From Calditrichales bacterium MX18-03 (lineage in GTDB: Bacteria > Bacillota > Clostridia > Lutisporales > Lutisporaceae), in contig JAJGRE010000002.1 of the NCBI GenBank assembly GCA_021083345.1, forward strand, positions 124,001-188,000: 64,000 nt of DNA. Reading direction: 5' to 3'. The translations under genes and the position numbers were made by a program. The notes under the pieces were generated by a model that was given only the letters and a program-made list of their open reading frames with translations, ran no database searches and was not told the DNA's origin. Positions 1 to 64,000 of the stretch are shown one piece after another. Position 1 is the stretch's first letter, and each line of letters begins with the position of its first letter.

Positions 1-784
1 CATTTCTGGCAGTAACCATCTGCCCTTTATGGCCTCTTACCTGATGAACCTTCTCATCGAAAGCATTTGTAATACCCTTTAATGCTTCAAGGGTCATCGT
101 AAAGACGATATCGGCATTTTTCAACAGGTTTTCCGCATCATACACGGCCAATGCGCCGATAGCGGTCATGACTTGCGTTCCGTTGATCAGAGCCAGGCCT
201 TCCTTGGAGGTCAGCTCCACTACCGGGATTCCTGCCTTCTCCATGGCTTCTTTTCCTGTCATCCGCACGCCCTTGTAGATGGCTTCCCCTTCACCCAGCA
301 TAACAAGGACCATATGGGCAAGAGGCGACAAATCGCCGCTGGCGCCTAATGAGCCTTTTTCCGGTATGATGGGATGGACGCCCTTATTGAGCATATCGAT
401 CAATGTATTGACCGTTTCCAGTCGTATGCCGGAAAAGCCCTTCGATAAAGCGTTGGCTCTCAGAAACATAATCGCTCTGACTGTTTCCTCCGAAAGCGGC
501 TCTCCAAGAGAGCAGGCATGACTGACAATCAGATTTCTTTGCAGCGCCTTGGTATCCTCCTTGGAGATATACACGTCGCTGAATTTCCCGAAACCCGTCG
601 TTATACCATATACAACCTCTTCCCTGTCAACCAGTCCGTCGACAAACGCCCTTGCAGCCTTGATCTTTGCCACTGCCTGCTCGGAAAGCTGTACCTGCTG
701 ATGTCTTCTGGAAACATTTACCACATCTAGAATCGTGAGATGCTCGCCGTCAATAACCAGCCTCTCCGTTTGAATATGCGCCAT
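1..784 (-). CDS. hutH: Histidine ammonia-lyase, 3' end cut by window edge
   Basis: Deaminates L-histidine to urocanate, the first step of histidine degradation. About 261 N-terminal residues are present; the rest lies beyond the window. The Ala-Ser-Gly motif that cyclises to the MIO prosthetic group is seen as ASGDLSP near residues 148-154, close to its usual place, and the N-terminal YGITTGFG segment is also typical of the aromatic amino acid lyase family. The ATG at 784 is preceded by an AAGGAGTGG ribosome site. A related aromatic aminomutase or tyrosine lyase cannot be fully excluded without the C-terminal half. No other hut gene is in the window. Confidence 0.88.
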   Translation of the reverse strand, partial: MAHIQTERLVIDGEHLTILDVVNVSRRHQQVQLSEQAVAKIKAARAFVDGLVDREEVVYGITTGFGKFSDVYISKEDTKALQRNLIVSHACSLGEPLSEETVRAIMFLRANALSKGFSGIRLETVNTLIDMLNKGVHPIIPEKGSLGASGDLSPLAHMVLVMLGEGEAIYKGVRMTGKEAMEKAGIPVVELTSKEGLALINGTQVMTAIGALAVYDAENLLKNADIVFTMTLEALKGITNAFDEKVHQVRGHKGQMVTARN

Positions 785-925
785 TTGAAAATACCACTCC
801 TTATTCTTTTATACGCTTCAAGCCCGTATTCCTTCGTATGCATGCATACGACAAGGTCTTGTTCTTATCAAGTCTATTCTACCAAAGTTTTTCAGCGGCG
901 TAAACCATCCTTCTTAAAAGTCAAC

Positions 926-952
926 AAGGCTTCCAAAAAAAATGGAAGCCTT
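926..952. terminator. Hairpin between amidohydrolase and hutH
   Basis: Arms AAGGCTTCC and GGAAGCCTT enclose an A-rich loop. The hairpin lies just downstream of the amidohydrolase stop codon on the minus strand. The T-run after it is short, so strength is uncertain. Confidence 0.55.
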
Positions 953-974
953 TAAAGCCATATCGCCTGCCGGA

Positions 975-2201
975 TTACCTATTTCCTGCAAAAAGAAACC
1001 GCTCCGGATTGTTGTATACAAAATCATGCTTTTCGTCGTGGGTGAAGCTGGGCGATTGAAGGAACAAATCTATATAACCGCTGTAGGAGTCGATATAGAG
1101 CAGGTTGATCATAAAATCCGACCCGAACAAAATCCTGCCCATCAGCTTTTCCTTCTGCTGATCTGAATATTTTTCCAACATGGCTTTCAGCGACGCATAA
1201 AAAGCTTCGCTGAAGCCGCAGCAGGAAAAATCGGTATAGACCTCGTCATATTTTAGAACCAGCTCAAAAATCTGACGGGCCCATTGATCCCGGGTCAGTA
1301 CCTTCCAGAACTTGCTGCTCTTGCCCATGTGGGCAAAATTGACTCTAAGCTGCGGATACTTTTCCAGCACTTTTTTCCATCGCTTCGGATTGGTCCGCAG
1401 CTCTGCATCCCTGGCCTTTCCGACAACAAAACCACCGTCGCTGCAGTGGACTGTAACCGGAATCCGGTGTCTCTGGCAGTATCCGTACAGATAATCCACT
1501 TTATCCAGTTCCGCCTTGCTGTCTTCCGGCCATGGGTCAAAGCCAAGAGGGGGATACAGTTTGACACCTGAAAAAAAGTTGCTGCCCATTGTCTCAATGT
1601 TGCCGTCAAATCCTGTCAATCTGTCATAATTTCGCCTGAGCCTCTCGTAGGTCCCGTTGTAGTCGGAGAAATATTTATCCAGCATGGTACGGATCTGGTC
1701 CAAGGAGTAGTTCTGCGTGTTGATTGCCAGGAAGGGATAAATCTCCAAAAGCTTATCCGGGCTTTCCTTCAGGTATTTCCTGATACCGTTGAACAGGTCG
1801 GTTACCTGCTCCACAATCGGTTTTTGCACCGGCTTTCCGTAAAAGATCCCCGGATCCTTCATATCCTTGTAGCCGAAATCCATCATCAGCGGCGTCAGGA
1901 CGATTTTTTCATACAGCCTGCCGCCGACCTTCAGTCCTTTTCCTGCTGTATCCGACCGCCATGCACCGGAATGGTTCTTTAAATCCGCCTCCATCAGAAG
2001 GAAAAAACTTCCCATATCGTTTTCCATGACAGACAGGAGATTTCTCGTCCTGTTGATGGTCTTCCCCATAAAAACAGACACCACCGGTGCAAAAACCGCC
2101 ATGGCAAAAGGAATATTGATCCGCTGCAAAAAGGCAGTCAGATTCGGATGGCTCAGGTTCATGGCATGGCAGTGGACATCGTAAAGCCTGGTTTCCCCCA
2201 T
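975..2201 (-). CDS. Amidohydrolase-family metal-dependent hydrolase (TIM barrel)
   Basis: A 408-residue protein of the amidohydrolase 2 type. The N-terminal HxH metal motif is seen in DVHCHAMN (residues 8-15). Later metal ligands are seen in TVHCSDGG, NFAHMG and LFGSDFM, the usual barrel-strand order. The substrate is not evident; members of this family act on decarboxylated or hydrolysed carboxylic acids and on cyclic amides. Start ATG at 2201 follows GGGAGGGAAC. It is transcribed alone, toward hutH, with a hairpin at its 3' end. Confidence 0.8.
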   Translation of the reverse strand: MGETRLYDVHCHAMNLSHPNLTAFLQRINIPFAMAVFAPVVSVFMGKTINRTRNLLSVMENDMGSFFLLMEADLKNHSGAWRSDTAGKGLKVGGRLYEKIVLTPLMMDFGYKDMKDPGIFYGKPVQKPIVEQVTDLFNGIRKYLKESPDKLLEIYPFLAINTQNYSLDQIRTMLDKYFSDYNGTYERLRRNYDRLTGFDGNIETMGSNFFSGVKLYPPLGFDPWPEDSKAELDKVDYLYGYCQRHRIPVTVHCSDGGFVVGKARDAELRTNPKRWKKVLEKYPQLRVNFAHMGKSSKFWKVLTRDQWARQIFELVLKYDEVYTDFSCCGFSEAFYASLKAMLEKYSDQQKEKLMGRILFGSDFMINLLYIDSYSGYIDLFLQSPSFTHDEKHDFVYNNPERFLFAGNR

Positions 2202-2345
2202 TGTGTTCCCTCCCGTTTGTTCCTATCACTATCCATCTTATTCAGGCGTCCGCTTATCGGTGACTGTTTTCCCCTACGGCGATAACCAAAACCGATGCTG
2301 CTGAATATGATGTATGGATAATCTTTATAAAAGGAGAATCCCGCC

Positions 2346-3089
2346 ATGGCCTATCCTGCCGGATTTGACAAGGAACTGGCCCTTTTTCTGGGCCGCTGCT
2401 GCATTGAGACCTATACACAGCTGAAATACAATGGCTGCTGCAATGTGCCGGAAGGCTTCCGGCGCAAGGCCGCCTTCAAGGCTGTTCCGGTGCTGGTTCC
2501 CGAGTGGTTCGGGTATATGATTGAATCCGCCGATGCCGTCGTCATTGCCTTCAGGGGAAGCCTTGCCAATCCCGACTGGCTGGCCAATGCCGCAGTCTTC
2601 CAGGTCACTTACCCCTATACGCCTTTGGAACTCAAAACACACGCCGGCTTTACGGGCATATACAGCTCCTGCCGGAAGCAGATTATGGATGCCTTACAGT
2701 GTGTCAGTACCGAAAAGCAGCTGTATATCACCGGCCATAGCCTGGGCGGTGCACTGGCAATCCTTTGCGCTCTCGATATTGCCGTCAATACGTCTTTCAG
2801 GCATCCGGTGATGTACAGCTTCGGAAGCCCCCGTGTCGGCGACCAGCGATTTGCCTACCTGTACAATGTCGTAGTCTCCGACAGCTTCCGCATCGTCATC
2901 GGCGGTGATGTGGTAGCGACGCTGCCGCCGGTAGCGCTCACGCCACCGTTATCCAAGGAGGCTTGGTATTTCGAGCATGTCAAAAGCGAGCTTCGGCTGG
3001 AGCAGCAAGGAGGCAGGCTTCCGGACAACCATCTGATGGAAGGCTATCTGAAGGCCTTGGTGCAGCTGGATGCGGCAGCAAATGAATAA
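2346..3089 (+). CDS. Lipase class 3 family protein
   Basis: A 247-residue alpha/beta hydrolase of the fungal-lipase-like (class 3) family. The nucleophile elbow GHSLGG is at residues 130-135 with Ser132. The likely catalytic Asp is D188 in GGDVVATLPP, and the His is H229 in DNHLMEGYL. The FRG segment at 69-71 fits the oxyanion region. There is no signal peptide, so the protein is probably cytoplasmic and acts on acylglycerols or lysophospholipids. An AAAAGGAG site precedes the ATG. The gene is divergent from the amidohydrolase and convergent with the YgiQ gene, with a shared terminator. Confidence 0.85.
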   Translation: MAYPAGFDKELALFLGRCCIETYTQLKYNGCCNVPEGFRRKAAFKAVPVLVPEWFGYMIESADAVVIAFRGSLANPDWLANAAVFQVTYPYTPLELKTHAGFTGIYSSCRKQIMDALQCVSTEKQLYITGHSLGGALAILCALDIAVNTSFRHPVMYSFGSPRVGDQRFAYLYNVVVSDSFRIVIGGDVVATLPPVALTPPLSKEAWYFEHVKSELRLEQQGGRLPDNHLMEGYLKALVQLDAAANE

Positions 3090-3135
3090 AGTCCGCCCGC
3101 GCTTTTGCATTTAAAGCGTCAGGCGGACTATTTTA
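3090..3135. terminator. Bidirectional terminator between lipase and ygiQ
   Basis: Arms AGTCCGCC (3090-3097) and GGCGGACT (3122-3129) are followed by TATTTTATTTTA. An inner GCGCTTT/AAAGCG pairing extends the stem. It serves the two convergent genes. Confidence 0.85.
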
Positions 3136-3154
3136 TTTTAGATGCGGTCCCTTG

Positions 3155-5041
3155 TCATCTGCGCCGGGCACGCGGATTGCTTTGACCCGGCCTGTTTGTA
3201 TTGGGCCTGTTTGTATTGGGCCTGTTTTGTTGGGGCCTGTTCTGCCTCGGCTTGATCAGGCATTTGCCGTCATAGCCGATGAGGTCCTCTCGTCCTGCTG
3301 CTACCAACGCTTTGTACACCAACTCGTAGTTCTTGGGGTTCCTGAACTGTATCAGCGCCCGCTGCATGGCCTTCTCCTCCGGGGTCTTGGGAACATAAAC
3401 CGGCTTCATCGACCTGGGATCCAGCCCGGTATAGTACATGCAGGTTGAAAGAGTTCCCGGCGTGGGGTAGAACTCCTGTATCTGCTCGGGATTGTAGCCC
3501 ATATCCCGGACATATTCCGCCAGTTCCACCGCTGCCTGCAAATCAGAGCCCGGATGGCCGGAAATCAGGTACGGCACCAGATATTGCTCCTTGCCCAGCC
3601 GCTTGTTCATATAGAAGTATTTATCTACAAAAGCATTATAAACCTTCTTCCCGGGCTTTCCCATATAGCGCAGGACGCGGTCGGACACATGCTCCGGCGC
3701 CACCTTCAGCTGCCCGCTGATATGATGCTGGCACAGCTCTTTCAAGAATGCATCGTTCTTGTCCGCCATGATATAATCATACCGGAGTCCCGAGCGGACA
3801 AAAACCTTTTTCACGCCCGGCAGGGAGCGGAGTTTTCTCAGCAGCTTCACATAATCCTGATGATCCACCTTCAGGCTTTTGCAGGGTGAGGGATGCAGGC
3901 ACTGACGGTTCTTGCACACCCCTTCCTTCAGCTGCTTTTCGCAGGCTGCATGTCTGAAGTTGGCAGTCGGTCCTCCGACATCATGTATATAGCCCTTGAA
4001 GTCCGGATCCTTGGTAAGGGCCTCTGCCTCCTGCACAATGGATTCATGGCTGCGGCTCTGGACCACCCTTCCCTGGTGAAAGTTCAGCGCACAGAAGGAA
4101 CAGCCCCCAAAACAGCCCCGCTGCGATACCAGACTGAACTTGACCTCATCCAGAGCCGGAACGCCGCCTTGCCGCTGGTAGTCGGGGTGATATTCCCTTG
4201 TATATGGGAGACTGTATATGTCATCCAGCTCAAGCTCCGTCAGGGGCGCCGCCGGTGGATTCTGAACAACAAACCGCTCCCCGTGGGGCTGGATCAGTAC
4301 CTTGCCGGTGTGATAGTCCTGCTCCCTGTACTGAACCATAAAAGCCTCGGCATATTTCCGACGGCTTTCGGAAACCGCTTCATAGCCGGGTATCATCATG
4401 GACTCCGGGATATTGTCCAGCTCAGATGTCACAAAGGCCGTGCCGTTGATATAGGTCAGGTAGCGGATCTCCATACCGGCGTCCAGTGCCTCGGCAATCT
4501 GTACGATGGGCTTCTCCCCCATGCCGTATATCAGAAGGTCCGCCCGGGAGTCCAGCAGGATGGACCGTCTGACCTTGTCGTCCCAATAGTCGTAATGGGC
4601 AAAACGTCTCAGGCTGGCTTCGATTCCGCCGATAATGACAGGCACATCCTTATAAGCCTCCCGAATCCGGTTGCAGTACACCGTGACAGCTCTGTCCGGT
4701 CTTTTTCCCCTGATACCGCCGGGAGAGTACAGGTCTTCGCTCCTCCGCTTTTTCCCGGCCGTATAGTGATTGACCATGGAATCAATATTCCCTGAGGATA
4801 CCAGAAAGGCAAGTCTGGGCTTGCCCAGTGCCTTGAAGGCATCCGCAGCTGTCCAGTCCGGCTGCGGAAGGATGCCCACCTTATAGCCCCGGCTCTCCAG
4901 CAGCCGTGCGATGATAGCATGACCGAAGCTGGGATGATCCACATAGGCATCCCCGCTTATATAAATGAAGTCAAACTGATCGATTTTCCTCTGCCGCATA
5001 TCCTCCTTGGAAACAGGCAGGAAAGCATCTCTTGTACTCAA
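3155..5041 (-). CDS. YgiQ-family radical SAM protein
   Basis: A 628-residue radical SAM protein of the YgiQ family. The Fe4S4 cluster motif CFGGCSFC is at residues 310-317. An additional cysteine cluster ([17 protein letters not shown]) follows, as is usual in this family. The reaction is not known. The C-terminal tail of about 30 residues is a low-complexity run of repeated NRP-type units encoded by a 15-bp tandem repeat. The apparent start is TTG at 5041 with a weak GGACGTGA site. The gene stands in a minus-strand run with thpR and a small membrane protein. Confidence 0.88.
3189..3248. repeat. 15-bp tandem repeat, four units, inside ygiQ
   Basis: Two identical copies of GGCCTGTTTGTATTG and two diverged copies lie in register with codons. 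On the minus strand they encode repeated Asn-Arg-Pro-Asn-Thr-like pentapeptides in the C-terminal tail of the YgiQ protein. Confidence 0.85.
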
Positions 5042-5088
5042 AGCATCACGTCCGTTTAATTATTTTAGGAACTACTCTTGGTTGTTCC

Positions 5089-5640
5089 TTACTTCAGTGG
5101 GAAGGCCGAAACCGGTGTATAGATCCGCTTTCCTGCCTTTTCTTCACTTTTGATCAGGGCGATTTCTCTGATCTCTATGGGCTTTATGCCCTCCAAGCTT
5201 ATCCGTTCCTGCAGGGCTTCAAAAGGCAGCTTCAGCTTCAGGTCCTGGGCAATGGTGATATGGGGGGTATAAGGCTTTATCTCTCTTTTCAAGCCGATGC
5301 CGTGCATGCTGTCCTCAATATCCATATACAGGCCGTGCAGCTTTGCCAATTCTCCCGAGAACCCCAGCCACAGTGCATGGATGCTGTCCCTCCCGTCAAA
5401 GCAGCCCAGCCGGTCCACCTGAAGGCTGAAGCGCTCATGACGACTTGCAATGCCTCTTAAGGCTTTGGCGATGTCTACACTCCGCTTATCCTCAATCTCC
5501 CCGAGGAACTTGATCGTCAGATGAAAATTGCCGATGTACTTGAACCTGCCCCTTTCAGCCTGCTCTCTGACAGTGGTTTGTATGGCTGCAATCTTTTCCT
5601 TGCTTTCCTTGTTGAAATCCGTTCCGATAAAGGTTCTCAT
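5089..5640 (-). CDS. thpR: RNA 2',3'-cyclic phosphodiesterase (LigT/ThpR)
   Basis: A 183-residue member of the 2H phosphoesterase superfamily that opens 2',3'-cyclic phosphate ends of RNA. The two HxTx motifs are HLTIKFL (His40) and HITIAQD (His127), about 87 residues apart as in LigT proteins. Length is normal for the family. It follows the YgiQ gene upstream boundary by 47 bases. The RNA substrate in vivo is unknown for this family. Confidence 0.9.
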   Translation of the reverse strand: MRTFIGTDFNKESKEKIAAIQTTVREQAERGRFKYIGNFHLTIKFLGEIEDKRSVDIAKALRGIASRHERFSLQVDRLGCFDGRDSIHALWLGFSGELAKLHGLYMDIEDSMHGIGLKREIKPYTPHITIAQDLKLKLPFEALQERISLEGIKPIEIREIALIKSEEKAGKRIYTPVSAFPLK

Positions 5641-5677
5641 AATGCCCTCCCTTAGGAATAACTAAATGAGTTATTCC

Positions 5678-6007
5678 TTATATAGCCGCTATAAAATACG
5701 ATGCCAGGACGAGTACCGCGCCGTCTGCCAGGAAAACGTACTCCCACCTCAGCCCTTCCTTTTTTTCCACCGCCAGCTCTTCACCGGCCTTCAGGCGCCT
5801 CAGCTTTACCTTCAGAAGGCTGAAAGGCATTACCAGGCCTGCTGCGCCTGCCGCTGCCATCAAAAATCCGGCAGTAAAAACGAAATTGCTGGCATAAAGC
5901 CTGCTGGCTCCGTTTAAAACGAAGGATAGGACAACGGGCACCGTTAATCCCACTCCCAGAATCACCCCGAAGAGTTTACCGTACTTCTTCACTTTCTCTG
6001 ACGTCAT
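5678..6007 (-). CDS. Small three-helix membrane protein, unknown function
   Basis: A 109-residue protein with three hydrophobic segments at about residues 12-33, 40-62 and 86-107. A basic and acidic cytoplasmic stretch rich in Lys and Glu lies between the second and third. I do not recognise the family with confidence. It ends 37 bases from the thpR start and probably shares its transcript. Confidence 0.65.
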   Translation of the reverse strand: MTSEKVKKYGKLFGVILGVGLTVPVVLSFVLNGASRLYASNFVFTAGFLMAAAGAAGLVMPFSLLKVKLRRLKAGEELAVEKKEGLRWEYVFLADGAVLVLASYFIAAI

Positions 6008-6137
6008 TTTTTTCCTCCCGCCATGCCCATTTGCTTACTTTATATAAATCACGCTAATGCTCTTGCATTGAAGTTGTCTATATCTTTATTCTATACTTTT
6101 ATAGCTCTTTTTACAACCAACTCACGCCCCTGCTGCA

Positions 6138-6908
6138 TTACAACCCCAGCATTCTTTTCAGCATCAGCCCGTTCATCACCGCCTGTGCACGGAAATGGTT
6201 ATTGAAGCTGACAAAGCAGTTCTCCGTCTCCTGTGCCAGGCCTTTCACCTTATCCGCCCATTCCTCCAGCTCCGGTTCCTTGTACAGATAGTCATACCTT
6301 TCATAGGCTTCCTTGTGATTGTACCATTTCTCCTGATTGCGGCCATGAAAGCGGATATAGGCGGTCTTGGAGGTATGCACCGACCGCCGGTCCAGAAGCC
6401 CTGCAATAGCCGGCTCGTCTACACACACGTAACCCAGGCCGTTTTTTTTCAGCAGGTCGAATACCTCCTCCCGCAGCCATCTGGCATTTCTGAACTCCAC
6501 CACCAGTTCATCCTCCGGAAACTGTGCCTTCACCGACAGGATATAGGTCCAGTTTTCCCGGTTGCAGTGAAAGGAATATGGAAACTGCGCTACCAGGCAG
6601 CCCAGCTTTCCCTCCTGTCTCAATATGCCCACGGCGTCGGCAAACTGCCTGTATTCTTTCTCCCCTGCATTCCGCTGGTGGGTCATTGACTGGTGGAGCT
6701 TGACTGTAAACACAAAGCCTGCTGCCGTCTTTTTCTGCATGTTGTACATCATGTGGGAATTGGGGATGGCATAGTAGGTGGAATTGATCTCGGTAAAATC
6801 AAAGGCACCCGAATAAAAGCCCAACATTTCCCCCTGCTTAGTCCCTTCGGGATAGAAGGGCCCTATCCAATCCTGGTAACTATAGCCCGAAGTCCCTATG
6901 TAAAGCAT
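6138..6908 (-). CDS. DUF72 (YecE-like) family protein
   Basis: A 256-residue protein of the DUF72 family, which adopts a TIM barrel and has no established enzymatic role. It begins with the characteristic MLYIGTSGYSYQDW and carries the family segments FTEINSTYYA, FVFTVKLH and VVEFRN, ending with the FNNHFRAQA stretch. Length is normal. A TATAAT box lies about 40 bases upstream on the minus strand. Confidence 0.88.
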   Translation of the reverse strand: MLYIGTSGYSYQDWIGPFYPEGTKQGEMLGFYSGAFDFTEINSTYYAIPNSHMMYNMQKKTAAGFVFTVKLHQSMTHQRNAGEKEYRQFADAVGILRQEGKLGCLVAQFPYSFHCNRENWTYILSVKAQFPEDELVVEFRNARWLREEVFDLLKKNGLGYVCVDEPAIAGLLDRRSVHTSKTAYIRFHGRNQEKWYNHKEAYERYDYLYKEPELEEWADKVKGLAQETENCFVSFNNHFRAQAVMNGLMLKRMLGL

Positions 6909-7028
6909 GTTCTCCTCCCTGTTATAACCATAATCTGTTAAAATTATTATACTATGAATGCTTGTCCCTGAACAGTCTCAAAGGATGGAGCTCCCTGAGG
7001 CGTTCCCCCGCGAAGCTCCGCTGTTCCT

Positions 7029-7298
7029 CTATTTGTTTTTCAGGTCGGAAACAGCCTGGATCTCGTTGTAGATCTCTTCCGCATTTTTACCTTGAGCACT
7101 GATGACCCGGGTATTGGTAAGGGTATCCTGCATTCCCAGAAGGTTGGTATCCGCTCCGGTTACGACGATGGCGTCATATTTGTCCAGCGCCCTTCTGTTT
7201 TCCTTATTGCCGCTTTCCAGCGTCTCAACGGTGCAATCCTTGCTCTCCAGATATTGCCTGACATTGCTCAGGGTTTTTTCGACTCCTACCTTTTTCAT
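7029..7298 (-). CDS. YkuS family (UPF0180) protein
   Basis: An 89-residue protein matching the UPF0180/YkuS family of Firmicutes: an N-terminal IGVEKTL-like segment, then DAIVVTGADTNLLG and a C-terminal helix with EEIYNEI. The fold resembles a small receiver-like domain, but no function is established. A GGAGGTAGCACC ribosome site precedes the ATG. A weak hairpin follows the stop codon. Confidence 0.85.
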   Translation of the reverse strand: MKKVGVEKTLSNVRQYLESKDCTVETLESGNKENRRALDKYDAIVVTGADTNLLGMQDTLTNTRVISAQGKNAEEIYNEIQAVSDLKNK

Positions 7299-7611
7299 GG
7301 TGCTACCTCCTTTATCGCTCTGAGCTTGAGATTTTATTATCTAGTTGTTCCTTAGTATCTATCGATTTGGATTTTTTATTCCGGTTGAATCCAATCTATT
7401 CCACATCGTTATTCGTATGTCAATCGGTTTTTGGGACTGTACAGCCTCCCCAAATTGGACTAAAATGGTTAATGTATCACCTTTTGAGAAATTGAAAAAT
7501 TTTCTATTTCTTATAGAAAGATTCGACAAATTTATTATCTCCCATGTTGTATGATAATCATAAGGGCTGTCTCTCTGCTCAGGCAATTTTACCGAGTAAA
7601 GGATGATGGGT
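7299..7611. other. AT-rich intergenic region, no confident gene
   Basis: About 310 bases separate the divergent ykuS and M23 peptidase genes. The stretch is visibly richer in A and T than its neighbours. It should hold both promoters; TATGAT near 7549 is a possible -10 for the peptidase. A minus-strand frame (7359-7643) has a weak PilZ-like look but runs into the peptidase start region. I call no gene here. Confidence 0.4.
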
Positions 7612-8574
7612 TTGAAAAAAGCGAAGTTGAAAACCAAAAACAACTATGCGACCTTTCTGTTCGTACCGGAAAGCCAGTCTACTGTCAGGACCTTCCGGAT
7701 GCCCTTCTGGTTTCCGAGATTCACATTTTTCTCCATCGGTGCGCTGATTGTCGTTTCCATTGTGTGCATGGCCGGGCTTGCCTATCTGAAGTACCAGCAG
7801 GAAGCCAGCCTTGAGGAGATCCACCGTCTTGCATCCATCAACGGCCAGCAAAAGGGTGAGATCGAAAAGCTGATGCAAAGCGCCTCGACGCTTCAGAAAC
7901 AGCTGGAGGAGAATTCAAGGATGCTGGAAGAGGTCAAGAAGGCTGTGGGGATTCAGACACCCTCCGCAGCACCGGACATCCAGTCTGATGCCGATACGAT
8001 TTCTTCCACGGGCACCGGTGCCCTTACATATGATTTGCTGACTTACAGCAAAAGAGCCGACCTGACGAAGGATATCAGAGCGCTGGAAACCTCCTTCACA
8101 TCCCTCGGCAGCGGGATAGCCGCACAGAAGCAGCAAATAGCCGACTCTGTCAAGCCGATCCGTGCACAGGTCACTTATCTGCTTGCCCGGCCCTCCATCT
8201 ATCCGGTTGCTGCCGCCATTACCTGCAGCTTCGGAAACCGCAAGAACCCCTTTACAAGCAGAGGCAGTGAATTCCATCGCGGCATTGACTTCGGGGCACC
8301 CTACGGGGCCACGGTGTCAGCCACCGGTGACGGTGTCGTATTGTTCTCCGGCTGGCATGCCGGTTACGGCAGAGTGGTCATCTTATCCCACGGCTATGGA
8401 CTTACAACGCTTTACGCACATAACTCAAAGCTTCTTGTAAAGCAGGGCGACAAAGTGAAAAAGGGCTCCCCCATCTCAAAGGTGGGCAATACCGGCCGCA
8501 GCACCGGCACGCATTTGCATTATGAGGTCAAGCTGAACGGCAAAAACGTCAACCCTGCAAAATACCTGCAATAA
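7612..8574 (+). CDS. M23 family metallopeptidase, membrane anchored
   Basis: A peptidoglycan endopeptidase of about 320 residues. A single membrane segment near residues 35-58 is followed by a coiled-coil stretch (about 65-110), then a C-terminal LytM domain. Zinc ligands are seen in HRGIDFG and HLHYEV, with a further YAHNSKL segment. The catalytic domain is therefore outside the cell. The TTG at 7612 is best spaced from AAAGGATGATGG; ATG codons at 7603 and 7606 are alternatives. The bactofilin gene starts 22 bases downstream, and M23 plus bactofilin is a known shape-determining pairing. Confidence 0.9.
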   Translation: MKKAKLKTKNNYATFLFVPESQSTVRTFRMPFWFPRFTFFSIGALIVVSIVCMAGLAYLKYQQEASLEEIHRLASINGQQKGEIEKLMQSASTLQKQLEENSRMLEEVKKAVGIQTPSAAPDIQSDADTISSTGTGALTYDLLTYSKRADLTKDIRALETSFTSLGSGIAAQKQQIADSVKPIRAQVTYLLARPSIYPVAAAITCSFGNRKNPFTSRGSEFHRGIDFGAPYGATVSATGDGVVLFSGWHAGYGRVVILSHGYGLTTLYAHNSKLLVKQGDKVKKGSPISKVGNTGRSTGTHLHYEVKLNGKNVNPAKYLQ

Positions 8575-8595
8575 CAAACGAGGGGGGAAGTACTC

Positions 8596-8952
8596 ATGTT
8601 CGGGTCAAACAAGAAATTCGACAACGGAGAAAAAATCGATACCCTGATCGGTAAAAACACGGTTCTGGAAGGCACCTTGAGCGGTGAAGGCACTGTCCGG
8701 GTTGACGGCAAGATCAACGGCGGCATCAATATTACCGGCAACCTGATTCTGGGAGAGGAAGGTTTCATCGTTGGCAATATTAAAGCGGAAAACGCCTTCG
8801 TTGCCGGCACCATCGAAGGCAATGTGACGGTCAATGTCCAGCTCCACCTGACGCATACGGCAAAGCTCACAGGGGACCTGCTGGTAAAGAATGTGGTCAT
8901 CGATGAAGGCGCCGTATTCAACGGCAACTGCAAGATCATAACCGGCACATAG
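8596..8952 (+). CDS. Bactofilin (polymer-forming cytoskeletal protein)
   Basis: A 118-residue bactofilin. The central region is a right-handed beta-helix with regularly spaced hydrophobic and Gly/Asn positions (GTVRVDGKINGGINI, then GNLILGE, GNIKAE, GTIEGNVTV). Short charged ends flank it. These proteins form nucleotide-independent filaments at the membrane and recruit wall hydrolases; the adjacent M23 peptidase is the likely partner. A GAGGGGGG site precedes the ATG, and a strong terminator follows. Confidence 0.93.
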   Translation: MFGSNKKFDNGEKIDTLIGKNTVLEGTLSGEGTVRVDGKINGGINITGNLILGEEGFIVGNIKAENAFVAGTIEGNVTVNVQLHLTHTAKLTGDLLVKNVVIDEGAVFNGNCKIITGT

Positions 8953-8990
8953 GCGTGCCTGTCCCGAAATTTGTTGATAAGAAATAGCTG

Positions 8991-9037
8991 AGACTGCATA
9001 AGCGGCTGCATACCGGCCGGCTCCTGCAGTCTTTTTT
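8991..9037 (+). terminator. Terminator of the M23-bactofilin operon
   Basis: Arms AGACTGCA (8991-8998) and TGCAGTCT (9025-9032) are followed by TTTTT. An inner GCCGG/CCGGC pairing lies in the loop. Confidence 0.88.
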
Positions 9038-9061
9038 AAGTCTTTTTTATTTGACCAAATG

Positions 9062-9074
9062 CGAACATATGTTC
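9062..9074. promoter_or_regulatory. LexA-type SOS box
   Basis: CGAACATATGTTC matches the Gram-positive LexA (DinR) dyad GAAC-N4-GTTC including the preceding C. TTGACC at 9051-9056 could be the -35 of a promoter whose spacer is this box. The first gene downstream on the plus strand is the small ORF at 9237. Confidence 0.75.
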
Positions 9075-9118
9075 TTATGCAATTGGGTAAAATATGGTGT
9101 AAGCGGGAGCTAACCGGC

Positions 9119-9160
9119 GTCTAACCACTCCTATGGGGCGCTGCGAAGTTAGACTATTTT
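9119..9160 (+). terminator. Attenuator-like hairpin between LexA box and small gene
   Basis: Arms GTCTAAC (9119-9125) and GTTAGAC (9148-9154) are followed by TATTTTTAT. It sits between the LexA-type box and the ORF, so it may end a short SOS RNA or reduce expression of the gene. Confidence 0.5.
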
Positions 9161-9236
9161 TATCCAAGAGAGTAATATTATTATTAGCAAACAGCGGAGG
9201 CGGGGAGCAATATCCTATGATAATGAGGTGGTTATA

Positions 9237-9494
9237 GTGGGAAGAAAACCAATTGATATGCTGGCAACATACTATGCCAATGGCAAACCGGTGCCCCACC
9301 GTTTTAAATACGCCGATGAAGATGGAAGTGAAATCATCATCCGGATAGAACGGATCCTGCAGAGAGACCAGAACAACCATGCCGGCAACCGCATGCTATG
9401 CTATAAATGCGAGGCCCGGCAGAATGATACGGCCATTCCCCTGGACCTGCGGTATGAATTGGATACCTGCAAGTGGTACCTTTATATGCTTTAA
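9237..9494 (+). CDS. Small conserved protein, possibly SOS-controlled (DUF6504-like)
   Basis: An 85-residue protein with a GTG start at 9237 chosen because GAGGTGG lies six bases upstream. The sequence has a VPHRFKY segment, a central IIIRIERIL strand, a CYKCEA segment and a C-terminal YELDTCKWYLYML. This pattern (strand-rich, ending in a W-x-L stretch) loosely resembles the DUF6504 proteins found beside translesion polymerases; that is an inference, not a match I could test. The LexA-type box 165 bases upstream fits a DNA-damage role. No polymerase gene is in the window. Confidence 0.6.
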   Translation: MGRKPIDMLATYYANGKPVPHRFKYADEDGSEIIIRIERILQRDQNNHAGNRMLCYKCEARQNDTAIPLDLRYELDTCKWYLYML

Positions 9495-9560
9495 CTGTCA
9501 CACTTTTCCTCCCTTGAAAATATCATTATAGTAGGACAAGATAAAAGGAAACACAAAAGA

Positions 9561-9600
9561 AAGGAGTCTGCTTCAACACTGCGGTTGAAGCAGACTCCTT
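9561..9600. terminator. Long bidirectional terminator
   Basis: Perfect 16-bp arms AAGGAGTCTGCTTCAA and its complement (9585-9600) enclose an 8-base loop, between convergent genes. Confidence 0.9.
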
Positions 9601-9609
9601 CAATGCTTC

Positions 9610-10281
9610 TTACAGGCTTCCCGCCTTCAATGCTTCGATCTCAGCCCTGTTAAAGGGCCCGCCGTGGGAAACAAAAATTTTTTTGGGCGAATGACCCAGG
9701 ATCTTGTCGATGCTTTGCTTCAGGCTGTCCAGGTCACTGGCGAACATGGGATACTGTGGCTTTTTGTTCAATACGAACCCGCCCATCATCAGATCCCCGA
9801 CGATGCAAATGCCGTTTCCCAGTACCACGGACATGGAGCCCGGCGTATGTCCCGGGGTTTCAATGATCTTTCCCTGTATTCCATACGGCGAAAGGTCCAT
9901 CTCGCCGTCAATGACAAGGTCCGGCTCAACCCTGTCATACTGCTTGTTGCCTGTCAGGGACATGAACAGCCTTCCTTTGAGCCCCGTGGGCTTGATTACT
10001 GCATTGGTCCCGTTCCGCAGGCATTCTGCCTCGTGTTTGTGAACAGCCACCTTGGCCCTGGTGATTTTCTTCATTTCCGACAGGCCGCCGAAATGGTCGT
10101 AATGGGCATGGGTAATGACGATCAAATCGATATCCCCGGGGCTGATGCCTGCTTCCCCAAGCCGGTTGACAACGGCAACCTCGCTGCCGGGTATGCCGGT
10201 ATCCACCAACACGCAGCGCTCTCCCCTGATAACAAAAGCCGAAACCATTCCCAAGGGAATCCGGATCACTTCACTCTTCAT
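9610..10281 (-). CDS. MBL-fold metallo-hydrolase
   Basis: A 223-residue metallo-beta-lactamase-fold hydrolase with the zinc motif THAHYDH at residues 57-63, a later ETPGHTPGSM segment and a C-terminal SHGG. It resembles glyoxalase II-like or quorum-lactonase-like enzymes, but the substrate cannot be read from sequence. The start at 10281 (MKSEV) is set by an AAGGAGG site eight bases upstream. The start codon lies inside the end of the upstream acetyltransferase gene, so the two are translationally coupled. Confidence 0.88.
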   Translation of the reverse strand: MKSEVIRIPLGMVSAFVIRGERCVLVDTGIPGSEVAVVNRLGEAGISPGDIDLIVITHAHYDHFGGLSEMKKITRAKVAVHKHEAECLRNGTNAVIKPTGLKGRLFMSLTGNKQYDRVEPDLVIDGEMDLSPYGIQGKIIETPGHTPGSMSVVLGNGICIVGDLMMGGFVLNKKPQYPMFASDLDSLKQSIDKILGHSPKKIFVSHGGPFNRAEIEALKAGSL

Positions 10282-10792
10282 TTTTTCCTCCTTCGGCATA
10301 CTCCTGCTCAAGTAGGGACATCACCAGCATGGACCGGTATCCGTCCCTGTGCCGCTTGCATTCCCGCAGCAGGCCTTCCCTTACGAAGCCTTCCTGCTCA
10401 TACAGGGAAATGGCCTTCACATTATCCTCATAAACATCCAGCCACAGCCGGTGGCATTTAATCACCTCAAAGCCGTATCGCTGAATGAAACGGACACTGG
10501 TTCTCCCATAGCCCCTTCCCTGCTGCGACAGTGCAATGCGCCTGAATTCAATGACGCTGTCGGGACTTCCGATTCCGGACAGGAGAATATAGCCCACAAG
10601 CTCCTGAGTATCCTTCCGCCATACGGCAATATGCTGCTCATCTTCTCCCCGGATCGCTGCCAGATGCCGCTCCCTTGACCAGGTGTATACATACTTGCTG
10701 TTGTCACTCTCTATTTCCATGATCCGCTCCAGATCCTCGGGCCGGGTATTGCAGAATACCAGCCCCTCCAGTTCCATTAAACCCTCATGCAC
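10271..10792 (-). CDS. GNAT family N-acetyltransferase
   Basis: A protein of about 173 residues with the GNAT acetyl-CoA site GRGYGRTS in the QQGRGYG segment, and the C-terminal NVKAISLYEQEGF motif of RimJ/RimL-like enzymes. The acceptor is unknown. The GTG at 10792 is favoured by GGGGGG six bases upstream; an ATG at 10777 is possible. The 3' end overlaps the MBL-fold gene by 11 bases. Confidence 0.85.
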   Translation of the reverse strand: MHEGLMELEGLVFCNTRPEDLERIMEIESDNSKYVYTWSRERHLAAIRGEDEQHIAVWRKDTQELVGYILLSGIGSPDSVIEFRRIALSQQGRGYGRTSVRFIQRYGFEVIKCHRLWLDVYEDNVKAISLYEQEGFVREGLLRECKRHRDGYRSMLVMSLLEQEYAEGGKNEE

Positions 10793-10835
10793 ACTTAACC
10801 CCCCCTTTTTCTCTCTAACACACACAATTTATTCC

Positions 10836-11378
10836 CTATTTGCCGCTTTTGGCATGCTTCCGCAAGATTGCCTGCATCTGCTGCACCTGTTCCTTGCTCT
10901 TGAAGCTGCGCTTGGGAATGGCAAAAGCCAGCTCCTTCTTATCGATGAACAGGGCAAAGCCATGACTGAATTCAAACACCTTGTACATTTTTCTCCAGTA
11001 ATACTCCTTGTTTATGTCATCCGGCTCCACAATGATTTTATCGTCAGCAATCCGCAGGTGGGTTTCCTTGTCCAGGTAGTTATGTGTTTTGGCTTCATGG
11101 TATGCTACCAGATAAGCCCGGATGAAGGGCGCACTGAAAAGAAAAATGATGCCGATGTTAAGCGTTATGCCTTTCATGAGATTATAGTTTTTTGTTGCGA
11201 ACATAACATAGACCGCTGTAAACAGACTGAAGGTATAGATGATCAAAACCACGGCAGATATCAGATTCACCAGTTTCCCGGACCACTGGATGCTGAACAG
11301 GGACAGGTAATATCTAAAATAATCCCGCATGCTCAGTTTTACCTTCAGGTCAAAGGTTTTTTCCTTACTGTAGCTCAA
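10836..11378 (-). CDS. YcxB-like membrane protein
   Basis: A protein of about 180 residues with two membrane segments near residues 32-53 and 62-84, and a C-terminal YcxB-type domain with YYWRKMYKVFEF and FAIPKRSF segments. This domain is common in Firmicutes; its role is not established. A TTG at 11378 is chosen because GGGGGG stands eight bases upstream and because any earlier start would lie within the terminator hairpin of gltX. Confidence 0.75.
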   Translation of the reverse strand: MSYSKEKTFDLKVKLSMRDYFRYYLSLFSIQWSGKLVNLISAVVLIIYTFSLFTAVYVMFATKNYNLMKGITLNIGIIFLFSAPFIRAYLVAYHEAKTHNYLDKETHLRIADDKIIVEPDDINKEYYWRKMYKVFEFSHGFALFIDKKELAFAIPKRSFKSKEQVQQMQAILRKHAKSGK

Positions 11379-11409
11379 TTTTCCAGCCCCCCGATCTTTC
11401 TCAATAAAG

Positions 11410-11432
11410 GGATATGCCGCGGAGGCATATCC
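11410..11432 (-). terminator. Hairpin after gltX
   Basis: GGATATGCC and GGCATATCC enclose GCGGA. On the minus strand TTTATTG follows. It separates gltX from the YcxB-like gene. Confidence 0.75.
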
Positions 11433-11443
11433 CAAAGCCCTTT

Positions 11444-13105
11444 CTATAAGCCTATTGCCTGCTTCAACCGTGCGATAACCCTTTCAGCGCCCATGGCCTG
11501 CATGATCTCGTACAGGTCCGGCGTGTTTTTCCTGTTGGCTACGGCAATCCGGATCACGGTTGTCACATCCCCTATATGTCCCTTGTAGTCCTGCGGGTTC
11601 TTCTTGTAGGACTTAGCATCCCGGGCGTAGCCCAGCGCCTCGCAGAAGCCTCTGACGCGGTCAAGCCACATATTCTTGTCGTCAGAGGCAGTATAAAGCT
11701 CCATGTAGCCCTCCAGGATCCGACGGATCTCCTCCTGCGGGATATTTTCAGGGAAACCGTACCCAGCCTTGACTTCTTCAAGGAACAGCTCATCAAAGAA
11801 GTATTGGAGGTAAGCCCGGACGTCCGACCATTTGCCGATATCCTTTCTGGGCTTTTCGGTGCCCCTCTCGATGCTGAGGATCTGCTTCACATAGCTATCA
11901 TCCCCGCTTAAGAGAAGCGCCAGCTCCGGATCATATTCCTGCGCCCATTCCAAAGCAAGTCCATAGACCTCATCCGCCGTCATGATGGCAATCAGGTCCT
12001 TGCTCATGTCCGTCAGCTTGACAATGTCGAACAGCGCGCCGCTGACGCTCATCCTGTCCAGTTCCACTATGAAGTTGGTATTGGGCTCCTTGGGGTTCTC
12101 CCTTCGCCACTCTTCAAAGGTAGAGTTGATCAGGTTCAGCAGATACTCGATGACCGCCACACTGGGGTAGCCCTGCTCATGATAGAAGCTGACAGCCGCT
12201 TCGGGATCCTTCCGTTTGCTAAGCTTACGTTTGCCTGTTCCTTCCGCCTTCATAATGGGTGATACATGGGCATACTGAGGCGTCTCCCACTCCAGCATTT
12301 CAAACAGCATCAGATGCAGCGGCGCCGAGGGCAGCCACTCATCCCCCCGTATGACGTGGGTAGTCCGCATCAGGTGATCATCTACCGCATGGGCGAAATG
12401 ATAGGTGGGCAGTCCGTCGGATTTGATCAGGACCATGTCCTGATCGTTCTCCGGCATTTCGATATCGCCTTTGATCAGGTCGTGAAGTATAATCCGCTTG
12501 TCAGGGTTATGGGGGGATTTGATCCTCAGGACAAAGGCCTTCCCCTTTTCCAATTCCGCCCTGACCTGCTCCAGGGAATAATCCCGGTGCTTTGCCCATT
12601 GGCCGTAGTATCCGGGATTTGCCTTGATCGCCTCCTGCTGCTTCCTGATCTGGTCCATTTCCTCTTCGGAGCAGAAGCAGGGGTACGCACAGCCCTTTTC
12701 AACCAACCGCTTGGCAAAAACTTTGTAAAGCCCCATTCTTTCGCTTTGCTTATAAGGTCCGTAGCTGCCCTTTTCTTCATCCAGGTCCGTTACACCTTCG
12801 TCAAAATTGATACCGAAGCTGGACAGCGACCGGACGATATTGGCAACCCCGCCCTCCACTTCACGCTTTTTATCGGTATCCTCCACCCTCAGGTAAAACA
12901 CGCCGTTGCTCTGATGAGCCAGACGCTCCGATACCAACGATACGAACATGCTCCCCATATGGACGAAGCCCGTAGGGCTGGGGGCAAAACGGGTCACCTT
13001 GGCGCCTTCCGGCAGGCTGCGCTTGGGATACAGCAGCTCACAGTACTCCGGAAGCCGCTCCACATCAGGATATAATAAATCAGCCAATGCTTTGTAATCG
13101 TTCAT
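11444..13105 (-). CDS. gltX: Glutamate--tRNA ligase
   Basis: A 553-residue class I aminoacyl-tRNA synthetase that charges glutamate onto its tRNA. The N-terminal nucleotide-binding motif is APSPTGFVHMGS near residues 41-52 (HIGH variant). The KMSKS-like loop is KLSKRK within the segment after HVSPIMKAEG. CFC and related cysteines lie near residue 130. It is longer than the usual 485-residue enzyme, as in a clostridial subgroup. The start at 13105 is supported by AAGGTGG; an upstream ATG at 13168 adds unrelated residues and is rejected. In clostridia such enzymes may also charge tRNA-Gln. Confidence 0.93.
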   Translation of the reverse strand: MNDYKALADLLYPDVERLPEYCELLYPKRSLPEGAKVTRFAPSPTGFVHMGSMFVSLVSERLAHQSNGVFYLRVEDTDKKREVEGGVANIVRSLSSFGINFDEGVTDLDEEKGSYGPYKQSERMGLYKVFAKRLVEKGCAYPCFCSEEEMDQIRKQQEAIKANPGYYGQWAKHRDYSLEQVRAELEKGKAFVLRIKSPHNPDKRIILHDLIKGDIEMPENDQDMVLIKSDGLPTYHFAHAVDDHLMRTTHVIRGDEWLPSAPLHLMLFEMLEWETPQYAHVSPIMKAEGTGKRKLSKRKDPEAAVSFYHEQGYPSVAVIEYLLNLINSTFEEWRRENPKEPNTNFIVELDRMSVSGALFDIVKLTDMSKDLIAIMTADEVYGLALEWAQEYDPELALLLSGDDSYVKQILSIERGTEKPRKDIGKWSDVRAYLQYFFDELFLEEVKAGYGFPENIPQEEIRRILEGYMELYTASDDKNMWLDRVRGFCEALGYARDAKSYKKNPQDYKGHIGDVTTVIRIAVANRKNTPDLYEIMQAMGAERVIARLKQAIGL

Positions 13106-13160
13106 TCTTATCCACCTTTTTTCATTTAGTAAGTTCAATATGCTTTTATAGTTGAGAGTT

Positions 13161-13435
13161 AATGGCAAATAACCTTGCCAACAGTGGTCTGTATAATGAC
13201 GTATCTTTAGCTGTTCAGTTCAAAGGACTTTGCGAAGGATTATTCAAAAGTCGTAAGACTGGCACGGACGCATCGGCATAAATGCCAACGGCAGTTGCCA
13301 GCATTTATTGCCGCACCTGCACGAGGCAAGGTTTTAAAGCGTTAGATTTTTTAATAATACAAGCAACTAGTCCTTTCTGATAAGGCTAACAATACGGGCT
13401 TATACATACCATCCGTTACAATCAAATTTGCCATT
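13161..13435. repeat. Fold-back dispersed repeat, copy 1
   Basis: About 275 bp between gltX and mtaD, ending in AATGGCAAAT and ATTTGCCATT. The interior is closely related to the element at 44774-45019, sharing for example GTATAATGACGTATCTTTAG, AAAGGACTTTGCGA, AAGACTGGCACGGACG and TAGTCCTTTCTGATAAG. The two halves pair along much of their length. This copy has an extra nested hairpin at the apex (CGGCATAAATGCC with GCATTTATTGCCG). The right end stops four bases from the mtaD stop codon. Confidence 0.85.
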
Positions 13436-13438
13436 GCT

Positions 13439-14740
13439 TCAACTATTCTGTGTCAGTTTCATGGCCCATTTGTTCACCTTATACAGGATCCTTTCCTCAT
13501 CCAAGGTGATCAGGTTCCGCTTTTCCATCACCAGGCTGCCGTTGATCATCACCGTCTCCACATCTGCAGACGAACCGGAGTACACCAGTGCGGAGCGGAC
13601 GTTGTACTTCGGATAATACTGGGCCTGCTCCGTATCCAGGATGATCATATCTGCCGGGCTTCCTGCAGCCAGCGTTCCAAGACCTTCAAAACCCAAAGCC
13701 CTGGCGCCGTTGACAGTGGCCATCCGGAGAACGGCATCCACTGGTAAAGCCGTGGGATCGTCTGTTGAAACCTTCTGCAGATAGGTAGCCATCCGCATTT
13801 CTTCCAGCATATCCAGATTGTTGTTGCTGGAAGCACCGTCCGTCCCCAGGCATACATTAATGCCCTTCTCCAGCATCCGGCTGACAGGGGCTATTCCGCT
13901 GGCCAGCTTCATATTGCTTCCAGGGTTGTGCACCACCTGGACGCCCCTCGCTGCCAGGATGTCCATATCCTCATCGTCCACCACCACGCAGTGGGCAGCT
14001 ACAGTGGTATTGCCCAGCATACCGATCCGATCCAGATACCTGACAGGGGACATGCCGTACTTCTCTATTGCATTCCGCACCTCTTCCTTGGTTTCTGACA
14101 AATGAATCTGTATGGGGATCCCATGTTCTGCGGACGCTTTCACAACCTTCCGCAGGTAAGCCTCGCTGCAGGTATAAACGGAATGGGGTCCCAGCATGAC
14201 CTTGATCCTGCCGTCACTGCTGTTATGATACTGCCTGTAGAGTTCAAGGTTTTCCTTCAGCCGGTAATCCAGGTCTTCTCCTCCCGATTCACCCTGAAGC
14301 CCTCTGGATAATACGGCACGCATTCCGGCTTCGCTTGCGGCCTTTACCGTACTGTCCATAAAGAAATACATATCCGAATATACCGTAGTTCCACCTTTGA
14401 TCATCTCAACCATTGCCAGCAGGCTGGCCCAATAGACCGCCTCATCCGTCAGTTTGTCCTCCAGGGGAAAGATTTTCGAAAACAGCCAATCCATCAGTTT
14501 CATATCATCCGCATAGTTCCTGAACAAGGTCATGGCTGCATGGTTGTGGGCGTTGGCAAAACCCGGCATTACCGTTTTATGGGTACAATCAATGATCCTG
14601 TCGTACCGGTCGGTCAGACCGGCTTCTTCACCGCCAAGATAGTCAATCCTTCCGTTCCGGGTGCCGACGAAGCAATTCGACCTGACACCACCCTCGACTT
14701 CCGGAAGAATGACCTGGGCGTTTTTCAGCAGTATGCTCAT
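13439..14740 (-). CDS. mtaD: 5-methylthioadenosine/S-adenosylhomocysteine deaminase
   Basis: A 433-residue amidohydrolase-superfamily deaminase that removes the adenine amino group of S-adenosylhomocysteine or methylthioadenosine. The zinc motif HNH is at residues 65-67 after VMPGFANA. Further ligands lie in GPHSVYTCS, IQIHLSET, VAAHCVV and CLGTDGAS. Length is normal. The gene starts two bases after the ahcY stop codon, so both lie on one transcript. That pairing suggests adenosylhomocysteine is deaminated and then split as S-inosylhomocysteine. Confidence 0.9.
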   Translation of the reverse strand: MSILLKNAQVILPEVEGGVRSNCFVGTRNGRIDYLGGEEAGLTDRYDRIIDCTHKTVMPGFANAHNHAAMTLFRNYADDMKLMDWLFSKIFPLEDKLTDEAVYWASLLAMVEMIKGGTTVYSDMYFFMDSTVKAASEAGMRAVLSRGLQGESGGEDLDYRLKENLELYRQYHNSSDGRIKVMLGPHSVYTCSEAYLRKVVKASAEHGIPIQIHLSETKEEVRNAIEKYGMSPVRYLDRIGMLGNTTVAAHCVVVDDEDMDILAARGVQVVHNPGSNMKLASGIAPVSRMLEKGINVCLGTDGASSNNNLDMLEEMRMATYLQKVSTDDPTALPVDAVLRMATVNGARALGFEGLGTLAAGSPADMIILDTEQAQYYPKYNVRSALVYSGSSADVETVMINGSLVMEKRNLITLDEERILYKVNKWAMKLTQNS

Positions 14741-14742
14741 CC

Positions 14743-15993
14743 CTATTCTCCCCAGCCTCTCAAGTATTCCTCCTGCTCCGGTGTCAGCACATCGATCTGT
14801 ATCCCGAGAGCAGAAAGCTTCATCAGGGCAACCTTTTTATCTATTTCCTCCGGCACCTCGTACACCTTGTTTTGCAGCTTCCCTGCATTTTCATTGACAT
14901 ACTTGGCCGACAGTGCCTGCAATGCAAAGCTCATATCCATGATTTCCGCGGGATGCCCGTCGCCCGCCGCCAGGTTGACAAGCCTGCCTTCAGCCAGTAG
15001 GTTAAGGGTCCTGCCGTCTTCCATGACATAGCCCATGATGTTCCTTCTCATCGGCTTGATTTCTTTACTCATGGCCTCCAGCTCCGGCTTCCATACTTCA
15101 ACATCAAAATGACCGGCATTGGCTAAAAGGGCCCCGTTCTTCATGACCTTGTAGTGCTTTCCGGTAATGACCTTCGAGCAGCCTGTAACTGTTACAAACA
15201 TATCGCCGATGGGCGCAGCAGCATCCATCGTCATGACCCTGAAGCCGTCCATATATGCCTCAATCGCCTTGATGGGATCCACTTCGCATACAATGACGTT
15301 GGCGCCCAGCCCCTTGGCTTTCATGGCAACACCCTTGCCGCACCAGCCGTAGCCGATCACCACCACATTCTTGCCTGCTACAATCAGGTTTGTGGTGCGC
15401 ATGATGCCGTCCCAGACGGATTGGCCGGTGCCGTAGCGGTTGTCGAAAAGATATTTACAGTAGGCATCATTGACCGATATCATCGGAAACTTCAACAGCC
15501 CTTCCCGCTCTCTGGAACGAAGCCGCAGGACACCGGTGGTGGTTTCCTCGCAGCCGCCGATGACCTTCGGCAGAAGCGCCTGCCTTTCGCCATGCAGCAG
15601 GTGCACCAGGTCTCCGCCGTCGTCGATTACGATATCAGCGTTGATATCCAGGGCAGCATTGAGATGCTCCAGGTATTCCTTGTCGGTGGAATTGTACCAG
15701 GCATACACATGCAGGCCGTCTTCCACAAGCGCCGCTGCAACATCATCCTGGGTGGACAGCGGATTGCTGCCTGTGATGGAGACCTCTGCGCCTCCGGACT
15801 TTAGCACCTTGGCCAGGTAAGCCGTTTTGGCCTCCAGATGGATGGACATGACGATTTTCCTTCCGGCAAAGGGCTTATCCTTTATAAATTCCTTTTCAAT
15901 CGCTGAAAGAACGGGCATATAGCCCTTGACCCACTCAATCTTTTTATGGCCCGAATCAGCCAGTCCAATATCCCTGATTATACTGTCCTTCAT
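14743..15993 (-). CDS. ahcY: Adenosylhomocysteinase (or S-inosylhomocysteine hydrolase)
   Basis: A 416-residue NAD-dependent hydrolase that splits S-adenosylhomocysteine or its inosyl analogue to homocysteine. The NAD-binding segment [14 protein letters not shown] is near residues 205-220. The substrate-side motifs [18 protein letters not shown] and [11 protein letters not shown] are present. The length is that of the short archaeal and clostridial form without the 40-residue eukaryotic insertion. It heads an operon with mtaD. A TTGAAA-N18-TATAAT promoter lies 45 bases upstream and GGAGG precedes the ATG. Confidence 0.93.
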
Positions 15994-16038
15994 TTTTTAC
16001 CTCCAGATTGCCTATATTTTCTTCCGTATCCTATTACC

Positions 16039-16068
16039 ATTATAGTATAACCGCTTTATCCGTTTCAA
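16039..16068 (-). promoter_or_regulatory. Sigma-A-type promoter of ahcY-mtaD
   Basis: On the minus strand TTGAAA (16068-16063), an 18-base spacer and TATAAT (16044-16039) stand about 45 bases before the ahcY start. Confidence 0.75.
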
Positions 16069-16075
16069 TCTCGAA

Positions 16076-16102
16076 AAAAACCGGTCTTCATGACCGGTTT
16101 TT
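16076..16102. terminator. Terminator after the chemoreceptor gene
   Basis: AAAAACCGGTC and GACCGGTTTTT enclose TTCAT. T-runs on both strands make it bidirectional in principle. Confidence 0.88.
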
Positions 16103-16198
16103 CGTCCTGTTTTACCCTTCTGCGCAGATACCGCCCATGAGGACGCCGGTGATGCTGCCGGCCGCATCCCTGACGGGGCCAGCTTCCTCAGGAAGCCT

Positions 16199-17899
16199 CT
16201 ATTCAATGCAAAGGTCCGCAGACATTACGCCTTTGATGCTGCCCATATTATCCTTAAAGGGTATGGATATGGTAATGCAGTAGTTATACGAAAAATTGGA
16301 GATATACGGCTCCGAGCAATACGCCTTCCCCTGGATAGCTTCCTTGAAATAAGGCCTGAAGGAGTAATCGCACAGGGGTACTGCCTCCAGGTCGCTTTCA
16401 GAAACCATAATTCCATTCTCATTCATGATCCCCATGTATTCAAACTGCGGATGCTTTTTGCTTTTCTCCACCAACAGATCCGCAGCCTGGTCAACAGGGA
16501 TGCCTCTGCCGTTCATCTCTGATGCAAGGGCCTCCAGTATGGAGAATCCCTCTTTCACCATCAGCCTTTCTTTATCCCGGATCTTGATCTTATTGATAAA
16601 GCCTTTCAACAGCACATCGATCTTGTCCGTGGCTTCCTTCACACTCCGTGTCAGCTGTGCCATTTCTGCCATTGCCGCTGACTGCTCCTGGGCTGATGCC
16701 GACACCTCCTCGGTAAAGGACACCGACGCCTCGGCAGCTGCCGCCACATTGTCCATCATCCTGTTGACATCTTCCGCTACACCGGCAGACTGGTTCACCA
16801 GCTCCAATATCTGCCGGACAGCTTCATAGGTCCTCTTTGTTGCCTCTACGACTTGTGCAAAGGATTCCTGTGACTGGTCTGCATAGCGTATATCTTCAGC
16901 CAGCACCCGAATCTCATTATTGGCTTCATAGGTAATGCGAGATATTTCGGCATTGATGGCTTCAACCAGCTTCCTTATCTCACCGGCAGAAGCCGAGGAC
17001 TGCTCAGCCAGCTTCCTTACTTCATCGGCCACAACGGCAAATCCTTTTCCCTGCTCCCCGGCCCTTGCCGCTTCGATTGCCGCATTCAGCGCCAGCAGGT
17101 TGGTCTTGCCGCTGATATCATTCACCACCGTTATGATACTATTGATTTCATCTGCCTGCTTTTGCAGCACCTGTACATTGGCAGCCAGCTTGGTGCTGAT
17201 TTCCGCCGCATTTTTCATCTTCTGGATCAGACTCCGGAAAACGGCATTGTTGGTTTGTATGGTCCCGATCATCTTTTCTGCAATGTCTTGGGCATCCTCT
17301 GCATAATGACTGATAGTTTTTGCATTGTCGGTCATTTGCAGGGTGCTGGCCTTGGTCGAAGCCACAAATTCCGATTGTCTGCCCGCGTTTTCGGCAACCT
17401 CGGCTATGGACAGGGCAATCTCATGGCCTGCCTTATCCGTCTGTTCGATATTCTTCTTCAGCGTCTCCGCCAGAAGCATGTTTTTTTCGGATACCTGTGC
17501 TATTTCGCAAATGATGGTTTTTATGTTTTTCACGATCCTGTTTATAATGACTCCGACCCCACCCAATAAGCCTTTCTCCGACGCTCTCACCGCTAACTGC
17601 CCTTCAGCAATGACAGCTGCGTTTTTTATCAGCTTCTCTATGGATTTGAATATACTGCTGACTCCAAAGAAAAGCAGGAGAAACGCAATGATACCCGACG
17701 ACACGCCTGCAATCAGAAGCTGCTTTGCAAACGCTCTGGAAAACTGCGTGGTTATCTCCGCTGCTGCCTGCTGCCCCTCCGGGCTGCCTGAAAGCAGCTG
17801 GAGCACGATGTCCCTGGCGCCGGTATAAAGCAGGAAGCATGCTCCGGCAAACAGTACCATGAATAGGATCGTGATGCGTAAAATCAACTTCAGCTTCAT
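16199..17899 (-). CDS. Methyl-accepting chemotaxis protein with C-terminal Cache-like domain
   Basis: A 566-residue chemoreceptor. Two membrane segments at about residues 7-28 and 60-82 enclose only a short external loop. A HAMP-like linker follows, then a signalling domain with the conserved hairpin tip [18 protein letters not shown]. After it, from about residue 445, comes a sensor-like region with [12 protein letters not shown] and a C-terminal GVMSADL, features of Cache/PDC ligand domains. Such a domain normally sits outside the cell before the HAMP region; here it would be cytoplasmic. The start follows GAGGAGG. After the TAG stop, 28 further codons stay in frame and resemble the protein's own end. 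Confidence 0.88.
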
Positions 17900-17966
17900 T
17901 TTACAGAACCTCCTCTATGCTTTTGTACCAGACCGCCGTGTATGCAAGTTTGTCTTTACCCTGCTC

Positions 17967-20363
17967 CTATTCTTCACTCTCCAGCTCATCCAGGAGCTTT
18001 GCAAACTTCTCAACCTTTTTCTGTACCTTGTGGAATACCGTTTCCCCAGGGTATCTGCCGTCCTGGTCTCTGACACCTGCCGGTACGTCGGTCAGAATCT
18101 CGATGCCTTCCTCAATGGTTCTGACGGGATAAATGTGGAACTTTCCTGCTTTGACTGCATCGATGACTTCGTCGTTAAGCATCAGGTTAACCACGTTCTG
18201 ATGAGGGATCATAACACCCTCATCACCCTTCAGCCCCCTGACCTTGCAGGTTTGGTAGAAGCCCTCGATCTTTTCGTTGACACCGCCGATGGGCTGTATT
18301 TCACCCTTCTGGTTGACGGATCCGGTCACGGCAATATACTGCTTGATGGGAACCTCCGCCAGGCTGGAAAGCAATGCATACAGCTCGGTGCTGGAAGCAC
18401 TGTCTCCCTCTACGCCGTCATACAGCTGCTCGAAGCAGATGCTGGCTGCTATGGATAAGGGGATCTCCTGGGCAAAACGCTCTCCCAGATAGCCCGTCAG
18501 AATCAGAACGCCCTTGTCATGGATGCTGCCGCTCATTTCGACTTCCCGCTCGATATTGACAATCCCTTTTTCTCCTGCAAAGGTCACTGCTGTGATCCTC
18601 GAGGGCTTGCCGAAGGAATAGTCGCCGAAATCCAGCACCGATAACCCGTTGACCTGCCCTACCACCCTTTCTTCGGTGGAGATCAGCACAATACCGGTAT
18701 CGATGTACTCCTGCATTTTTTCCTCAATCCGGTTGGACCGGTAAATTTTCTGGGAGATGGCCTTCTTGACGCTGTCTCTTGTGACGAGCCCCGCTCCGTC
18801 TATCCTGGCCCAGGCATCGGCTTCATAAAGGATCTCTACGATATCGTTAAACCGGGTAGACAGCTTCTGCTTGTGCTCCGCCAGCCTCCGGCTGTATTCA
18901 ATCACACAGGCTACTGCTGAACGGTCAAAATGCAGCAGCTCTTTTTTCTCGCAGTGCGAGCTGATGAACTGGGCATACTTCAGGCAATTCTCCGCATCGG
19001 AATACATATCGATATCAAAATCCGCCTTGATTTTGAAAAGCTTTCTGAAATCCTCATCATAGCTGTACAAGGCCTGATAGATCTGAGCGCTGCCGATGAT
19101 GATCACTTTTACGTTCAAAGGTATGGGCTCAGGCTTCATGCCGCCGGATACGATACCGGCCATGGCGTATATGTTCTCAATGGCGATGCTGCCGGTCTTC
19201 AAGGCACGCTTCAGGCCTTCCCAGGTCTCGGGGCTTCTCAGGATATCCGACATATTGATGATGATGTACCCGCCGTTGGCCAGGTGGAGTGAGCCGGGCT
19301 TAATCTTTGAAAAATCGGTGGTGACCACGCCCATGTTGCTTTCATACTCGATCTTGCCCAGCAGGTTGTGGTATTTGGGATTGGACTCGAACACCACCGG
19401 CGCCCCCTTGGTATCCCGATGGTCTACCAACAGGTTTACCTGATATTTCAGGGTGAAATCCTTCACCCGTATCTTCTCAACCAAGTCCAGCTCTTCCTGC
19501 TCGCCCTTGTCTGTGTTCCTGAAGTCCTCAATATTCTGTATGATCTCCCGTTGTACCGACTGCAGGTAGTCCAGGACATTCTTATGCTGCCCGTATTTCT
19601 CCTTCAGCTCCATCACAGGCTGTTCCACCGCAACCAGTGCGATTTTTGTTTCCAGATGCTCGATTTTGTCCCTTACGGCTTTTTCCAGTTCCCGGATGTG
19701 CTTCATGGTTTCCATCAGCTTGTTCTGTACGTTGAAGGAAGCTTCCTCCAGGCGTCTGCGGTCCTCAGGACTCATGTTGATATAATCCTTCTCCTCCATC
19801 GGTTTTCCGTCAAGCAAGGGTACCGTCGCCAGCCCCTGCTCACTCTTTCGGACCACAAAGCCATGGACTTTTGCATACTCATTGAAGCCCTCCATAAACT
19901 GGGAGCTCTTTTCCTGATATTCCTGAACGATCTGGCTTTTCTGCTTTTCGTAGGCCTCCCCGTCAAAGGCTTTGGGTATCTTTATCTTCAGACTCTTGAC
20001 CAGCTTTTTCATATCCCTTTGCAGCTTAAAGCCCATGCCCGCCGGCAGGTTGATGCAGATGGGTTTGTCAGGATCCTTAAAATTATAGACATAACACCAG
20101 TCTTCAGGTACTTTTTCATTGATGGCAGTCCTGCTGACGATGGCTCTGGTATAGCTGCTCCTGCCCGTACCTGTAAGGCCTGAAACGAAGATGTTATAGC
20201 CGGACCGCTTGATGGCAAGACCGAATGCCATGGCGGAAGCGGCCCTTCCCTGGCCGATGATCCCATCCAAAGGCTTCAGCTCTTCTGTTGTCTCAAAGCC
20301 GAAAGCCAAACAATCACAACGGTTGCTCAATTCTTCCGGTGTTAATTCTCTATAGCTGCTCAT
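17967..20363 (-). CDS. Lon-like ATP-dependent protease (AAA_32 type)
   Basis: A 798-residue Lon-family protease. The P-loop is GLTGTGRS at residues 62-69, with Arg in place of the usual Lys, which is common in this branch. A long coiled-coil region (about 150-300) follows. The C-terminal S16 domain shows the nucleophile region EGDSAS and the lysine region GGVNEKIEGF. It likely degrades misfolded or specific regulatory proteins in the cytoplasm. The start at 20363 (MSSYREL) is set by an AGGAG site; the 23 codons upstream are not plausible protein. The gene is monocistronic. Confidence 0.9.
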   Translation of the reverse strand: MSSYRELTPEELSNRCDCLAFGFETTEELKPLDGIIGQGRAASAMAFGLAIKRSGYNIFVSGLTGTGRSSYTRAIVSRTAINEKVPEDWCYVYNFKDPDKPICINLPAGMGFKLQRDMKKLVKSLKIKIPKAFDGEAYEKQKSQIVQEYQEKSSQFMEGFNEYAKVHGFVVRKSEQGLATVPLLDGKPMEEKDYINMSPEDRRRLEEASFNVQNKLMETMKHIRELEKAVRDKIEHLETKIALVAVEQPVMELKEKYGQHKNVLDYLQSVQREIIQNIEDFRNTDKGEQEELDLVEKIRVKDFTLKYQVNLLVDHRDTKGAPVVFESNPKYHNLLGKIEYESNMGVVTTDFSKIKPGSLHLANGGYIIINMSDILRSPETWEGLKRALKTGSIAIENIYAMAGIVSGGMKPEPIPLNVKVIIIGSAQIYQALYSYDEDFRKLFKIKADFDIDMYSDAENCLKYAQFISSHCEKKELLHFDRSAVACVIEYSRRLAEHKQKLSTRFNDIVEILYEADAWARIDGAGLVTRDSVKKAISQKIYRSNRIEEKMQEYIDTGIVLISTEERVVGQVNGLSVLDFGDYSFGKPSRITAVTFAGEKGIVNIEREVEMSGSIHDKGVLILTGYLGERFAQEIPLSIAASICFEQLYDGVEGDSASSTELYALLSSLAEVPIKQYIAVTGSVNQKGEIQPIGGVNEKIEGFYQTCKVRGLKGDEGVMIPHQNVVNLMLNDEVIDAVKAGKFHIYPVRTIEEGIEILTDVPAGVRDQDGRYPGETVFHKVQKKVEKFAKLLDELESEE

Positions 20364-20491
20364 AGACCGTTCTCCTCTCAAAAAAATGCATGATAAAACA
20401 TACAATTTGTCGCATTTTACTAACGTTGCCACATTTTCTTAAATTTTACCATACCGACTTCAAATATACTATGTGAATATCCCATGAATTG

Positions 20492-21223
20492 CTATTTTGT
20501 TTTGGCGTCGTAGAAAGAAAGCAGGATAAATTTTGGAAGCCGCATCATCCTGCCGATGCGCCGCGGTTCCTTTATCAACCGGTAGAACCACTCCAGCCCT
20601 GCCTTCTGATAGAATTCCGGCGCCCGTTTGACCCTCCCGGCCAAAACATCGAAACTGCCGCCCACACCCATGGCGATCTTTACACACAGGGTATCCCGGT
20701 GCCTGAAGATGAACTTCTCCTGTTTGGGTGCGCCCAGGGCCGCCAACAAGATATCCGCACCGCTCCTGTTGATTTCTTCAACAATGCCGGCCTCATCCCC
20801 GGCATCAAAATAACCGTTGCGGGTGCCCGCCACCACCAGCCCCGGAAACCGCAGCTTGAGCTTTTCGGCTGCTTCCTCCGCGATGCCCTCCTTGCCGCCC
20901 AGCATAAAAATCCTGCAGCCAAGCCCGTCGCCGACTTCAAACAGCCTGTTCATCAGATCAAAGCCCGCCACCCGCTCCTGCAGCGGCATTCCATAAAACC
21001 TCGAAGCGATGACTACCCCGATGCCGTCCGGCACCACCAACTGCCCCTTATTCAGGATTTCTTCCAGTTCGGGGTCCTTTACCGCCTCTATCAAAATTTC
21101 GCTGTTGGGCGTAAAAACCATGCTGCAGCGCTCTTCCTGCAGGTATTCCCTGAGTCTGTCCACTGCTTCCGCCATTGTGACCCGGTCAATCCCCACACCC
21201 ACTATTTCAACTTTTCCGTTCAT
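20492..21223 (-). CDS. WecG/TagA/CpsF glycosyltransferase (ManNAc transferase type)
   Basis: A 243-residue GT26 family enzyme that transfers N-acetylmannosamine to undecaprenyl-diphospho-GlcNAc, an early step of wall polymer synthesis. Typical segments are VVFTPNSEIL-like TPNSEILIEA, VVPDGIGVV and the C-terminal ALGAPKQEKFI. The start at 21223 is supported by GGAAGGGTG. It faces away from murA. Together with csaB downstream of murA, it indicates a secondary cell wall polymer of the ManNAc-containing, pyruvylated type. Confidence 0.9.
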   Translation of the reverse strand: MNGKVEIVGVGIDRVTMAEAVDRLREYLQEERCSMVFTPNSEILIEAVKDPELEEILNKGQLVVPDGIGVVIASRFYGMPLQERVAGFDLMNRLFEVGDGLGCRIFMLGGKEGIAEEAAEKLKLRFPGLVVAGTRNGYFDAGDEAGIVEEINRSGADILLAALGAPKQEKFIFRHRDTLCVKIAMGVGGSFDVLAGRVKRAPEFYQKAGLEWFYRLIKEPRRIGRMMRLPKFILLSFYDAKTK

Positions 21224-21316
21224 TGTTTCACCCTTCCTGTTATTGCTTCCGGCGCTACAACGCCTATCCAATGCGTCTCTATGCTATTATAACATATCGA
21301 TGCCCTGTTGGCAGTG

Positions 21317-21526
21317 CTAGTACTCTGTTAACCCTAATTCTATATATTATCGCCGGTTAAATTTCCGTAGTACTGCGTTGGTACAAAAAATGCCAACAGA
21401 GTTGGATTTTTTTGTGATCACTCGCAATACATAGAGTATTACTCACTCCTCCGCCTTGGTTTGCGGGTATCCTACGAAAATTTTCCTCGCCGAGTAATAC
21501 ATGGTTTAGAGTTAACAGAGTACTAG
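21317..21526. mobile_element. MITE-like palindromic element flanked by TA
   Basis: The ends CTAGTACTCTGTTAAC (21317-21332) and its exact complement (21511-21526) form 16-bp terminal inverted repeats, extended with one mismatch. The interior also pairs imperfectly (for example CCGTAG against CTACGA). If the terminal TA is counted as target duplication, the layout matches non-autonomous IS630/mariner-type elements. No transposase reading frame is inside. Confidence 0.75.
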
Positions 21527-21581
21527 AACCCCTGCAAGACAATTTTGACTTCAATATATTATCAAATCTGCAAATCAATGA

Positions 21582-21658
21582 TATAATGTAATAATGTAAA
21601 GGGACACGCCTTGCTGGAGTTCAGGGTATTGCTTTTATGTTAAGGAATGTCCCTTTTT
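21582..21658 (+). promoter_or_regulatory. Extended -10 promoter and hairpin in the murA leader
   Basis: TGATATAAT, an extended -10, ends at 21587. Just after the expected transcript start, AAAGGGACA (21598-21606) pairs with TGTCCCTTT (21648-21656), followed by T residues. An inner CCTT/AAGG pairing leaves a large loop. This looks like an intrinsic terminator or attenuator in the 5' leader of murA. Confidence 0.55.
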
Positions 21659-21758
21659 GAATGGTGTAACTTAAATGCTTGAATAGCAGATAAAGCTGGA
21701 AAAGAATCGAAGAATCGTATAAATGAATTAAAACTGTAAAGATAAGGGGTCGAAAAAA

Positions 21759-23018
21759 TTGGAAAAAATCTTGATAGAAGGCTCAAACAAGCTGCAAGGC
21801 GAGGTCACCATCAGCGGCGCTAAAAACTCTGCTCTGGCCATACTGCCTGCAACCATCCTGGCAGGTTCTGCATGCACCCTCAAGAACCTGCCCGCCATCA
21901 AAGACGGCGTTTATCTCAGGGACATGCTGATCCAAATGGGGGCCAAGATCCACATTTCCGGCACGGACCGGATCGAAATCGACAGTACAGGCATTCACAC
22001 GCATAAAATCGATATTGAAATCGCCCAAAAGATGCGGGCCTCCTACTATTTCCTGGGTGCGCTTTTGGGCCGGTTCAAAAAGGCGGAGGTACCCTTTCCG
22101 GGAGGCTGTGAAATCGGCGTAAGGCCCATCGACCTCCATCTCAAAGGTCTGGAAGCATTGGGTGCAAAGATAAAGATTTCCCACGGCATCATCAAGGCAA
22201 AAGCGGATGAACTGATTGGCGCACCCATTTACCTGGATGTCGTCAGTGTCGGCGCAACAATCAATATCATGCTGGCCGCCTGTATGGCCAAAGGCATCAC
22301 GGTCATCGAAAATGCGGCCAAGGAGCCCTATATCGTTGACACCGCCAACTTCCTAAATGCTTTGGGCGCCAATATCAAAGGCGCCGGAACCGACGTCATC
22401 AAGATCAAGGGCGTCGAAGCCCTTGGCGGCTGTGAGCACAGCATTATTCCGGACCAGATGGAAGCCGGCACCTATATGGTGGCCGCTGCTGCCACGAAAG
22501 GCGATATCCTGATCAAGAATATCATCCCTACCCATTTGGAATCGGTTTCGGCCAAGCTCCGCGAGATGGGTGTGGAGGTAACCGAATACGAAGATTCCCT
22601 CCGTGTGAGATCTGTGGGGAAAGCAAAGGCCGTCAACATCAAGACCATGCCCTATCCCGGCTTCCCTACCGACATGCAGCAGCCCATGAGCGTCCTTCTG
22701 GCAGTTTCTGAGGGGACCGGCATCGTGACCGAGAGCATCTTCGAATCCCGCTTCAAGTACCTGGACGAGCTGAAGCGGATGGGGGCTAACATAAAGGTGG
22801 AAGGCAGGGTTGCCATCATCGAGGGCGTCCACAAGCTTACAGGCGCCTCGGTATACGCCACCGATCTGCGGGCCGGTGCGGCCATGGTGGTTGCAGGGCT
22901 CGCAGCAGAAGGAAAAACCCTGATCAGTAATGTCAATTACATTGACCGGGGCTATGAGCGTCTGGAAGAAAAACTGATCAATCTGGGAGCAAAGGTGAGA
23001 CGGCTGGAGGAGGAATAG
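21759..23018 (+). CDS. murA: UDP-N-acetylglucosamine 1-carboxyvinyltransferase
   Basis: A 419-residue enzyme that adds enolpyruvate to UDP-GlcNAc, the first committed step of peptidoglycan synthesis. The Lys-Asn pair of the active site is in SGAKNSAL (Lys22, Asn23). The catalytic cysteine, the fosfomycin target, is Cys117 in PGGCEIGVRP. Length is normal. The start is TTG at 21759 after AAGGGG. Clostridia often carry two MurA copies; this one heads a run with wall-polymer genes. Confidence 0.95.
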   Translation: MEKILIEGSNKLQGEVTISGAKNSALAILPATILAGSACTLKNLPAIKDGVYLRDMLIQMGAKIHISGTDRIEIDSTGIHTHKIDIEIAQKMRASYYFLGALLGRFKKAEVPFPGGCEIGVRPIDLHLKGLEALGAKIKISHGIIKAKADELIGAPIYLDVVSVGATINIMLAACMAKGITVIENAAKEPYIVDTANFLNALGANIKGAGTDVIKIKGVEALGGCEHSIIPDQMEAGTYMVAAAATKGDILIKNIIPTHLESVSAKLREMGVEVTEYEDSLRVRSVGKAKAVNIKTMPYPGFPTDMQQPMSVLLAVSEGTGIVTESIFESRFKYLDELKRMGANIKVEGRVAIIEGVHKLTGASVYATDLRAGAAMVVAGLAAEGKTLISNVNYIDRGYERLEEKLINLGAKVRRLEEE

Positions 23019-23061
23019 AACGCGTTCAGATTATACGGATATTTAACGGGGGGAAATAAAT

Positions 23062-24756
23062 ATGATTAAATCGAAGCAGTATCTGACACTGATGATTTTG
23101 GTTATATTCGCTATATCTTCAATAGCAACCGCCTATGCTGCACCTGCAGTGCCGGCCAGCACGCAGAAGATACCCAATCCGTTTTGGAAATTGGCTCCGC
23201 TATACGAAAAAGCGATAATGGATAACAACCTTAATGATATCATTGCTTACGGCAATCAAATCATCGAACTCTTCAACGGGATGGAGCAGACAAGACAAGT
23301 CTTGGAGATTGTCGCACCCCGGCTTGACAGAATTGCCCGGACCTACGAAGCGATGGGAGATTATTACAAAGCCGTGGACTACTTCAACCGCTACCTTCCC
23401 TTGGCTGAAAAGCTGGGCTGGAAGGACGGCGTCACCTATGCCGCCTCAAAAGTAAAGGCTTTGACCTTTGACATCGAGCTGTATGCAAAGGTCTCCGGCA
23501 CACAGGGCAGCATCACTTTCAACGAAAAGTACGAGCCTGCAGCCGGTATCTACTTCGGCTCAGGTTATGATGTCGACCCCCGTATCGGCACCTTTAAGTG
23601 GGAAAGCATCAAGAAATACTTCCCCAAGAAAGATAGTGCCTATCTTCTCTACCTGCATTGGGAGGAAGACATCGCATCCTTTGACCGGTATTATCAGGAC
23701 GCCCGAAAAAACAGCATCGGCGTACAACTGGCCTGGAATATCGAAGACAGCCGGATGGACAGCGTATTGAAGAATATCAGGCAATACGAAGCCTATATCC
23801 GAAAAACCGCACGATACCTGTCAGCCCTGGACATTCCGGTTTTTCTGCGTTTTGCATGCGAAATGAACATTAAAGAAAACAGCAAAGACGCAAATGCCTA
23901 CATTGAAGCCTTCCGATACGTTGCAGGGATCATGCGCACAGAAGCATCCAATGTGGCCATGGTATGGTCTCCCAATGATTTTTCCGCAAAGGACCGGACT
24001 TATGAGCAGTATTATCCCGGTGACGACTTTGTGGATTGGATTGGCATCAGCACCTATACCGGCCGCTATTTCCAGGGCAAAAAGGATTGGGGAACCCTTC
24101 AGGACAGCATTGACAGCGTCTTCATGACCGGTGATTACGCAAACCCGCTGGCCAAGATAAAGCCCATCCTGGAGCTTTACGGCAAGAGAAAGCCTGTCAT
24201 GATTTCCGAAACAGGGGTGTCCCATTATACCAAGGCGTTGAAGGAAGACCTGTCGGATTGGGCGTCCATCCAGCTGAAGCGGCTCTATATTTACGGACCC
24301 ATGGTTTATCCGCAGCTCAAAGGCATCTTTTACTTCAATGTCGATGGCGATACACTCACAAAGCATGATAACTATTCGCTCTATGGCAATAATAAGATAG
24401 GTACTTTATACAACCAGCTGGTCAGCGATGAATATTTCCTGTCACAGATAGGGCAGACAGCCGCCTCAAGATTCGAAAAGGTTGTTGATTTCCCTGTCAC
24501 CGGCACCAAAGCAGCCTTTGCCGTTTATACCGTGGTCCCCAAAGTATTGCAGCCCACTGTACAGTATAAGCTGGACGACAAGATCCTGGGCAGCAGCCGA
24601 GACCTTCCTTATGGGATGACGGTGGACTTCGGTGGGCTTACACCGGGAGAACACAAGCTGACCATTGAGGTTTATCACGGAAACAGCCGGATGGGTGTCC
24701 GAAATTATCAGGTCATCATCAACAGCGGTCAAGTGCAGATCAAAAAGGTGATTTAG
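23062..24756 (+). CDS. Secreted GH26-like protein with N-terminal helical repeat
   Basis: A 564-residue protein. A signal peptide (residues 1-26, cleavage after AYA) is followed by a helical, TPR-like region to about residue 125. A glycoside hydrolase family 26-like barrel follows. The acid/base residue would be Glu267 in FACEMN and the nucleophile Glu383 in MISETG. A C-terminal beta-sandwich of about 90 residues ends the protein. GH26 enzymes act on beta-mannans or related polymers; here the natural substrate may be the cell's own wall polymer, since the gene stands between murA and csaB. The start follows a GGGGGG site. Confidence 0.8.
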   Translation: MIKSKQYLTLMILVIFAISSIATAYAAPAVPASTQKIPNPFWKLAPLYEKAIMDNNLNDIIAYGNQIIELFNGMEQTRQVLEIVAPRLDRIARTYEAMGDYYKAVDYFNRYLPLAEKLGWKDGVTYAASKVKALTFDIELYAKVSGTQGSITFNEKYEPAAGIYFGSGYDVDPRIGTFKWESIKKYFPKKDSAYLLYLHWEEDIASFDRYYQDARKNSIGVQLAWNIEDSRMDSVLKNIRQYEAYIRKTARYLSALDIPVFLRFACEMNIKENSKDANAYIEAFRYVAGIMRTEASNVAMVWSPNDFSAKDRTYEQYYPGDDFVDWIGISTYTGRYFQGKKDWGTLQDSIDSVFMTGDYANPLAKIKPILELYGKRKPVMISETGVSHYTKALKEDLSDWASIQLKRLYIYGPMVYPQLKGIFYFNVDGDTLTKHDNYSLYGNNKIGTLYNQLVSDEYFLSQIGQTAASRFEKVVDFPVTGTKAAFAVYTVVPKVLQPTVQYKLDDKILGSSRDLPYGMTVDFGGLTPGEHKLTIEVYHGNSRMGVRNYQVIINSGQVQIKKVI

Positions 24757-24807
24757 AGTTTGTCATCCTATGTTTAACGTTTGAATTTTTATACCCGGAG
24801 GCTTGTT

Positions 24808-25953
24808 ATGAAAGAATACCGGTTTTTGCTTACAACCATGCGGCTGGACATTGGCGGTGCCGAGACCCACATTGTGGAGCTGGCCAAAGGCCTGCACCGT
24901 GAAGGCCATCATGTTGCCGTCGCATCCAAGGGAGGCGTTTTTGAAGAAGAACTGAAGGCTTCGGGCATCCCTCACTATCCGGTGCCGCTGGATAACAAGA
25001 AGCCCCATAATGTCTTCAGGGCTTACCGCACCCTGAAAAACATCATCAAAACGGAAAAAATCGACCTGGTGCACGCTCATGCCCGGATACCGGGCTTTAT
25101 CTGCGGCATGCTGCATAAAAAAATGGGATTCCCTTTTGTTACCACTGCCCATGGTACTTGGAGCACCCGCTACGGGCTCAGGTATATCACCAATTGGGGA
25201 CAGAAAACCGTTGCTGTCAGTGAAGATGTAAAGAAATACCTGCTGCAGAACTACAAAATCAACGAAGCGGACATCAAGGTAACCATCAACGGAATCGATA
25301 CCGACAAATTTTCTCCCGATATCGACTGTACCGGTCTGAAAAAAGAATTCGGACTGGCGGATCATCATAAGAAAGTGGTTTACATCAGCCGTTTGGATCA
25401 GGACCGGAGCTTTATCATCAGCCGCCTTCTGGAGGCCGTTCCTGCCTTGTCGGAGTCAATTCCCAACCTTCGGGTTCTGATTGTGGGCAGCGGAAGCCTT
25501 CTGGCGCAAGTCCGGGAAAAGGCAGCTGAAATAAACAAGGCTGCAGGCCGTGAAGTGCTGACCATAGCAGGTTCCCGTACGGATATCAACCGGTTCACTG
25601 CCCTGGCCGATTTGTTCATCGGCTTTGGCCGCTCCTCGCTGGAGGCCCTGGCAGCCGGCCGGCCCCTTATCCTGGCAGGTAACGAGGGCTATATCGGTAT
25701 TCTGGACGATAGCCGCCTTCAGGCAGCTGTTCATTCCAATTTCTCCGGCCGCGGACAAAGCAAGGCAAGCAGCGGCATACTGGCTGACGATATCAAGCGG
25801 GTGCTCACAGACATGTCTGATGAGGAGAAAGCAAGGCTGGGCAGCTTCGGAAGAAGCCTCATCGAAAATAATTATTCCGTCAGGCGCATGGTACGAGACA
25901 ACCTGGATGTTTACCTGTCCTTGCTGGAAAACGGGCATCACAACTCACGATGA
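24808..25953 (+). CDS. Glycosyltransferase family 4
   Basis: A 381-residue GT4, GT-B fold transferase. The N-terminal segment RLDIGGAETHIVELAKGL is the typical acceptor-domain start. HAHARIPG and TAHGTWS follow, and the donor domain contains VVYISRLDQDRS and FGRSSLEALAAGRP. The conserved E-x7-E region is altered to SSLEALAAG. It is likely part of wall or spore polysaccharide synthesis. The start at 24808 follows CGGAGG. csaB begins 14 bases after the stop. Confidence 0.88.
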   Translation: MKEYRFLLTTMRLDIGGAETHIVELAKGLHREGHHVAVASKGGVFEEELKASGIPHYPVPLDNKKPHNVFRAYRTLKNIIKTEKIDLVHAHARIPGFICGMLHKKMGFPFVTTAHGTWSTRYGLRYITNWGQKTVAVSEDVKKYLLQNYKINEADIKVTINGIDTDKFSPDIDCTGLKKEFGLADHHKKVVYISRLDQDRSFIISRLLEAVPALSESIPNLRVLIVGSGSLLAQVREKAAEINKAAGREVLTIAGSRTDINRFTALADLFIGFGRSSLEALAAGRPLILAGNEGYIGILDDSRLQAAVHSNFSGRGQSKASSGILADDIKRVLTDMSDEEKARLGSFGRSLIENNYSVRRMVRDNLDVYLSLLENGHHNSR

Positions 25954-25966
25954 AGGGGACGAACTT

Positions 25967-27061
25967 ATGTATGATATAATCATTTCCGGCTATTACGGAT
26001 TTGATAACAGCGGGGATGATGCCATCCTCATGGCCATCATCGACAACTTAAGAAGCCTCCGGCAGGATTTGCGCATCGTCATTCTGTCCAAAAACCCGGA
26101 GAAAACCAGGTCGGCCTATGGTGTGGATGCAGTAGACCGCTTCAATCTGTTTGAAGTACTTCGCGTCATGAAGAATGCAAAGCTCTTTATCAACGGTGGC
26201 GGCACACTGATCACGGATATAACCAGCACACGCTCACTGATGTACTATCTTGCTACCATTCACCTGGCCAGGAAGAAGGGACTCAAAGTGATGCTTTATG
26301 CCAACGGCATCGGGCCAGTGCGGGGCAAGCTCAACCGAATGCTGACATCCCGGGTGATCAACCAGGTGGATGTCATAACCCTGCGGGAGGAAGCCTCAAG
26401 GAAAGAGCTTGACAGCCTGGACATAACCCGTCCGGAAATTGCGGTGACGGCGGATCCCGCACTGTGGCTGCAGCCTTCCCCTCCTGAAGAGATTCGATCG
26501 TTATGGGAACAGGAAAGCATCACCTCAGAGCTGCCGATGGTAGGTTTTTGCATCCGCAAGTGGGAGGGCTATGACAAATACAGCAACACCATTGCGGGTT
26601 TGGCAGACTATATGGTGCGGACCTTCGGGGTAAAGCCTGTATTTATACCGATGCATTTTCCCGGTGACTTGGATGTGGCTTTGGATATTGCCTCCAAAAT
26701 GACTGAAAAAGCCGCTGTCATGAAAAACAGGTACAGCGTGGCACAGACCCTGGGGATGATCAATCAGATGGAAATGGTACTGGGCATGAGGCTTCATGCT
26801 TTGATTTATGCCGTCAGCTTGCAGGTTCCCGTCATCGGGCTCATCTATGATCCCAAGGTGGAAGGCTTTTTGCAATACGTCAACCAGCCTTCTGCAGGGC
26901 ATGTCAAGGTGCTTGAGCTGGAGACCGTAAAAAAGCTGTCTGCCGAGATCTGGGAAAAGCGCAGCCAGATAAAAGCGCAGCTGGCTTTGCAAAATGTTCA
27001 ATTGAAAGAAAAAGCATATCATAACGCCCGAATAGCTATACGGCTGCTGGATAATCAATAG
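25967..27061 (+). CDS. csaB: Polysaccharide pyruvyl transferase CsaB
   Basis: A 364-residue enzyme that adds ketal pyruvate to the secondary cell wall polymer, creating the ligand for SLH-domain proteins. Recognised by GYYGFDNSGDDAIL at the N-terminus, NGGGTLITD, ANGIGPV, and the C-terminal GMRLHALIYA and PVIGLIYDPK. Length matches the family. The ATG at 25967 has AAGGGG upstream. It closes the murA-GH26-GT4-csaB run and implies that this organism displays SLH-anchored surface proteins. Confidence 0.93.
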   Translation: MYDIIISGYYGFDNSGDDAILMAIIDNLRSLRQDLRIVILSKNPEKTRSAYGVDAVDRFNLFEVLRVMKNAKLFINGGGTLITDITSTRSLMYYLATIHLARKKGLKVMLYANGIGPVRGKLNRMLTSRVINQVDVITLREEASRKELDSLDITRPEIAVTADPALWLQPSPPEEIRSLWEQESITSELPMVGFCIRKWEGYDKYSNTIAGLADYMVRTFGVKPVFIPMHFPGDLDVALDIASKMTEKAAVMKNRYSVAQTLGMINQMEMVLGMRLHALIYAVSLQVPVIGLIYDPKVEGFLQYVNQPSAGHVKVLELETVKKLSAEIWEKRSQIKAQLALQNVQLKEKAYHNARIAIRLLDNQ

Positions 27062-27081
27062 TACGTCTTCTGTAAAGAAAC

Positions 27082-27118
27082 AAGCGCCTTCCACCACTGT
27101 CGGTGAAAGGCGCTTTTA
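27082..27118. terminator. Terminator after csaB
   Basis: AAGCGCCTT and AAGGCGCTT with inner CACC/GGTG pairs, followed by TTATA. It is shared with the convergent chemoreceptor gene. Confidence 0.9.
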
Positions 27119-27125
27119 TATTCGT

Positions 27126-28601
27126 CTACTCCGTTCCTAAAATATGAACACCCTTCTGCGTCTGTTTCTGCACCTCTGCCGCGATCTTTTCCAAATACCT
27201 GACAACCTCCCCGGACCGCTGAACTGCTTCATTGTAATGCTCCAGCGCTTTTTCAGCATTGCGCTCCTTCACAGCTTGAATGGTTTTCTGTCCCAGGTTG
27301 TGAAGCGTGCTGTGGCTGCCGTCTATGGCTTGCCAGTCTGCTGCAATGGCGGGGTGCGCCACCTTAATGGAATGATAGAAATGTCCGAAAGCGCATTTTG
27401 AGCCGTTGACCTGCAGGGGATAGACCGTCCTTTCATCCACTATACGCTTCAGGATCTTCATCCAGTTTTCATGGGCTTCCTTGGCACTGTTCAGCTTCTT
27501 CAGCAGTTCCTCATTGCTGATGGCGTTGGAACTGCCTAGAAGCGAATGCATCATTTCCTTGACGACACCGGAAAGTGTATCGTCCACCTGGGATATCTGC
27601 TTGGCATATTCTGCGCTGCTCGCAGCGTCGCTGGTGATCACCTGTGTCATCTGGCTGAGCTTTTCCGCATCGCGGCTGGAAGCCTCCATGGCCTGATTGA
27701 TCTCGCTTGCCGCAACCCGTACCCCCTCCATGGACTGGTTGATGTGCTTGACATCCTCTATGGTGGTATGAAGCAATTGGACATTTTTTCCGATGGTCTC
27801 GGTTACGGTATCCAGCTTCTGACTCATCTCCGAAGTGGATTGCATGGTCCTGTCCATACTCTTTTTTCCATCCTCTGCCGCACGGTGTATGTTACCTACG
27901 AAGGAGTTCATCCCCTCCAGGCTGTTCTTGGTATCCTCCGCCAGCTTCCGGATCTCCTGCGCTACGACGGCAAAACCTTTGCCGTGCTCACCCGCTCTGG
28001 CTGCCTCTATGGATGCGTTCAGTGCCAGCAGATTGGTCTGGTCTGCGATGGCCTTGACGCTGTTGACGATATCGTTGACACGGTTGGCCATATCCACCAG
28101 CTGCCTGATCTGTTCGCTCATGATACTGGCGTCACTCATGACGTTGTTCTTGAGGGTATTGATCTCGCCAATCTGGGAAAGGCTTGAATTGTTCCTCTCC
28201 ACCAGCACCTCCGACGCCTCCGAGAGCTGCTTCAGCGTATCTGAGGTGTCGCTGATGGTATCGCTCACCTGATTCATGCTGGCGGTGGTCTGCTCAACGA
28301 TTGCCAGGTTGGATTCGCTGACTGCGGACATTTCTCTGGCAAAATCGATCAGCTTGTTTGATATGTGCGTCATGTTGACATCGAAGCTGCTCAGGGATGA
28401 TGCCACTCCCAATACTTCATTGGCTGCTTTCGACATTTGCCGCTCATTGGCAAACAGTTTTTCAAAGTAGCCTACCATGGAAACATGGATGGGATACTTA
28501 ACCTCAGGCATCACCGGTGCATTCCCCTTCAAGCGCTTGTCCACATAATTCATGATGCATACGGCTTCTGAGCATGGCTTTCCTACTGCTTTCCTGAACA
28601 T
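27126..28601 (-). CDS. Soluble chemoreceptor with C-terminal CZB zinc-binding domain
   Basis: A 491-residue cytoplasmic methyl-accepting protein with no membrane segment. The signalling tip [20 protein letters not shown] lies near residue 210. The C-terminal region (about 370-470) carries the chemoreceptor zinc-binding signature: a His in AHENW, CAFGHFY, and HSTLH. CZB domains sense zinc or hypochlorite in known cases. The start at 28601 (MFRKAV) has GAAGGGG upstream; earlier codons are rejected. There is no adjacent che gene. Confidence 0.9.
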
Positions 28602-28778
28602 CAAATCAACCCCTTCAATCAAATTAAGCTTGTTCAACCTATATAGACATTTTTTATCCACATTATACCTTTATGTTAGAACACCTGTCCATATAAATCA
28701 AGTTAAAATATGTCGAATATTGTGTAAAAAAGCGTATGCAAGATGCCCCCTGGCCTCCCGCACACGCCTTATCTGCTG

Positions 28779-29276
28779 CTATTTGCTCAAATTCCTGACA
28801 TCTGCAATTTTTGCTTCCATGATGATCTTCTGTGTCTTTAGAACCTGCATGGACTCTCTGTTCAAATCCCGTTTCCCGTTAGCCAGAAAACCGAATTCAG
28901 ACTCTACCCCCGGCACCGTTATGGTAACCAGCACATCAAAGCGCTCAGGCTTCTCCGCCATTGCTACCGTTCCATCCGACTTGGTCACTATGGCCATGGA
29001 AGGCGCAATATCCTTACGGACGATTTTTCCCATATAACTGTCTGTGCGGACATCATACACCTCTGCGCCTGTTTCAACCGCATCAATGGACTGCTGCCGG
29101 ACTTCCTTCATCAAAACTTTGTACTCAATGGTATCGAAATTGGCCGCCGTATGCTGCGGATCCACCCTGTAAAACCGGTAATAGGCACCTGCAAGCAGGG
29201 CCAGCAGCACAAGCAGGGCGCAAATATCAATGATGCTGATTCTGCCGAAAACCTTGCCTTTTTCATCCATTATCAT
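28779..29276 (-). CDS. DUF4330 domain protein
   Basis: A 165-residue protein with a single N-terminal membrane segment (about residues 15-34) and an external strand-rich domain. It matches the DUF4330 family in pattern. The function is unknown. It follows a paralogue by 14 bases and ends a surface-polysaccharide operon. A GGAGGG site precedes the ATG. Confidence 0.8.
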   Translation of the reverse strand: MIMDEKGKVFGRISIIDICALLVLLALLAGAYYRFYRVDPQHTAANFDTIEYKVLMKEVRQQSIDAVETGAEVYDVRTDSYMGKIVRKDIAPSMAIVTKSDGTVAMAEKPERFDVLVTITVPGVESEFGFLANGKRDLNRESMQVLKTQKIIMEAKIADVRNLSK

Positions 29277-29290
29277 CTTGCTTCCCTCCT

Positions 29291-29785
29291 TTACTGCGAC
29301 AGGCCAACGCGCATCACAAAACAGGTATTGGCATAGCCTTTTCCTTTGACAAAAAGCTTCTTGCCCACCCGTATGTCCGAGCCGTCAACCAATATGTCTC
29401 GGGGCGTCACCACCGCATCTGCTTCGATTGAAATCATCACATCAAAAAGGTCCGGAACCATTTCCTTGACAAACCTTCCACTTTCAATATCCATGTTGAT
29501 GGTAGAAGCGGGATAGACCGCTTTGTCCAGAACGCGTCCAAGGTTGTTTCCCTTGACGCTGTCCCTGATGGGGTCCCCCGGCTGGATGGCATCCAGAAAG
29601 TCCTTGTTGATATTCCGCACCTCTATGTCATAGCGCACTTTTGTGGTCTGTACTGCGGCCTTGCTTTGCCCTGTAAAGAATTTTATATAAACGCCCCCGA
29701 TCAGCACAATGATCGCCACTATGATCAGTAAATCCAGAATGTTGAATCTGCCTGACTGACTGCCCTTTTTATCTTTTAAAGGCAT
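29291..29785 (-). CDS. DUF4330 domain protein, tandem paralogue
   Basis: A 164-residue protein with the same plan as its neighbour: a basic N-terminus, one membrane segment (about 15-37) and an external domain. Both share the ILDLL/IIDIC-type segment start and a GKR/GKK segment near the end. The pair probably arose by duplication and may form a heteromeric membrane complex. The gene follows a GT4 gene by 10 bases. Confidence 0.8.
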   Translation of the reverse strand: MPLKDKKGSQSGRFNILDLLIIVAIIVLIGGVYIKFFTGQSKAAVQTTKVRYDIEVRNINKDFLDAIQPGDPIRDSVKGNNLGRVLDKAVYPASTINMDIESGRFVKEMVPDLFDVMISIEADAVVTPRDILVDGSDIRVGKKLFVKGKGYANTCFVMRVGLSQ

Positions 29786-29795
29786 ATTACCCCTC

Positions 29796-30896
29796 CTATC
29801 CCTTCACCAGGTCTTCATATATCAGCTGTATTTTTTCCGTCATCGCCTTGCCCTGAAAATTCTGCTGCACCCATTCCCTGCCATACTGGCCCAGCCTGGC
29901 GCGCAGCCAAGGATCGGTGCCCAGCCTCACCATGGCATCTGCCACGGCTTCCGCATCCTTTACCGGCACAAGCAGCCCGTTCAGCCCTGCCTGTATGACC
30001 TCCGGAATCCCGCCTGTATCCGTGCCGATGCAGGGCTTTCCGATGCTCATTCCCTCAATCAGCGTAAGACACAAGGCCTCGGACAAGGACGTTACGACAT
30101 TGATGTCCATGATGTTGTATGCTTCCGTTACATCTTGCATAAAGCCGGTAAAAACCACCCGGTCCTCCAGACCCAGACGCCTGACACTTTCCCTGAGCTC
30201 TTGTTCCTTTGGGCCGCTGCCAACAATCAGGAATCTGGCCTTTTCCAGCTTCTTTGACGCCAGGTTCGCTGCTTCTATGAAATAGGGATAACCCTTTACC
30301 TCCGCCAGCCTGGCAACCATCCCAAATACCAGTTGATCTTCCGCAAAGCCCCATTTCTGCCTTGCCGCCAGCCGCTCCTCCGTCGAATATTCCCGCAGCG
30401 CATCAATTCCGCTGTAGACGGTCTCAACCAGCTGTTCCGGTATGCCCGACTCAATTACGTTTTGCCGGACAGCCTTGGATACGGCGATAACCTTGCTGCT
30501 GAGGCTCCGGTTGATTAACGTACTAAGCTGCCTTTTCACCCCGGTTTTGGGAGCATCAATGCAATGCTTTGTCAATACAATCGCTTTGGCTCCTGCCAGC
30601 TTCGCAGCAATTCTTGCGGAAAGCGATGCATGGGTATGGACGATGTCCGGCTTCTCACGTCTGAGAATACCGTAGAGGGCTTTCACCATGGACAGCTCCA
30701 GGGATCTATCCGCCATGCCGTCCACCTCTACAGCTTTGAAGCCCAACGCCTCAACCGGCTGCCTAAGAAGGCTGCACCTTGGCATAACTACCACAACGCC
30801 AAAGCTTTGTCTGTCGATTTCCTTCAGAAAGTACAGCAGCCATCGCCCGGCTCCGCCTATCTTCACATCACTGATCACATGCATGACCTTAATCAA
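29796..30896 (-). CDS. Glycosyltransferase family 4
   Basis: A 366-residue GT-B transferase. The acceptor domain starts with VMHVISDVKIGGAGRWLLYF. The donor domain contains GMVARLAEVKGYPYFIEAA, LIVGSGPKEQELR and the E-x7-E motif in SEALCLTLIEGMSIGKP. It probably acts in exopolysaccharide or wall glycan synthesis. A TTG start at 30896 after GGGGGTGG overlaps the stop codon of the ligase gene upstream, so the two are coupled. Confidence 0.88.
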   Translation of the reverse strand: MIKVMHVISDVKIGGAGRWLLYFLKEIDRQSFGVVVVMPRCSLLRQPVEALGFKAVEVDGMADRSLELSMVKALYGILRREKPDIVHTHASLSARIAAKLAGAKAIVLTKHCIDAPKTGVKRQLSTLINRSLSSKVIAVSKAVRQNVIESGIPEQLVETVYSGIDALREYSTEERLAARQKWGFAEDQLVFGMVARLAEVKGYPYFIEAANLASKKLEKARFLIVGSGPKEQELRESVRRLGLEDRVVFTGFMQDVTEAYNIMDINVVTSLSEALCLTLIEGMSIGKPCIGTDTGGIPEVIQAGLNGLLVPVKDAEAVADAMVRLGTDPWLRARLGQYGREWVQQNFQGKAMTEKIQLIYEDLVKG

Positions 30897-32232
30897 CGGC
30901 TTCCACCCCCTCTTTTGCTGCTGCAAGCTTGCAGGCCGACATACCCAGGGCAATGACCACCCAGGAAGTCAGCAGCACCCTGTTATTATACCAGATGTTT
31001 TCCACGATGCCGTGAACCAGGTATCCGGCCAAACCTGCACCGCATGCAATCATCAGGGTGGAAAGGAACCGGTCCTTCACCTTTCTATAGCCAAAGAAAA
31101 GATGCTTGTAAAGCACTGTCAGTATGCCCATAAAAAGAAGAAAACCGACAATGCCTGTTTCCAGGATCAGCTGGATATAGATATTATGGGAATGGTGGGC
31201 GTATGCCGCATTAAAAGCATATTTAGGATAAATCAGCTTGAAGGGCTCAAGTCCCAGCCCGATACCGGAGGGCCAATAATCCTGCAGCACTTTCAGTGAG
31301 CCCAGCCAGATGGAAAGCCGGTAAGCCGACGAGGAATCCTGCAGGTTGCCGATGCTGGTAAATCGGTTGATATAGGACGGGGGCAGTACAAAAGGCACCA
31401 GCAGCAGGCCGATCAAGCACAAGGCCAAGAAGCGCCGGTCACGCAGCACAGCAAAGATGCCGATGGCAAAAATGAAACCAAGCCAAGCACCTCTGGAGCT
31501 GGTATAAATCAGGCACAGAAGCATGATGCCTGCAAGCCCGCCGATGGCCAGCTTGATGAGCCAGCTCTTCCGCTCCCAGAGCATCGCCATGGTGATGGGT
31601 ATCACCAGGATCAGATACTCTCCCAAAACGTTGGGATTGCCGAAGGTGGATACAACGCGGGTCTTGATGTCTTCAAACATGGTGGTATCGACCCATGCAT
31701 CCGAGCTTATATCTCCCGTATAATATTGGTACACGCCGTACGCCGCCGCTACTGCGCTGGTCAGCGCAAGGAAAGCGATAACGGCATAAAGCTTTTTCTT
31801 ATTCGTTATGGTATTGGTCATCACAAAATAAAAGGTGATGATGATCAGATGGATCACCAGTGCCGTAAAGCTGCTGCTCCGGGTATAGGAAATCAGGCTG
31901 CTGAAAAGCATGGCACCTGCAAAGAATAGCAGCAGCGGATCCAAGGGGGTCTGCTTGAAGGTAAAGCTGCCTTTCAGGAATTTCCGTATCAGGAACGAGG
32001 CAATGGTGATGAGAAGCAGGCCAAGCAAAGGCGTAGTGGGGCATACCGGAATCAGACCCACGGAAAGGAATACGCCGATCTCATGCCTCCACAGAACCAG
32101 TGCCGCTGCCAGCATGGCGGCGAGGGCAAGCACAAAGCTTTGCAGCGGCAGCAGGAACGCGGCTGCCCCCAATGCGGCACCAATTATGACGGCAGCGGCT
32201 TCAGCTTTTTTACCTGTCACTCTGTCTGTCAT
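30889..32232 (-). CDS. O-antigen ligase/polymerase family membrane protein
   Basis: A 447-residue polytopic protein with about eleven hydrophobic segments. It has the Wzy_C/WaaL-type large loop carrying DSSSAYRLSIWLGSL and HHSHNIYIQLILETG, the conserved H-x-H-N region. In Gram-positives such proteins polymerise or ligate lipid-linked glycans. The start at 32232 has GGAGG eight bases upstream and overlaps the preceding gene by 23 bases. It is in one operon with a GT4 and the DUF4330 pair. Confidence 0.88.
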   Translation of the reverse strand: MTDRVTGKKAEAAAVIIGAALGAAAFLLPLQSFVLALAAMLAAALVLWRHEIGVFLSVGLIPVCPTTPLLGLLLITIASFLIRKFLKGSFTFKQTPLDPLLLFFAGAMLFSSLISYTRSSSFTALVIHLIIITFYFVMTNTITNKKKLYAVIAFLALTSAVAAAYGVYQYYTGDISSDAWVDTTMFEDIKTRVVSTFGNPNVLGEYLILVIPITMAMLWERKSWLIKLAIGGLAGIMLLCLIYTSSRGAWLGFIFAIGIFAVLRDRRFLALCLIGLLLVPFVLPPSYINRFTSIGNLQDSSSAYRLSIWLGSLKVLQDYWPSGIGLGLEPFKLIYPKYAFNAAYAHHSHNIYIQLILETGIVGFLLFMGILTVLYKHLFFGYRKVKDRFLSTLMIACGAGLAGYLVHGIVENIWYNNRVLLTSWVVIALGMSACKLAAAKEGVEAVD

Positions 32233-32785
32233 TGCACTTACCTCCAACCATAAAAAAGTCGGCTGTCAGCCGCAGAAGGAAGCTGCCCTCAAAGAGTGCC
32301 GCAAGCGGTCTGTCCAGCAGGATCAAAGCTGCTGATGCCGCCATCAATGCCAATTGTGGTGCTGCCGGCATATGGACCGCTCCAAATTTCGTAATCCTCA
32401 AAGCGCTGTGGGTGACAGCGAAAGCCAATAAACCCAAGCCATATACCCGTGTACTATATTGGAGCAGCCTGCCGAGAACCCGGTCAATACTGCTTAAAAT
32501 CAGGCTGTGCCGCATCAATCCGGCCAGCTTTTCTGATGTTTCCGCAGAGATACTGCCGATAGCTCTGCCCGGCAATGTGAAAAGCCTATAGGTCATACTG
32601 CCGGTCCATTTTTGCTCCTCTTTCCAATCCCGATGGAAAAAGTCCAGAATATAGCTGCCGGATGCCCATTTATTCATGAGACCGACAGTCTTTTCCAGTA
32701 CCCGATTGAGAAAACTGTGTTCATAGTATTGATGGAGCTTGTTTATTGAATGCCTGACAAATCCAAGCACGATGCTATTCTTCAA
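32210..32785 (-). CDS. Unknown membrane-associated protein upstream of the ligase
   Basis: About 191 residues. The N-terminal half is amphipathic and basic and aromatic rich (LHQYYEHSFLNRVLE, ILDFFHRDW). The C-terminal half has a hydrophobic pair of segments (about 115-130 and 145-165). I do not recognise the family. Its overlap with the O-antigen-ligase gene suggests that it works with the polymerase. A TTG start at 32785 has the best-spaced AGGAAG; a GTG at 32794 is too close to it. Confidence 0.65.
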   Translation of the reverse strand: MKNSIVLGFVRHSINKLHQYYEHSFLNRVLEKTVGLMNKWASGSYILDFFHRDWKEEQKWTGSMTYRLFTLPGRAIGSISAETSEKLAGLMRHSLILSSIDRVLGRLLQYSTRVYGLGLLAFAVTHSALRITKFGAVHMPAAPQLALMAASAALILLDRPLAALFEGSFLLRLTADFFMVGGKCNDRQSDR

Positions 32786-32851
32786 AATTCTCACTTCCTG
32801 TGTTAAGCTTCAACTTATTATATTATTATTTCCACATATATGTAAAGTATA

Positions 32852-32883
32852 AAAGCTTCACACGACATGGCATGTGAAGCTTT
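32852..32883. terminator. Terminator after the coiled-coil protein gene
   Basis: Perfect 11-bp arms AAAGCTTCACA and TGTGAAGCTTT, flanked by A and T residues. Confidence 0.85.
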
Positions 32884-32894
32884 CAAAGGGCGTA

Positions 32895-33533
32895 CTACTT
32901 CAGTGTATAGGTTCCTTTGATGATCAGGAAGGACTTGTCCTGAAGGGCCTTAAGGCCTCTCCCGTCACCGCGGGAGGCAATGAGCATGTGGTTCATTACG
33001 ACAGCCTCGCCGTTTTTCAGATCTTTGGCGGAAGTCACATCCGAGAGACCGCCGTTAGCGCCGAAAATCGCCGTATATTTCCCGGAGCGGGGGATAATTT
33101 CCGCACCTTCTCCGGCAATAAGCACCTGGTTGTTCTTAAGCTCAACCACCTCAAACTTGGTCTTGACCCCGGAGAAAACCTTCATATCCTCTTGCAGTTT
33201 GGCAATTTCCTGGTTTTTCTGCTCCAATTGCGCTTTCAGATTGATGATCTCCTGGTTCTGCCTGGCCAGCTCGTTTCCCTGAACGGTATTGTCCTCACCC
33301 AGCTTGGTTGTGCTTGCCGTGAGCTTACCGATTTCTTCATTCACCTTAGCCACCAGACTGTCTATATAGAACTTCATTTGCTCCATCTTTTGCTCCACAT
33401 AACTCTGCGTCACAATGGGATCCTGCTCCGAGCCCGGCGCTGCGCCATCCGCTGCACCGATTACAATAGCGGTAAGCATCAGGATAAGTGCAAATGCAAT
33501 CACATAAGCCGTTTTTTTACGTTTTCCCTTCAT
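32895..33533 (-). CDS. Membrane-anchored coiled-coil protein, unknown
   Basis: A 212-residue protein with an N-terminal membrane anchor or signal (about residues 8-28), then a coiled coil (about 45-120), then a small beta-rich domain with IIPRSGKYTAIFG and a GDGRGLKAL loop. I do not know the family; similar clostridial proteins are uncharacterised. The start at 33533 is favoured over 33542 by spacing from AGGGAG. It stands alone between two terminators. Confidence 0.65.
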   Translation of the reverse strand: MKGKRKKTAYVIAFALILMLTAIVIGAADGAAPGSEQDPIVTQSYVEQKMEQMKFYIDSLVAKVNEEIGKLTASTTKLGEDNTVQGNELARQNQEIINLKAQLEQKNQEIAKLQEDMKVFSGVKTKFEVVELKNNQVLIAGEGAEIIPRSGKYTAIFGANGGLSDVTSAKDLKNGEAVVMNHMLIASRGDGRGLKALQDKSFLIIKGTYTLK

Positions 33534-33631
33534 TATCTCCATACTCCCTTTTCTACAAAATATGCTGCATTGATACTAAGTTCGCCATATTTTTCAAAAT
33601 TCCTGTGCTTGTAACAAGATTGAAATATTAA

Positions 33632-33661
33632 AAAACTCTCAGAATCTCTTCTGAGAGTTTT
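33632..33661 (-). terminator. Terminator after mazF
   Basis: AAAACTCTCAG and CTGAGAGTTTT form the arms, between mazF and the coiled-coil gene. Confidence 0.88.
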
Positions 33662-33667
33662 GGTGCA

Positions 33668-34024
33668 CTAAACGGTGTACTCGATTAATCCGAAGCTGAC
33701 CTGCAAGGCTGTATCGACTTGCTTCATCAGTTCGTCCGAGAGGTGTCCCACCCGTTCTTTCAGGCGCTTTTTATCGATGGTTCTGATTTGCTCCAGCAGG
33801 ATGACCGATTCCTTGGTAATGCCGTATTCTTCGGCATTGAGTTCTATGTGAGTGGGGAGCTTTGCCTTGTTGATCTGAGATGTAATAGCCGCCACGATGA
33901 CGGTGGGGCTGTATTTATTTCCGATATCATTCTGGACAATCAGTACCGGACGTATGCCACCCTGTTCCGACCCGATCACCGGGCTCAAATCCCCATAAAA
34001 AATATCCCCTCTTTTAATGATCAC
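33668..34024 (-). CDS. mazF: MazF/EndoA endoribonuclease toxin
   Basis: A 118-residue toxin of the PemK/MazF family, which cuts mRNA at short sequences. It carries [36 protein letters not shown] and the [14 protein letters not shown] segment, nearly collinear with Bacillus EndoA. The GTG at 34024 gives the normal N-terminus and has GGAGTG upstream; a longer frame from 34054 is rejected. It follows its antitoxin with no gap and lies in the conserved acpS-alr-mazEF block, so it is chromosomal housekeeping-type rather than plasmid-type. Confidence 0.93.
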
Positions 34025-34025
34025 A

Positions 34026-34301
34026 TCATTCACACTCCGCAAGTCTTGTTTCATATCTTGTAATCGTCTCGTTGTCCGCTGTTAGTCCGACTTCTGCCAG
34101 TGTAATGTTTATCTCGGCCATTTCCATATAGCCTTTCTTCATCCCCTCGATGATGCTGGTCCGCTTAAGCTCCTTTATATAAAAGCGCATGGCATTCCGG
34201 ATAAATTCGCTTCTGTTGCTGGACTCCACATTGACCAAGTCGTCGATTTCCTTTAAGAGTGTGTCGGGCATGCAAACTGCAATTTTCTTGACCTCTGCCA
34301 C
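34026..34301 (-). CDS. Ribbon-helix-helix antitoxin of the MazEF pair
   Basis: A 91-residue EndoAI-like antitoxin. The N-terminal ribbon-helix-helix domain (about 1-48, with [15 protein letters not shown]) binds operator DNA. The C-terminal [12 protein letters not shown] segment corresponds to the toxin-binding region of EndoAI. The GTG start follows AGGAGGTGC. Confidence 0.9.
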
Positions 34302-34484
34302 ACTAGCACCTCCTGAGTTTCTTAAAACCTTTTCACTAATATGTATGAACGAAGTCCCACTAAATATGTATCGGCATGGGCTAATGCAGAAAATTTAGCA
34401 AAGGTCCCCTTAAGTCTATGCTAACCTCACAAAGTTAATTATATACCAATAGTTTCATACTGCCTATATGAAGTTTCTTCCAGC

Positions 34485-35660
34485 TTATTTCATGATATAG
34501 TTCAGCACATCCACGATTTCCCCGTCTTTTTTATAAACCCTGGGTACCCGCTTGCTGATCATACATACGATTTCATAGTTGATGGTACCCAGCTTTTCTG
34601 CCAGCTCATCGATATAGATCCACTCGCCCTGCTGCTCACCGAAGAGGACCACTTCGTCGCCAACTTTGACATCCTCGATGCCGGTTACATCGATCATGCA
34701 CTGATCCATGCAGATCCTGCCCACCACCGGCACTCTTTTGCCCTTAACCAGGGCCTCGGCCTTGCCGGATAGCATTCTGGTATAACCATCGGCATAGCCG
34801 ATGGGAAGTGACGCGATGGTGCTTTTTCGAGCGGCTATGAACCTTCTGCCATAGCTGACGCTTTGCCCTGCTTCAATTTCCTTAACGTGAGAAATCCTTA
34901 CCTTCAGTGCCATCACCTGCTTCAGTTCCAGCTTGTGAAGCATGACTTCATCGGAAGGCCGCAGCCCATAGAGCATGATGCCTGCCCGAACCATATCCAT
35001 GTGCATATCGGGGAGATCGATAATGGTTGCACTGTTGCCGCAGTGTTTGATATTGATATGAAGCCCTTCGGCTTCAAGGGCGTCCACTACCCATCTGAAC
35101 CTGGCATATTGCCCCTGGGTATATTCCTTGTCGACCGCATCCGCCACTGCAAAATGTGTAAACAAGCCTTCCACAACCAGATTGGGCAATGCCGCTATCT
35201 GCTTGATCAGCTGCACTGTCTCGCCGTTGGGCTGCAAACCGATTCTGCCCATTCCGGTATCCACCTTGATGTGCACCTTGACGGTTTTGGACTGCCGGAC
35301 TGCTTCCTTGGATAAGGCTTCTGCCAGCTCCCAGGAGTAAACTGCCTGTTCCAGGCCGTAGTTCAGCACTTCCGCTGCTCTTTCAGGATCTGTATACCCC
35401 AAAACCAGGACCGGTACTTCAAAGCCGGCCTGACGCAGTTCAATTCCTTCGTCCAGCACCGCAATGGCCAGTCTGTCTGCGCCGTTGTCCAGAAGCGTCT
35501 GTGCAATCCTCTTCGCACCATGACCATAGCCGTCAGCCTTAATAACGGCGGAAACCAATACATTGCCTGCTGTCAGTCGCTTGACCTCCCGTATATTGTG
35601 GGCCAATGCATCCAGATCGACCTCCGCCCATGCTGCTCTCATTTTTTTCAGATCGTACAT
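34485..35660 (-). CDS. alr: Alanine racemase
   Basis: A 391-residue PLP enzyme interconverting L- and D-alanine for peptidoglycan. The cofactor lysine is Lys41 in AVIKADGYGHGA. The catalytic tyrosine lies in the SVSYGRRF segment, and the C-terminal RICMDQCMIDV is typical. The start follows GGGGGATG. It follows the GerS-like lipoprotein gene, as in Bacillus (ydcC-alr) and Clostridioides (gerS and alr2 adjacent). Confidence 0.95.
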   Translation of the reverse strand: MYDLKKMRAAWAEVDLDALAHNIREVKRLTAGNVLVSAVIKADGYGHGAKRIAQTLLDNGADRLAIAVLDEGIELRQAGFEVPVLVLGYTDPERAAEVLNYGLEQAVYSWELAEALSKEAVRQSKTVKVHIKVDTGMGRIGLQPNGETVQLIKQIAALPNLVVEGLFTHFAVADAVDKEYTQGQYARFRWVVDALEAEGLHINIKHCGNSATIIDLPDMHMDMVRAGIMLYGLRPSDEVMLHKLELKQVMALKVRISHVKEIEAGQSVSYGRRFIAARKSTIASLPIGYADGYTRMLSGKAEALVKGKRVPVVGRICMDQCMIDVTGIEDVKVGDEVVLFGEQQGEWIYIDELAEKLGTINYEIVCMISKRVPRVYKKDGEIVDVLNYIMK

Positions 35661-35730
35661 TTTTTCATCCCCCGTATCTTTTGTGTAGCATTATTAGTTT
35701 ACCACATTTCTGACCTTATTTCTCGTGCTT

Positions 35731-36357
35731 CTATTGAATGGCTGCCGCTTCAAAATCCTTATCCTGCAGCTTGACGTTGGACTTAAAGTTGGCATAGGAC
35801 AGTTCTACGACTATTTTGCCGTCCGCATCGTATATTTCCGACTTCACTGGCACACCTGCTGCTTTATCGATCCAAAGCTTCTGACGGCACATATGCCGGC
35901 TGTTGTCGGAGATATCCAGTTCCACGACAAAACAAGTCCTTGCTTCTATTTGCTGTGTGCTTACCTTCAGTTTTTCAGTTCTACTTAAATACTGAAGAAA
36001 TGACCCTGCAAAGGCGTTTTGCCCGGTGGAACCGCTAAAGCTCTCGGTCATAAGAAACTGATTGATACTGGGGTGGTATATGAAAGCCTGCCTGCCGTTG
36101 TATACCGTTACTTGCCCTGTCAGCTCTTCAGGCTCCAATACCTCAACCCTGTATTTTCCAGGATGCATATAGGCGTGCTTTAATTTATACACCTTGGTGC
36201 TTTTATTATTGGTGGTTTTCATCACAACCTCACAGGTGTATGACTTTAGTGCTGCCAATTGCCTGCATGTTCCTTCAAAGCTTTTTGTCCCCAACCTGCC
36301 GCAGCCCGATATGAGAATCAGCCCGGCAAAAACCAAAACCAGCAATTTGCGGTGCAT
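35731..36357 (-). CDS. GerS/YdcC-like lipoprotein (LolA-type fold)
   Basis: A 208-residue lipoprotein. The lipobox LISGC places the lipid on Cys19. The rest is a LolA/LppX-like beta sheet with KYRVEVLEP, TVYNGRQAFIYHP and KLWIDKAAGVPVKSEIYD. Clostridioides GerS, next to alr2, is needed for cortex modification by CwlD; Bacillus YdcC has the same chromosomal position. I infer a spore-envelope role from fold and context. The sequence alone does not show partner binding. Confidence 0.75.
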   Translation of the reverse strand: MHRKLLVLVFAGLILISGCGRLGTKSFEGTCRQLAALKSYTCEVVMKTTNNKSTKVYKLKHAYMHPGKYRVEVLEPEELTGQVTVYNGRQAFIYHPSINQFLMTESFSGSTGQNAFAGSFLQYLSRTEKLKVSTQQIEARTCFVVELDISDNSRHMCRQKLWIDKAAGVPVKSEIYDADGKIVVELSYANFKSNVKLQDKDFEAAAIQ

Positions 36358-36375
36358 CGGTTCCCTCCCACATAC

Positions 36376-36397
36376 AAAATGCGCCGCGGCGCATTTT
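36376..36397. terminator. Perfect 22-bp palindrome at the nnr stop codon
   Basis: AAAATGCGCCG and CGGCGCATTTT form a gapless palindrome that includes the first bases of the nnr stop codon. It may fold in mRNA between nnr and the lipoprotein gene. There is no T-run on the minus strand beyond the arm. Confidence 0.5.
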
Positions 36398-37940
36398 AGT
36401 TCCCTATTATATTTCTAATTGTATGTGGAACATTTTTTATTATGTCACCTGCTGTCAGTCCATATTCACCATTTTTTTCCGCAGCTGCATCACCGGCGGC
36501 ACCATGAATATATACACCGCAGACAGCAGCCTCCTTGGCTTTATAGCCTTGAGCGACAAAAGCGGCTATGATGCCCGCCAGTACATCTCCAGAACCGGCA
36601 GTCGCCATGCCGGGATTACCGGTAGGATTGATATAAAAAGTACCGTCAGGCAATGCGATAACCGTCCTGAAGCCCTTCAAGACAACGATGATGCCATATT
36701 GGCAAGCCAGCTTTCCTGCCAGCTCCAACCGGTCCCTTTGCACGACTGCAGCAGAACAGCCCAAAAGCCTTGCCATTTCTCCAGGATGGGGCGTTATGAT
36801 GATTTCTGCTTTTTTATTCTTCAGCACCGACATATCCTGTGCCAAAGCGTTTAAACCGTCAGCATCTATCACCAGCGATACTTCGCTTGATCTCACCAAT
36901 TCCGATACCACTTTCACGGTACCCTCTGCCGTGGTCAGTCCGGGTCCGATCAATAGGCTGTCGCTTTCCTTCAGGGATTCCTTTATCTGAGCAAGGCAAG
37001 CCTCCTGCAAGATGCCTGTCTCATTGTCTGCAAGCCCTTTGGTCATCACCTCCAGAACATGTGCACTCACTGCGTTCTGAACGCTCTCCGGCACTGCCAG
37101 CACGACTGTTCCTGCACCGCTCCTCAAGGCAGCTTCGGCTGACAGGATCCCAGACCCGGCCATTCCCTTGGAGCATGCAACGGCCAACACCCTGCCGTAG
37201 GTTCCCTTGTGGGTATTGCATCTTCTTTTCTTTAGAATGCCTTTAATGATATCCGGCTCCGTCAGGTTGATCTGCAAACCCGCTTCAGCAATAGCCTTTG
37301 CCGGAATGGATATGTCCGTCGTCACCAGCTTCCCGCATGCCTCAGGACCGTCATTGATAACCAGCCCCAGCTTCGGCAGCTGAAAAGTCACCGTCACGTC
37401 GGCCCGCACACATTCACTGTCAATAAAGCCCGTATCACTGTCCAGTCCCGATGGTATATCAACTGAAACCACAGGCTTTCCTGCAAGGTTCATTATCCCG
37501 ATGATTTTCCTGTAGAAGTCTGAAAGTGCCCCTCTGAAGCCTGTCCCAAGCAGTGCGTCCACAAGAAGAGCGCTTTTCCCTGCAATGGCTGCTGCAGAAG
37601 GCAATTCCGGCTCAGCAAGCTTGTAAACCGGAAGCTCCAGTTTCTGTATGATCTCCAGGTTGATCAGGGCATCCCCTTTAACCTTTGCTTCGTCGCCGCA
37701 CAGCAGCACCTCTACCTGCCAGCCCCGGTTGTGCAGCAGCCTGGCTATGACAAAGCCATCCCCGCCGTTGTTGCCTGTTCCGCAGAAAACAGCTGCTGCG
37801 CTGCGTTCAAGCTTCAAGGCTTCAATCTCCCGCACCGTTGCCGCAGCCGCGTTTTCCATCAGCACTACGCCGGGTATGCCGTAATCCTTAATTGATGTTT
37901 CGTCTAACTTCCTCATCTGACTGGAAGAGCAGATCTTCAA
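36396..37940 (-). CDS. nnr: Bifunctional NAD(P)H-hydrate repair enzyme
   Basis: A 514-residue two-domain enzyme. The N-terminal epimerase domain (about 1-210) has GTGNNGGDGFVIARLL. The C-terminal ADP-dependent dehydratase (about 225-505) has NPTGNPGMATAGSGDVLAG. Together they restore damaged NADH and NADPH hydrates. The start is a TTG at 37940 with AGGGG upstream, inside the end of acpS. The 53-base overlap implies coupling. A later ATG at residue 9 is an alternative start. Confidence 0.93.
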   Translation of the reverse strand: MKICSSSQMRKLDETSIKDYGIPGVVLMENAAAATVREIEALKLERSAAAVFCGTGNNGGDGFVIARLLHNRGWQVEVLLCGDEAKVKGDALINLEIIQKLELPVYKLAEPELPSAAAIAGKSALLVDALLGTGFRGALSDFYRKIIGIMNLAGKPVVSVDIPSGLDSDTGFIDSECVRADVTVTFQLPKLGLVINDGPEACGKLVTTDISIPAKAIAEAGLQINLTEPDIIKGILKKRRCNTHKGTYGRVLAVACSKGMAGSGILSAEAALRSGAGTVVLAVPESVQNAVSAHVLEVMTKGLADNETGILQEACLAQIKESLKESDSLLIGPGLTTAEGTVKVVSELVRSSEVSLVIDADGLNALAQDMSVLKNKKAEIIITPHPGEMARLLGCSAAVVQRDRLELAGKLACQYGIIVVLKGFRTVIALPDGTFYINPTGNPGMATAGSGDVLAGIIAAFVAQGYKAKEAAVCGVYIHGAAGDAAAEKNGEYGLTAGDIIKNVPHTIRNIIGN

Positions 37941-38334
37941 TGGCTATCCCCTGCCTTTCCGCTGCCATCTCGGCAACTGCTGTTGCCGTAGCAAAGTCCC
38001 TGGAGTGTGATATGGTTACATGGATCTCACCGATCCCGTTCTCCTCCACAAAGCGTCTAACGCCGCCGCTGAGCCTCACGATGGGTTTGCCGATTGCGCA
38101 GCGCAGTATCTCGATATCCCGCCACCGGAAACCGCTGAGCCCGGTGCCCAGTGCTTTCAGCACCGCTTCCTTGGCAGAGAAGCCTGCTGCAATATGCTGC
38201 GCATTCATATTCCGCTTTTTATAATAATCCAATTCCTGCTGTGTGAACATTCGTTCCAAAAAACCCGGATTCCGGGTCATTGCCTTCTTGACTCTTTTTA
38301 TCTCAATAATGTCAGTTCCGATACCGTAGATCAT
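37888..38334 (-). CDS. acpS: Holo-[acyl-carrier-protein] synthase
   Basis: A 148-residue phosphopantetheinyl transferase that activates acyl carrier protein. The Mg ligands are Asp8 in GIGTDIIEI and Glu56 in FSAKEAVLKALGTG. The HVTISHSRD segment near the end is typical. A GAGGAGG site precedes the ATG. It begins the acpS-nnr-(lipoprotein)-alr-mazEF block. It is about 25 residues longer at the C-terminus than the usual 120-residue enzyme. Confidence 0.93.
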   Translation of the reverse strand: MIYGIGTDIIEIKRVKKAMTRNPGFLERMFTQQELDYYKKRNMNAQHIAAGFSAKEAVLKALGTGLSGFRWRDIEILRCAIGKPIVRLSGGVRRFVEENGIGEIHVTISHSRDFATATAVAEMAAERQGIAIEDLLFQSDEEVRRNIN

Positions 38335-38433
38335 GCATCCACCTCCTCGTTAAAAATACCTATGACTATTATTCTACATTTTCATACATTTTCCTTTCAA
38401 GCCGTTGAATTTTAAGATACGAAATGAAAACAA

Positions 38434-38466
38434 AAAAAGCTCAGACTCACCGGTCTAAGCCTTTTT
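38434..38466. terminator. Terminator after the GDT1-like gene
   Basis: An imperfect stem pairs AAGCTCAGAC with GTCTAAGCCTT, with A- and T-runs on both sides. Confidence 0.75.
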
Positions 38467-38470
38467 GTCC

Positions 38471-38773
38471 TTATCTTCTCAACAAGCCCGAAAGGATGCC
38501 GGGTGCACTTTCCTTCAGCACCACGATACCGATTCCGAGAAAAAGGATGCCTGCAATAAACTGCAGATAGTTGGTTGGAATATACCGGGTGACCACCCCG
38601 CCAAAAGCTGCCCCTATGAAGGTGACCAGAATCAATGCCAGAGCAGCACCAAAAAAAATCGGTACAGGACTTTTGTGGGTTGCCACCAGGGTAAAAACCG
38701 CCAGCTGGGTTTTGTCTCCCAGCTCAGCCAGGAACAGGACCCCGAAGGCCATCATGAACAGCTTCCAATTCAT
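38471..38773 (-). CDS. GDT1/TMEM165 family divalent cation transporter, half-size
   Basis: A 100-residue membrane protein with three hydrophobic segments and a single E-x-G-D-K-T motif (ELGDKT, residues 17-22). Full-length GDT1 proteins carry two such repeats and move Mn2+ or Ca2+. A single-repeat form would need to pair as a dimer. No second half is adjacent in this window. The gene is monocistronic, between acpS and a coiled-coil gene. Confidence 0.82.
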   Translation of the reverse strand: MNWKLFMMAFGVLFLAELGDKTQLAVFTLVATHKSPVPIFFGAALALILVTFIGAAFGGVVTRYIPTNYLQFIAGILFLGIGIVVLKESAPGILSGLLRR

Positions 38774-38847
38774 TGTATCACTCCAGAAAAATTATTGCGG
38801 AACAGACTGGTTTGTCTACCCACAGTATTCTCCCCGAGTCCGCTTTT

Positions 38848-39450
38848 TTATTCATCCTTCATAAATCTCTCATCAAAGCGGTCAATATCTGCCGCACCCA
38901 GCATCCCGTGAATAAAGTTGTACAGCTTGTTGACCCGCTCATCCAGCTCAACTTTTTTCTGAATCAATGCCCCCAGCTTCTGCCTCAGCTCGTTGACCTC
39001 CTGCTGACATTTTTCAGAGTCGCTTTTGTGCTCGTTGATCAGTTCATATGCCCGCTTGATGGTCTCCTTCAGCAGTTCCGTATTCTGCGTGTTGATCAGG
39101 CCGGGCAGCGTCTCCCCTTCCTCCAGCAGCTCCGGAATCCGTTTGTTGATGCCCAGTAACTCCTTCTGTGCCTCTTCCAGCTTGGGTATCGCTGCCCCAT
39201 TGTTGTTGTCGTTGATATCATTGGAGAGATACAGGATCTTGTTCATCACAATCTTTTTTCTTTTTTCCATCTCCCGCAGCTCGGCTTCGCAGTTTTTTTC
39301 GCGGTTGATCAGTTCTTCCAGCTTTTCGGCGGATTTGGTCAGGTTCTTGGTCTTGAAATTGTTGAAGAGCTGCAGCCATTCGGGTGTATAGATCAACAAC
39401 GGTATCTTGTTTCGTTTGACGATATTGTCCTTAAAATCAATGCTTTTCAC
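38848..39450 (-). CDS. Coiled-coil protein, unknown function
   Basis: A 200-residue, highly charged soluble protein. Heptad patterns run through about residues 35-75 and 95-180, with Asn-rich linkers (NDINDNNNG). There is no signal or membrane segment. I do not recognise the family. The GTG start at 39450 follows GAGGGAT. Confidence 0.6.
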   Translation of the reverse strand: MKSIDFKDNIVKRNKIPLLIYTPEWLQLFNNFKTKNLTKSAEKLEELINREKNCEAELREMEKRKKIVMNKILYLSNDINDNNNGAAIPKLEEAQKELLGINKRIPELLEEGETLPGLINTQNTELLKETIKRAYELINEHKSDSEKCQQEVNELRQKLGALIQKKVELDERVNKLYNFIHGMLGAADIDRFDERFMKDE

Positions 39451-39553
39451 GGGTTATCCCTCTCCCATCCGCGGATTGCGTTCCGGACTTACGTATGTTC
39501 TTTACATATATCATATATCGGCTGTTTCCATGCCGGTATTTACATAAAGCTTC

Positions 39554-41221
39554 TTATCCCTGCTGCTTCATGTCATCTTCTACGGCTCGGTAGGTCTTGT
39601 ATCCCCCGCTCAGGTTCCGGACCTTCTTGAAGCCATTCTGCATGAGGATACGTACCCCTATGTAGGAGCGCAGTCCCACCTGGCAGTTGACGATGATCTC
39701 CTTATCCTTTGGAAGCTCGCCATGGCGGTTCCTCAGCTGCCCCAGCGGGATGTTAACGGCATTGGGGATATGCCCCTGCTCATACTCAAAGGGTTCGCGC
39801 ACATCCAGCAAGAAGGTTTCCTGCAGATCGGCCTGCATGGCCTCTTGCCAATAAGCAACCTTCACATCACCGTTCAGTACATTGCTGCCCACATAACCCG
39901 CCATATTGACGGGATCCTTGGCGGAAGAAAACGGTGGTGCATAGGAAAGCTCCAGCTCTTGCAGGTCATGGACGTGCATCCTGTGCCTTATGGCTGTTGC
40001 CAGAAGGTCGATTCTTTTGTCCACCCCGTCGAATCCAACGATCTGAGCGCCCAACACGACCCCCTCCGGTGAATAAATGGTCTTGATGGCCATGACGCTT
40101 CCTCCCGGATAGTAGCCGGCATGGGATGCGGAGTGGGTAATGGTTGTTATATAGGGCTTACCTAGCTTTTTCAAGGTTTTCTCGTTGGCGCCGGTGACTG
40201 CCGCAGCCAGATCAAATACCTTGGCAATGGCTGTCCCTTGCGTTCCTTTGTAGGTTTCACGCCTGCCTGTAATATTATCGGCGACGATCCTGCCCTGCTT
40301 GTTTGCCGGTCCCGCCAGCGGAATCAGCACCGGATTGCCGCTGACATAATCCGTTACCTCAATGGCATCCCCCAACGCATAAATATAAGGATCAGAGGTC
40401 AGCAGGCATTCATCCACCTTGATTCCCCCCGTCACGCCCAGCTCCAGCCCCGCCTCCTTGGCCAGCCGGTTGTTTGGCCGTACCCCGATTGAAAGGATGA
40501 CCATATCGGCGGGTATCCTTTTTCCGCTTTGCAATTCCACCACAGTCCGGTTACCTTCGGTTTCGAAGGCTTTGACGCCGTCCTTCAAATGCAGCCTGCA
40601 GCCTTTGCTGCGCAGATGGTTATGAAGGATAGCCGCCATCTCATAATCCAAGGGTGCCATCACCTGGTCCAGCGCCTCGGCAAGGTCCACTTCCAGTCCG
40701 GCTTCCCTCAGGTTTTCCGCCATTTCCAGGCCGATGAATCCGCCGCCCACCACAACGGCCTTGGACGGCTTGCTGCTGTCAATGAAAGACTTGATGGCAT
40801 CGGTATCCGGAATATCCCTGATGGTATGGATATTAGGGCCGTCAATCCCCGGTATGGGCGGCTTCATGGGATTGGCCCCGGTGGACAGCACCAGGACATC
40901 GTAGCTTTCCTCATATTCGCTTTGGTCTCTCAGATTCCTGACGCGTACCCTCCTGTTTTCCCTGTCTATTGCCACAACCTCTGAAAGGTCTCTGACGTCA
41001 ATGTTGAAACGGGCTTTCATGGCTTGTGCCGTCTGCACCAGCAGGTTCTTTCTTTCTTTGATGGCACCGCCTATATAGTAGGGAAGTCCGCAGTTGGCGA
41101 AGGATATATACTGGCCCTTTTCAAAAAGGATTATCGTGGCCTGCTCATCCACCCGCCTCAGCCTTGCAGCTGCCGATGCCCCTCCGGCAACACCGCCTAC
41201 AATCACAACCTTTTTCGACAT
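39554..41221 (-). CDS. CoA-disulfide reductase with C-terminal rhodanese domain
   Basis: A 555-residue FAD protein of the CoADR-RHD type, which reduces CoA disulfide or CoA persulfide with NAD(P)H. The FAD motif is VIVGGVAGGASAAARLR at residues 6-22. The redox-active cysteine is Cys44 in SFANCGLPYY. The second dinucleotide motif is VVVGGGFIGLEMAE. The rhodanese domain (about 465-550) has its cysteine in VNCQVGLRS. A TTGACA-N17-TATAAT promoter is overlapped at the transcript start by an inverted repeat also found before ccdA. Confidence 0.9.
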   Translation of the reverse strand: MSKKVVIVGGVAGGASAAARLRRVDEQATIILFEKGQYISFANCGLPYYIGGAIKERKNLLVQTAQAMKARFNIDVRDLSEVVAIDRENRRVRVRNLRDQSEYEESYDVLVLSTGANPMKPPIPGIDGPNIHTIRDIPDTDAIKSFIDSSKPSKAVVVGGGFIGLEMAENLREAGLEVDLAEALDQVMAPLDYEMAAILHNHLRSKGCRLHLKDGVKAFETEGNRTVVELQSGKRIPADMVILSIGVRPNNRLAKEAGLELGVTGGIKVDECLLTSDPYIYALGDAIEVTDYVSGNPVLIPLAGPANKQGRIVADNITGRRETYKGTQGTAIAKVFDLAAAVTGANEKTLKKLGKPYITTITHSASHAGYYPGGSVMAIKTIYSPEGVVLGAQIVGFDGVDKRIDLLATAIRHRMHVHDLQELELSYAPPFSSAKDPVNMAGYVGSNVLNGDVKVAYWQEAMQADLQETFLLDVREPFEYEQGHIPNAVNIPLGQLRNRHGELPKDKEIIVNCQVGLRSYIGVRILMQNGFKKVRNLSGGYKTYRAVEDDMKQQG

Positions 41222-41245
41222 ATGCTACCTCCTCCGTCTATTTCA

Positions 41246-41266
41246 ATATACCTGTATGGGGTATAT
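41246..41266. promoter_or_regulatory. CsoR/CstR-like operator, copy at the CoADR promoter
   Basis: ATATACC-N5-GGGGTATAT. It sits directly downstream of the -10 box, where a bound repressor would block initiation. The same pattern and spacing occur at 42651-42671. The regulator class is inferred from the TACC/GGTA dyad and the target gene type. Confidence 0.65.
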
Positions 41267-41270
41267 TTCC

Positions 41271-41299
41271 ATTATATTTCTCTTTATCCGGCCTGTCAA
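41271..41299 (-). promoter_or_regulatory. Sigma-A promoter of the CoADR gene
   Basis: TTGACA (41299-41294), 17-base spacer and TATAAT (41276-41271) on the minus strand; the -35 overlaps the trpS stop codon. Confidence 0.88.
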
Positions 41300-42294
41300 T
41301 CTCCGTAATACGCGATGGACATGGCTTCCCGTACTTCCCGCATCGTCTCCTTTGCAGCTTCCCGGGCTTTCATAGTTCCTTGCATCAAGAGCTCACTGAC
41401 GGTTTCTTTTCTGCTTTCATAATAGTTCCTGCGCTCACGGATGGGTGCAAGCAGTCCTTCAAGGCAGTTTACCAGCTGTCCCTTGCACGCAACACAACCG
41501 ATACCGCCTGCCTTGCAGCGCACTGCGATATCCTGAGCCTCTGCTGCATTGAAAGCTGTATGGTAGCTATACACCGTACAGATAGATGGATTTCCCTTAT
41601 CCGTCGCTTTGATCCTTCCGGGATCCGTGACGGCAGAAAAAGCCTTCTGCTTCACAGCGGCAGGCGTATCCGCCAAATAGATGCCGTTTCCCAGGCTCTT
41701 CCCCATTTTGGCGTTGCCGTCCAGTCCCACCAGTCGGGGAACGCTGCTGAGAAGTGCTTCCGGTTCCGTCAGTACCGGCTTATACAGCTCATTAAACCGT
41801 CTGACGATCTTTCTTGTCAGCTCGATGTGGGGCAGCTGGTCCTCCCCTACAGGCACCAGGTCTGCTTTGCAGAAGGTAATGTCGGCTGCCTGGCTTACAG
41901 GATAGCCCAGAAAACCGTACATGATGTCCTTATACCCGTACTGCTGAACTTCAGTCTTGACCGTAGGATTATGCCTGAGGCTGTTGACTGTCACGAACAT
42001 GCTGTAGAAGATGGTCAGCTCTGCAATTTCTGGAACCAGCGACTGTATAAAAAGGACGGACTTTTCGGGGTCCAGCCCCACTGAAAGATTGTCCAGCGCA
42101 ACATTCATAACATCACGGGATAGGTTCTCCGGTCTGTCGAAATGCGTTGTCAGCGCTTGCACATCCGCAATGATGATAAAATTCTCATACGTATCCTGCA
42201 GCTTGACACGGTTTGCCAGACTGCCCAAATAGTGTCCCAGGTGGAGCTGTCCTGTGGGACGGTCCCCTGTCAGAATTCTTTTTTTCTTTTCCAT
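41296..42294 (-). CDS. trpS: Tryptophan--tRNA ligase
   Basis: A 332-residue class I synthetase. The HIGH motif is HLGH at residues 18-21 after GDRPTGQL, and the KMSKS motif is KMGKS in LDGNAKMGKSLGN. Length is normal. ATG 42294 is set by GGAGG nine bases upstream. The longer open frame to 42471 runs through the T-box leader and is not protein. Expression should rise when tRNA-Trp is uncharged. Confidence 0.95.
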   Translation of the reverse strand: MEKKKRILTGDRPTGQLHLGHYLGSLANRVKLQDTYENFIIIADVQALTTHFDRPENLSRDVMNVALDNLSVGLDPEKSVLFIQSLVPEIAELTIFYSMFVTVNSLRHNPTVKTEVQQYGYKDIMYGFLGYPVSQAADITFCKADLVPVGEDQLPHIELTRKIVRRFNELYKPVLTEPEALLSSVPRLVGLDGNAKMGKSLGNGIYLADTPAAVKQKAFSAVTDPGRIKATDKGNPSICTVYSYHTAFNAAEAQDIAVRCKAGGIGCVACKGQLVNCLEGLLAPIRERRNYYESRKETVSELLMQGTMKAREAAKETMREVREAMSIAYYGD

Positions 42295-42317
42295 GTTTTT
42301 CATCCTCCAAAAAATAA

Positions 42318-42574
42318 TAAAAGCATCTGCCCTGCTATGGGACAAATGCTTGCGGTGCCACCCAAATTGCCTGCAAAACAGGCCTCTCTGCCGGATACCA
42401 TCATATCCGCTTCCCTTTAACGGCGGAAAACCGTCAGTCCCTACCTTCATACGAAATCGGGCCGCTCTCATAGGACCATTCCATACCGCTTCCTTGCCTG
42501 CTCACAGCAGCCGCAGGCTCTCTGAAAATTCAGCCGTATGTACTCTCCCTACTCATTGATTTAAATTCTTCTTT
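42318..42574 (-). promoter_or_regulatory. T-box leader of trpS (Trp specifier UGG)
   Basis: The conserved T-box GGGTGGCACCGC is at 42363-42352. The terminator AAGCATTTGTCC/GCAGATGCTTTT follows, and an AGGGAGAGTA stem I start is near 42550. A UGG specifier is available at 42478-42476 in GAATGGTCC. Uncharged tRNA-Trp binding would favour the antiterminator. Confidence 0.9.
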
Positions 42575-42580
42575 GCCCTT

Positions 42581-42609
42581 ATTATATGCATCCTGAAAGC
42601 AAAAATCAA
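42581..42609 (-). promoter_or_regulatory. Promoter of the trpS T-box transcript
   Basis: TTGATT (42609-42604), 17-base spacer and TATAAT (42586-42581) on the minus strand. Confidence 0.85.
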
Positions 42610-42650
42610 GTAGCCGGCAGATTATTTTTCGACCGGTTTACAGAACCAAA

Positions 42651-42671
42651 ATATACCCATTCGGGGTATAC
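42651..42671. promoter_or_regulatory. CsoR/CstR-like operator, copy at ccdA-tlpA
   Basis: ATATACC-N5-GGGGTATAC, the same spacing as at 41246. A weak TCGACC-N17-TATACC promoter would put its -10 inside the dyad. It lies 97 bases before the ccdA start. Confidence 0.6.
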
Positions 42672-42767
42672 GTTCTTCACAAAATCTTCACAACTCACCT
42701 GCATTTTTGTAGTATACTATTATTACATTATTCAGATGACAATATGATTATGAGGCAGGTGAATGTA

Positions 42768-43472
42768 TTGAACGAAATATCTCTTCTTCTGGCGTTTTCA
42801 GCCGGACTGCTGTCCTTTTTATCACCCTGCGTCCTCCCCCTGGTACCGGCTTATATTACCTTCCTGACCGGTTCGGCGGCAGCAGAGCTGAAAGAAAACA
42901 AGCTGAAGCTTTATACCCTTTACAAAGCCCTGGGCTTTGTCATCGGCTTTTCCATTGTTTTTATCGTCATGGGGATCTCCATTACCTCCATCGGCAAGTT
43001 TCTGATACGGAACCAGCTCCTCTTCAGAAAAGTCGGCGGTATCCTGATTATCCTGTTCGGCATCCATACCACCGGCCTAATCAAAATAAAGGCCCTTTAT
43101 TATGAAAAGCGCCTGATGCCCTTTGAAAAACTGAACAAAGGCATCAGCTCGATCCTGATCGGCATGGCTTTTGCAGCGGGTTGGACGCCTTGCGTCGGTC
43201 CAATCCTGTCTTCCATACTGATTTATGCCGGAAGCATGGAAACCATCGGCACAGGGGCATCGCTGCTGGTCGCTTACTCAGCCGGCCTGGCTGTCCCTTT
43301 CCTGTTAACAGCGCTGGCTATCGGAAGCTTCAGCCATTATTTCAAGAAAATGTCCCGGCACCTCAATACAATTTCCATCATCAGCGGTGTCCTTCTGATC
43401 GTAATGGGCATACTGATCTACAGCAACAAGCTGGCCAGCCTGGGCAGCTTCATGAGTCCATTCGGACTCTAA
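42768..43472 (+). CDS. ccdA: CcdA-type membrane thiol-disulfide transporter
   Basis: A 234-residue protein with six membrane segments that carries electrons from cytoplasmic thioredoxin to extracytoplasmic thiol proteins. The cysteines lie in FLSPCVLPLVPAY and GWTPCVGPILSS. The TTG at 42768 gives the usual N-terminus (NEISLLLAF) and follows GGCAGGTG. The partner tlpA begins 28 bases downstream. No cytochrome c maturation gene is nearby, so general thiol reduction is likelier. Confidence 0.9.
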   Translation: MNEISLLLAFSAGLLSFLSPCVLPLVPAYITFLTGSAAAELKENKLKLYTLYKALGFVIGFSIVFIVMGISITSIGKFLIRNQLLFRKVGGILIILFGIHTTGLIKIKALYYEKRLMPFEKLNKGISSILIGMAFAAGWTPCVGPILSSILIYAGSMETIGTGASLLVAYSAGLAVPFLLTALAIGSFSHYFKKMSRHLNTISIISGVLLIVMGILIYSNKLASLGSFMSPFGL

Positions 43473-43500
43473 CAATTTTATAAACCGGAGGTTTGAATTT

Positions 43501-44091
43501 ATGAAGAAAAATGCTGTTATCTGGGTTGTAGCTGCCATTCTTGTAGCTATTGCCGTTTTTACCGTAACCAACTATAATAAGCAAGCCGTATTGGTACCGC
43601 CTACGCCGCCCGCTGCATCGGAGCCGGCCCCCGCCGAAGGGGAAACCTCCTCAGGGCAGGCTGCCGATAACCGGCTGAACCTTCTGGAAGCGCCTTATGA
43701 TTTTACGCTGGAGGATCTGAACGGAAACAAAGTGAAGCTCAGCAGCTTCAAGGGCAAGAAAATCTTCATCAATTTCTGGACCACCTGGTGCCCTTACTGC
43801 GTTGAAGAAATGCCAGACATAGAAAAGCTGTATCAGGAAACAAAGGACGGCGATCTGGTCATCTTGACCATCAATTCAGGTGAAAGCAAGAAAACGGCTC
43901 AGGAGTTCATAGAGAAGAAAGGCTTCACATTCCCCGTACTGCTGGATATCGACGGAAAGGTCTCCCAGCTTTATGAGGTTGCCTATCTGCCTACCTCATA
44001 CTTTATCGACAGTGAAGGCTATCTGGTCAAAGGCGTCACACAAGGCTTATCCCTGGAAGCCATGAAAGCTTATGTGGATGCCTTGGATTAG
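43501..44091 (+). CDS. TlpA-like membrane-anchored thioredoxin
   Basis: A 196-residue protein. An N-terminal membrane anchor (about 6-22) and a Pro/Ala/Glu-rich linker precede a thioredoxin fold. The active site is WCPYC in NFWTTWCPYCVEEMPD. The PTSYFID segment holds the cis-proline. It is expected to be kept reduced by the adjacent CcdA and to act on extracytoplasmic substrates. A CGGAGG site precedes the ATG. Confidence 0.9.
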   Translation: MKKNAVIWVVAAILVAIAVFTVTNYNKQAVLVPPTPPAASEPAPAEGETSSGQAADNRLNLLEAPYDFTLEDLNGNKVKLSSFKGKKIFINFWTTWCPYCVEEMPDIEKLYQETKDGDLVILTINSGESKKTAQEFIEKKGFTFPVLLDIDGKVSQLYEVAYLPTSYFIDSEGYLVKGVTQGLSLEAMKAYVDALD

Positions 44092-44184
44092 AAAAAATTG
44101 TATAGCATCTGTTGAGATTTTGATATAATAATAAGGATGAAAAGGAGCAGCCAATGGCTGCGCTTCTGAGGAAAGGATGAATAC

Positions 44185-44718
44185 ATGATGAGCAACAACC
44201 CCATCGTTACCATTGAAATGGAAAAGGGCGGCGAAATCAAGCTTGAGCTGTATCCCCACATTGCCCCTGCATCGGTGAACAACTTCATATCCCTTGCCAG
44301 CCAGGGCTACTATGACGGTCTTATCTTCCACAGGGTCATCCCCGGCTTCATGATCCAGGGAGGCTGCCCCCAGGGCAGCGGAACCGGCGGTCCCGGCTAC
44401 TGCATCAAGGGCGAGTTCCGGTCCAACGGCTTCGACAACAACCTGAAGCATGAAAGAGGCGTTATCTCCATGGCCCGGACGATGATACCGGATTCTGCGG
44501 GCTCACAGTTCTTCATCATGGTGGAGAATTCCCCCCACCTTGACGGGCAATATGCCGCCTTCGGACGTGTAATGGAAGGCATGGACGTAGCCGACCGCAT
44601 CGTAAAGTCGAAACGCAACCACATGGATAAGCCACTGGAAGACCAGAAAATGAAAAAGGTCACAGTGGAAACCTTCGGCGCAGACTACAGCCAGTTCGAA
44701 AAGCTGCCGGAAAGATAA
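44185..44718 (+). CDS. Peptidyl-prolyl cis-trans isomerase, cyclophilin type
   Basis: A 177-residue cytoplasmic cyclophilin. The active-site segment FHRVIPGFMIQGG (Arg of the FHRxI motif), the AGSQFFIM segment and LDGQYAAFGRV are present. Length is normal for bacterial PpiB. Promoter TGATATAAT is at 44121-44129. A terminator follows. It is not part of the ccdA-tlpA transcript with certainty, since 93 bases separate them. Confidence 0.93.
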   Translation: MMSNNPIVTIEMEKGGEIKLELYPHIAPASVNNFISLASQGYYDGLIFHRVIPGFMIQGGCPQGSGTGGPGYCIKGEFRSNGFDNNLKHERGVISMARTMIPDSAGSQFFIMVENSPHLDGQYAAFGRVMEGMDVADRIVKSKRNHMDKPLEDQKMKKVTVETFGADYSQFEKLPER

Positions 44719-44730
44719 AAAAGTCAAAAG

Positions 44731-44762
44731 AGTGGTAGGCACTTCAAAATGCCTACCACTTC
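44731..44762 (+). terminator. Terminator after the cyclophilin gene
   Basis: AGTGGTAGGCA and TGCCTACCACT enclose CTTCAAAA, followed by TCTATTT. Confidence 0.88.
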
Positions 44763-44773
44763 TATTTACTAAG

Positions 44774-45019
44774 AATGACAAACCTTCAAATAAACGGTGA
44801 TATGTATAATGACGTATCTTTAGCCGTTCAGCTAAAAGGACTTTGCGAGGGATTATTCAAAAGCCGTAAGACTGGCACGGACGACAGTCTAGCTTTACCC
44901 TGCACGAGGCACGGTTTTAAAGCGTTAGGTTTTTTAATAAGACAAGCAATTAGTCCTTTCTGATAAGGGTAACAATACGGGCTTATACATATCATCCGTT
45001 TCAATAAAGGTTTGTCATT
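44774..45019. repeat. Fold-back dispersed repeat, copy 2
   Basis: About 246 bp with 13-bp terminal inverted repeats AATGACAAACCTT and AAGGTTTGTCATT. Inner arms GATATGTATAA and TTATACATATC, AAAGGACT and AGTCCTTT, and CACGG/CCGTG also pair, so the whole unit folds back on itself. It is closely related to 13161-13435. It ends five bases from the stop codon of the ABC-F gene, in the same relation as copy 1 to mtaD. Confidence 0.88.
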
Positions 45020-45024
45020 TCATT

Positions 45025-46581
45025 TTACACGATTTTTGTAGTCCACGCCTCGGCATTCCATACCTCATCAACCCAGTCCTCATAGAAATCCGGCTCATGG
45101 CTGACGATGACAATGGTTCCCTTGAACGCCGCCAAAGCTTTTTTCAGCTCTGCCTTGGCATCCACATCCAGGTGGTTTGTCGGTTCGTCCAGCACCAGCA
45201 GGTTCACATCCTTCAGCATCAGCTTGCACAGCCGCACCTTGGCATTTTCCCCGCCGCTCAGCACCATCATCTGGCTTTCAATGTGCTCATTGGTCAGACC
45301 GCACTTGGCCAGGGCCTGTCGTACCTGGTAATTGGACAGGGACGGAAAATCGTTCCATATCTCATCCATAGCGGTATTGCGGTTATCTCGCCTGGATTCC
45401 TGCTCAAAGTACCCGGGATGCAGGTACGGGTCCAGAAAGACCTGACCTGACAGCGGCTCCTGCAGTCCCAAAAGTGTTTTCAGCAGCGTACTTTTGCCGA
45501 TGCCGTTGGCCCCGCGAATGGCGATCTTCCTGCCGCGCTCCAGCTTGATATAAAGCGGCTTTGTCAGCGGTTCATTGTAACCGATGATCAAATGGTCGGT
45601 TTCAAAGATCATCTTGCCTGGCAGCCTCGCTTCGGTGAATTTGAAGGTGGGCTTGACTTTCTCCCTTGGCTTTTCGATGATTTCCATCTTATCCAGCTGC
45701 TTCTGCCTGCTTTTTGCCCGTCCGGTGGTGGAGATCCTTGCTTTGTTCCGGGCGATAAAGTCCTCCAGCCTGTCGATTTCCTTCTGCTGCTTGTCGTATT
45801 CCTGCTGTTGCTGTTGCTTTCTCAGCTCATGCAGCTGCACAAACTGGTCATAATTGCCCACATACCGGGTAAGGCATGCATTTTCCATATGATAGATCAC
45901 ATTGACAACCTCATTCAGGAAAGGCACTTCGTGAGATACCAGGACAAAGCTGTTCTCATAGTTCTTCAGGAATCGCTTCAGCCACTCGATATGCTCGAAA
46001 TCCAAGTAGTTGGTGGGCTCATCTAGGATCAGGATCATGGGATTCTTGAGCAGCAGTTTGGTCAGCAGCACCTTGGAGCGCTGCCCCCCTGACAGCTCGG
46101 TTACGTCCCGGTCCAGACCAATCTCGCCCAAGCCCAAGCCGTTGGCAATTTCCTCTATTTTTGCATCGATGGTATAAAAGCTGCTGCTCTCCAGAATGCT
46201 CTGGATGTCGCCCACGTCTTCCATTGCTTTATCCAGCTCTTTTCCGTCCAGCTCCCCCATCTTTTCGTAGATGCGCAGCATTTCTGCTTCCATATCGAAC
46301 ATCTCCTGGAAGGCTTCTCTCAAAACCTCCCGGATGGTCTTTCCTTTCGTCAGTACCACATGCTGGTCCAGATAACCCACCGTGATGCGGTTGCACCATT
46401 CAATCCTGCCTTCATCAGGCATCAATGCGCCTGTGATAATATTGAGGAAGGTGGTTTTCCCTTCGCCGTTTGCACCTACCAGGCCCACATGCTCGCCCTT
46501 CAGCAGCCGGAAAGAAACACTCTCCAGTATTTTTCTTGCGCCAAAACCATGATTGACATTTTCAACCGTTAAGATACTCAT
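45025..46581 (-). CDS. ABC-F family ATPase
   Basis: A 518-residue soluble protein with two ABC domains and no membrane part. Walker A motifs are GANGEGKTT and GANGIGKST. The signatures are LSGGQRSK and LSGGENAK. A charged, Gln-rich interdomain linker (about 240-290) fits the P-site tRNA-interacting motif. It resembles YkpA-like ribosome-acting ATPases; an antibiotic-resistance role is not evident. The start at 46581 is 30 bases after the pheA stop and has AAGGAG. It is probably cotranscribed with pheA under the Phe T-box. Confidence 0.9.
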   Translation of the reverse strand: MSILTVENVNHGFGARKILESVSFRLLKGEHVGLVGANGEGKTTFLNIITGALMPDEGRIEWCNRITVGYLDQHVVLTKGKTIREVLREAFQEMFDMEAEMLRIYEKMGELDGKELDKAMEDVGDIQSILESSSFYTIDAKIEEIANGLGLGEIGLDRDVTELSGGQRSKVLLTKLLLKNPMILILDEPTNYLDFEHIEWLKRFLKNYENSFVLVSHEVPFLNEVVNVIYHMENACLTRYVGNYDQFVQLHELRKQQQQQEYDKQQKEIDRLEDFIARNKARISTTGRAKSRQKQLDKMEIIEKPREKVKPTFKFTEARLPGKMIFETDHLIIGYNEPLTKPLYIKLERGRKIAIRGANGIGKSTLLKTLLGLQEPLSGQVFLDPYLHPGYFEQESRRDNRNTAMDEIWNDFPSLSNYQVRQALAKCGLTNEHIESQMMVLSGGENAKVRLCKLMLKDVNLLVLDEPTNHLDVDAKAELKKALAAFKGTIVIVSHEPDFYEDWVDEVWNAEAWTTKIV

Positions 46582-46599
46582 GACATTCTCCTTTGTTTG

Positions 46600-46612
46600 G
46601 GTGCCAGGCACC
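46600..46612. repeat. GGTGCC-TGG-type palindrome at the pheA stop codon
   Basis: GGTGCCAGGCACC directly touches the pheA stop codon. The same short palindrome is frequent between genes in various clostridia, by my recollection. It has no T-run and is a weak terminator candidate at best. Confidence 0.5.
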
Positions 46613-47427
46613 TATTTAAAAATAGGATAAGAGCCCAACACTTTAAGATGATTGGTTTTTTCTCCGATGCGGTCCAGCAGCGCCTTGACCGGCTCTTCCG
46701 CCTGATGACCGGCAAAATCGATATAAAAGACGTACTTGCCTATCTGGGACTTTGCAGGCCGTGATTCGATCCGGCTCAGGTTGATGCGCGCATCGGCAAA
46801 TTCCTTCATGACACTGTACAAAGTGCCCGGTTGATCTTCACTGAAAGTAAAAGCAATGGAGGTTTTGTCGTCTCCCGTTTTTTCAGTTTTTTTCCTGCCA
46901 ATGACAACAAAACGGGTCTCATTCCAGGAATTATCCTGTATGGCCTCCCGGACCAGCTTCAATCCGTACAGTACGCCGATGCTGCTGCCTGCAACCGCGG
47001 CGTATCCGGGACCTTCGGCCTTCATCCGGATACAGGCTTGGGAAGAGCTGCCGCACGGAATTAGCTTGATCCCGGGGTAGTAAGTACGCAAAAAATGCCG
47101 GCATTGCTCCAATACCTGTAAATGGGACAGAATGTATTTGACACCCTCCATTTTGCCCGAATGACTGTATAAATTATGAACAATAGGCATAACCAGTTCT
47201 CTGTTGACGAAAGCATTCTGTGTGTGAAGCAGTGCATCCGCCACCTGTGTTACAACACCCTCTGTGGAGTTCTCCAGCGGCAGTATGCCCTCGTCCAGGC
47301 TACCTTCCTCCACACCGTCGATTATATCATGAAAGTTATCCATTTCATATAATACACTATCTTTTGAATAAAATAAAGCAGCTTCATAGCTATAAGAGCC
47401 TTTCGGCCCCAAATACCCCAGTTTCAT
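46612..47427 (-). CDS. pheA: Prephenate dehydratase
   Basis: A 271-residue monofunctional enzyme converting prephenate to phenylpyruvate. The catalytic TRF motif is in NETRFVVIG. An ACT domain (about 190-265) with LSRIESRPAK is expected to give feedback control by phenylalanine. The start follows AAGGAG. A T-box leader with a UUC specifier stands upstream. Chorismate mutase is not fused and must be elsewhere. Confidence 0.94.
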   Translation of the reverse strand: MKLGYLGPKGSYSYEAALFYSKDSVLYEMDNFHDIIDGVEEGSLDEGILPLENSTEGVVTQVADALLHTQNAFVNRELVMPIVHNLYSHSGKMEGVKYILSHLQVLEQCRHFLRTYYPGIKLIPCGSSSQACIRMKAEGPGYAAVAGSSIGVLYGLKLVREAIQDNSWNETRFVVIGRKKTEKTGDDKTSIAFTFSEDQPGTLYSVMKEFADARINLSRIESRPAKSQIGKYVFYIDFAGHQAEEPVKALLDRIGEKTNHLKVLGSYPIFK

Positions 47428-47449
47428 AAGATCAACTCCTTACCCAAAA

Positions 47450-47783
47450 TAAAAAGACCACTTCATTCATAAGAACGAGCGGTCTCGCGGTACCATCTTA
47501 ATTTTTGCTTCTGCACGGGCACAAGCAAACACCTCTAAAGGATAGCGGAAGCATGGCTTCGATTATCCCTGCCCTCTAACGGCGGCGTTCCGTCCCTGCC
47601 TACTGATTTAAGACTGTCAGGTTACCTGCCGTCTTAAATCTTGGAGTTTGCTCCAAACTCCTTCTGTTCAGCGGGAAGCTCCGGGGTGAACTTCGAAGGC
47701 TGTACCGGTATCCGCATCCCAGCACCGCGGACTCTCTGAAACCTGACAACAATCTACTTTACCCGTTCATTGCATTTTGCGTT
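47450..47783 (-). promoter_or_regulatory. T-box leader of pheA (Phe specifier UUC)
   Basis: The T-box core ATGGTACCGCG lies near 47490-47480. The terminator AGACCGCTCG/AAGTGGTCTTTTT follows. AGAGAGTCC at about 47737 starts stem I. The specifier UUC is at 47690-47688 in CGAAGTTCACC, the usual position before ACC. A long extra hairpin (GATTTAAGAC/GTCTTAAATC) lies in the middle. Confidence 0.92.
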
Positions 47784-47790
47784 TTTTTAC

Positions 47791-47819
47791 ATTATACTCA
47801 TTTACGGTCAAAAAGTAAA
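47791..47819 (-). promoter_or_regulatory. Promoter of the pheA T-box transcript
   Basis: TTTACT (47819-47814), 17-base spacer and TATAAT (47796-47791) on the minus strand. The -35 lies inside the end of aroE. Confidence 0.7.
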
Positions 47820-48652
47820 GCCTCTACCGGCATATCCACCCCGGTCCATATCTTGAATGCCGCAGCACCCTGCCTGATCAGCATGCCCAGTCCGTTTACC
47901 GCCTTGCAGCCCGCTTCTTCCGCCATCTGCAAAAGCTTTGTCTTTCGAGGATTATAGATTAAATCCGTCACTACCAATTCTCGGTGAAGCATACGTGGAT
48001 CCTCAATAATACTTTTATCTTCGTACGGATGCATCCCTAATGCCGTGCTGTTCACAAAAATGTCCGCTTCCATCAGCTGCTGACTCAATCCTCTCTCTGT
48101 CAAAGGCACTGCTTCTGCTTTGCAGGACGGCACATTTTTCCGGATCATGCTGCATATCTCTTCGGCTTTGTCCAAGGTCCGGTTCAGGATAACGATTTCC
48201 GGCACACCTTCCAATGCCAGCCGGATGGCGACACTCCTTGCACCTCCGCCTGCTCCGGCAATAACGATCCTTTTTCCTGAAATTGAGATCCCTTCTTCCG
48301 CCAATGCCTGCACGTAGCCTATTCCGTCGGTATTATAACCGATCAGCCGCCCGTTTTCATGCAGCACCATATTGACTGCGCCGATCATTTGCGCTTCAGG
48401 CATCACCTCATCCAAGAGCGGCAAAACAGCCTGTTTGTGAGGCATCGTCACATTGAAGCCCTTCACGTTCAGGGTTCGCAAGGCGTTTATGCCGACCTCC
48501 AGTTTGTCTTCTCTAACATCAAACGCAAGATAGGCATAATCCAGTCCCAGATGAAAGAAAGCGGCATTGTGGATTGCCGGCGAAATGCTGTGAGAAACCG
48601 GATGCCCTATAAGGCAAATCAATTGTGTATTCCCTGTTATCCAATGATTCAT
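47798..48652 (-). CDS. aroE: Shikimate dehydrogenase
   Basis: A 284-residue NADPH enzyme reducing 3-dehydroshikimate. The substrate segment IGHPVSHSISPAIHNAAF, the catalytic lysine in NVTMPHKQAV and the NADP motif IAGAGGGARSVA are present. The C-terminal MLIRQGAAAFKIWTG is typical. It is the last gene of the tyrA-aroA-aroD-aroE run and starts 27 bases after aroD. Confidence 0.95.
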   Translation of the reverse strand: MNHWITGNTQLICLIGHPVSHSISPAIHNAAFFHLGLDYAYLAFDVREDKLEVGINALRTLNVKGFNVTMPHKQAVLPLLDEVMPEAQMIGAVNMVLHENGRLIGYNTDGIGYVQALAEEGISISGKRIVIAGAGGGARSVAIRLALEGVPEIVILNRTLDKAEEICSMIRKNVPSCKAEAVPLTERGLSQQLMEADIFVNSTALGMHPYEDKSIIEDPRMLHRELVVTDLIYNPRKTKLLQMAEEAGCKAVNGLGMLIRQGAAAFKIWTGVDMPVEALLFDRK

Positions 48653-48679
48653 CTGCCTTCCTCCTATTGTAACAATTCA

Positions 48680-49459
48680 TTACATGCTAATCCTTTGATG
48701 CAGTATCTTCAAGGCAGTCTTCAGCTCCGACACTACAATCTGCCCCGGCGCCGATGCATGCCTGCCGGCTCCGAAGGTGACTGAAGACCCGAATAAACCG
48801 CCCGCGATCCTGCTGACCATTCCTTTTTCCGACATGGACATGGTGATCACCGGTATCTGTACATGCTTTTCACAAGCAATATGAGTAGCATATAACAAAT
48901 TCAGCACATCTTCCATTGAATTGGGCATGACGGCCAGCTTTGCAATATCCGCTCCCAGCGCTTGGGCTTGAATCAAGCCGTCAATCATTGCTTCCACAGA
49001 CGGCGTTTTTTTGAAATCGTGGCTGGATAGAATGGTAAATAAGTCATTTTCCCTTGCCAGGTCTAGAGTTTCTTTGATTTTCTCTGCACCGGCAGCCAGT
49101 TCAATATCAATGATATCTGCCTGTTGTGTACGGATGACTTCCTTGATCAACGCTAAACGCAGAGTTTCGTCGATCTTGCGGCAGCCGCCTTCCGACTCGA
49201 CCCGGCAAGTAAAGATGATGGGATATCCCTTTAATCTCTCTCGCAAAATACCAAGAAGCCTGATTACCGCCGGAATATTTTCCGCCTCTTCCAGATAGTC
49301 CGCCCGCCACTCAACAAGGTCCGGCTCTAATGGCACAAGTGCTTCCGCTTCCTGTATCAACTGCTGTTCTGTACGGGCTACCAAAGGCATGCAGACTTGC
49401 GGTCTTCCTCCGCCTATTATTCTTCCCCGCACTTCAACAAGCCTAACTGCTTTCTCCAT
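48680..49459 (-). CDS. aroD: 3-dehydroquinate dehydratase, type I
   Basis: A 259-residue class I dehydroquinase that works through a Schiff-base lysine. The EWRADYLEE segment, the ILSSHDFKKTP segment and KLAVMPNSMEDVLNLL (catalytic Lys) are all recognised. The SMSEKGMVSRIAGGLFGS segment is typical. ATG 49459 is set by AGGAGGGG; an ATG at 49483 overlapping the aroA stop is less likely. Confidence 0.94.
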   Translation of the reverse strand: MEKAVRLVEVRGRIIGGGRPQVCMPLVARTEQQLIQEAEALVPLEPDLVEWRADYLEEAENIPAVIRLLGILRERLKGYPIIFTCRVESEGGCRKIDETLRLALIKEVIRTQQADIIDIELAAGAEKIKETLDLARENDLFTILSSHDFKKTPSVEAMIDGLIQAQALGADIAKLAVMPNSMEDVLNLLYATHIACEKHVQIPVITMSMSEKGMVSRIAGGLFGSSVTFGAGRHASAPGQIVVSELKTALKILHQRISM

Positions 49460-49482
49460 AAAGCCCCTCCTGTTCCGTTCCA

Positions 49483-50760
49483 TTATACCGAAACCCCTGC
49501 CAGCAGCTCAAAAAAGCCTGGAAACGATATGGCAACACATTCGGTTCTATTGATTTCTACGGTTCCTTCCGCCATCAAGCCGCAGACAGCCATGGCCATG
49601 GCTATCCGATGGTCGTCGTAACTTTCCACAACCCCTCCGGCGATTCGATTGGGTCCGATAATTTCCATTCCATCCTCCAGCTCTGCAATGGCTACTCCTA
49701 ACTTTTTCAGCTCGGCAACCATTGCCGCAATCCGGTTGGACTCCTTCACCTTCAGTTCCGCTGCGCCGGTTATGGTGGTTTTCCCTTCGGCAGCGGCTGC
49801 GATGGCAGCAATGACCGGTATCTCATCAATCAGTCGCGGTATCATTTCCCCGGAAATTTCCGTTCCATGAAGCTTTCTTCCCCTGACGGAAATATCCGCC
49901 ACTGCTTCTCCTCCGGCTGTCCTGATATGATCCAACGTCAAATCTGCTCCCATATTCAATAATATGTCGATGATCCCGGTTCGTGTCGGGTTAATACCCA
50001 CATTTTTTATAGTAAGCTCCGATCCCGGTATGACAGCAGCTGCTGCCAGGAAAAAGGCTGCCGAGGAAATATCCCCCGGCACTTCCACCTCCACGCCATA
50101 GAGCTCGGACGGCTTTACTGTCGCTTTTGTCCCTCTCACGTCGACATTTGCACCGAAATAGGCCAGCATCCGCTCGGTATGATCCCGTGAAACGGTATCC
50201 TCTATGACGCTTGTCTCTCCCTGGGCATATAAACCAGCCAATAGGACCGCCGACTTGACCTGTGCACTGGACACCGGCATCGAATACGAAATGCCTTTCA
50301 GGCTGCCACCCCGTATGACAAGCGGTGCCAGCCCTGCATTTTTCCGCCCGTCAATCGCAGCGCCCATCTCTCTCAAGGGCTTTACGATCCGCGCCATCGG
50401 CCTGCTTCTAAGGGATGCGTCTCCGCTGACCACACTGACAAAGTCCTGTCCTGCCAGGATCCCTGACATCATTCGCATTGTGCTGCCGGAGTTGCCTGCA
50501 TTCAGTACATCCTCCGGTTCAGTCAGTCCGTACAGGCCCCTTCCCTGTACGATGACCGAACCCTGATCCTCCCAGATATCCACACCCAGCTTCCTGCAGC
50601 AGGCAATGGTACTCAGACAGTCTTCGCCCCTCAGGAATCCGGTAATTACGCTCTTCCCTTTGCTGATGCCGGCCAGCATGACCGCCCTGTGAGAAATGGA
50701 CTTGTCGCCCGGCACGGTTATGCAGCCCTTGATTTTGGTAATTCGGTTAATACACTCCAT
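49483..50760 (-). CDS. aroA: 3-phosphoshikimate 1-carboxyvinyltransferase (EPSPS)
   Basis: A 425-residue enzyme that makes 5-enolpyruvylshikimate-3-phosphate. It has GDKSISHRAVML at the N-terminus, NAGNSGSTMRMMSG, the RSRPM segment, and the C-terminal VESYDDHRIAMAMAV. The NAGNSGST version, in place of NAGTAxR, resembles class II, glyphosate-tolerant enzymes; this is an inference from motif. It begins one base after the tyrA stop. Confidence 0.94.
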   Translation of the reverse strand: MECINRITKIKGCITVPGDKSISHRAVMLAGISKGKSVITGFLRGEDCLSTIACCRKLGVDIWEDQGSVIVQGRGLYGLTEPEDVLNAGNSGSTMRMMSGILAGQDFVSVVSGDASLRSRPMARIVKPLREMGAAIDGRKNAGLAPLVIRGGSLKGISYSMPVSSAQVKSAVLLAGLYAQGETSVIEDTVSRDHTERMLAYFGANVDVRGTKATVKPSELYGVEVEVPGDISSAAFFLAAAAVIPGSELTIKNVGINPTRTGIIDILLNMGADLTLDHIRTAGGEAVADISVRGRKLHGTEISGEMIPRLIDEIPVIAAIAAAAEGKTTITGAAELKVKESNRIAAMVAELKKLGVAIAELEDGMEIIGPNRIAGGVVESYDDHRIAMAMAVCGLMAEGTVEINRTECVAISFPGFFELLAGVSV

Positions 50761-50761
50761 A

Positions 50762-51871
50762 TCAAACTTCTCCCTTAAAAAACGTCACTTTGTAGTTTTC
50801 CTTTTCAAGCAGCACCAAAGCTTTTTCTGCCGCCTGCACCGTGTCGAAAGCCAGCCGGATCGCGCCTTCCTCCCTGTCCCTTGAATGCAGCACCTCGATC
50901 TCCTTGATGTTCACCCCTTGATTGCCAAGGAGGCAGGTCACGTTCCCGAGAATCCCCGGCCGGTCCTCCACGCTGATGCTGATTTCATATAACCGGGTTA
51001 TATTGCTCCTGACTCTCGCCGGCAGCTGATCCCGCACAGCTTTCGACCTCCCGAAGAAATCAAGGATCTCATCGCCGCTGCCATTGCTTAGAATCTCCTT
51101 AAACTCGCCAAGCTTTGTCTCCAGGCGCTGGACATATTTCAGCACCTCGCTTCTGTTGTATATTAATATGTCCTTCCAGATACCCGGTTCACTGGAAGCA
51201 ATTCTTGTCGTATCCCTGAAACCGCCTCCAGCGAAGGTCATATGGCCGATTTCCTCCTCCCCCTGCAGCACCTGTACAAGGGCTGCAGCGGTTATCTGAG
51301 GCAAATGGCTGATCTTTGCAACAATATTGTCATGGGTTTCGGCATCAATGACCACTGGATAAGCTTTAAGCATGACAATCAATGCTTTCAGCTTTTCCAC
51401 TGCCTCCTTAGGAGCATGCTTTTCAGGGCACATGAAAAAATAAGCATTTTCATAAAGCAGCGGCGAAGCCGCTTTAATGCCGCTTTTTTCTGAACCTGCC
51501 ATGGGATGCCCGCCGATAAAACAGATGCTCTCCGGAAGCAAGGATGTTGCGGTTTCCATAACATGACACTTGACGCTGCCGATGTCGGTAACGATGGCAC
51601 TGTGCTTCAGATAAGGCGCTATGGCACTGAAAACCTCTTCATACTTGCCTAGGGGTGCTGCCACCACAATCAGATCTGCATCATGGACTGCGTCTTCGTA
51701 GCTCTTCCCGATCCGGTCCAATGCACCGGATTGCAAGGCAGCTTCCAGCGTCCCTGCTGAGGATCCGAAGCCGGTGATACATCCAATGTAGCCTGCCCGC
51801 TTTAAGCCCAGCCCCAGGGAACCGCCCATCAGTCCTACGCCGATTATGGTGATCCGGTCAATTATGTCCAA
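50762..51871 (-). CDS. tyrA: Prephenate dehydrogenase with ACT domain
   Basis: A 369-residue NAD enzyme that makes 4-hydroxyphenylpyruvate for tyrosine. The nucleotide motif GVGLMGGSLGLGLK is at residues 12-25, and the catalytic His lies in GGHPMAGSEKSG. The C-terminal ACT domain (about 298-369) with EDRPGILGNVT may bind tyrosine. It heads the minus-strand shikimate run behind a near-consensus promoter. Confidence 0.94.
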   Translation of the reverse strand: MDIIDRITIIGVGLMGGSLGLGLKRAGYIGCITGFGSSAGTLEAALQSGALDRIGKSYEDAVHDADLIVVAAPLGKYEEVFSAIAPYLKHSAIVTDIGSVKCHVMETATSLLPESICFIGGHPMAGSEKSGIKAASPLLYENAYFFMCPEKHAPKEAVEKLKALIVMLKAYPVVIDAETHDNIVAKISHLPQITAAALVQVLQGEEEIGHMTFAGGGFRDTTRIASSEPGIWKDILIYNRSEVLKYVQRLETKLGEFKEILSNGSGDEILDFFGRSKAVRDQLPARVRSNITRLYEISISVEDRPGILGNVTCLLGNQGVNIKEIEVLHSRDREEGAIRLAFDTVQAAEKALVLLEKENYKVTFFKGEV

Positions 51872-51895
51872 TGGTCTTCTCTCCTTGTCCTATGC

Positions 51896-51916
51896 AAAAT
51901 GCGATTTGCGCATTTT
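51896..51916. repeat. Palindrome in the tyrA leader
   Basis: AAAATGCG and CGCATTTT enclose ATTTG, in the short 5' leader of tyrA. The arms equal those of the palindrome at 36376-36397. Confidence 0.5.
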
Positions 51917-51936
51917 TTACGGTATATTTTCTGATT

Positions 51937-51965
51937 ACTATACAGAATAAACAAATTACTGTCAA
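51937..51965 (-). promoter_or_regulatory. Promoter of the tyrA-aroA-aroD-aroE operon
   Basis: TTGACA (51965-51960), 17-base spacer, TATAGT (51942-51937) on the minus strand. No T-box fits in the divergent region. Confidence 0.88.
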
Positions 51966-51980
51966 CATTTTTTCAAAAAT

Positions 51981-52011
51981 TTGTACTTTTTGTTTGTAAT
52001 TGTGATATAAT
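51981..52011 (+). promoter_or_regulatory. Promoter of aroC-aroKB
   Basis: TTGTAC (51981-51986), 19-base spacer and an extended -10 TGATATAAT ending at 52011. Confidence 0.7.
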
Positions 52012-52054
52012 CATGAAAAAATTCATCGACAATTTACTGATTTGAGGTGATAGC

Positions 52055-53209
52055 ATGTTAAGGTTCTTAACAGCAGGGGAATCCCATGGAAAATGCCTGA
52101 CCGCCATTCTTGAAGGGCTACCCTCTGGGATCATACTCTCCGAAGAGGATATAGACCGTGAACTGCAAAGACGGCAGCAGGGTTACGGCAGAGGCGGCAG
52201 GATGCAGATAGAAAAAGATTGCGTGGAGATTACGTCCGGTTTGAGACACGGTAGGACCATCGGAAGTCCTTTGTGCCTGATCATCCATAACCGCGACTTT
52301 GAGAACTGGAAGGAAATCATGAGCACCAGAGCCACCGATACCACCGATGCCGCAGCCGTCTCCAAGCCCAGACCGGGCCATGCCGACCTGCCGGGCGGCA
52401 TCAAATACCGCCATACCGACCTCCGTAATATTCTGGAGCGTGCCAGTGCAAGGGAAACTGCCATGAAAGTGGCTGTTGGCGCTGTTGCGAAAAAGCTTCT
52501 GGCTGGCTTTGACATCCAGCTGAATAGTTATGTTGCCGCAATCGGGGATGCATCAATGGAATCCCATCCGGATCTGACTGAAGCAGCGCTGAACCGTATT
52601 GAAGCTTCGCCTGTCAGGTGCCCTGACGAGGCAGCAGAAAAGAGAATGATGGCTGTAATTGACGCAGCAAAAGCGGCAGGAGACTCTTTGGGCGGTATTT
52701 TCCGCATCATCATCCGCAAAGTACCAGTTGGCATTGGCACCCATGTCCATTGGGACCGCCGCCTAGACGCCAATTTGTCCAGGGCATTGATGGGGATCCA
52801 GGCCATTAAGGGCGTGGAGTTCGGTATGGGCTTTCATGCAGCGAGGGAACTCGGTTCCAGGGTTCATGACGAAATATTCTACCGGAATGGGTTTTATCAT
52901 GGGACCAATAACGCCGGGGGCATTGAAGGCGGTATTTCCAACGGTGAGGATATTGTGATCAGTTGCGCCATGAAGCCCATACCGACACTTTACTCGCCAC
53001 TCCGAAGTGTGGATCTCTCCACAAAAGCACCCTATGCAGCCGGCATCGAGCGTTCCGATATATGTGCCGTTCCGGCAGCTGCTGTTGTGGGTGAAGCAAT
53101 GGCAGCCTGGGAAACAGCCAATGCGCTGATGGAAAAGTTCGGAGGGGACAACATAAATGAGACGCTCTGCAACTACAGGCACTATCTGGCTTATGTGCAG
53201 GAGGTTTGA
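52055..53209 (+). CDS. aroC: Chorismate synthase
   Basis: A 384-residue FMN-dependent enzyme forming chorismate from EPSP. Recognised by RFLTAGESHGKCL, RRQQGYGRGGRM, RPGHADLPGGIKY and RASARETAMKVAVGAVA, then NNAGGIEGGISNG. The start follows TGAGGTGATAGC. The stop is one base before the aroK-aroB fusion start, so translation is coupled. It is divergent from tyrA. Confidence 0.96.
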   Translation: MLRFLTAGESHGKCLTAILEGLPSGIILSEEDIDRELQRRQQGYGRGGRMQIEKDCVEITSGLRHGRTIGSPLCLIIHNRDFENWKEIMSTRATDTTDAAAVSKPRPGHADLPGGIKYRHTDLRNILERASARETAMKVAVGAVAKKLLAGFDIQLNSYVAAIGDASMESHPDLTEAALNRIEASPVRCPDEAAEKRMMAVIDAAKAAGDSLGGIFRIIIRKVPVGIGTHVHWDRRLDANLSRALMGIQAIKGVEFGMGFHAARELGSRVHDEIFYRNGFYHGTNNAGGIEGGISNGEDIVISCAMKPIPTLYSPLRSVDLSTKAPYAAGIERSDICAVPAAAVVGEAMAAWETANALMEKFGGDNINETLCNYRHYLAYVQEV

Positions 53210-53210
53210 T

Positions 53211-54806
53211 ATGCCAAGCATTTTTTTAACCGGATTTATGGGTACCGGTAAGAGTACCATCGGCAAACTGTTGGCAGATATCCTGAATTATCGCTTTTTT
53301 GACAGCGATGCTCTGATTGAAGAGAAGACCGGCCTTTCCATTCCGGATATATTCAAACAGTTCGATGAGCCATACTTCCGCAATCTGGAAAAATCCGTCC
53401 TAAACGAGCTAGCCCGTCTGGACCGCTGCGTCATATCTACTGGCGGCGGCATTGTGCTGGACCCTGAAAACATGCAGTTGATGCATACTTCAGGTGTGGT
53501 GGTGTGCCTGAAAGCACGTCCGGAAGAAATCCTGAAGCGTGTCTTGAAAGCTGACAACCGTCCGCTTCTGAATGTAGCGGACCCGGCTGCTGCCATTGGA
53601 CAGAAACTGCAGGAGCGCTGCAAATTGAATGAAGGAGACCTTATTTTGGATACCTCCGATATAACACCGGATCAAGCAGTAAAAAGAATTGTATCCTTTC
53701 TGACCCCATCGGACATAGTATATACAGTACAAGTGAATTTAAGGGAAAACCCATATGTTATCCATATCGGAAGCAATTTGCTGGACCGCCTTGGACACCT
53801 TTTATCCTCTGTGTATCCCCAAGGTAAGCTATTGATTGTCTCCAACCCTTCTGTCCATGGACTATGGGGCAAACGTCTGGAAAAAGCCCTCAAGGGAATG
53901 CCTTTTGAATTTTCTTGGGCGATTATACCGGATGGCGAAGAATATAAAAACCTGGAAACACTAGAGCAGCTGTACGATGCAGCGGTGGATTTCAGGCTGG
54001 ATAGAAAGTCACTTATCCTAGCTTTCGGCGGCGGCGTTATCGGTGATATGGCGGGTTTTATGGCTGCCACCTATATGCGCGGCGTTCCCTTCGTACAGAT
54101 TCCCACAACCCTGCTGGCACAGGTGGACAGCAGCATCGGCGGCAAAACAGCTGTCAACCATAAAAGCGGGAAAAACCTGATTGGCAGCTTTCATCAGCCC
54201 GTGTTGGTGGTATCCGACACCTCGCTGCTTGCAACCCTGCCGGAAAGAGAGCTGTCCAACGGTCTGGCAGAAATGATCAAGCACGGCGTCATATTGGATG
54301 AGACCTATTTCAATTTCCTGGAGCAAAACATCCACAGTATCCGTTTGCTGGAGCAAAAGGTTTTGCCTAAGGCATTGGAAGGCTCCTGCCGGATAAAGGC
54401 TGTCGTAGTGGAACAGGATGAAAAGGAAGAATCCCTCCGGGCACTGCTCAATTACGGTCATACCATCGGTCACGGCATAGAAACCGCTACGGACTATCAG
54501 GTTTTCCGGCATGGTGAAGCCGTTGCTTTGGGCATGGAAGGAGCTGCCGTTATCGCACAGGCCTTTGGTCTGTTTTCGGAGGAAGACCGTACCAGGCAGA
54601 ATAAAATGCTGAAGCAAGCTGGCCTGCCCACTGAATACCCCAATATTGATTCCGAGGCTGTTCTGAAGGCCATCACTTCGGACAAAAAAATGAAGAACGG
54701 CAGACTCCATTTTATTCTGCCGGAGAAAATCGGCCGGGCATTGATATCCCGTGACGTGACTACAGAGCACATCCGTGGTGCGTTAAAATTTTTAAGCAAC
54801 CAATAA
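53211..54806 (+). CDS. aroKB: Shikimate kinase / 3-dehydroquinate synthase fusion
   Basis: A 531-residue fusion of two shikimate-pathway enzymes. Residues 1-165 are shikimate kinase, with P-loop GFMGTGKST (residues 8-16), STGGGIVL and the ADNRPLL lid. Residues about 180-531 are 3-dehydroquinate synthase, with FGGGVIGDMAGFMAATYMRG, TTLLAQVDSSIGGKTAVNH and GHTIGHGIE. ATG 53211 follows GGAGG. Such fusions are known from Thermotoga and a few anaerobes. No separate aroK or aroB is seen in the window. Confidence 0.94.
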   Translation: MPSIFLTGFMGTGKSTIGKLLADILNYRFFDSDALIEEKTGLSIPDIFKQFDEPYFRNLEKSVLNELARLDRCVISTGGGIVLDPENMQLMHTSGVVVCLKARPEEILKRVLKADNRPLLNVADPAAAIGQKLQERCKLNEGDLILDTSDITPDQAVKRIVSFLTPSDIVYTVQVNLRENPYVIHIGSNLLDRLGHLLSSVYPQGKLLIVSNPSVHGLWGKRLEKALKGMPFEFSWAIIPDGEEYKNLETLEQLYDAAVDFRLDRKSLILAFGGGVIGDMAGFMAATYMRGVPFVQIPTTLLAQVDSSIGGKTAVNHKSGKNLIGSFHQPVLVVSDTSLLATLPERELSNGLAEMIKHGVILDETYFNFLEQNIHSIRLLEQKVLPKALEGSCRIKAVVVEQDEKEESLRALLNYGHTIGHGIETATDYQVFRHGEAVALGMEGAAVIAQAFGLFSEEDRTRQNKMLKQAGLPTEYPNIDSEAVLKAITSDKKMKNGRLHFILPEKIGRALISRDVTTEHIRGALKFLSNQ

Positions 54807-54816
54807 ATATTTTAAC

Positions 54817-54845
54817 TTGACTTTTATTCTGCCAGTGACTATAAT
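54817..54845 (+). promoter_or_regulatory. Promoter of the aroF leader transcript
   Basis: TTGACT (54817-54822), 17-base spacer, TATAAT (54840-54845). Transcription would begin near 54852, before the leader ORF. Confidence 0.9.
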
Positions 54846-54910
54846 TAAGAAAATTTACCGAGCAGGAATTGCCGGACACAGCGTCTGTTTCCGGCCGAAA
54901 GGTGATAGAA

Positions 54911-55075
54911 ATGAAAAGCAGTCTTAGCATGAGCACAAGAGCATATTGGTTTTATTTCAGCTTTATCCAGGGCTTTAACTATTATTTTAGCGCTGGTTAT
55001 TTTACATTGCTGAAAAACTTTCATATGCCGCTTATTCTAAGAAAAGCAAACCGCTTTAGGTGCGTATACCGATAG
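54911..55075 (+). CDS. Aromatic leader peptide of aroF
   Basis: A 54-codon ORF with an AAAGGTGATAG ribosome site. Codons 12-31 (54944-55003) hold five Tyr, six Phe and one Trp, 12 aromatic codons of 20, for example AYWFYFSF and NYYF. The stop at 55073-55075 touches a segment that can form an antiterminator. Ribosome stalling when aromatic aminoacyl-tRNAs are short would free that segment. The peptide has no expected function itself. It was recognised from composition and RNA context. Confidence 0.85.
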   Translation: MKSSLSMSTRAYWFYFSFIQGFNYYFSAGYFTLLKNFHMPLILRKANRFRCVYR

Positions 55076-55139
55076 CCCCAATGCAGGATTGGACCGGAAG
55101 GTTTTGGGAGGCTCTCTTAGATGGGAGCCTCCCTTTTTA
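55074..55139 (+). terminator. Attenuator: terminator with competing antiterminator
   Basis: The terminator pairs GGGAGGCTC (55106-55114) with GAGCCTCCC (55125-55133), followed by TTTTT. The upstream AGCCCCAA (55074-55081) can instead pair with TTGG and GGCT in 55104-55113, which would break the terminator arm. CCAAT and ATTGG (about 55078-55092) form a third competing hairpin. Confidence 0.8.
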
Positions 55140-55207
55140 TATATCTTAACACAGTAAACCAAAGAATAGTTTTAATAAATTTACGAATTTTTAAGGAGGA
55201 AGTCAAA

Positions 55208-56209
55208 ATGGTTATTGTCATGAAACCCATCGCATCCCAGGAGGATATCGGCAAAATAGTTGAAAAAATGGAAAACCAGGGCTACCGCGTGCACAAGTCG
55301 GTAGGCGACAACTACTGCATACTCGGTCTGATCGGTGATACAAACAAAATTGATATTAGTCAGTTGGAGGCGAATGCCATGGTAGAAAAAGTGCTGAGAG
55401 TGCACCATCCTTTCAAGCTGGCCAGCCGGCTGTTCCATCACGATGATACGGTCATTCAGGTGGGGGACTGTAAAATCGGCAAGGGCAGCCTGGCCATCAT
55501 CGCCGGCCCATGTGCCGTTGAAAGCGAAGAACAGCTCATGACCATCGCGCGGGAGGTTAAAAAAGCAGGCGCCCAGTTTCTGAGAGGCGGTGCATACAAG
55601 CCCAGAACCTCTCCTTACAGCTTTCAAGGTCTGGGTGAGGAAGGCCTTAAGATTCTCAGAAAAGCAAAGGAAGAAACCGGCATGCCCATCGTAACCGAGG
55701 TCATGAGTCATGAAACCTTTGATGTGGTTGAAGAATATGCCGACATTTTGCAGATCGGCGCCCGGAATATGCAGAACTTTGCCCTTCTGAAGCAGGCAGG
55801 CAAAAGCAGCAAGCCCATCCTTTTGAAGCGCGGCATGTCCGCCACCATTGAAGAATTCCTGATGGCTGCTGAGTATATCATGTCGGAGGGGAATCATCAG
55901 GTTATTTTATGCGAAAGAGGTATCAGAACCTTTGAGACCTATACCCGCAACACACTGGATCTCAGCGCCATTCCCGTCATAAAAGAGCTAAGCCACCTGC
56001 CCGTTATTGTGGATCCCAGCCATGCGACCGGCAAATGGGCCATGGTGGAGCCTCTGTCAAAGGCAGCAGTAGCCGCCGGAGCAGACGGTCTGACCATTGA
56101 AGTCCACCACCAGCCTGAGCTGGCGCTTTCGGACGGAGGCCAGTCGCTTAAGCCGGAGAAATTTGCAAAGCTTGTTGAATCGGTTTACCGGATTGCTTCC
56201 GTCTATTAA
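55208..56209 (+). CDS. aroF: 3-deoxy-7-phosphoheptulonate synthase
   Basis: A 333-residue DAHP synthase of the type with an N-terminal regulatory ferredoxin-like domain (about 1-70), as in Thermotoga. The barrel has [46 protein letters not shown] and [10 protein letters not shown]. It makes the first compound of the shikimate pathway from phosphoenolpyruvate and erythrose 4-phosphate. The start at 55208 follows AAGGAGG. The frame upstream to 55121 lies in the attenuator and is rejected. Confidence 0.95.
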
Positions 56210-56418
56210 GCGCTGCTGCTTTTTGACTGTCATTTGAAAAAATTAAAAAACCATCCCATGATCATGTGATATTCTGTATGATATCGCTAAAATCGGTAAT
56301 ACTATAGGATATCACAACATCAATGCTGCTATAGTATACGGAATCTATGCAATCCTTTGTTCCAAACATGCTTTGCAGAATCGTATATGTAGTGTAAAAG
56401 TAATTGGGAGGAAATTTA

Positions 56419-56619
56419 ATGAAAACAGGAACTGTCAAATGGTTTAACGCTGAGAAGGGCTTTGGATTTATCTCCGTTCAGGGAGAAAACGATGTATTCG
56501 TTCATTATTCCGCCATTCAGGATGAGGGATTCAAAAGCCTGGCAGAAGGTGAAACGGTCCAGTTCGATATCATCGAAGGTTCCAAAGGACCTCAGGCTGC
56601 CAATGTAAGCAAGGCATAG
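56419..56619 (+). CDS. Cold-shock protein (CSD family)
   Basis: A 66-residue single cold-shock domain. RNP1 is KGFGFISV and RNP2 is VFVHYSAI, after the usual [14 protein letters not shown] start. It binds single-stranded RNA and DNA as a chaperone. The start has GGGAGG upstream. About 200 bases of AT-rich sequence upstream could be the long 5' leader common to cold-shock genes; a strong terminator follows. Confidence 0.95.
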
Positions 56620-56626
56620 AAAGCGA

Positions 56627-56656
56627 AGGAGAGCGATTTATACCGCTCTCCTTTTT
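56627..56656. terminator. Terminator after the cold-shock gene
   Basis: AAGGAGAGCG and CGCTCTCCTT form the arms, followed by TTTT. It is shared with the convergent motor operon. Confidence 0.9.
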
Positions 56657-56666
56657 TATTCGCTGC

Positions 56667-57569
56667 TTAATTGCTTTTTAGCAGCGTCTCCGTTCCATCC
56701 AGGTATTTTTCGATCATATCCTGGATACTGGAATCCTTGATGATAATGGATATTTCGATACGCCTGTTTTTGGCAAGGACATCCCCACTGCTGCCGGAAG
56801 CCAGAGGTCGGAATTCCGAAAAACCGTTCGCTGCAAAATACCGGCCATACTTCTGCTCCAGCCTGGGATTGACCTGCATCATATAATTGACTACTTCTGT
56901 GGCACGCCGTGCTGAAAGCTCACGGTTATAAGCCGATGTGCCTGTTTCGTCGGTATGCCCATCTATGCTGATAGCATCGATGTTGCCTCTGATATCAACG
57001 TCATCCAGTATCTTTTCGAAGGCCTTTGCCAGCTGAGTCAGTAGCGACTTGGCATCAGGCTTCAACTGATAGGAATTATAGGCAAAAAAAGTACTTTCAT
57101 TGATGATGATATTGGCATTATCGCCAATGGAAACCATTTCCTCACCCTTATTGTTCCGTTTTCCCAGCTCCTGTTCCACCGACTGCTTGACTTTTTTCAG
57201 AATATCAAGCCGCAGTAACGCAATCCCCTGCAGACGGATCTTGAGGTTCTCCAATGCTTCATTGCTGGCAGCTATGACAGCTTTCTGCTCCTCCACCTTT
57301 TGCGAGGACAGGGCCAGCGCCGCCTTCGTCCTGTCTGTTTCCAGCTGAATGCTGCGCAACTCCTCCTGTGCCTTTCCGATTTGCAGCTTGGATGTATCCA
57401 GCTGCTTCTGCGCAAAAGCCAGGTCGTTGCCATAGATAATGTTTTGCAAATAAGCCAGCAGCATAATAAAAAAAAGAATCAATGCAATGGTGGACATGAC
57501 ATCCGTAAAGGAAGGCCAGAACTGCTGGACGTCCATGCCGCTTATCAAGGCTCTTCTTCTGAGTTTCAT
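56667..57569 (-). CDS. MotB/ZorB-like OmpA-domain motor protein
   Basis: A 300-residue protein. A short basic N-terminus is followed by one membrane segment (about 21-41) that carries Asp23 in FTDVMSTIALILFF, the expected ion-binding residue of MotB-type rods. A coiled coil (about 55-120) follows. The C-terminal OmpA-type peptidoglycan-binding domain has SIDGHTDETGTSAYN and NRRIEISI. It pairs with the MotA-like gene 19 bases upstream. The start at 57569 follows AGGAGG. Flagellar MotB is less likely because no flagellar gene is near. Confidence 0.85.
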   Translation of the reverse strand: MKLRRRALISGMDVQQFWPSFTDVMSTIALILFFIMLLAYLQNIIYGNDLAFAQKQLDTSKLQIGKAQEELRSIQLETDRTKAALALSSQKVEEQKAVIAASNEALENLKIRLQGIALLRLDILKKVKQSVEQELGKRNNKGEEMVSIGDNANIIINESTFFAYNSYQLKPDAKSLLTQLAKAFEKILDDVDIRGNIDAISIDGHTDETGTSAYNRELSARRATEVVNYMMQVNPRLEQKYGRYFAANGFSEFRPLASGSSGDVLAKNRRIEISIIIKDSSIQDMIEKYLDGTETLLKSN

Positions 57570-57588
57570 ATTTTTCCTCCTGTTTTTG

Positions 57589-58623
57589 TCAGCTGTTTTT
57601 CTCGCTTTTGGTTGCCGCTGCCGAAAGGATGGCATTTGAGAACTCATTTATGGAACGTTGATTGCTTTCGATGATCCGTGTTGAATCTAAAAGCGACTCC
57701 CGGAGATTGACAAAGCTGACATCCATCCGCTCGATGTTGCTTCGGAGGTTGTGGTTGAACTCACTGAAATCTCTGGTATTCTTGTTGAAATTCTGCAATG
57801 TCTCATCAAACTTATTGATGGTACCCTCCAGGCATCTGGAGGAATTCTCGATGCTGCTTGTTGCGGCAGACAAACGGTCTCCGAAATCAGACAAGGTCAT
57901 TTTAAGAATACCGTCGATCCTGTTTCCGAACTCATCAAATGCCGATGTGATGGTCCTGCACATTTTTTTCAGCTCAGTATCCTTTTCCTTGGCCAATTCC
58001 GGCTCCACTACGTTGTCAAGGTATTCTTCCAACTGCACCATGACCGATTGCTTCACACCATCGATATCAGCAAGAATGCTGAAGATGGTGATCAAAATAG
58101 AACCGGCTATGCCGGTCAGGCTGGTAATGAAAGCAACTGACATACCTCTTACCGATGTAATCAGGCTCAGGATAATGGAATCCATATTGGACAGCATTTC
58201 CCTGCTGCCGCTCTGGGTCAGCATTTCCACCAGCCGGCCTACCGACAGCGTCAAGCCATAAAAGGTCCCCAGCAGGCCAAGCACAATCATCAGGGAAACA
58301 GAATGCTTCACAAACCTTTCTCCCAGGCTTGTCCCCGTAAGCCGCGTAAAAAAATGCTTCTCTATCAGTGCCTGTGTATTGATTTCCGCGCAGGAAGCGA
58401 AGGATACCACCTTGTATTCGGTTATGATGTTTTGCAGAAAATCGGATTTTGCCCGCGATTCTTTGCGGCTTGACAGCTTGTTCAACTCATTTCTCAATCC
58501 GCCGTAACGGCTTCGGATGCATAGCATTGCAAAAAAAGAAACCAGGAAGATTCCCAGAATCAGCTGGACAATGATATACCCCATATCGTCCAATTTACCC
58601 GTCATATTTGTCAGCAGCTCCAT
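57589..58623 (-). CDS. MotA/TolQ/ZorA-like motor protein with long tail
   Basis: A 344-residue protein of the MotA/TolQ/ExbB superfamily. Hydrophobic segments lie at about 14-36, 108-127 and 161-184, with GLLGTFYGLTLSV and VAFITSLTGIAGSI in the conserved core. A cytoplasmic tail of about 155 residues predicted to be helical (for example NKFDETLQNFNKN) follows, unlike standard MotA but like ZorA. With the OmpA-domain partner it should form a 5:2 ion-driven motor. The start follows GAAGGAG. Confidence 0.82.
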   Translation of the reverse strand: MELLTNMTGKLDDMGYIIVQLILGIFLVSFFAMLCIRSRYGGLRNELNKLSSRKESRAKSDFLQNIITEYKVVSFASCAEINTQALIEKHFFTRLTGTSLGERFVKHSVSLMIVLGLLGTFYGLTLSVGRLVEMLTQSGSREMLSNMDSIILSLITSVRGMSVAFITSLTGIAGSILITIFSILADIDGVKQSVMVQLEEYLDNVVEPELAKEKDTELKKMCRTITSAFDEFGNRIDGILKMTLSDFGDRLSAATSSIENSSRCLEGTINKFDETLQNFNKNTRDFSEFNHNLRSNIERMDVSFVNLRESLLDSTRIIESNQRSINEFSNAILSAAATKSEKNS

Positions 58624-58924
58624 CTTCTCACTCCTTCAATTGATTGTTTCATGTTAGGTTGGGCTGTATTGTGCTGTTTTGTGTAATACTTCCATTACTT
58701 ACAAGTAATATTGTATAAAATCACAAGCAATTTATCAATACGACGAGCATTATCAAGATATATGAATCAAAACAAAAATTATTCCTTTTTTTGATGATAT
58801 TCATCCATATTCAGCATTTTATTATCACTTTTTTGTCCTAAAATAGATAAATGTGAAGAAATCTGCATTATCTTTCAGACATAAAAAAACCTCACCGCCA
58901 AAAAATATGGATGAGGTGAAAAAA

Positions 58925-59545
58925 ATGAAAAAGAAGCTTTTTGCTTTTATCATGCTCTTATGCCTGGCACTATCCACGATACAGGTCGCAGCCCAAACCG
59001 TCACTTACACCGTCAAGTCAGGCGACAGCATGTGGAAGATTGCGGAAAGATACCAGATAGGCGTCAGTGAAATCATTGCGCAGAATCCGCAAATCAAGAA
59101 TCCGGCATTGATCTATCCGGGGCAGAAGTTAACCATTCCCAACCTGGATGCCGTTAAGACATGGGAAAATGAAGTCATCCGGCTGGCAAATGCCGAAAGG
59201 TCCAAGAAGGGGCTCCCTGCCTTGGGAGCCAATTGGCAGCTCTCCAGGTGCGCAAGGTACAAATCCCAGGACATGATCAACAAGAACTATTTTGCCCACC
59301 AATCTCCGACTTACGGCTCCCCCTTCGATATGATGGAGTCCTTCGGATTGAGGTTTGCGGCCGCCGGCGAAAACATCGCCATGGGACAGCAATCACCGCA
59401 GGCTGTTATAACAGCTTGGATGAATTCACCGGGCCACCGGGGCAATATACTGAGTACATCATACTCACAGATCGGTGTCGGTCTGGCCAAAGACAAAAAT
59501 GGACGCTGCTACTGGACACAGATGTTTATCCGACCATCCAGATAG
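58925..59545 (+). CDS. Secreted LysM-CAP domain protein
   Basis: A 206-residue protein. It has a signal peptide (about 1-23), a LysM module (about 26-72, YTVKSGDSMWKIAERYQ) that binds peptidoglycan or cortex, and a C-terminal CAP domain (about 80-205) with WMNSPGHRGNIL. It resembles YkwD/SafA-type envelope proteins, often of spores. The start at 58925 is set by GAGGTG; an ACCTCA upstream can pair with that site. Codons before it are not conserved-looking. Confidence 0.88.
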   Translation: MKKKLFAFIMLLCLALSTIQVAAQTVTYTVKSGDSMWKIAERYQIGVSEIIAQNPQIKNPALIYPGQKLTIPNLDAVKTWENEVIRLANAERSKKGLPALGANWQLSRCARYKSQDMINKNYFAHQSPTYGSPFDMMESFGLRFAAAGENIAMGQQSPQAVITAWMNSPGHRGNILSTSYSQIGVGLAKDKNGRCYWTQMFIRPSR

Positions 59546-59562
59546 GTGTCCTATCAGCAAAA

Positions 59563-59599
59563 GAACCGTACAAACGCAATGCTTGTACGGTCCTTCTAT
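59563..59599. terminator. Terminator between LysM-CAP and GGDEF genes
   Basis: ACCGTACAA and TTGTACGGT form the arms around the loop ACGCAATGC region, between convergent genes. Confidence 0.85.
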
Positions 59600-60822
59600 T
59601 TACTAATGCAGTTCCTGCCTTTAGATTTTGCCCTATAAAGAGCTTTATCTGCCGCTTTGATGACTTCGTCAGCTTTTTTGTACTTATCTCCGCGCTCTGC
59701 TACGCCCATGCTGACCGTTACGGATAGCCGCTTGTTGCCTCCGGATCCCATCCTGACCTCAGACGGTTTTTTTTCAGGCCTGCTTTTGCTTCTTTTGGTA
59801 AACCCTCTGCCGGCAATGGTAATCCTCAACTCCTCCAGGATCGGAGCCACTTCATCCAGCTCCGTGGCCGGGAAGATCAGGGTGAATTCTTCGCCGCCGT
59901 AGCGGTAAGCCTTGCCGTTCCCCTTAAGGTTTTTCAGGCAGGAGGCCACCATCTTCAGAACCTCGTCTCCTACATCATGCCCGTGAGTGTCATTGAACTT
60001 TTTGAAATGGTCTACGTCCAGCATGCTGACGGTATACTTACCTTTCAGCTTCAGCATGTCCTCCTTCAAAGCCCTTCGTGACGGCAGCCCAGTCAATTCA
60101 TCCAGATATGCCATAGAATAGGATGCACGCAGCATGGCAGCCGTCAATACAAGACCGGCCGCAGCCATATGCAGTGAAAAGGCCATAGGCTCATCCTTGA
60201 CGATAAAGGCTGAAAACAAAAGGATCAGGACTGCCAAAAGCGGGCTGTCGGAATTCATACCTTTCCCCACTTGTCTGGCGAAGAGCACACAGAAGGAAAC
60301 CAGGAAAAGCGCCAGTGCAAATTGAGAGTAGGTCTCGCTGAACAGGTATTTGGCTTCAAAAAAATCCAGGCGCAGCAGCTGAACGAGATCAGCATCCTGA
60401 TACCACACGATCCAGGCAATCATCAGCAGCTGCGCCCCGATAAACATAAAGCGCATTCTTCCCCAAGATGAAAAAATGCCGCGCTCTTTTAAGGATGAAA
60501 GCACCAATATATCAATGGGCAAAAGGATGGTCAGGGTCTTGAAAACAGCAAGTTGGTAAAAAACCTTGTCCATCCCGTCAGGGATATAATGAACCAGCAG
60601 GCCGTAGCTGAAAGCCAAAACCAAAGCAACAAAAAAAATCTTGCTGCGGTTGAAGCTAAGGCTAAGCAGCCCTGCGACCGCCAACAAACCATAAGGCAGA
60701 TACATTAGGGTCTGCTGGAGCTGCTGTGGAAATGCATCTGCATTGTCATTCAGCAGATAGGCCAACGCAACCAGCGAGATCGGATATATCAAATATGCAA
60801 TTGCCCTTCTTATCTTTTTCAA
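59596..60822 (-). CDS. Membrane GGDEF diguanylate cyclase
   Basis: A 408-residue protein with about seven or eight N-terminal membrane segments (to about residue 235) and a C-terminal GGDEF domain. The active motif is YGGEEF, with LDVDHFKKFNDTHGHDVGD before it. It should make cyclic di-GMP. The RxxD inhibitory site before the motif is absent. A basic insertion (KRSKSRPEKKPSE) lies after the active-site strand. The TTG at 60822 has AAAGGG upstream; a longer frame to 60888 runs through a promoter-like region. Confidence 0.88.
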   Translation of the reverse strand: MKKIRRAIAYLIYPISLVALAYLLNDNADAFPQQLQQTLMYLPYGLLAVAGLLSLSFNRSKIFFVALVLAFSYGLLVHYIPDGMDKVFYQLAVFKTLTILLPIDILVLSSLKERGIFSSWGRMRFMFIGAQLLMIAWIVWYQDADLVQLLRLDFFEAKYLFSETYSQFALALFLVSFCVLFARQVGKGMNSDSPLLAVLILLFSAFIVKDEPMAFSLHMAAAGLVLTAAMLRASYSMAYLDELTGLPSRRALKEDMLKLKGKYTVSMLDVDHFKKFNDTHGHDVGDEVLKMVASCLKNLKGNGKAYRYGGEEFTLIFPATELDEVAPILEELRITIAGRGFTKRSKSRPEKKPSEVRMGSGGNKRLSVTVSMGVAERGDKYKKADEVIKAADKALYRAKSKGRNCISK

Positions 60823-60916
60823 CCCATTCGACCCTTTCTTTCCCGTGTAATCCGATAGAGCCTCAGAAGGCTCCTTACATTCTATCATAACATAAAGGAA
60901 GCTTTCATTTGCATGC

Positions 60917-60943
60917 TAAAAAATCGGCTTTCGCCGATTTTTT
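60917..60943. terminator. Terminator after the tetR-like gene
   Basis: AAAAAATCGGC and GCCGATTTTTT enclose TTTC. Confidence 0.9.
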
Positions 60944-60960
60944 TATTTCCGTCATGGACG

Positions 60961-61605
60961 TTATGATCCGCACTTGACCAAGCCTGTGAAAAAGCGGATA
61001 TGGGCCTGGAACTCCTGCTGCATTTTACGGAAATCAATATCAGTCTGATTCCTCAGGATATAATTTTCATAAAACTTATATATTATGAAAGCATGGAATT
61101 CGGCCGCCAGCTCCCTTGCATCGTACCGGCGGACCTTGCCTTTGTCCATCAGCTTGGAAAATGCTGTTTCCAGCACACTTCTGGATGCCACGATAAACTC
61201 CTGCAAAAAGAAGGACTTGGCCTTCTCATTGGCAAACTGCTCTATGGCAATAATCCTGAAGATCTTCTCGATCCTGGGAGACCGCAGGTAAACCACCGAA
61301 GCAAAAAGCATGGTTTCCAGAAAGGCTTCCACCGAATGGGTCTCTATCAACCGGTCCAGGTTTTCCGGCGTATAGAAATCCCCGAGGATCCTGCCCGTTT
61401 CTTCCTGGTACTGCCGGAACATAGAGTCCAGAATCGCTTCCTTGCTTTCAAAGTGGTTATAGATAGAGCTGCCTTTGATCCCAACTGCTTTGGCTATCTC
61501 GCGTATGGTCACCTGAAAATAGCCTTTTTCCGCGAATAAAGCCATAGCGGTATCCAGTATTTTCTCTTTTGTGGTTTTTTCTTCCGATTGCCTTACCTGT
61601 GTCAA
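60961..61605 (-). CDS. TetR/AcrR family transcriptional regulator
   Basis: A 214-residue regulator. The N-terminal helix-turn-helix (about 13-58) has ILDTAMALFAEKGYFQVTIREIA and GSSIYNHFESKEAIL. The ligand domain is helical. The TTG start follows GAGGTGG. A 15-bp palindrome lies 49-63 bases upstream and is the likely self-operator. Targets are not evident; the next gene upstream is divergent-like in spacing but on the same strand. Confidence 0.9.
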   Translation of the reverse strand: MTQVRQSEEKTTKEKILDTAMALFAEKGYFQVTIREIAKAVGIKGSSIYNHFESKEAILDSMFRQYQEETGRILGDFYTPENLDRLIETHSVEAFLETMLFASVVYLRSPRIEKIFRIIAIEQFANEKAKSFFLQEFIVASRSVLETAFSKLMDKGKVRRYDARELAAEFHAFIIYKFYENYILRNQTDIDFRKMQQEFQAHIRFFTGLVKCGS

Positions 61606-61653
61606 TCTGCTGCCACCTCGCCCATCTTCCCTTATTCAGCTCCAAAAGTCCGA

Positions 61654-61668
61654 ACTAACTTAGTTAGT
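61654..61668. promoter_or_regulatory. Palindromic operator candidate of the TetR regulator
   Basis: ACTAAC-TTA-GTTAGT, a 6-3-6 dyad between the tetR-like gene and the dUTPase-like gene. Confidence 0.6.
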
Positions 61669-61710
61669 ACCTTTTTAGTTTATACGAAGGGAGACGGCAT
61701 GTCAAGCTGC

Positions 61711-62235
61711 TTATTGGTTTTCTGTGAGCAGCTGAACAGGCGCCATGCTGCGGTAGTATGCGTAGACCTCTTCAAAATTGAGGCCCAGAAGCCTTCCCAG
61801 GTTGACAAACCTGCCAAACAACCGGATATAGATGCTGACGGCATCCACATAAATGTTTCTGGAAATGGCATATTTAAGGTCCTTGATATCGTCGTAAATA
61901 TAGCTGAAGACCTTGATCAGGCTCTCCTCGTGCCCCATGGTTTCAACGATTTCCAGGCTGATGATGTTGAATTCATATGTATTGCCGATGGATAAGAGAA
62001 ATTTCATCGCATCGATAAAGCGGAACATCAGCTTTTCTTTGGGGATATCCTCCTTCATGGCGGTATACTTGTAGCACTTTGTCAGATTTGCAATTTCACC
62101 CACCTTGACTTGCAGTGCAAGAAACCTCAGGTCAAATACATTCTCCTTCCCCAATACATCTTCATCTATTTGCGACAATGTCTTTATGCTGTTCTCCATT
62201 ATTTCCTGTATTTTAAACAACTGCTGCAGGTTCAT
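61711..62235 (-). CDS. dUTPase_2-like all-alpha protein, probably inactive
   Basis: A 174-residue helical protein resembling dimeric dUTP diphosphatases of the MazG-like superfamily. The pattern LALQVKVGEIANLTKCYKY matches the usual ALQVELGELANETRCFKY, and FLLSIG matches the second helix. Metal ligands are changed: the first Glu of ELGE is Lys, a later Glu is Leu, and the Glu of the ExxD motif is Arg (RFID). I infer loss of catalysis and a structural or regulatory role. The start follows AGGAGG. Confidence 0.65.
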   Translation of the reverse strand: MNLQQLFKIQEIMENSIKTLSQIDEDVLGKENVFDLRFLALQVKVGEIANLTKCYKYTAMKEDIPKEKLMFRFIDAMKFLLSIGNTYEFNIISLEIVETMGHEESLIKVFSYIYDDIKDLKYAISRNIYVDAVSIYIRLFGRFVNLGRLLGLNFEEVYAYYRSMAPVQLLTENQ

Positions 62236-62268
62236 AACCGTCCTCCTATTTCCTTTCTTATTACCTGG

Positions 62269-62283
62269 TACTAATACTTAGTA
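62269..62283. promoter_or_regulatory. Palindrome before the dUTPase-like gene
   Basis: TACTAA-TAC-TTAGTA, again a 6-3-6 dyad with ACTAA/TTAGT half-sites like those at 61654-61668. It overlaps a TATACT -10 candidate. Confidence 0.5.
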
Positions 62284-62328
62284 TACATTAATTTTGCAGG
62301 ATTGTAAATAGGAGACTGCATCAGCACC

Positions 62329-63219
62329 TCACTCTCCATCCGGAAAGAAACTCAATTGAACAGGTTCAGGGCTGCTATAGGTTTTGAGATCCTTCATTCT
62401 GTATGCCATGCCGTACTTTTTGCACTGCTCCTTCACAACGGCATATAGTGTTTCCGCGTTGGCCGAATTGCATGCATACTGGTTTCCGAAGCTTTCGATG
62501 TACCTCTTTTTCAAGCCAGGAAAGTGGGCATCCAGTTTTCTGTAGTAATATTCCCGCTGCCTATCCCGAAGCGACATGCCCATCCACGGGATGACAAAGC
62601 TTGCCCCGCACCCGTGGGCTGCCGCAATGATCCCATCGATATTATCCGCCCTGTCCTCCAGGTAGGGCAGAACGGGCATCATCAGAACGCCTACATAAAT
62701 GCCTGCGGCGGCAAGCTTTTCGATGGCAGCCAGCCTGGCAGACGGTGAAGGGGCATTGGGTTCTATGACCGATGCAAGCCCCTTATCTAAAGTCGTGATG
62801 GTCACAGCTGCGGAGGCATGAATTCGGTTGATGGCTTTCAGCAAATCGATGTCGCGGAGGATCCTATCGCTTTTCGTACAGATATGCACGGGGTATTTGA
62901 AAGCCGCAATCAGTTCCAACGCCTTTCTCGTCATTTTATATTCCGTCTCCGCAGGCGTATAAGGATCACTCATAGCACCCGTTCCGATGGTATCAATCTT
63001 ACATTTGGAGGAAAGCTCCTTTTGCAGGAGACTGATGGCATTGGTCTTCACCGCCACCCGGTCAAAGTCTTCGATGCCGTAGCACTGGCTTCTGGAATCA
63101 CAGTAAATGCAGCCGTGCTCACAGCCTCTGTAAAGGTTCATATTATATCTGACACCAAACCATTTTTCGGGTTCCTTCATGGTTGTCAGAATGGATTTCG
63201 CCTGGATCTCCGTTATCAT
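62329..63219 (-). CDS. SPL-family radical SAM protein
   Basis: A 296-residue radical SAM protein related to spore photoproduct lyase. The cluster motif is CEHGCIYC (Cys33, Cys37, Cys40) after NMNLYRG. DTIGTGAMSDPYTPAE and CTKSDRILRD follow. Most members of this group are not true photoproduct lyases, and the substrate is unknown. The gene stands alone with its own leader. Confidence 0.88.
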   Translation of the reverse strand: MITEIQAKSILTTMKEPEKWFGVRYNMNLYRGCEHGCIYCDSRSQCYGIEDFDRVAVKTNAISLLQKELSSKCKIDTIGTGAMSDPYTPAETEYKMTRKALELIAAFKYPVHICTKSDRILRDIDLLKAINRIHASAAVTITTLDKGLASVIEPNAPSPSARLAAIEKLAAAGIYVGVLMMPVLPYLEDRADNIDGIIAAAHGCGASFVIPWMGMSLRDRQREYYYRKLDAHFPGLKKRYIESFGNQYACNSANAETLYAVVKEQCKKYGMAYRMKDLKTYSSPEPVQLSFFPDGE

Positions 63220-63420
63220 TTCCTATCACCCGCCTGTTACAACCCCTTATTTGGTACCTTGACCATCATCCTTCAACATGTAAGAATAGATCCTTATCCC
63301 CTTTCATTGGTCGCTGTCATAGTCTATTATACCGCTTGCAGAACAACAATTCCAGTTTGTCTCCGGCCGGCTGCATGTTATACTAATACTGTCTAGTAAT
63401 CCATTAAGCGAGGTGTTTCG

Positions 63421-64000
63421 ATGGATATCAATCTCGAGCGCTACCGGACCTTCTATCATGTGGTGAAAGCCGGCAGCATCTCTGCAGCGGCTCAGGCGCT
63501 CTGCATCTCCCAGCCTGCTGTCAGTCAGGCCGTCAAGCAGTTGGAGCGCCATTTGGGCGGGCAGCTGTTCTTCAGAACGGCCAAGGGTATAAAGCTAACC
63601 CCTGAAGGGCAAGTGCTATTCCAGTATATTGAGCAAGGCTACGCGTTGATGCAGATGGCAGAGGACAAATTCGCCGAGGTACTGAATCTGGAGGCAGGCG
63701 AGATCCGCATCGGTGCCAGTGATATGACCTTGCGCTTTTTTCTGCTGCCCCATCTGGAAAGCTTTCATAAGCTGCATCCCAAGGTAAAAATCAGAGTTAC
63801 CAACGGACCCACTCCGGAGGTCATGCGCTCCCTCAAGAAAGGCTTGATTGATTTTGGCGTCATCAGCTTGCCGGCAGCAGCGGACAAAAGCCTTCATATT
63901 GTGGAAGCGGCAGAAATACAGGACTGCTTCGTAGCCGGCAACCGGTTCAAAGCAATATCGGACATGCCGCTGTCCTTTATGGAGCTGGCCGGTTATCCGC
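63421..64000 (+). CDS. LysR family transcriptional regulator, cut by window edge
   Basis: The first 193 residues of a LysR-type regulator. The winged helix-turn-helix (about 3-62) has FYHVVKAGSISAAAQAL and ISQPAVSQAVKQLE. The substrate-binding domain begins near residue 92 with GEIRIGASD. The ligand is unknown. GCGAGGTG precedes the ATG. The gene is divergent from the SPL-family gene. Confidence 0.92.
   Translation, partial: MDINLERYRTFYHVVKAGSISAAAQALCISQPAVSQAVKQLERHLGGQLFFRTAKGIKLTPEGQVLFQYIEQGYALMQMAEDKFAEVLNLEAGEIRIGASDMTLRFFLLPHLESFHKLHPKVKIRVTNGPTPEVMRSLKKGLIDFGVISLPAAADKSLHIVEAAEIQDCFVAGNRFKAISDMPLSFMELAGYP

Follow-up and report, generated by a model that had tools for sequence, protein, structure and literature searches.

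A perfect LexA-type box ahead of an 85-residue protein gene: a probable SOS-induced, ImuB-C-like partner of a tail-bearing Y-family polymerase

What does a perfect LexA-type box control when the gene behind it encodes an 85-aa protein with no significant match to any family in Pfam, NCBIfam, or PHROGs? The question is raised by the 64-kb stretch of DNA analyzed here (the window), in which the sequence CGAACATATGTTC at positions 9062 to 9074 (no strand assigned), containing the 12-bp perfect palindrome GAACATATGTTC, lies 162 bp ahead of the start codon of such a gene. The Gram-positive LexA (SOS) box consensus is CGAACN4GTTC. The preliminary description of this locus held that the box fits it, and a pattern search bears this out: CGAACATATGTTC is the sole exact match to CGAACN4GTTC in the window. 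With one mismatch allowed, there are 9 matches against 8.87 expected, which is chance level, so that only the perfect site at 9062 to 9074 stands out. One of the one-mismatch sites, TGAACATTCGTTC at 38244 to 38256, lies between two minus-strand open reading frames (ORFs; 36396 to 37940 and 38848 to 39450), with no link to repair seen. Our literature search returned nothing on a clostridial LexA box with CGAAC.

Upstream of the box, on the plus strand, profile matches identify genes for an M23 peptidase (PF01551; 7603 to 8574) and a bactofilin (PF04519; 8596 to 8952), both of which are kept as neighbors in relatives. The bactofilin gene has a strong intrinsic terminator (8990 to 9033, plus strand; −24.9 kcal/mol, z = −3.93), which sits upstream of the box and separates bactofilin from the SOS unit. 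A possible but weak −35 element, TTGACC, can be read at 9051 to 9056 on the plus strand; the promoter scan reported no site there, and no good −10 element was found near it or between the box and the gene. In a promoter built on this element, the box would overlap the −10 region or sit within the spacer. The 85-aa ORF (9237 to 9494, plus strand) begins with GTG at 9237, ends with the stop codon at 9492 to 9494, and is preceded by a putative ribosome-binding site, GAGGTGG (9225 to 9231, plus strand); the ORF listing places the start at GTG 9228 instead. A tiny upstream ORF (MIMRWL; 9217 to 9237) has a TAG stop that overlaps the GTG start of the 85-aa gene, an arrangement that may permit translational coupling. 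A hairpin at 9560 to 9601, which appears to be a convergent terminator, follows the 85-aa ORF and precedes a convergent gene (9610 onward) whose putative product, judged from its translation, is metallo-hydrolase-like. Sub-threshold Rfam matches on this hairpin (e.g., miRNA and iron-response models) were dismissed as chance.

The same genome offers a direct comparison for the box. By chance, 4.69 Mb should contain the exact 13-mer CGAACATATGTTC 0.09 times, both strands counted; the genome has it twice: once ahead of the 85-aa gene and once ahead of a gene for a Y-family polymerase. The looser CGAACN4GTTC has 11 + 9 matches genome-wide (20, including one overlapping pair), versus 41 + 25 (66) for the backwards pattern; it is thus not enriched and means little on its own. 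Nonetheless, sites of this class are found just ahead of recA, lexA, a gene for a RarA-like AAA ATPase, and the Y-family polymerase gene. The encoded RecA and LexA score above the NCBIfam cut-offs and the polymerase above those of Pfam IMS and IMS_C; the ATPase resembles RarA-type models with scores below their cut-offs. The polymerase is encoded at positions 421871 to 423136 of a 1.7-Mb contig (C7), and the window is part of a 1.16-Mb contig (C8). A further site, CGAACACACGTTCG (L010:1501-1513; G000:C7:879491), some 90 bp ahead of a gene for a TetR-like regulator that is followed by an ABC transporter gene, is, from its sequence, a possible additional SOS target. Taken with the conservation of the box described below, these data make the window gene very likely an SOS gene.

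Of 61 relatives, 21 encode a homolog of the 85-aa protein; within the family, the figure is 17 of 22 genomes (the window's own counted), and across the class sample it is 38 of 196. Homologs are also found at 66 named loci, including those from Lutispora, Alkaliphilus, Desulfosporosinus, Soehngenia, Proteiniclasticum, Acidaminobacter, and Petroclostridium. In 50 of these, the gene immediately upstream, in the same orientation, encodes a Y-family polymerase, and 41 of the 50 operons carry GAACN4GTTC within 300 bp ahead of the polymerase (9 have no box at that stringency). Another 10 loci have no polymerase gene in the fetched flank, and 9 of them have a box of their own within 300 bp; in 4 more, the polymerase gene is nearby in another order, with a box within 750 bp in 3 cases. 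The remaining 2 were too short upstream to judge. Random 300-bp windows drawn from the same loci contained the box in 2 of 1,011 cases.

In six loci of relatives (L024 to L026, L028, L030, and L035), the polymerase and small genes are convergent to bactofilin and M23 peptidase genes; in three others (L100, L104, and L106), bactofilin, box, and small gene are codirectional, and the polymerase gene is convergent or downstream. The window appears to take this one stage further, with the small gene and its own box beside bactofilin and the polymerase gene on C7 behind an identical box, the direction of such rearrangements being read back from present arrangements. Among the 28 genomes of the class sample with a tail-bearing polymerase (see below), the two genes are linked in 19 and unlinked in 9, the window's genome included. 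In G305, the unlinked pair shares a contig, with 975 kb between the genes; in the other genomes, the two genes are on separate contigs. Given the shortness of several of these contigs, individual pairs may be linked across a gap. In this two-unit arrangement, all 9 small genes are preceded by GAACN4GTTC (at 69 to 354 bp), as are 8 of the 9 polymerase genes (all except that of G167).

Several variants of these loci deserve mention. In Desulfosporosinus (L126:2823-2984, L129, L132, and L155), an ORF for a Cys-rich protein of ~53 aa (..CPVC.NKLI..GGCTECITGDWAKCG) stands between the box and the small gene and, judged by position, might be a further member of an SOS cassette. More distant copies of the small gene occur in virus-derived IMG/VR contigs (L188 to L192) and in prophage-like loci (L042 to L045), most of them with box variants of the form (G/A)AACNNNNGTTT just upstream; no polymerase or lexA match was found in the IMG/VR loci, and annotated phage records yielded no match to either the window protein or a prophage-type copy. 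In L093/L176 (G017:C146), the partner polymerase gene is split into two frames with internal stops, and the downstream small gene is intact.

The C terminus of the partner polymerases carries a conserved tail, GG..(Y/F)..M, which in the window's genome reads ..APMMGGSGAEDYPVMSSIL. Of 30 polymerase loci in the sample of relatives, 17 encode the tail, 11 do not, and 2 are truncated; the small gene is present in 17 of 17 tail-bearing genomes versus 1 of 11 tail-less ones. In the class sample, which overlaps the sample of relatives, it is present in 28 of 28 tail-bearing versus 5 of 33 tail-less genomes (Fisher's P = 2.3e-12, uncorrected for phylogeny). Here, polymerases were accepted at an E value of ≤1e-80, and the tail was called from an alignment to residue 419 or beyond; G199, in which a contig edge truncates the polymerase gene, was left out of the count. 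Five of the 38 genomes with the small gene have no polymerase at this cut-off. For YqjH homologs without a YolD association, the available part of PMC6511836 describes tails as generally variable or missing, against which the conserved tail is a refinement. Together, box conservation, linkage to the polymerase, and this co-occurrence uphold the suggestion in the preliminary description that the locus is connected with the SOS response and DNA repair.

What kind of protein is it? Family alignments retain G16, P20, and W80 throughout and G50-N51 and C58 nearly always, and the window protein keeps the near-invariant K4, P5, G16, P20, A49-G50-N51, M53, C58, E74, and W80; it does not have the N-terminal MK found in relatives. 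The profile of the small-protein family (A1, the window protein plus 22 of 24 other relatives' matches, with L041 and L044 left out) was compared with one of DUF6504 (A2, 26 of 30 loci, with L060, L061, L070, and L074 left out). The hhalign probability is 94.7 over 75 columns, against 0.1 for the reversed profile, and none of 150 column shuffles exceeds 12.8. A wider alignment (A5, the window protein plus 44 of the 66 named loci) gave 90.7 (80.9 with query and template swapped), 91.4 with the window row removed, and at most 8.6 in 200 shuffles. The Pfam model of DUF6504 (PF20114), in contrast, matched 0 of 23 family members at an E value of ≤1, its gathering cut-off not being reached, and the W..G..WW.GE core seen in most rows of the DUF6504 alignment is absent from that of the small-protein family. 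The earlier hunch that the protein recalls DUF6504 thus holds at the level of profile-profile similarity and fails at that of the Pfam model and core motif: this is a diverged relative of DUF6504 and not a member by Pfam's definition. Its identity as YolD (PF08863) was ruled out, with hhalign probabilities of 2.0 and 0.5 (alignment A4, 8 of 12 loci), and no YolD was found in the window's genome.

An AlphaFold2 model built from 45 sequences has six β-strands (mean pLDDT, 89.9; pTM, 0.78). Searches of solved structures by sequence profile gave nothing for either profile at an E value of ≤1, and Foldseek found no match to the model in the PDB at an E value of ≤0.001. The best VIA-align Z score, 6.4, was to cystatin-like folds, within the range that the tool rates as common, and none of the listed folds from either program was accepted as a credible relative. 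By description only, the model is in line with the ImuB-C domain as presented in the portion of PMC12926913 available, a modelled β-barrel with no close PDB relatives and unlike UmuD′/YqjX.

The connection of DUF6504 to ImuB-C comes from a plasmid of Deinococcus aetherius that encodes, in a row, LexA, a Y-family polymerase, DUF6504 (E value, 6e-08), and DnaE; the available text of PMC8072749 describes the Deinococcus-type cassette as lexA-imuY-imuB-C-dnaE2. From this cassette, we infer that DUF6504 is the standalone ImuB-C; a literature search for DUF6504 by name found nothing, and the stretch looked at in a Nonomuraea record carried no feature annotation. In the sections of PMC3765255 available, standalone ImuB-C is named as such, with a proposed role in DNA binding and damage recognition, and is also found beside Ku/ligase and photolyase genes. 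A PMC12926913 excerpt places it with the putative regulatory subunits that bind polymerases, and one from PMC6511836 couples it with two subgroups of YqjH polymerases, “mostly from Clostridia.” Part of the window protein's family may therefore already stand in the tables of that last work. The profile-profile similarity, the translesion polymerase encoded alongside in most named loci (50 of 66), and the predominantly β structure predicted for the protein, with its invariant C-terminal Trp (W80), make membership in a diverged ImuB-C-like family likely.

In our reading, 9237 to 9494 would be a LexA-repressed, damage-induced single-gene unit whose product is a small, all-β protein of the ImuB-C/DUF6504 superfamily. 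RecA filaments would trigger LexA cleavage, freeing the box at 9062 to 9074, and the small protein would be made together with the DinB/Pol IV-type Y-family polymerase encoded on C7 under an identical box. It would bind this polymerase, most likely through the conserved C-terminal tail ..APMMGGSGAEDYPVMSSIL, and the two, with RecA, would form a translesion complex analogous to that of UmuD′ with UmuC. That the protein acts with the tail-bearing polymerase encoded elsewhere in the genome is likely, and the full account, an SOS-induced, ImuB-C-like subunit working in trans on the C7 polymerase, probably via the tail, is in our judgment the probable one. Counting against it are the 162 bp between box and start codon, with a weak hairpin and no good −10 element there, the absence of family-model matches and of the DUF6504 core motif, the small genes in tail-less or polymerase-free genomes, and the 9 operons in which no box was seen.

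Other readings share parts of this evidence. An SOS-induced, ImuB-C-like protein might work without any polymerase, e.g., as a DNA-binding factor that recognizes damage, the operon linkage reflecting shared regulation only. The DNA-binding proposal and the Ku/ligase and photolyase neighborhoods in the PMC3765255 sections cited above fit this idea, as do the 10 named loci with no polymerase nearby, the 5 polymerase-free genomes, and the phage-borne copies with neither polymerase nor lexA match in their loci. It sits poorly with the presence of the small gene in every one of the 28 genomes with a tail-bearing polymerase, and the window's genome keeps such a polymerase under the same box; we consider it unlikely. 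The window protein has evolved faster than the polymerase of its genome, being 37 to 42% identical to relatives versus the 50 to 63% predicted from polymerase identity (G005 and G012 are also low), so its role could have shifted. That divergence and the missing N-terminal MK would also suit a decaying remnant, a gene parted from the polymerase operon that is expressed and no longer needed, were it not for the intact frame, the perfect box, and the near-invariant residues retained, which leave this the least probable of the explanations considered here.

The preliminary description also noted a terminator-like hairpin between the box and the gene and proposed a short SOS-induced RNA with partial readthrough. 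The hairpin is there: on the plus strand, a 7-bp stem (GTCTAAC, 9119 to 9125, with GTTAGAC, 9148 to 9154) precedes the T-tract TATTTTTA, so that an RNA started near the box might end within 9119 to 9162, the protein then depending on readthrough or a separate promoter. But it is weak, at −9.6 kcal/mol, and no more stable than shuffled sequences (z = −0.85 for 9118 to 9155 and −0.09 for 9088 to 9170); inspection by eye of the leaders in own-box relatives showed no counterpart, and no Rfam family reached its gathering score. With neither stability nor conservation behind it, the short-RNA proposal is unsupported, and we regard it as very improbable.

A broader generalization can be put forward tentatively, as somewhat short of an even chance. 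In many Clostridia and Tissierellia, the counterpart of Pol V may consist of a tagged Y-family polymerase, GG..(E/D)YPMMSSIL, and a tag-recognizing, ImuB-C-like subunit whose gene repeatedly left the operon, each time with its own LexA box, with common SOS regulation, acting in trans, keeping the complex together. This would mean a Pol V-like complex in Clostridia without YolD, and an 85-aa protein outside all curated family models would gain a likely function. For ImuB-C itself, the proposed functions are binding of damaged DNA, binding of DnaE2, and regulation of the polymerase, and a DnaE2-free pair in which a short tail tracks the small protein offers a minimal system for studying binding, the docking site, and mutagenesis.

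Compared with known systems, the arrangement is of a kind already described, an ImuB-C with a Y-family polymerase, and orthologs of the window protein are possibly among those tabulated. With the standalone ImuB-C/DUF6504 (PF20114), it shares a length of ~80 aa, an all-β makeup, a C-terminal Trp, and the company of Y-family polymerases under LexA. It differs in that the small family goes unseen by the Pfam model, a conserved AGN.M replaces W..G..WW.GE, and the window gene is unlinked from the polymerase gene and has its own LexA box. The resemblance to UmuD′ of Escherichia coli Pol V, as an SOS-induced small subunit proposed to dock on the polymerase C terminus, is one of proposed role, and the window protein has no peptidase domain. 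YolD/YqjX (PF08863), the UmuD analog of Gram-positive bacteria, is likewise a small β protein beside an SOS Y-family polymerase, although the two show no profile similarity and YolD goes with the YqjW/UvrX polymerases. Even the separation of the two genes has a parallel there: in Staphylococcus aureus, according to the part of PMC6511836 available, uvrX and yolD are also unlinked, with a LexA site each.
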